Assembly: GCA_003161495.1 (NCBI GenBank)
Contig: PMOP01000455.1
Location: 1 to 13,642, forward strand
DNA: 13,642 nt
DNA from: Acidobacteriota bacterium
GTDB taxonomy: Bacteria > Acidobacteriota > Terriglobia > Acidiferrales > UBA7541
Reading direction: 5' to 3'
Below, piece by piece: positions 1-13,642 of the stretch. Numbering within the stretch: position 1 is the stretch's first letter; each line of letters opens with the position of its first letter. The position numbers and the translations under genes are program-made. The notes under the pieces are model-generated. The model had not been told where the DNA came from and did no database searches. It was given only the letters and a program-made list of their open reading frames with translations.

Positions 1-38
1 GCTGAAGAGGCTGCGGAAAAAGTTACTTATTTTATGTT

Positions 39-103
39 CCGAGTGAAGCGAGGAATCTCTCTTTTTACTTTTGGACCGAAGAGAGATTCCTCGCTTTGCT
101 CGG
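39..103. repeat. Palindromic element A (separate repeat type)
   Basis: Two 23-bp arms, 39-61 and 81-103, are inverted copies with two mismatches around a 19-bp spacer. The arm core is GCGAGGAATCTCTC. It does not begin with GTAG, so it belongs to a different family from the other repeats in this window. It lies upstream of the ThyX-like gene and may be the end of a transcript from outside the window. The rest of 1-190 shows no gene. Confidence 0.75.
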
Positions 104-190
104 CGTGACAGTTCCTGGAGTTCATCTACGATCCCTTCGTCCGCGCGGCTATTCCTATTTTGCGCGGCGGTGTAGAATGTCGCGCGAGAC

Positions 191-1813
191 ATGGCCGCTC
201 AACCGATGACTTCCCCGCAGCCGGACCGCGTGCCGTTTGAAGCCGCCGCGCCGCGCATTACCCTGCGCAATCACTTCGCGCATCCTTACGATTCGGCGAT
301 GGCCGCGGCGCGCACCTGTTACGCGCCGCGCCTGATTGGCCCGGAAGAAATCACCGACAAGCAACGCCTGCAAATCGGGGCGTCCACGTTTTACGGCGGA
401 CATCACACTGTCTACCAGCACGCGCATTTTGAATTCGGCCTCGAAAACGTCAGCCGGCAATTTGTCTGGTCGTTTCTGCATGCGCATCCGTTTTACAACT
501 CCGAGCAGCAGAGCCAGCGGTACGTGCGCCTGGATCACGCGCTCGCCTATTTGCCCGCTGAGAGGCAGGGTTTTGGCCCGGCCGAGCGCGCGATTTACGA
601 AGGCGCGATTGCGCGCGCGTGGGGCTATTACCGTGAGCTGACATCGCTTCTTCAAGGCGATGCGCGAGAAATTCTCAGCGACATCTGGCACATCGGCCCC
701 ATGTCGCACGCCAAACGCGTGCACAAAGTAGACCGGCAAGCGGAAAAACGCGCGATCGAAGTCGCGCGCTACGTCCTGCCTGTCGCGGCGGCCACGACGA
801 TGGTACACACGCTATCCGGAATTGTGCTGCATCGGCTGTGGCGGATGGCCGTGGCTTCGGATACACCTTTCGAGGCGCGCGCGGTGATCGGCGAAATGGT
901 CGCGCGCGTGCGTGAAATCGATCCGCAGTTTTTCGATCGCTTCGATAATGTGCCGATGGAGCAGGAAGAAATGCCAGAGTGGTCGCAGGCCAATTCCTCT
1001 GGCGACGCTAAAACGCAAAGCGTTGGGCCCGAGCTTCAAGGGGAAGAGTTCGCGCGGGAATTCGACGCGCGACTTGCCGGGCGCGTCTCGCTGCTGACCG
1101 ATTATTCTCCGCGCGCGCCCCGCGTTGTGGCGGATGCCTATCGCGCCGTTGTGGGCCTCACCGAAAGCGCATGCTCGGACGACGAAGCCATCGACCGGGT
1201 GCTGAATCCGGCCCGCAACACCTATCGCCTGGAAACATTGAATATCGGGGTGCACGCGCCGATTATGCGCGCGCTGCAGCACGCGAATTTCACCTTCGCG
1301 AAAAAAATCAGCCACACCGCAGACAGCCAGGACCAGCGCCATCGCATGGTGCCCGGATCGCGCCCGCTGCTGATGCTCACCGATACGCGCTCGCCGGACT
1401 ACGTGATTCCGATGCTGATTGCCGGAAACGCTCGCGCGCGCGAAGTCTACGAACGTGCGATGGCCGACGCCTGGGCGGCGAAAAACGAATTGCTCGACCG
1501 CGGAGCGCCGCGTGAAATCGCTCTGTATTTACTGCCAAACGCCCAAGCCATTCGCCTCGTCGAAACGGGCTCGCTGCTGCACCTCTTGCACAAGTGGACC
1601 ATGCGCACCTGCTTCAACGCGCAGGAGGAGATTTATCAGGCTTCGATGGAAGAGGTCGAGCAGGTCCGCTCGGCGCTTCCTTCCCTCGGAAAATATCTCG
1701 GGCCGCCATGCTACATCCGCGCGGGAATTGCCACGCCGATCTGCACCGAAGGGTCGCACTTCTGTGGCGTCAAAGTCTGGCAAGAATTTCCAAAAATCGA
1801 GCGGCGAATTTGA
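191..1813 (+). CDS. thyX: Tandem ThyX-like FAD-dependent thymidylate synthase family protein
   Basis: The product is 540 aa, about twice the usual ThyX length (roughly 220-260 aa), and appears to hold two ThyX-type domains (about 24-255 and 300-535). Canonical ThyX makes dTMP from dUMP using methylene-tetrahydrofolate and FAD. Domain 1 has GGHHTVYQHAHFEF at 69-82 and ends its FAD/dUMP motif with SQRY at 108-111. The RHRxxSxN part reads LHAHPFYN (96-103), so both Arg are lost. Domain 2 has SHTADSQD (374-381), which keeps only His and Ser. Near its C terminus domain 2 keeps the family's R-x4-AQxE pattern (R472, A477, Q478, E480), and LP pairs precede the C-terminal helices in both halves. ATG at 191 is the first start of the frame, with only a weak ribosome site. 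Membership of the ThyX fold is well supported; thymidylate synthase activity is not assured. The membrane gene at 1853 follows 39 bp later. Confidence 0.8.
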   Translation: MAAQPMTSPQPDRVPFEAAAPRITLRNHFAHPYDSAMAAARTCYAPRLIGPEEITDKQRLQIGASTFYGGHHTVYQHAHFEFGLENVSRQFVWSFLHAHPFYNSEQQSQRYVRLDHALAYLPAERQGFGPAERAIYEGAIARAWGYYRELTSLLQGDAREILSDIWHIGPMSHAKRVHKVDRQAEKRAIEVARYVLPVAAATTMVHTLSGIVLHRLWRMAVASDTPFEARAVIGEMVARVREIDPQFFDRFDNVPMEQEEMPEWSQANSSGDAKTQSVGPELQGEEFAREFDARLAGRVSLLTDYSPRAPRVVADAYRAVVGLTESACSDDEAIDRVLNPARNTYRLETLNIGVHAPIMRALQHANFTFAKKISHTADSQDQRHRMVPGSRPLLMLTDTRSPDYVIPMLIAGNARAREVYERAMADAWAAKNELLDRGAPREIALYLLPNAQAIRLVETGSLLHLLHKWTMRTCFNAQEEIYQASMEEVEQVRSALPSLGKYLGPPCYIRAGIATPICTEGSHFCGVKVWQEFPKIERRI

Positions 1814-1852
1814 TTGCCGCGCGTCTGAATCCCTGTCTGGGACATTAATGAA

Positions 1853-2329
1853 ATGACGCGCCGCGGCAGCCTCGTCTATTACCTCGCCTCGTGGATTTGC
1901 GGCGGATTGTTTCTGACCGTCGCGATGTATTTGCAGGAACAGGCATCGCCGGAAGGAATGGGGATCGGGCCATCCGGCGCCGGCGCAGCGATCATCATGA
2001 CTTATTTTCTGGTTTTGATTTTTTGCGCGTTTCTTTCGTTCGTGTTTGCGTTTCTGTTGCGGCTTTCCATGATTTGGTTGCGCGCGGAAAACCTCTGGCA
2101 ATGGGTCCTGGCCGGGATGATTCTCTCACTGCCGCTGACGTGGGGAGTGCGCTGGGCGTCTCACGCGACGGATGCGGCGGGATTGGAAGGCGCGGCGCGT
2201 CAAGTCGCCGTTTTACTTTTTCTTGGCTTGCGTGGAATCGCCGAGCGCCATCCGCTGCTGGGATTGCCCGCGGCTGCTCTCAATGCGGCGGTTCTATTCC
2301 TCATTCATCGCGCGTTCAGGCCTGAGTAG
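1853..2329 (+). CDS. Small multi-pass membrane protein, unknown function
   Basis: The product is 158 aa and mostly hydrophobic. Likely membrane segments are at about 7-27, 43-75 (possibly two), 81-100, 115-130 and 135-152, separated by short polar loops with Arg-rich ends. I do not recognise the family and see no catalytic motif. It starts 39 bp after the ThyX-like gene in the same direction, so co-transcription is likely. A nearby ATG at 1848 runs straight into a stop, which leaves ATG 1853 as the start. The last codons (Pro-Glu-stop) run into the left arm of repeat B: its GAGTAG supplies the final GAG and the TAG stop. The native C terminus may therefore have been altered by the element. 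Confidence 0.65.
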   Translation: MTRRGSLVYYLASWICGGLFLTVAMYLQEQASPEGMGIGPSGAGAAIIMTYFLVLIFCAFLSFVFAFLLRLSMIWLRAENLWQWVLAGMILSLPLTWGVRWASHATDAAGLEGAARQVAVLLFLGLRGIAERHPLLGLPAAALNAAVLFLIHRAFRPE

Positions 2330-2400
2330 GACGGGCTTCAGCCTGTCTGCTTTTGAATTTGCAAGCCTAAAACCAGACAGGCTGAAGCCCGTCCTACTCA
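2323..2400. repeat. GTAG-type paired-hairpin element B, candidate bidirectional terminator
   Basis: The arms 2323-2349 and 2374-2400 are perfect 27-bp inverted copies around a 24-bp spacer. Each arm also folds on itself around GGGCTTCAGCCTG (TTCA loop on the left, TGAA on the right). Read from the + strand, the left arm's stem includes G-T wobbles. The element overlaps the stop of the + strand membrane gene and ends 2 bp before the stop of the - strand Rieske gene, so it fills the whole convergent gap. TTTT and AAAA tracts flank the loop on the spacer side. Confidence 0.9.
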
Positions 2401-2402
2401 AA

Positions 2403-3518
2403 TCAACTTCGCCAGCGCAGCGTCACTGGCCCGTCGAGTGGATGCGCCATCGGAGCGCCCGTCTGCTGCGACACAAGATACGCCGCCTTCAACTGAAAAT
2501 ACCAGCGCGCTTGCCGGTCGGCGTCGTCGATCAGCATCATGCGCGGCTGCACTTTCAGGCCCGGCTGCTGCCGCTCGATCACGTCCTGATCCTGCGCAAT
2601 GAAGCGTTTTCCAAAGAATTTCAGGAACGGCGTCACCGGAAACCACTGAAATAAATTCCACGCGGCAACGAAATCGAGGCGACAGAGGTCACGGCGAACC
2701 GGCGTGACCGTTGTGCGATTCGTGAACCAGCGCGCGCCGCAGCGGACCTGCTCCGTGCGTATATTCGGCAGCACAAAATCGATCTGCGTCGTAACTTCTT
2801 CGCCGTAAAAGCGCAGCAACTTGTACGGGCCGCTGTTGGCAGAAGGCGCGTGTGAACTCATGCGGAAGCCTTGCGGAATCGGCTCGAACGTTTTCTGCTT
2901 TTCGCGGATGCTGCGGCGGCTGCGCCACCACCACGATTGATGCACGAAGGGGCCGTGCGCCGGGTCCATCAGGCCGACAATAGCCGTGTCCATGCTGCAA
3001 ACGAGCTCGGCGGTGAGATGCGCGATGCGGTAGCGCTCGCTGAATTTCGGCAACTCCGGGACGGGGGCGATCGTCTTTCCTTCACCCGCGCGGTCCACGG
3101 CGCGGCCTTCGGGATTCGCCAGATAGACCCACACGTAACCGTCGCGCTCCTCGCACGGAAAACTTCCCGCACAAATGCGGTCGCACTGCAGCTTGGAATC
3201 CGCCGTGATCGAGGGAATCTCCCGGCATTGGCCTGTGTGCGCGTCAAAGCGCCAGCCGTGATAGGTGCATTCGACGGTCTCTCCATCGCACGAGCCTGCC
3301 GAGAGTGGAAACGCGCGGTGCGGGCAGACATCGCGCAACGCAAACGCTTTTCCGGCGGCGTCGCGGCCGAGCACGAGTGGAATTTCCATTCGAGTCGAAG
3401 TCACCAGCGCGCGCCCATGAAGTTTGTCGCTGCGCAGCGCTGGATACCAGAAGCCCCAAAGAAATTCGCCGTCGATGCTCGACGCGGTCACACCCGGGAT
3501 GGAAAGTGGCGGAGTCAT
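2403..3518 (-). CDS. Rieske [2Fe-2S] non-heme iron oxygenase, alpha-subunit type
   Basis: The product is 371 aa. The N-terminal Rieske domain has CPH at 65-67 and CTYHGW at 84-89, giving the cluster ligands C65, H67, C84 and H87 (C-x-H-x16-C-x2-H). The C-terminal catalytic domain has DPAHGPFVH at 185-193, with H188 and H193 as probable iron ligands. D310 or D312 in AQDQDVIERQQ is the likely third, carboxylate ligand. This layout matches the pheophorbide a oxygenase/vanillate demethylase-like branch, which takes electrons from a separate reductase. No reductase gene is nearby and the substrate cannot be told. I chose ATG 3518. A longer frame exists upstream, but it would translate repeat C, and the family-like sequence begins just after this Met. 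The gene lies downstream of the START-like gene on the same strand, 160 bp away, and a possible promoter of its own lies between them. Confidence 0.88.
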   Translation of the reverse strand: MTPPLSIPGVTASSIDGEFLWGFWYPALRSDKLHGRALVTSTRMEIPLVLGRDAAGKAFALRDVCPHRAFPLSAGSCDGETVECTYHGWRFDAHTGQCREIPSITADSKLQCDRICAGSFPCEERDGYVWVYLANPEGRAVDRAGEGKTIAPVPELPKFSERYRIAHLTAELVCSMDTAIVGLMDPAHGPFVHQSWWWRSRRSIREKQKTFEPIPQGFRMSSHAPSANSGPYKLLRFYGEEVTTQIDFVLPNIRTEQVRCGARWFTNRTTVTPVRRDLCRLDFVAAWNLFQWFPVTPFLKFFGKRFIAQDQDVIERQQPGLKVQPRMMLIDDADRQARWYFQLKAAYLVSQQTGAPMAHPLDGPVTLRWRS

Positions 3519-3540
3519 GCCAATGCGCTGTGGCACGCCT

Positions 3541-3568
3541 ATGATATACCGATCGCACGCCCTCGCAA
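3541..3568 (-). promoter_or_regulatory. Candidate sigma70-type promoter for the Rieske gene
   Basis: On the - strand, TTGCGA (3568-3563) is followed after 16 bp by TATCAT (3546-3541). These match the consensus hexamers at four and five of six positions. The -10 lies 22 bp upstream of the chosen ATG, implying a short leader. The position downstream of repeat C suggests that the Rieske gene can be transcribed separately from the START-like gene. The prediction is from sequence only, and consensus matches like this do occur by chance. Confidence 0.4.
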
Positions 3569-3601
3569 TGCGATGTGGGATGGAAAGGGGTTCTTTTCTT
3601 C

Positions 3602-3682
3602 GTAGCACAGGCACTCTTGCCTGTGCGCTTTTGTAAATTGATAATTGGACGAAACCCGCACAGCCAAGAGTGGCTGTGCTAC
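3602..3682. repeat. GTAG-type paired-hairpin element C
   Basis: The arms 3602-3627 (starting GTAGCACAGGCA) and 3657-3682 (ending TGTGCTAC) form an inverted pair around an AT-rich spacer of 29 bp. Each arm is a hairpin in its own right: CAGGCA-CTCT-TGCCTG on the left and CAGCCA-AGAG-TGGCTG on the right. The arms differ from each other by a G/C exchange on both sides of the stem, so internal pairing is preserved. The terminal CTAC supplies the TAG stop of the START-like gene. Confidence 0.88.
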
Positions 3683-4644
3683 TGGCGCGCCCCAAGCACA
3701 GTAGTAGCGGGTATCGGATGGCTTGCCAAGGCGCGATGAGCGGTCATCGTTGTATCACGCCTCCGGGATCTAGCTGCGGAGGGGCGTTGCCCTTCGGGTG
3801 AAACCGCTTTTGCACTTAGCGCCGCACAAACGGCATCACGGGTCTTTTGAAGCGTCGCGGTCATGGATTCACGCGGCAGGTGTTGAAGAATTGGCCGGAC
3901 CAACCACTGAATCTCAAACGGAATGTTTCGGCTTAAAGCAATCGTTTCCAATTCGGTGTAAACTCCGCCATCCTTCTCTTCAAACCTCTGGATGGAAAAG
4001 AGGCGCCAGATGTACCCGGTCCCTTGATCGGGAGGAAGTTCATGCGCTCCGGGCCGTCCGAAATTGTCGATCTGCTGTATGCGAGTGCTGTAGGTGACGG
4101 TGTACCAGCGGTGATTATCCAGCCGGACGTTTTGCGAAACATATTCGCTGGCGATGGCGGCGGTAACAAACGGCGCTTTTTCGGCGAGCACCAGAGAAAA
4201 TTTTCGCATGGCGCCGGACACATTCAGGAGTTTCGCGTCAATCACCGCGGGATTGTAGATTTGATCGTAATGTCCGTAATCGTTCAGCATTGCAAAAACG
4301 GAGCTGAGGGTGGCATTTGGAATAAAAATGGCGCCGAGCCAATTGTGAATGAGGCCCTGCGGAACTTTTTCCGGAGTATCTTTGCTCGCGGGCTCCACAA
4401 GGATTTCTCCCTGGCGAACGCGGTCACGCCTTCCAGGCGCTTCGTCAATCCAGAGGAAAGTGGAACCTCCCGTGGCGCGGACTTTCATCTGAGAGTTAAT
4501 TCCCAGAATGTATTCATCCCACGCATTAAGGGTCTGCTGGTTCAGGTCCGCCGCCGATAACACGAGTGGCGAAGAAAACAGAAGTGCAATTAATAACGCG
4601 AGTACCTCCGCGGATGCCGCTTGCCGATCTGTCGAGCGTAGCAT
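3679..4644 (-). CDS. Secreted START/SRPBCC-like lipid-binding-fold protein
   Basis: The product is 321 aa. Residues about 13-32 (LALLIALLFSSPLVLSAA) form a signal peptide. Residues about 95-275 resemble START/SRPBCC helix-grip proteins that I recall from Acidobacteriota: GLIHNWLGAIFIP (97-109), a DYGHYDQIYNP segment (122-132), GTGYIWRLFSIQRFEE (208-223), then GGVYTELETIALSRNIP (226-242) and PRESMTATLQKTRDAV (257-272). Such folds bind hydrophobic ligands; the ligand here is unknown. GGGAG about 6 bp before ATG 4644 is a good ribosome site. The last 40 residues (about 282-321) are low-complexity and unlike a folded domain, and they end at the TAG given by repeat C. This suggests that the original stop was lost. 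It is likely transcribed ahead of the Rieske gene. The family assignment is moderate, by pattern only. Confidence 0.7.
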   Translation of the reverse strand: MLRSTDRQAASAEVLALLIALLFSSPLVLSAADLNQQTLNAWDEYILGINSQMKVRATGGSTFLWIDEAPGRRDRVRQGEILVEPASKDTPEKVPQGLIHNWLGAIFIPNATLSSVFAMLNDYGHYDQIYNPAVIDAKLLNVSGAMRKFSLVLAEKAPFVTAAIASEYVSQNVRLDNHRWYTVTYSTRIQQIDNFGRPGAHELPPDQGTGYIWRLFSIQRFEEKDGGVYTELETIALSRNIPFEIQWLVRPILQHLPRESMTATLQKTRDAVCAALSAKAVSPEGQRPSAARSRRRDTTMTAHRALASHPIPATTVLGARQ

Positions 4645-4976
4645 CGATTCTCCCTCACCGTCCTGCGCGGCCGGGAAACGCTTGGTCCAACAATGAACTC
4701 AAGCGCGGGAAGCGTCCATCCGGTGAAGAGGGTAGCTTTGGATGGGACTTTCTTTTAGGGCCTTAGCGGCATAAGAGCGGTCGATTTGCGCACTTTTGCG
4801 GGCACAGACCATGCCGAAATTGCTTCCAGCGCTAATAAAACTTCTGCCGGAGCAAATTCGTTGTTTGGAAAGGACGACAAGCGTACGATGCGCGGGGCGG
4901 CGTGGGAACAAGGAATGACACCTCGAAATCGGCAACAAGAGCCGATGAAACATTCCCTTCGGAAAGGATAATCTAG
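4645..4976. other. Divergent intergenic region with structured leader
   Basis: This gap of about 330 bp separates the divergent START-like (-) and small exported protein (+) genes and must carry promoters for both. I see no convincing gene or clear promoter pair. Near its right end are two small stem-loops. ATCGGC/GCCGAT has arms at 4928-4933 and 4941-4946. A weaker one (4954-4968, one mismatch) encloses the GGAAAGGA ribosome site of the gene at 4977. Confidence 0.5.
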
Positions 4977-5378
4977 ATGAGGTCACACAAAGGATTGCTC
5001 ACTCTTTTGCTTTTGCTGACGGCTTCGCCTCTCTGGGCAAAACCGAAAGTCGAAGTGCGAGTCAAAGTAAACGAGGGAATCGGCAAAAATCTGCCGCAAG
5101 ATTCGCTCTCCAGAACCGGCTCTTCCGTGGACGGCGCGCTGAATGCCGGCCAGGTTTTCTATTTGAACGTCACGGTGCTCTCCGACAATGCGGAGGCCGT
5201 AGCAAAAAACAATGGACAATGGTGCATCAAGGGCGATGATTTGTTGAGCAGCCTCGAATATCACGGAACGCTCGAAGGCAATAACCTGGAACTCGAGATT
5301 CCCCAAAAGAACGGGAAAATCAAGAAGAAGAGCTACGTCGTCTTCGATCACAGGTGGCGAAAACTGTCGGACATTTAG
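4977..5378 (+). CDS. Small exported protein, unknown function
   Basis: The product is 133 aa with a clear signal peptide: a basic start (MRSHK), a Leu-rich core at 7-14, and probable cleavage after LWA at about residue 21. The mature part of about 112 residues is polar, with a Lys-rich start (KPKVEVRVKV) and alternating hydrophobic residues that suggest a beta-sheet fold. There is a single Cys (in QWCIKGDD), and a Lys-rich stretch (KNGKIKKKS) lies near the C terminus. I do not recognise the family. GGAAAGGA at 4961-4968, 8 bp before ATG, sets the start. It stands alone between a divergent gene and prfA. Its stop is followed at once by a GC-rich stem-loop. Confidence 0.7.
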   Translation: MRSHKGLLTLLLLLTASPLWAKPKVEVRVKVNEGIGKNLPQDSLSRTGSSVDGALNAGQVFYLNVTVLSDNAEAVAKNNGQWCIKGDDLLSSLEYHGTLEGNNLELEIPQKNGKIKKKSYVVFDHRWRKLSDI

Positions 5379-5412
5379 CAGCGCTTGGAGCCACCGCCGG
5401 CGGAACGCGCTG
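5379..5412 (+). terminator. Possible stem-loop after the small exported protein gene
   Basis: CAGCGC (5379-5384) pairs with GCGCTG (5407-5412), enclosing a second GC palindrome CCGCCGGCGG. It starts at the base after the TAG stop. There is no immediate T-tract, so a classic intrinsic terminator is not demonstrated. Confidence 0.3.
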
Positions 5413-5461
5413 ACCATCGGCGAATTGCTTTTGCGGCGATTTCACGTTATTTTGGTACGTG

Positions 5462-5488
5462 TTGACAATGTTTTCCACGTTCTATTAG
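5462..5488 (+). promoter_or_regulatory. Weak candidate promoter upstream of prfA
   Basis: TTGACA at 5462-5467 is a perfect -35 hexamer. The best -10 nearby is TATTAG (5483-5488), four of six matches, but the 15-bp spacing is short. It lies about 105 bp before the prfA start. A 5-bp inverted repeat CACGT/ACGTG (5443-5461) lies just upstream. Confidence 0.3.
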
Positions 5489-5593
5489 CCGCAACCCTTC
5501 CTCGACTCCGCCACGCGGAGCCGCCGCGCGAATTTTTTCTCTCGAAATGAAGCCTTTACTCCGACTGGAATTCTATTTGACAGGGGCAAAGCC

Positions 5594-6685
<1,092 letters not shown>

Positions 6686-6687
6686 AA

Positions 6688-6713
6688 GTAGCACAGGCTA
6701 AATCCAGCGCCAC
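6688..6713. repeat. Possible eroded GTAG-type element
   Basis: The short stretch between the prfA stop and prmC starts GTAGCACAGGCT and ends CAGCGCCAC, like the outer ends of elements C and D, but the hairpin cores are missing. It could be a deletion remnant; the match is too short to be sure. Confidence 0.3.
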
Positions 6714-6723
6714 AAATTGAAAT

Positions 6724-7671
6724 ATGAAAACCTGCCGCGATGTCATCATGGGTCACCGGTCACTGCATCCCTCCGTGCGTGATAAAGCCATCACGGACAT
6801 TCGCTCCGCACTTTCCGACGGCATCGCATTCCTCGCTAGCCAGAACGTGCCATCCGCAGAATTGACCGCGGAGCTACTGCTCATGGACACGCTTGAAAAA
6901 GACCGCGCTTGGCTGTATGCACATACGGATCTGAAACTCGCCGGGACAACACTGGAGCAATATTTTATTTTGCTCAGTCGTCGAGCGAACGGTGAGCCAA
7001 CGCAGCACTTAACGGGGTATCAGGAATTTTGGGGCATGGATTTCGTTGTCACGCCTGACGTGTTAATTCCCCGCCCTGAAACCGAGCACGTCATCGAAGT
7101 TGCGATCGAGCGCCGGGCAACAGGCTCCGGTGGCGGCTCAGCGCGTCGCGACCAACCATTTCGCATCGTCGATGTAGGCACCGGCTCCGGATGCATCGCC
7201 ATCGCTCTGGCGAAGGAATTCCCCGCCGCGCAAATCTTCGCGACAGATATTTCCGCCGCCGCGCTCGAAGTGGCGCGACACAATGCTGCACGCAACGTGG
7301 CCCATTCGCGGATTGAATTCGTCGAATGCAACTTGATGGATGCGCTCTTGCAACAGGCACAACGATTCGACCTCATCGCCAGCAATCCGCCCTACATCGC
7401 GCTGGGGGAAGCGGAGTCATTGCCGCGCGAAGTTCGCGAACATGAACCTGCCGTAGCGCTTTTCGGCGGCGAAAAAGGCACGGAACTTTACGCGCCGCTA
7501 ATCGCGCAAGCGGCGGCTCTTCTCAAGCCCGGCGGCCTCCTGGTGCTGGAACTTGGGCATAATTCCGCGCAACACGTGTCTTGCCTTCTAGCTGCCTCCG
7601 AGTGGGCAAGCTTTGCTATCACCAACGACCTTGCGGGAATTCCGCGCGTTGCATCCGCGCTGCAGAGTTGA
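6724..7671 (+). CDS. prmC: Release factor glutamine N5-methyltransferase
   Basis: The product is 315 aa. PrmC transfers a methyl group from S-adenosylmethionine to the Gln of the release-factor GGQ motif, which speeds termination. The helical substrate-binding N-terminal domain covers about 25-115 (PSAELTAELLL at 43-53). It is followed by the family signature VLIPRPETEH at 113-122, the SAM-binding loop VDVGTGSGCIAIALA at 149-163, the acidic TD at 174-175, and the catalytic NPPY at 221-224. The first 20 or so residues are extra relative to the family, so the true start could be downstream, for example the Met at residue 9; no strong ribosome site decides this. A Gly/Ser-rich insert (GSGGGSARR, 134-142) precedes the Rossmann domain. 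The gene directly follows prfA, whose product is its expected substrate, and repeat D follows its stop. Confidence 0.95.
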   Translation: MKTCRDVIMGHRSLHPSVRDKAITDIRSALSDGIAFLASQNVPSAELTAELLLMDTLEKDRAWLYAHTDLKLAGTTLEQYFILLSRRANGEPTQHLTGYQEFWGMDFVVTPDVLIPRPETEHVIEVAIERRATGSGGGSARRDQPFRIVDVGTGSGCIAIALAKEFPAAQIFATDISAAALEVARHNAARNVAHSRIEFVECNLMDALLQQAQRFDLIASNPPYIALGEAESLPREVREHEPAVALFGGEKGTELYAPLIAQAAALLKPGGLLVLELGHNSAQHVSCLLAASEWASFAITNDLAGIPRVASALQS

Positions 7672-7675
7672 TTTA

Positions 7676-7749
7676 AGTAGCGCGGGCTTCAGCCTGCGGG
7701 GTTTCGCCCATCAAAAAGTCAAAATCCGCAGGCTGAAGCCCGCGCCACT
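7676..7749. repeat. GTAG-type paired-hairpin element D
   Basis: The arms 7676-7699 and 7726-7749 are inverted copies of 24 bp with one mismatch around a 26-bp spacer. The core CGGGCTTCAGCCTG is shared with element B. Each arm can form its own hairpin with a TTCA or TGAA loop. It begins 4 bp after the prmC stop and ends 46 bp before the NUDIX gene. It may therefore stop or attenuate transcription within an otherwise co-directional run. Confidence 0.9.
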
Positions 7750-7795
7750 CAAACCACTTCCATTTTTTGCGCTAGTATTGTTGGGCGGAGAACAC

Positions 7796-8383
7796 ATGGA
7801 CGATACAAAAAATCCCTGGACCGTGCTCAAAGGGGCGACCGTTTACGAGAACGAATGGATTCGCGTGGATCATCACGAGGTTTTGGATCCTTCAGGTGGC
7901 GCTGGAAAGTACGGGACGGTTCACTTCAAGCAGGAAGCCGTGGGCGTCGTTCCGATCGACGAAAATGGAAATGTCGTCCTGGTGGGGCAGTACCGATTTC
8001 CGCTTCAAGCCTATAGTTGGGAAATTCCGGAAGGCGGCGGATCGCATTCCGTGCCCGCTCTCGGATCCGCACAGCGCGAACTCCGCGAGGAGTGCGGGCT
8101 TTCCGCAAAACGCTGGATGGAAATTCTCAGCATGGACCTTTCCAATAGCGTCACAGATGAACGCAGCACAACGTTCCTGGCCTGGGATCTTTCCGAAGTC
8201 CCCGCGCAGCCGGATGAAACGGAAAAGCTGCAGGTTGCGCGAATTCCTTTCTGGGAGGGTGTCGATCGCGCCAAGCGAGGTGACCTTCGCGATTCGATCA
8301 CCGTCGCGGCTCTGCTTCGCGTTGCTTTGATGGCGCTGCAGGGTGAATTGCCGGAACAAATTGCGAGAGCGATCGGCCGCTAG
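7796..8383 (+). CDS. NUDIX hydrolase, ADP-ribose pyrophosphatase-like
   Basis: The product is 195 aa. It probably hydrolyses a nucleoside diphosphate linked to another group, with ADP-ribose or an ADP-sugar the likeliest by resemblance to the ADPR pyrophosphatase branch (VGQYRFPLQAYSWEIPEGG at 63-81 before the box). The Nudix box runs from G80 to L102. RELREECGL at 94-102 keeps the metal-binding REXXEE core, but the first Glu of G-x5-E is Val86. I chose ATG 7796 because GGCGGAG lies 5 bp upstream. A longer frame would read through repeat D and add about 61 unlikely residues. The gene is on the same strand as prmC, 124 bp away, but D separates them, so co-transcription is uncertain. It converges on the next gene with an 8-bp gap. 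Confidence 0.9.
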   Translation: MDDTKNPWTVLKGATVYENEWIRVDHHEVLDPSGGAGKYGTVHFKQEAVGVVPIDENGNVVLVGQYRFPLQAYSWEIPEGGGSHSVPALGSAQRELREECGLSAKRWMEILSMDLSNSVTDERSTTFLAWDLSEVPAQPDETEKLQVARIPFWEGVDRAKRGDLRDSITVAALLRVALMALQGELPEQIARAIGR

Positions 8384-8391
8384 CTCGAATG

Positions 8392-8718
8392 CTAGACACC
8401 AAACGCTTTTTGGCCCCAATGGGCGGGTTGCGGAGGACTCAACTTTTTCTGAAGCATACGGAAGGAGATACTTTCTTTGTGGATGCCGCGGGCGCGAATT
8501 GTTTTAAGACGCCCTCGCAGGCGATCCGGATCCATTCCGGCGGAAGAGCAAACCGCCTTGAAATCGCTGCTGTCGTCAAAAAGAAAATGTTCCGCTTTGC
8601 GGCTGAAACTGAGCGGCCCGCAAATCCATTCTTCCAGGGTTTTTGTGATCACGGCGCGCCAAAGTCTTTCCTCCGCCGTGGCCCGGTCGTGGGTGGACAC
8701 AAGAGAATTTTCAAACAT
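8392..8718 (-). CDS. Small helical protein, unknown function
   Basis: The product is 108 aa and has no signal peptide. It looks mostly helical: EERLWRAVITKTLEEW at 16-31, then KAEHFLFDDSSDFKAVCSSAGMDPDRLRGRL at 41-71 as two adjoining helical stretches. The pattern W..VI..., A..FLF...DF..VC..AG.DP..LR is familiar to me from short uncharacterised proteins of Acidobacteriota and phages, but I cannot name a family. The last 25 residues are polar and probably disordered. ATG 8718 has a GGGGG run 8 bp upstream; an in-frame TTG at 8733 is an alternative. Its stop abuts the stop of the NUDIX gene, the tight convergent packing expected of a real gene. Confidence 0.6.
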   Translation of the reverse strand: MFENSLVSTHDRATAEERLWRAVITKTLEEWICGPLSFSRKAEHFLFDDSSDFKAVCSSAGMDPDRLRGRLKTIRARGIHKESISFRMLQKKLSPPQPAHWGQKAFGV

Positions 8719-9044
8719 GTGGATGGCCCCCAACTCAAAATTGTATTCAGTGAACGCGCCGTTACGTGCAGTCGAAGGGCCACAATGCCATCGAATTCGG
8801 AAAGAAACGGCAGGCTGTGGGAAACTTTTTAGCCTTTCATCGGATTATTCGTAATTCGCGGCTTTAGCGGGTCTCGCGCCTTGCCTCTTTGGGCACTAAA
8901 ATCTCCGTGGACAAATTTGGGCGCTGTGGAAAACCGTTTCCTTCGGGAGAAATCCACGACAAATGTTGGGAAATTTTTCCGCGACGATAGAAAATTTACA
9001 AAAATTAGACGAGGGTTTCGTATGGCGATGGTATCGTTAAAACT
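8719..9044. other. Intergenic region with two GGAAA/TTTCC palindromes
   Basis: About 325 bp without a supported gene lie between the PPOX-type gene and the small helical protein gene. They contain two short palindromes of the same type, 8928-8941 (GGAAA-ACCG-TTTCC) and 8969-8980 (GGAAA-TT-TTTCC), centred 40 bp apart in AT-rich sequence. Open frames here show no recognisable protein features. Confidence 0.4.
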
Positions 9045-9599
9045 TCATCCCGCCGTTTTTTCCAGCCCCTGTAAGCGGTCAATACTCTCCCGGTTCTTTT
9101 CCTGCCGGTAGGTTTTCAATCCATCGCGTCCGAGTTTGTGAGTCCAAGCGGAAAGCTGGCTGCGTTCGCCTTCGTACTGCAGCAGTGGAACGGCGTACCC
9201 GCAGGAATCGGAAATGCGGGAAGCCTCAATCAAGATGATCGCTCTCGCTCCTTCATGTTCTGGAAAGCGAGCCGCAAGACCGGAAAATTCCGGATGTTCG
9301 GGCTCGATCACTCTTCCTTGTCCATACAGCCGAAAAATTTTCGGCGCTCCCTGAAATGCGCAGAACATCAGGACGATTCGCCCGTTTTCTTTTATATGTG
9401 AGACGGTCTCAATGCCGCTACCGGTCAGATCCAGATAGGCAATCGTCAAAGGCCCCAAGACTCGAAGAGTGTCCAGCCCCTTCGGCGAGACATTTACGTG
9501 ACCGCCGGGATCGAGCGGCGCCGAGCCCACGAAGAAGACGGGCTGGGCTTCGATAAATTTCCTGACCGTGTCGTCAATCGTCGAATAAATTTTCCCCAC
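9045..9599 (-). CDS. Pyridoxamine 5'-phosphate oxidase (PPOX)-fold family protein
   Basis: The product is 184 aa, a split-beta-barrel flavin-binding type. Family-like segments are the N-terminal IDDTVRKFIEAQPVFFVGSA (8-27), the signature GGHVNVSPKGLDTLRVL (32-48), AYLDLTGSGIETVSHI (54-69) and GRIVLMFCAF (73-82), then KIFRLYGQGRVI (87-98). Members bind FMN or F420 and act on small substrates; this one is not PdxH itself and its substrate is unknown. Start GTG 9599 is chosen because AAGGAG (+ strand 9613-9608) lies 8 bp upstream. The open frame continues upstream but would translate repeat E. It is followed 326 bp later by the small helical protein gene on the same strand, and lies divergent from dinB. 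Confidence 0.88.
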   Translation of the reverse strand: MGKIYSTIDDTVRKFIEAQPVFFVGSAPLDPGGHVNVSPKGLDTLRVLGPLTIAYLDLTGSGIETVSHIKENGRIVLMFCAFQGAPKIFRLYGQGRVIEPEHPEFSGLAARFPEHEGARAIILIEASRISDSCGYAVPLLQYEGERSQLSAWTHKLGRDGLKTYRQEKNRESIDRLQGLEKTAG

Positions 9600-9650
9600 G
9601 GGTGCCACTCCTTCAGAAACGATATGAGCGCAATAATTTCTCGGACTAAT

Positions 9651-9715
9651 GTAGCGCCAACCTTCAGGTTGGCATTTCAGGGTCACGCAGATGCCCGCCT
9701 GAAGGCGGGCGCTAC
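9651..9715. repeat. GTAG-type paired-hairpin element E
   Basis: The left arm 9651-9674 starts GTAGCG and folds as GCCAACC-TTCA-GGTTGGC. The right arm 9692-9715 folds as GCCCGCC-TGAA-GGCGGGC and ends CGCTAC. The arms pair less well with each other than each does internally. The element lies in the divergent gap between the PPOX-type gene and dinB, 52 bp upstream of the PPOX start. Confidence 0.9.
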
Positions 9716-9861
9716 CAAAAGACGGATTTTTTCGCAAACTCTTCAGCCCATCCTAGCACGCGAGTTTTGATGCGCGATTGTGCAGGGCATCGAAACTAAA
9801 ATTGGGCGCAGCTACTTCTTCGCTCTATATTCGCCTGGGTGTATAGTAGCGGCTGACCACC

Positions 9862-11124
9862 ATGCCGAAGTTCGCCACGTTCCGGGCCAAGCACGATTCT
9901 GGCGCGGAGTCCTCGTCCCCGGTCTCCGCCAATTCCCTGCCTTCCTCCACTTCCATTTTGCATGTCGATATGGATGCATTTTTCGTTTCGGTCGAATTGC
10001 TGGACCGGCCCGAATTGCGCGGCAAGCCCGTCGTCGTTGGCGGCCAGCCGGACCAGCGCGGCATTGTTTCCACCGCGAGTTATGAGGCTCGGAAATACGG
10101 CATTCACTCGGCGATGGCGCTTCGCACAGCCGGGCGGCTATGCCCCCACGCGATATTTCTCGAACCGCGGCACCATCTTTATTCCGAATGGAGCGACCGC
10201 GTCGCGACCATTCTCGGAAAATATTCGCCGGTGGTGGAAATGGCTTCGGTGGACGAAGCGTATCTGGACCTCGCCGGGACGGAGCGGCTGCATGGGCCGC
10301 CGCTTGCTGCCGCGGATGCGTTGCTTCGTGAAATCACTGCGACGACCGGACTGCCGTGTTCCGCGGGCCTGGCGCGCACGCGCCTCGTCGCCAAAGTGGC
10401 GAGCGATCAGGCCAAGCCGCGCGGCCTGGTATGGGTTCCGGCGGAAAGCGAGGAGGCGTTTCTCGCTCCGCTGGACGTGCGGCGCATTCCGGGAATCGGC
10501 AAAGTCACCGAAGCGGCTCTCAAATCGGCGGGCATCGAAAAAGTCGGCCAGCTCGCCGCAATGCCGCTCGAAAAGCTCGAGCAAAATTTTGGGCGCTGGG
10601 GCACGGCGCTGTATCGCAAAGCGCGCGGCGGCGACACCTACGAATTTTTCGTGGATGCGGAGCCGAAAAGCATTTCGCACAACCGGACATTTTCAGAGGA
10701 CACGCGGGACCGCGCGGCACTGGACGCGACGCTCAGCCTGCTGTGCCAGAAAACGATGAAGCGTTTGCGCGAGGCAGGGCTGAGCGCTTCCACAGTTACG
10801 CTGACCATCCGGTACGAGGGATTTGAAACGATTACTCGCGCCTCCACGTTGCACGAGTCCACGCACCTCGATCCGATCGTGTTCGATGCCGTGAAGAAAT
10901 TATTTGAGCGGAACTGCGACCGCGCAAGAAAAGTCAGGCTTCTGGGCGTTGCGCTTTCTTCGTTCACGCATGGCGGAGAGCAATTGGACCTGCTCGATGC
11001 GCCGCGCCGCGAAAAACTGGAGCGCCTGTCACAAGCCACCGACGCCCTGCGCGACCGCTTCGGATTTTCAAAAATTCAATTCGGCGGCTCGCTGTCCAAA
11101 ACGCACGCGGAGGAAGACGAATGA
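9862..11124 (+). CDS. dinB: DNA polymerase IV (Y-family)
   Basis: The product is 420 aa, an error-prone translesion polymerase of the Y family, and has no visible accessory domain. HVDMDAFFVSVE at 34-45 carries the first metal ligand D36 and the likely steric-gate F41. ASVDEAYLDLAG at 128-139 carries D131 and E132. CSAGLARTRLVAKVASDQAKP (166-186) is the family's palm/finger stretch. RIPGIGKVTEAAL at 208-220 is the helix-hairpin-helix DNA-binding motif. EPKSISHNRTF (267-277) opens the little-finger domain. EQLDLL at 373-378 resembles a sliding-clamp binding motif. The first 30 residues, rich in Ser and Pro, are extra compared with E. coli DinB. ATG 9862 is the first start but has no clear ribosome site. 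I see no convincing LexA site. Element F follows 13 bp after the stop. Confidence 0.95.
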   Translation: MPKFATFRAKHDSGAESSSPVSANSLPSSTSILHVDMDAFFVSVELLDRPELRGKPVVVGGQPDQRGIVSTASYEARKYGIHSAMALRTAGRLCPHAIFLEPRHHLYSEWSDRVATILGKYSPVVEMASVDEAYLDLAGTERLHGPPLAAADALLREITATTGLPCSAGLARTRLVAKVASDQAKPRGLVWVPAESEEAFLAPLDVRRIPGIGKVTEAALKSAGIEKVGQLAAMPLEKLEQNFGRWGTALYRKARGGDTYEFFVDAEPKSISHNRTFSEDTRDRAALDATLSLLCQKTMKRLREAGLSASTVTLTIRYEGFETITRASTLHESTHLDPIVFDAVKKLFERNCDRARKVRLLGVALSSFTHGGEQLDLLDAPRREKLERLSQATDALRDRFGFSKIQFGGSLSKTHAEEDE

Positions 11125-11137
11125 AAAAGCATGTATT

Positions 11138-11208
11138 GTAGCGCCGGCGTCCCGCCGGCAGTTTTGCCGCGTGGGAAACGAAAAACGCCGGCGGGACGCC
11201 GGCGCTAC
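11138..11208. repeat. GTAG-type paired-hairpin element F, candidate bidirectional terminator
   Basis: The arms 11138-11159 and 11187-11208 are perfect 22-bp inverted copies. Each contains the self-pairing GCCGGCG-TCC-CGCCGGC. The 27-bp spacer is less symmetrical. The element occupies the gap between dinB (+) and the convergent - strand gene. Immediately to its right the CGCTAC end is repeated (11211-11216), and this second copy provides the TAG stop of the - strand gene. Confidence 0.92.
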
Positions 11209-11212
11209 TACG

Positions 11213-12013
11213 CTACTTCGCCGGGACCGTGCCCGGATCCGTAGCCGTCAAGTCGCCGCTCCCTTTGAAGTTCGCGGACTCCGACGGCCGGCAGAATGTT
11301 TCCGCAAAATCCCAGTCCGGCTTGAGCGTGAAGTCGATGGCCATTTTCCAGGGCTGCGCGTACGCTTTGGGATCGTTCAGTGTAAGATCGAGCCGCATGT
11401 GATCGCGGTCTATTCGGTGAAAGCGTTCCACGACGAGCAAGGCATCGCTGTGAGGAAAACCGGCTCGATTGATCCAACCCCAGCCGGAAAATCCGGCGGT
11501 ATCGACAACCAAATCATTTCCGTCCCAGTGCCCCAGTGAATATCCAAGCGCTCTCGGCACGCCGCCATTGTCCGGCATGGGCCGGCCATTCATCCAGATC
11601 GTGCGCCACGTGTGAACGACTTCGTAGAAAAGGAAAATCCGATCGGGGCGGTCCTTTGCCTGATACACCTCAACGAGGGAGGAACCTAAATCGTAAATTC
11701 GAGGAACACCGGCCGGCTCGCAGGTAAATGTTGGATCGACGGTAATCACGCCCGTAGTTTTCAATTCGGCGGTGTTGGCGTTAAACCTGGACTGCGCTTC
11801 AGGCATCATGTCCGGTGGCTTTCCGATGGAGTGCAGCCCTCCTCCCAATCCTCCTGACCATTGGCCGGAAAGATCATGCGGGTCAAAGGCCGGCTGGGTT
11901 TTCGCCGCGCCGGGGCCGGGCGCGCCTTGCGCCAGCAGCGCCGGAGCGAAGGCCAGCACGTTCATCAGAGCCAGCACCGCGATCGATCCAGTAAAGTTTT
12001 TTGACATGCTCAT
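11213..12013 (-). CDS. Secreted protein of unknown function, third gene of exported operon
   Basis: The product is 266 aa. The signal peptide covers about residues 1-29 (hydrophobic 10-28, cleavage probably after LLAQ or ALLA). The mature protein carries conserved-looking motifs of an uncharacterised secreted family that I recall from Acidobacteriota and proteobacterial genomes: LSGQW (48-52), DPTFTCEPAGVPR (93-105), FLFYEVVHTWRTIWMNGRP (127-145), ALGYSLGHWDGNDLVVDTAGF (155-175), FPHSDALLVVERFHRID (186-202) and LNDPKAYAQPW (212-222). The two Cys (98, 241) could form a disulfide. No catalytic function can be assigned. GGAAGA 5 bp before ATG 12013 supports the start, though Met3 is possible. 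It lies 56 bp downstream of the DUF6152 gene, in the same operon. The stop TAG comes from the GTAGC copy beside element F. Confidence 0.78.
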   Translation of the reverse strand: MSMSKNFTGSIAVLALMNVLAFAPALLAQGAPGPGAAKTQPAFDPHDLSGQWSGGLGGGLHSIGKPPDMMPEAQSRFNANTAELKTTGVITVDPTFTCEPAGVPRIYDLGSSLVEVYQAKDRPDRIFLFYEVVHTWRTIWMNGRPMPDNGGVPRALGYSLGHWDGNDLVVDTAGFSGWGWINRAGFPHSDALLVVERFHRIDRDHMRLDLTLNDPKAYAQPWKMAIDFTLKPDWDFAETFCRPSESANFKGSGDLTATDPGTVPAK

Positions 12014-12069
12014 GGAAATCTTCCATCTTCGTCCCTCAAAATCGTGGAACGAAGAACTTGTCCCCGGAA

Positions 12070-12495
12070 TTAATTCACCGGCGGCGATGGAGCCGCGCCG
12101 GATCCATTTTCATCGAGATTCAGCGATTGGCCATGAAAGACGATCTTGCTTTCCGGTATGCGGATATAACCGTTTCCGCTGCCATTTTTTGCCGGATGAA
12201 AAGTGACCAGGATTTCGTCGCCAGGTTTCAATGTGTCCTTCGTCCAGCCCGCGCGCGCCATCCACAATGGATTGTACATTTCCAGCGTCCAAGTGGTGAC
12301 CGCGCCCTGCTCATCTTTAGCGTCGAACTTCAACGTGCAATGGGGATTTCCCCAGTTCAGGCTCGTTACCGTCGCTTTGGCTGTGATCAGCTTCGTAAAA
12401 TCGTAGGCCGAGCTTCCGTGATGCGCGAAGCTGGACGAAGAAACGAGCGACAGGGCCGCCAACGCCAAAATAATTTTCAGGAGATTGATTTTCAT
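12070..12495 (-). CDS. DUF6152-family exported protein
   Basis: The product is 141 aa. The signal peptide is MKINLLKIILALAALSLVSS plus SSFA, with predicted cleavage before His25-His26 in AHHGSSAYDF. The remainder matches the DUF6152 pattern as I recall it: KATVTSLNWGNPHCTLKFDAKDE at 40-62 with the NPH motif, a W.LEMYNPLWMARAGW stretch at 69-83, then LKPGDEILVTFHPAKNG (88-104). The fold is probably a small beta-barrel and the function is unknown. If cleavage is as predicted, the mature chain starts His-His, which could suit metal binding; this is inference. AGGT 7 bp upstream supports the start. It sits 19 bp after the NHL gene and 56 bp before the third gene, so the three are probably co-transcribed. 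Confidence 0.82.
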   Translation of the reverse strand: MKINLLKIILALAALSLVSSSSFAHHGSSAYDFTKLITAKATVTSLNWGNPHCTLKFDAKDEQGAVTTWTLEMYNPLWMARAGWTKDTLKPGDEILVTFHPAKNGSGNGYIRIPESKIVFHGQSLNLDENGSGAAPSPPVN

Positions 12496-12514
12496 GAGTG
12501 ACCTGAACTTTTCC

Positions 12515-13507
12515 CTACTGCGCGACTAATTTATCCAGCCGCCAAGCCTGCTCTTCCGCCGCATACACGGTTTTCTCGTCCGGGCAAGCGACGGCGTGCA
12601 CCCAATCCATAGTTCCGGGAGTTCGTCCGTAGTGTCCAAACGTCCCGAGAACTTTGCCGGTGAGATCGAGCTTATAAATTTTTCCCACGCTGCCTACATA
12701 AATGACCTGGGTCGGCCCGGGCGTGATGCAAAACGACCACGGCGGGCCCGGCAGATTGGTCCACATTTGTTTGAAATTACCGTCGGTGTCGAAAACCTGA
12801 ATGCGGCTGTTGCCCCGGTCGGCTACGTACAGGTTCTGATTTTTGTCGATGACGATGCTGTGCGGCGTGTTGAACTCGCCTTTCCCGTTGCCGCGCTCGC
12901 CCCAGGCTTTCACAAAATTTCCTTCCTTGTCGAACTTTGCCACGCGCGAATTGCCGTAGCCGTCGGAAACGAAGACGCTGCCGTCCTGGGCCCACGTCAC
13001 GTCGGTCGGCTGATAGAACGCGACCTTGGGAGGAACGGCGTGCTCAATCACGTGTGTCGTCCACGTCCAGGGTTCCGGCCGCATCCCGAGAACTTCTTGC
13101 GTGCGGCCCTCCAGATCGAATTTGATGACCATATTGGACGCCGCATCGATGTACCACATGTTGCCTTGCGGATCGAAGCGAATCGTGTGCGCGCCCTCGA
13201 ACTCCCCCGATCCTTCGCCCATCGAGCGGACGAACGCGCCTTCGGCGTCGAATTCGAGCAGCGGATGATAGCCGCGATTAAGAAGAAATATGTGGCCCTT
13301 GGAATTGACGGCCACGCCGATTACTTCGCCCAATACGTACGTGGCAGGATAATGAAAAAAGTTTTCGACGAGATGCAGCGGAAGTTGCGGCGGCGTGACG
13401 TTGTCACCTTGCGTGCCTCCGTTGCCTTGCGCGCCGGCCGGCGTGATGTACACAAACGCAAAAGTGGCGGCAAACAAAATTGGCAAAATGAAACTTCTCT
13501 TGGTCAT
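12515..13507 (-). CDS. Exported NHL beta-propeller, peptidyl-alpha-hydroxyglycine lyase-like
   Basis: The product is 330 aa. The signal peptide ends near residue 26 (ITPAGA-Q). At least five NHL-type blades follow, for example GHIFLLNRGYHPLLEFD (71-87), GNMWYIDAASNMVIKFD (115-131), GSVFVSDGYGNSRVAKFD (176-193), QNLYVADRGNSRIQVFD (224-240) and a last one at about 303-325. The layout resembles the lyase half of peptide-amidating enzymes (PAL). Possible zinc His are H107 (AHT), H216 (PHS) and H304 (VHA); possible active-site partners are R78, Y184 and R231. This alignment is from memory of PAL and needs a structural check. I chose ATG 13507 because GGGGG lies 5 bp upstream and a good signal peptide starts here; a longer frame adds 36 unlike residues. 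It is the first gene of the three-gene exported operon. Confidence 0.83.
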   Translation of the reverse strand: MTKRSFILPILFAATFAFVYITPAGAQGNGGTQGDNVTPPQLPLHLVENFFHYPATYVLGEVIGVAVNSKGHIFLLNRGYHPLLEFDAEGAFVRSMGEGSGEFEGAHTIRFDPQGNMWYIDAASNMVIKFDLEGRTQEVLGMRPEPWTWTTHVIEHAVPPKVAFYQPTDVTWAQDGSVFVSDGYGNSRVAKFDKEGNFVKAWGERGNGKGEFNTPHSIVIDKNQNLYVADRGNSRIQVFDTDGNFKQMWTNLPGPPWSFCITPGPTQVIYVGSVGKIYKLDLTGKVLGTFGHYGRTPGTMDWVHAVACPDEKTVYAAEEQAWRLDKLVAQ

Positions 13508-13535
13508 TTCTACCCCCAGGCGGACGGATGCCGGG

Positions 13536-13566
13536 AGTATATGCTCCTTGCTATTACGCAGCAAGG
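13536..13566 (-). promoter_or_regulatory. Candidate promoter with overlapping inverted repeat for the exported operon
   Basis: On the - strand, TTGCTG (13564-13559) and TATACT (13541-13536) are separated by 17 bp; the -10 matches consensus at five of six. A perfect inverted repeat CCTTGCT-attacgc-AGCAAGG (13546-13566) covers the -35 and most of the spacer, where a repressor would block RNA polymerase. The operon's first ATG is 28 bp downstream of the -10. Confidence 0.45.
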
Positions 13567-13627
13567 TCCACGCAAAGCCTCCACGATTATTCGGCTTTTG
13601 GCTATGTTGCGCCATGGCTTTGAATAT

Positions 13628-13642
13628 GTAGCGGCCGCCTTC
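13628..13642. repeat. Left end of a further GTAG-type element, cut by the window edge
   Basis: The last 15 bases, GTAGCGGCCGCCTTC, match the outer part of the right arm of element E read on the other strand, with one difference. The rest of the hairpin would lie beyond the window. Confidence 0.55.

Follow-up and report, generated by a model that had tools for sequence, protein, structure and literature searches.

Paired-hairpin elements in the window

The stretch of DNA analysed here, 13,642 nucleotides from an Acidobacteriota bacterium, is referred to as the window. When the whole window was searched for matching inverted arms with GTRG-type ends, five full elements and no others were found (Table 1, bounds given tag to tag), compared with a mean of 0.04 matches per window in 50 windows shuffled in two-base blocks. 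The five full paired-hairpin copies described in an earlier note on this DNA were thus all recovered. The bounds given there hold for e2, e4 and e5 (3602-3682, 9651-9715 and 11138-11208), whereas 2323-2400 and 7676-7749 take in bases next to e1 and e3. Likewise, the GTAG...CTAC ends reported in the note apply to nine of the ten window arms, but the right tag at 7748 is GTGG.

Table 1. REPINs and related features in the window.
Feature	Position	Strand	Arm type or description
REPIN e1	2326..2397	.	Arm type B (GTAGGACGGGCTTCAGCCTGTCTG)
REPIN e2	3602..3682	.	Arm types C + C1
REPIN e3	7677..7748	.	Arm type A; left tag GTAG, right tag GTGG
REPIN e4	9651..9715	.	Arm type D
REPIN e5	11138..11208	.	Arm type E
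Sixth element, left end	13628..13642	+	Type D-like; ends at contig position 13683
Putative decayed single REP arm	6691..6713	-	GTGGCGCTGGATTTAGCCTGTGC on the - strand; prfA-prmC gap

The left tag of e1 provides the TAG stop (2327-2329) of the gene at 1853-2329, and a convergent gene (2403-3518, - strand) terminates 5 bp past the right end of the element. The two arms of e2 differ by one compensated G-C/C-G swap, and its right tag provides the TAG stop (3681-3679, - strand) of the called gene 3679-4563 (- strand). Element e3 begins 5 bp 3' of the prmC stop codon at 7671. Element e4 is flanked by the divergent genes 9045-9608 (-) and 9862-11124 (+), and its left arm (CCAACC..GGTTGG) is two compensated pairs apart from its right arm (CCCGCC..GGCGGG), while e5 sits in the gap of the convergent genes 9862-11124 (+) and 11213-12013 (-). 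These gene contexts are approximate, since the home-made gene caller behind them overlooks some genes at its first threshold (12070-12495, for example). The copy noted earlier as cut at 13628 is a sixth element, which is interrupted by the window end and has an assembly gap inside; read across that end, it runs GTAGCGGCCGCCTTC, 34 N (13643-13676), CCGCTAC, on a contig that continues to 14060. A possible remnant suggested at 6688 may plausibly be read as one decayed inverted arm, although it has 6 mismatches against the nearest consensus arm. In a search of Rfam, nothing reached the gathering threshold.

Each arm consists of a GTRG tag followed by an 8-9 bp hairpin, and two inverted arms form a head-to-head REP dimer (REPIN/BIME). 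Instead of the one shared family proposed in the note, at least seven arm types occur in this single genome. The tag is GTAG at 56% and GTGG at 44% of 218 sampled ends, GTRG being a condition of the search. Stem positions are paired at 93-100%, depending on type; types A and C are above every shuffle, and the stem pairing of types D, E and F is not separable from shuffling. When the two arms of an element carry two-sided differences, 21 of 24 such differences keep the pairing of the arm's own hairpin and break the long arm-to-arm pairing. Copy pairs at least 90% alike (n=60) have a mean flank identity of 26%, showing that each element disperses as a unit and that the sequences around the copies are unrelated. 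Among 109 elements, target duplications of 2-8 bp did not exceed the level under permutation.

Abundance and placement in the genome

Genome-wide abundance, a check set beforehand, was estimated from an unbiased sample of 40 contigs picked by number. The sample held 43 elements in 294,357 bases (1 per 6.8 kb), which extrapolates to about 575 elements per assembly and makes the window about 2.5 times denser than average. The elements are therefore abundant, but the density of about one per 2 kb claimed earlier was too high even for the window, with its 5 full copies in 13.6 kb. All 150 candidates that were scored, from 2,069 first-look candidates in the genome, matched. Paired elements numbered 33 in 180 kb of real sequence and 2 in 901 kb of shuffled sample, and arms differing from one of seven consensus arms by at most 4 mismatches numbered 99 in 308 kb of real sequence and 0 in one shuffle. 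Thus, the ends are alike beyond chance, and neither of the two outcomes that the note named as refuting came about.

No recognisable gene is interrupted in the window, as the note had stated, and of 109 elements in the larger sample, 3 lie inside genes called with the home-made caller, compared with 64% of random placements. A facing stop codon is found within 10 nt in 45 of 81 cases, whereas random placement in the same gaps gave a mean of 31.5 and a maximum of 40 (200 draws). In contrast, a start codon lies within 10 nt of 5 of 65 elements, against a random mean of 13.5. Convergent-gene gaps hold 31 of the 96 elements with both neighbours known and make up 61 of 363 neighbouring gene pairs. 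REPs are found at 2 of 78 contig ends, compared with 2.75% of random internal 150-nt windows; since they are not enriched there, the broken assembly is not in general due to these repeats. The gap at 13643 is a single case of a repeat at an assembly break.

A scan of genome contigs with PrmC returned distant relatives only. The sister species are 64-67% identical in PrmC, which is too distant for a base-level empty-site comparison. One of them (G004) has a REPIN of another type 5 bp after the prmC match, on the same side as e3. Another (G005) has a full REPIN of another type just upstream of prmC, where its contig starts, with prfA out of view.

RAYT genes and their neighbouring REPs

The note had filed the layout as REP/BIME-like with a RAYT-type transposase and had seen no such gene in the window. 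Indeed, the window has no transposase gene, and RAYT genes are present elsewhere in the same genome beside the same REP types. The C474 RAYT gene has a type C REP, the type of e2, on both sides. The C28 gene is flanked by type A2 and by an A2/A heterodimer, which is the only RAYT link for type A of e3. A type F arm lies 46 nt upstream of the C422 gene, and the C16 gene has its own flanking hairpin type, with one further copy (5 mismatches) in the sample. Types B, D and E (e1, e4 and e5) flank none of the RAYTs among the six own-genome matches, in an assembly that is 72.6% complete. The one IS200-type TnpA in the genome (C361) is without an adjoining REP.

The RAYT proteins have the NHVH motif, a W and a YIE.N.V tyrosine region; H99, H101, W137 and Y158 are invariant in 16 of 16 aligned proteins (from 16 of 30 fetched loci), and the best solved match of the protein profile is TnpA-REP 4er8 (E 2.8e-8). 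The NCBIfam RAYT cut-off of 80 is exceeded by three of five RAYT-like proteins, with C28 (70.5) and C474 (65.2) both below. Unlike gammaproteobacterial RAYTs, the C28/C474-type proteins have a conserved N-terminal NLPHW..TWRL.GSLP region. A tagged hairpin lies within 150 nt of 24 of 30 family RAYT loci, compared with 66 of 600 spans chosen at random and 5 of 19 prmC loci; by the strict test, 6 of the 30 RAYT loci have none. In a check for a phage link, the exact REP pattern of the C28 RAYT was found in no viral contig. Three viral contigs each have one type C arm.

Interpretation and comparison with known systems

We conclude, with a probability of about 0.93, that the elements are REPINs, that is, non-autonomous miniature mobile elements in which two inverted REP hairpins with GTRG tags enclose a short spacer. 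The observations that carry this conclusion are the anatomy, the high copy number, the dispersal as units, the pairing within arms and the matching REPs beside RAYT genes. It is probable that the REPINs in the window are mobilised by matching transposases whose genes lie outside it, in the same genome. We propose that a RAYT (a HUH/Y1 transposase) would bind the folded single-stranded REP and, with the GTRG tag as a guide, cut at a short site adjoining the tag on its outer side, so that the whole REPIN would be moved or copied without duplication of target bases. Each RAYT lineage would serve its own REP type. The surviving copies would be found chiefly right behind stop codons, since an insertion at such a place is likely the least damaging, and some copies may double as two-way transcript-end hairpins.

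The hairpins could instead be kept mainly as RNA signals at gene ends (two-way transcript-end, mRNA-stabilising or translation-coupled), with mobility long past, which we judge unlikely but still worth serious weight. The closeness to facing stops, the avoidance of starts and the share in convergent-gene gaps would fit such a function, as would a terminator-like match with a T-rich tail in one arm of four of the five window elements (not e4). However, terminator-like matches in the window number 22 against 19.7 in shuffles (sd 4.2), which is no excess, and the arm differences preserve the small hairpin and not the long transcript-forming one. Furthermore, the strict tag, the type-specific RAYT partners and the dispersal as units are left unexplained. 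An RNA-signal function is compatible with REPINs as a secondary role. It is very improbable that the elements are MITEs mobilised by a DDE transposase: although they are short, palindromic, dispersed and non-coding, they show no target duplication above permutation, and their tagged single-hairpin arms adjoin Y1 transposases instead. Many weak hairpins are expected by chance from GC-rich sequence, but this origin is refuted by the counts in real and shuffled sequence and is hardly credible.

The elements are REPINs of an already known kind in a little-studied group. According to the portions of Di Nocera et al. (2013, PMC3733652) that deal with GTAG-superfamily REPs, these have, like the elements here, the GTAG/GTGG tag, short loops (many TY), head-to-head homo- and heterodimers, complementary stem changes and repeat-specific RAYTs, and their 6-13 bp stems span the 8-9 bp found here. 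The same source already describes REPs located directly after stop codons and REP tags that give TAG stops. Its text on Acidobacteria, as far as available, treats TIR-flanked transposases (TIRYTs) and notes no GTAG family, and in the same portions no description of the outer motifs GG.TTTNA, T-rich or GCT was found. The REPINs of P. fluorescens, in the sections of Bertels and Rainey (2011, PMC3116915) concerned, are likewise inverted doublets with common spacers that disperse as a unit with the RAYT acting in trans, but they have other arms and another host group, whereas at least seven types share one genome here. Excision was observed for them, and those sections leave the mode of dissemination unsettled. 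In E. coli and gammaproteobacterial BIMEs and REPtrons, as partly covered in Nunvar et al. (2010, PMC2817692) and PMC8266576, inverted REPs also flank the gene of a HUH/Y1 protein, and a REP tag overlaps or adjoins the stop codon of the RAYT gene; the E. coli REPs are bulged, unlike the mostly perfect 8-9 bp stems here. The likeness to IS200/IS605 lies in the Y1/HUH transposase, the subterminal hairpins, the guide bases beside the hairpin and the lack of target duplication, but the present elements are gene-free and have the same inverted tagged hairpin at both ends. Several RAYT lineages, each by its own REP type, are thereby documented as parts of a REPIN/RAYT system in an acidobacterial group; for Acidobacteriota the literature, in the parts covered, mainly treats TIR-flanked transposases.

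Motif outside the tags

Just outside both tags lies a motif that varies with arm type. Types A, A2, A3, B and C have GG.TTTNA, types D and E have a T-rich motif, and type F has GCT at 10 of 12 ends. The motif occurs at each end independently, without target duplication. At positions -7..-1 the two flanks of an element share 2.67 of 7 bases, compared with 2.66 when permuted within type; since this is the permuted level, the motifs at the two ends were not inherited jointly, and a shared inherited outer stem was rejected. As far as we searched the literature, a type-specific motif outside both ends is less documented.

We tentatively suggest, as one possible reading, that the motif reflects the cleavage or target preference of each RAYT lineage, with symmetric insertion in which each REP would pick its own half-site. 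The T-rich flank common to types D and E predicts that they are served by a RAYT lineage other than that of types A-C. By the published guide rule, A pairs with T2 and T with A3 of GTAG. Under the cut-site reading, this rule would explain why GTGG is tolerated in the three A types (A, A2 and A3), which have A at -1, while types D and F, with T at -1, have GTAG at 26 of 26 ends. Against this reading, types B and C prefer A at -1 yet have GTAG at 54 of 56 ends, and type E is mixed; guide base 3 (A/G) and flank base -1 showed no significant association in four sets (p 0.14-0.71). Should the outer motif prove to be where RAYTs cut, it would give a handle on how they choose the place of cutting and insertion. 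The type-specific outer motif recurs in one sister species with other arms.

Anatomy of the elements and pairing of the arms

The earlier note had described five full copies of a paired-hairpin element in the window, and a search for tagged inverted arms recovered all five and none besides (shuffled windows gave 0.04 each). A REP arm consists of a GTRG tag (GTAG or GTGG) followed by a stem of 8-9 bp closed by a loop of 2-4 nt, and in most REP types a T-rich tail lies on its inner side. Two inverted arms enclose a spacer to form a REPIN, with 72 bp as the most frequent total size. The arm types of the window elements are listed in the table; types A2, A3 and F are present elsewhere in the sample.

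Two-sided differences at a stem pair between an element's arms left both arms paired in 21 of 24 cases; among one-sided differences, 41 broke the pair and 30 retained it via G-T. Paired stem cells were above all shuffles for types A and C, and not above every shuffle for types D, E and F, which show little variation. These sequence patterns point to the single hairpin, rather than a long arm-to-arm hairpin, as what is recognised. All six type F REPINs seen were asymmetric at stem pair 5-22 (T-A in one arm, C-G in the other), with both arms internally paired.

Positions of elements and associated loci
Feature	Sequence	Position	Description
e1	window	2326-2397	REPIN, type B
e2	window	3602-3682	REPIN, type C/C1
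e3	window	7677-7748	REPIN, type A
e4	window	9651-9715	REPIN, type D
e5	window	11138-11208	REPIN, type E
Type F REPIN	L039	1223	
Type F REPIN	L049	5262	
Type F REPIN	L122	923	
Type F REPINs	L123	11394; 13684	
Type F REPIN	L126	3235	
Arm array	L143	2104-2228	three + strand arms, 62-bp spacing
Arm array	L156	2062-2352	- strand arms, 44- or 88-bp spacing
C16 RAYT	L080	1416-2011	between single hairpins
G001 RAYT	L081	1395-1990	between single hairpins
A2-type RAYT region	L126 (G000:C28); also L004	1447-7312	RAYT adjoins terminase-like gene
Inverted repeat	window	33-109	arms 39-63 and 79-103

Abundance and dispersal

The window spans bases 1-13,642 of a 14,060-base contig (G000:C187) in a 3.93 Mb assembly (544 contigs, 72.6% complete), and its PrmC has as nearest named match an Acidobacteria MAG protein at 47% identity, which makes this phylum probable. 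A covariance model was built from eight elements, five of which lie in the window and three at RAYT loci, and run on the own genome: all 150 scored candidates matched, out of 2,069 first-look candidates listed on both strands, the rest being unscored. The density sample of 40 contigs chosen by number (294,357 bases, four contigs cut at 20 kb) held 43 elements with at most 5 mismatches from consensus arms, and 42 by a consensus-free filter. With a less strict finder, 308 kb including the window yielded 53 pairs, four of them judged by eye to be non-REP. The combined own-genome sample (552 kb, 60 sequences) contained 109 elements; its 19 extra contigs, chosen for model matches or RAYT genes, were used in context counts and not for density. 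By the consensus-free filter, relatives G001, G004 and G005 had 23 elements in 140 kb, 7 in 107 kb and 7 in 140 kb. The available text on RepRanger (PMC12306157) reports palindromes counted by its own criteria in three Acidobacteriota genomes.

Copy pairs at least 90% alike numbered 60, drawn from 36 of 108 elements, with a mean flank identity of 26% and one pair as high as 56%. No target duplication was found at sampled elements.

We compared 19 prmC loci, from the own genome and 18 relatives. A paired element lies directly downstream of prmC in the own genome (e3) and, of another type, in G004, and directly upstream in G005; G006 has a different short hairpin pair upstream, and the other 15 loci have no paired element within 400 bp. 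Sister species thus carry elements of differing types at this one gene. This pattern fits recurrent insertion, although arm exchange at an old insertion could also produce differing types.

RAYT genes and their REPs

The Y1 transposase that the earlier note proposed seeking outside the window was found: the own-genome search returned six matches. One of them, C361, encodes an IS200-type TnpA and has no REP in its neighbourhood. The C474 RAYT has type C REPs on both flanks, one of which provides the gene's stop codon. A2 REPINs flank the C28 RAYT, and an A2/A heterodimer lies some 0.9 kb upstream of it. The C422 RAYT has a type F arm, preceded by GCT, 46 nt upstream, and the C20 gene continues past the contig end. 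The C16 RAYT, like a G001 relative, has on each side a single inward-pointing GTGG hairpin of its own type (GTGGGTCGCGGCTTCAGCCGCGAC), an arrangement resembling a REPIN with the transposase gene as spacer; only one such arm (at most 5 mismatches) occurs elsewhere in the 552-kb sample. With the NCBIfam REP-associated tyrosine transposase model, C16, C422 and C20 scored above the cut-off and C28 and C474 below. In the accessible part of PMC6006769, Planctomycetes, Acidobacteria and Proteobacteria are given as hosts of a Y1 class whose secondary structures are atypical.

Relatives of the C474 protein (E 1e-15 or better) occur in 24 of 81 family genomes, own included. A tagged hairpin lay within 150 nt of the gene at 24 of 30 fetched RAYT loci; the comparison sets gave 66 of 600 for random spans and 5 of 19 for prmC loci. 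The six RAYT loci without a strict tagged hairpin include the own C28 locus, where the REP stems carry a T-T mismatch and do not pass the strict stem test, and two with distant proteins (35% identity). Two relatives' RAYT genes have arm arrays beside them (table).

One gene next to the C28 RAYT is terminase-large-subunit-like by PHROG match; the other neighbour is a 910-aa ORF with two REPINs in frame and no Pfam or PHROG match. A prophage-like setting is possible for this RAYT.

Outer motif and the guide rule

Information outside the tags climbs only in the last 7-8 bases (218 ends). Approximately GG.TTTNA is common to types A, A2, A3, B and C. These bases are T-rich in types D and E, and in type F GCT is terminal at 10 of 12 ends. 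TT at -4/-3 was independent between ends (n=103: left only 27, right only 25, both 25, neither 26). In G001, the last eight bases of a TTCA-loop type read gg.tTtcA (42 ends); the G005 motif (14 ends) is similar and weaker, and in G004 (14 ends) it was not clearly present. The open-licence literature searched yielded no description of these REPINs or of their outer motif, though either may exist elsewhere in print.

As far as the available text of PMC8266576 goes, one TnpA-REP is guided by its tag, CT being chosen via A3/G4 or CA via T2/G4 of the tag. GTGG tags are tolerated by types A, A2 and A3, in which the base adjoining the tag (-1) is A, and not by D and F, in which it is T; this fits the rule, and we hypothesize that the rule would account for the difference. 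Types B and C have A at -1 yet are nearly all GTAG; they are consistent with the rule and do not require it. Type E is mixed, and no within-type test reached significance.

Placement and other hairpins

The 109 elements lie between convergent (31), same-strand (50) or divergent (15) genes, with one neighbour unknown (10), or inside called genes (3). Compared with random placement in the same gap, facing stop codons were nearer and start codons farther. Among 119 facing gene ends, the tag's own TAG serves as stop codon at 7, and at another 7 the TAG stop overlaps the first tag base. Post-stop siting and tag-derived stops are already published features: the accessible text of Di Nocera et al. 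(PMC3733652) reports 3'-end siting and tag-supplied stop codons for REPs.

The inverted repeat near the window start has lost the tag from its left arm; its right arm reads TGTCACGCCGAGCAAAGCGAGGAATC on the - strand. We take it to resemble a TGTC/CGTC-type REP dimer. The 552-kb sample holds three arms of that type, one of which matches a TGTC/CGTC-type string perfectly.
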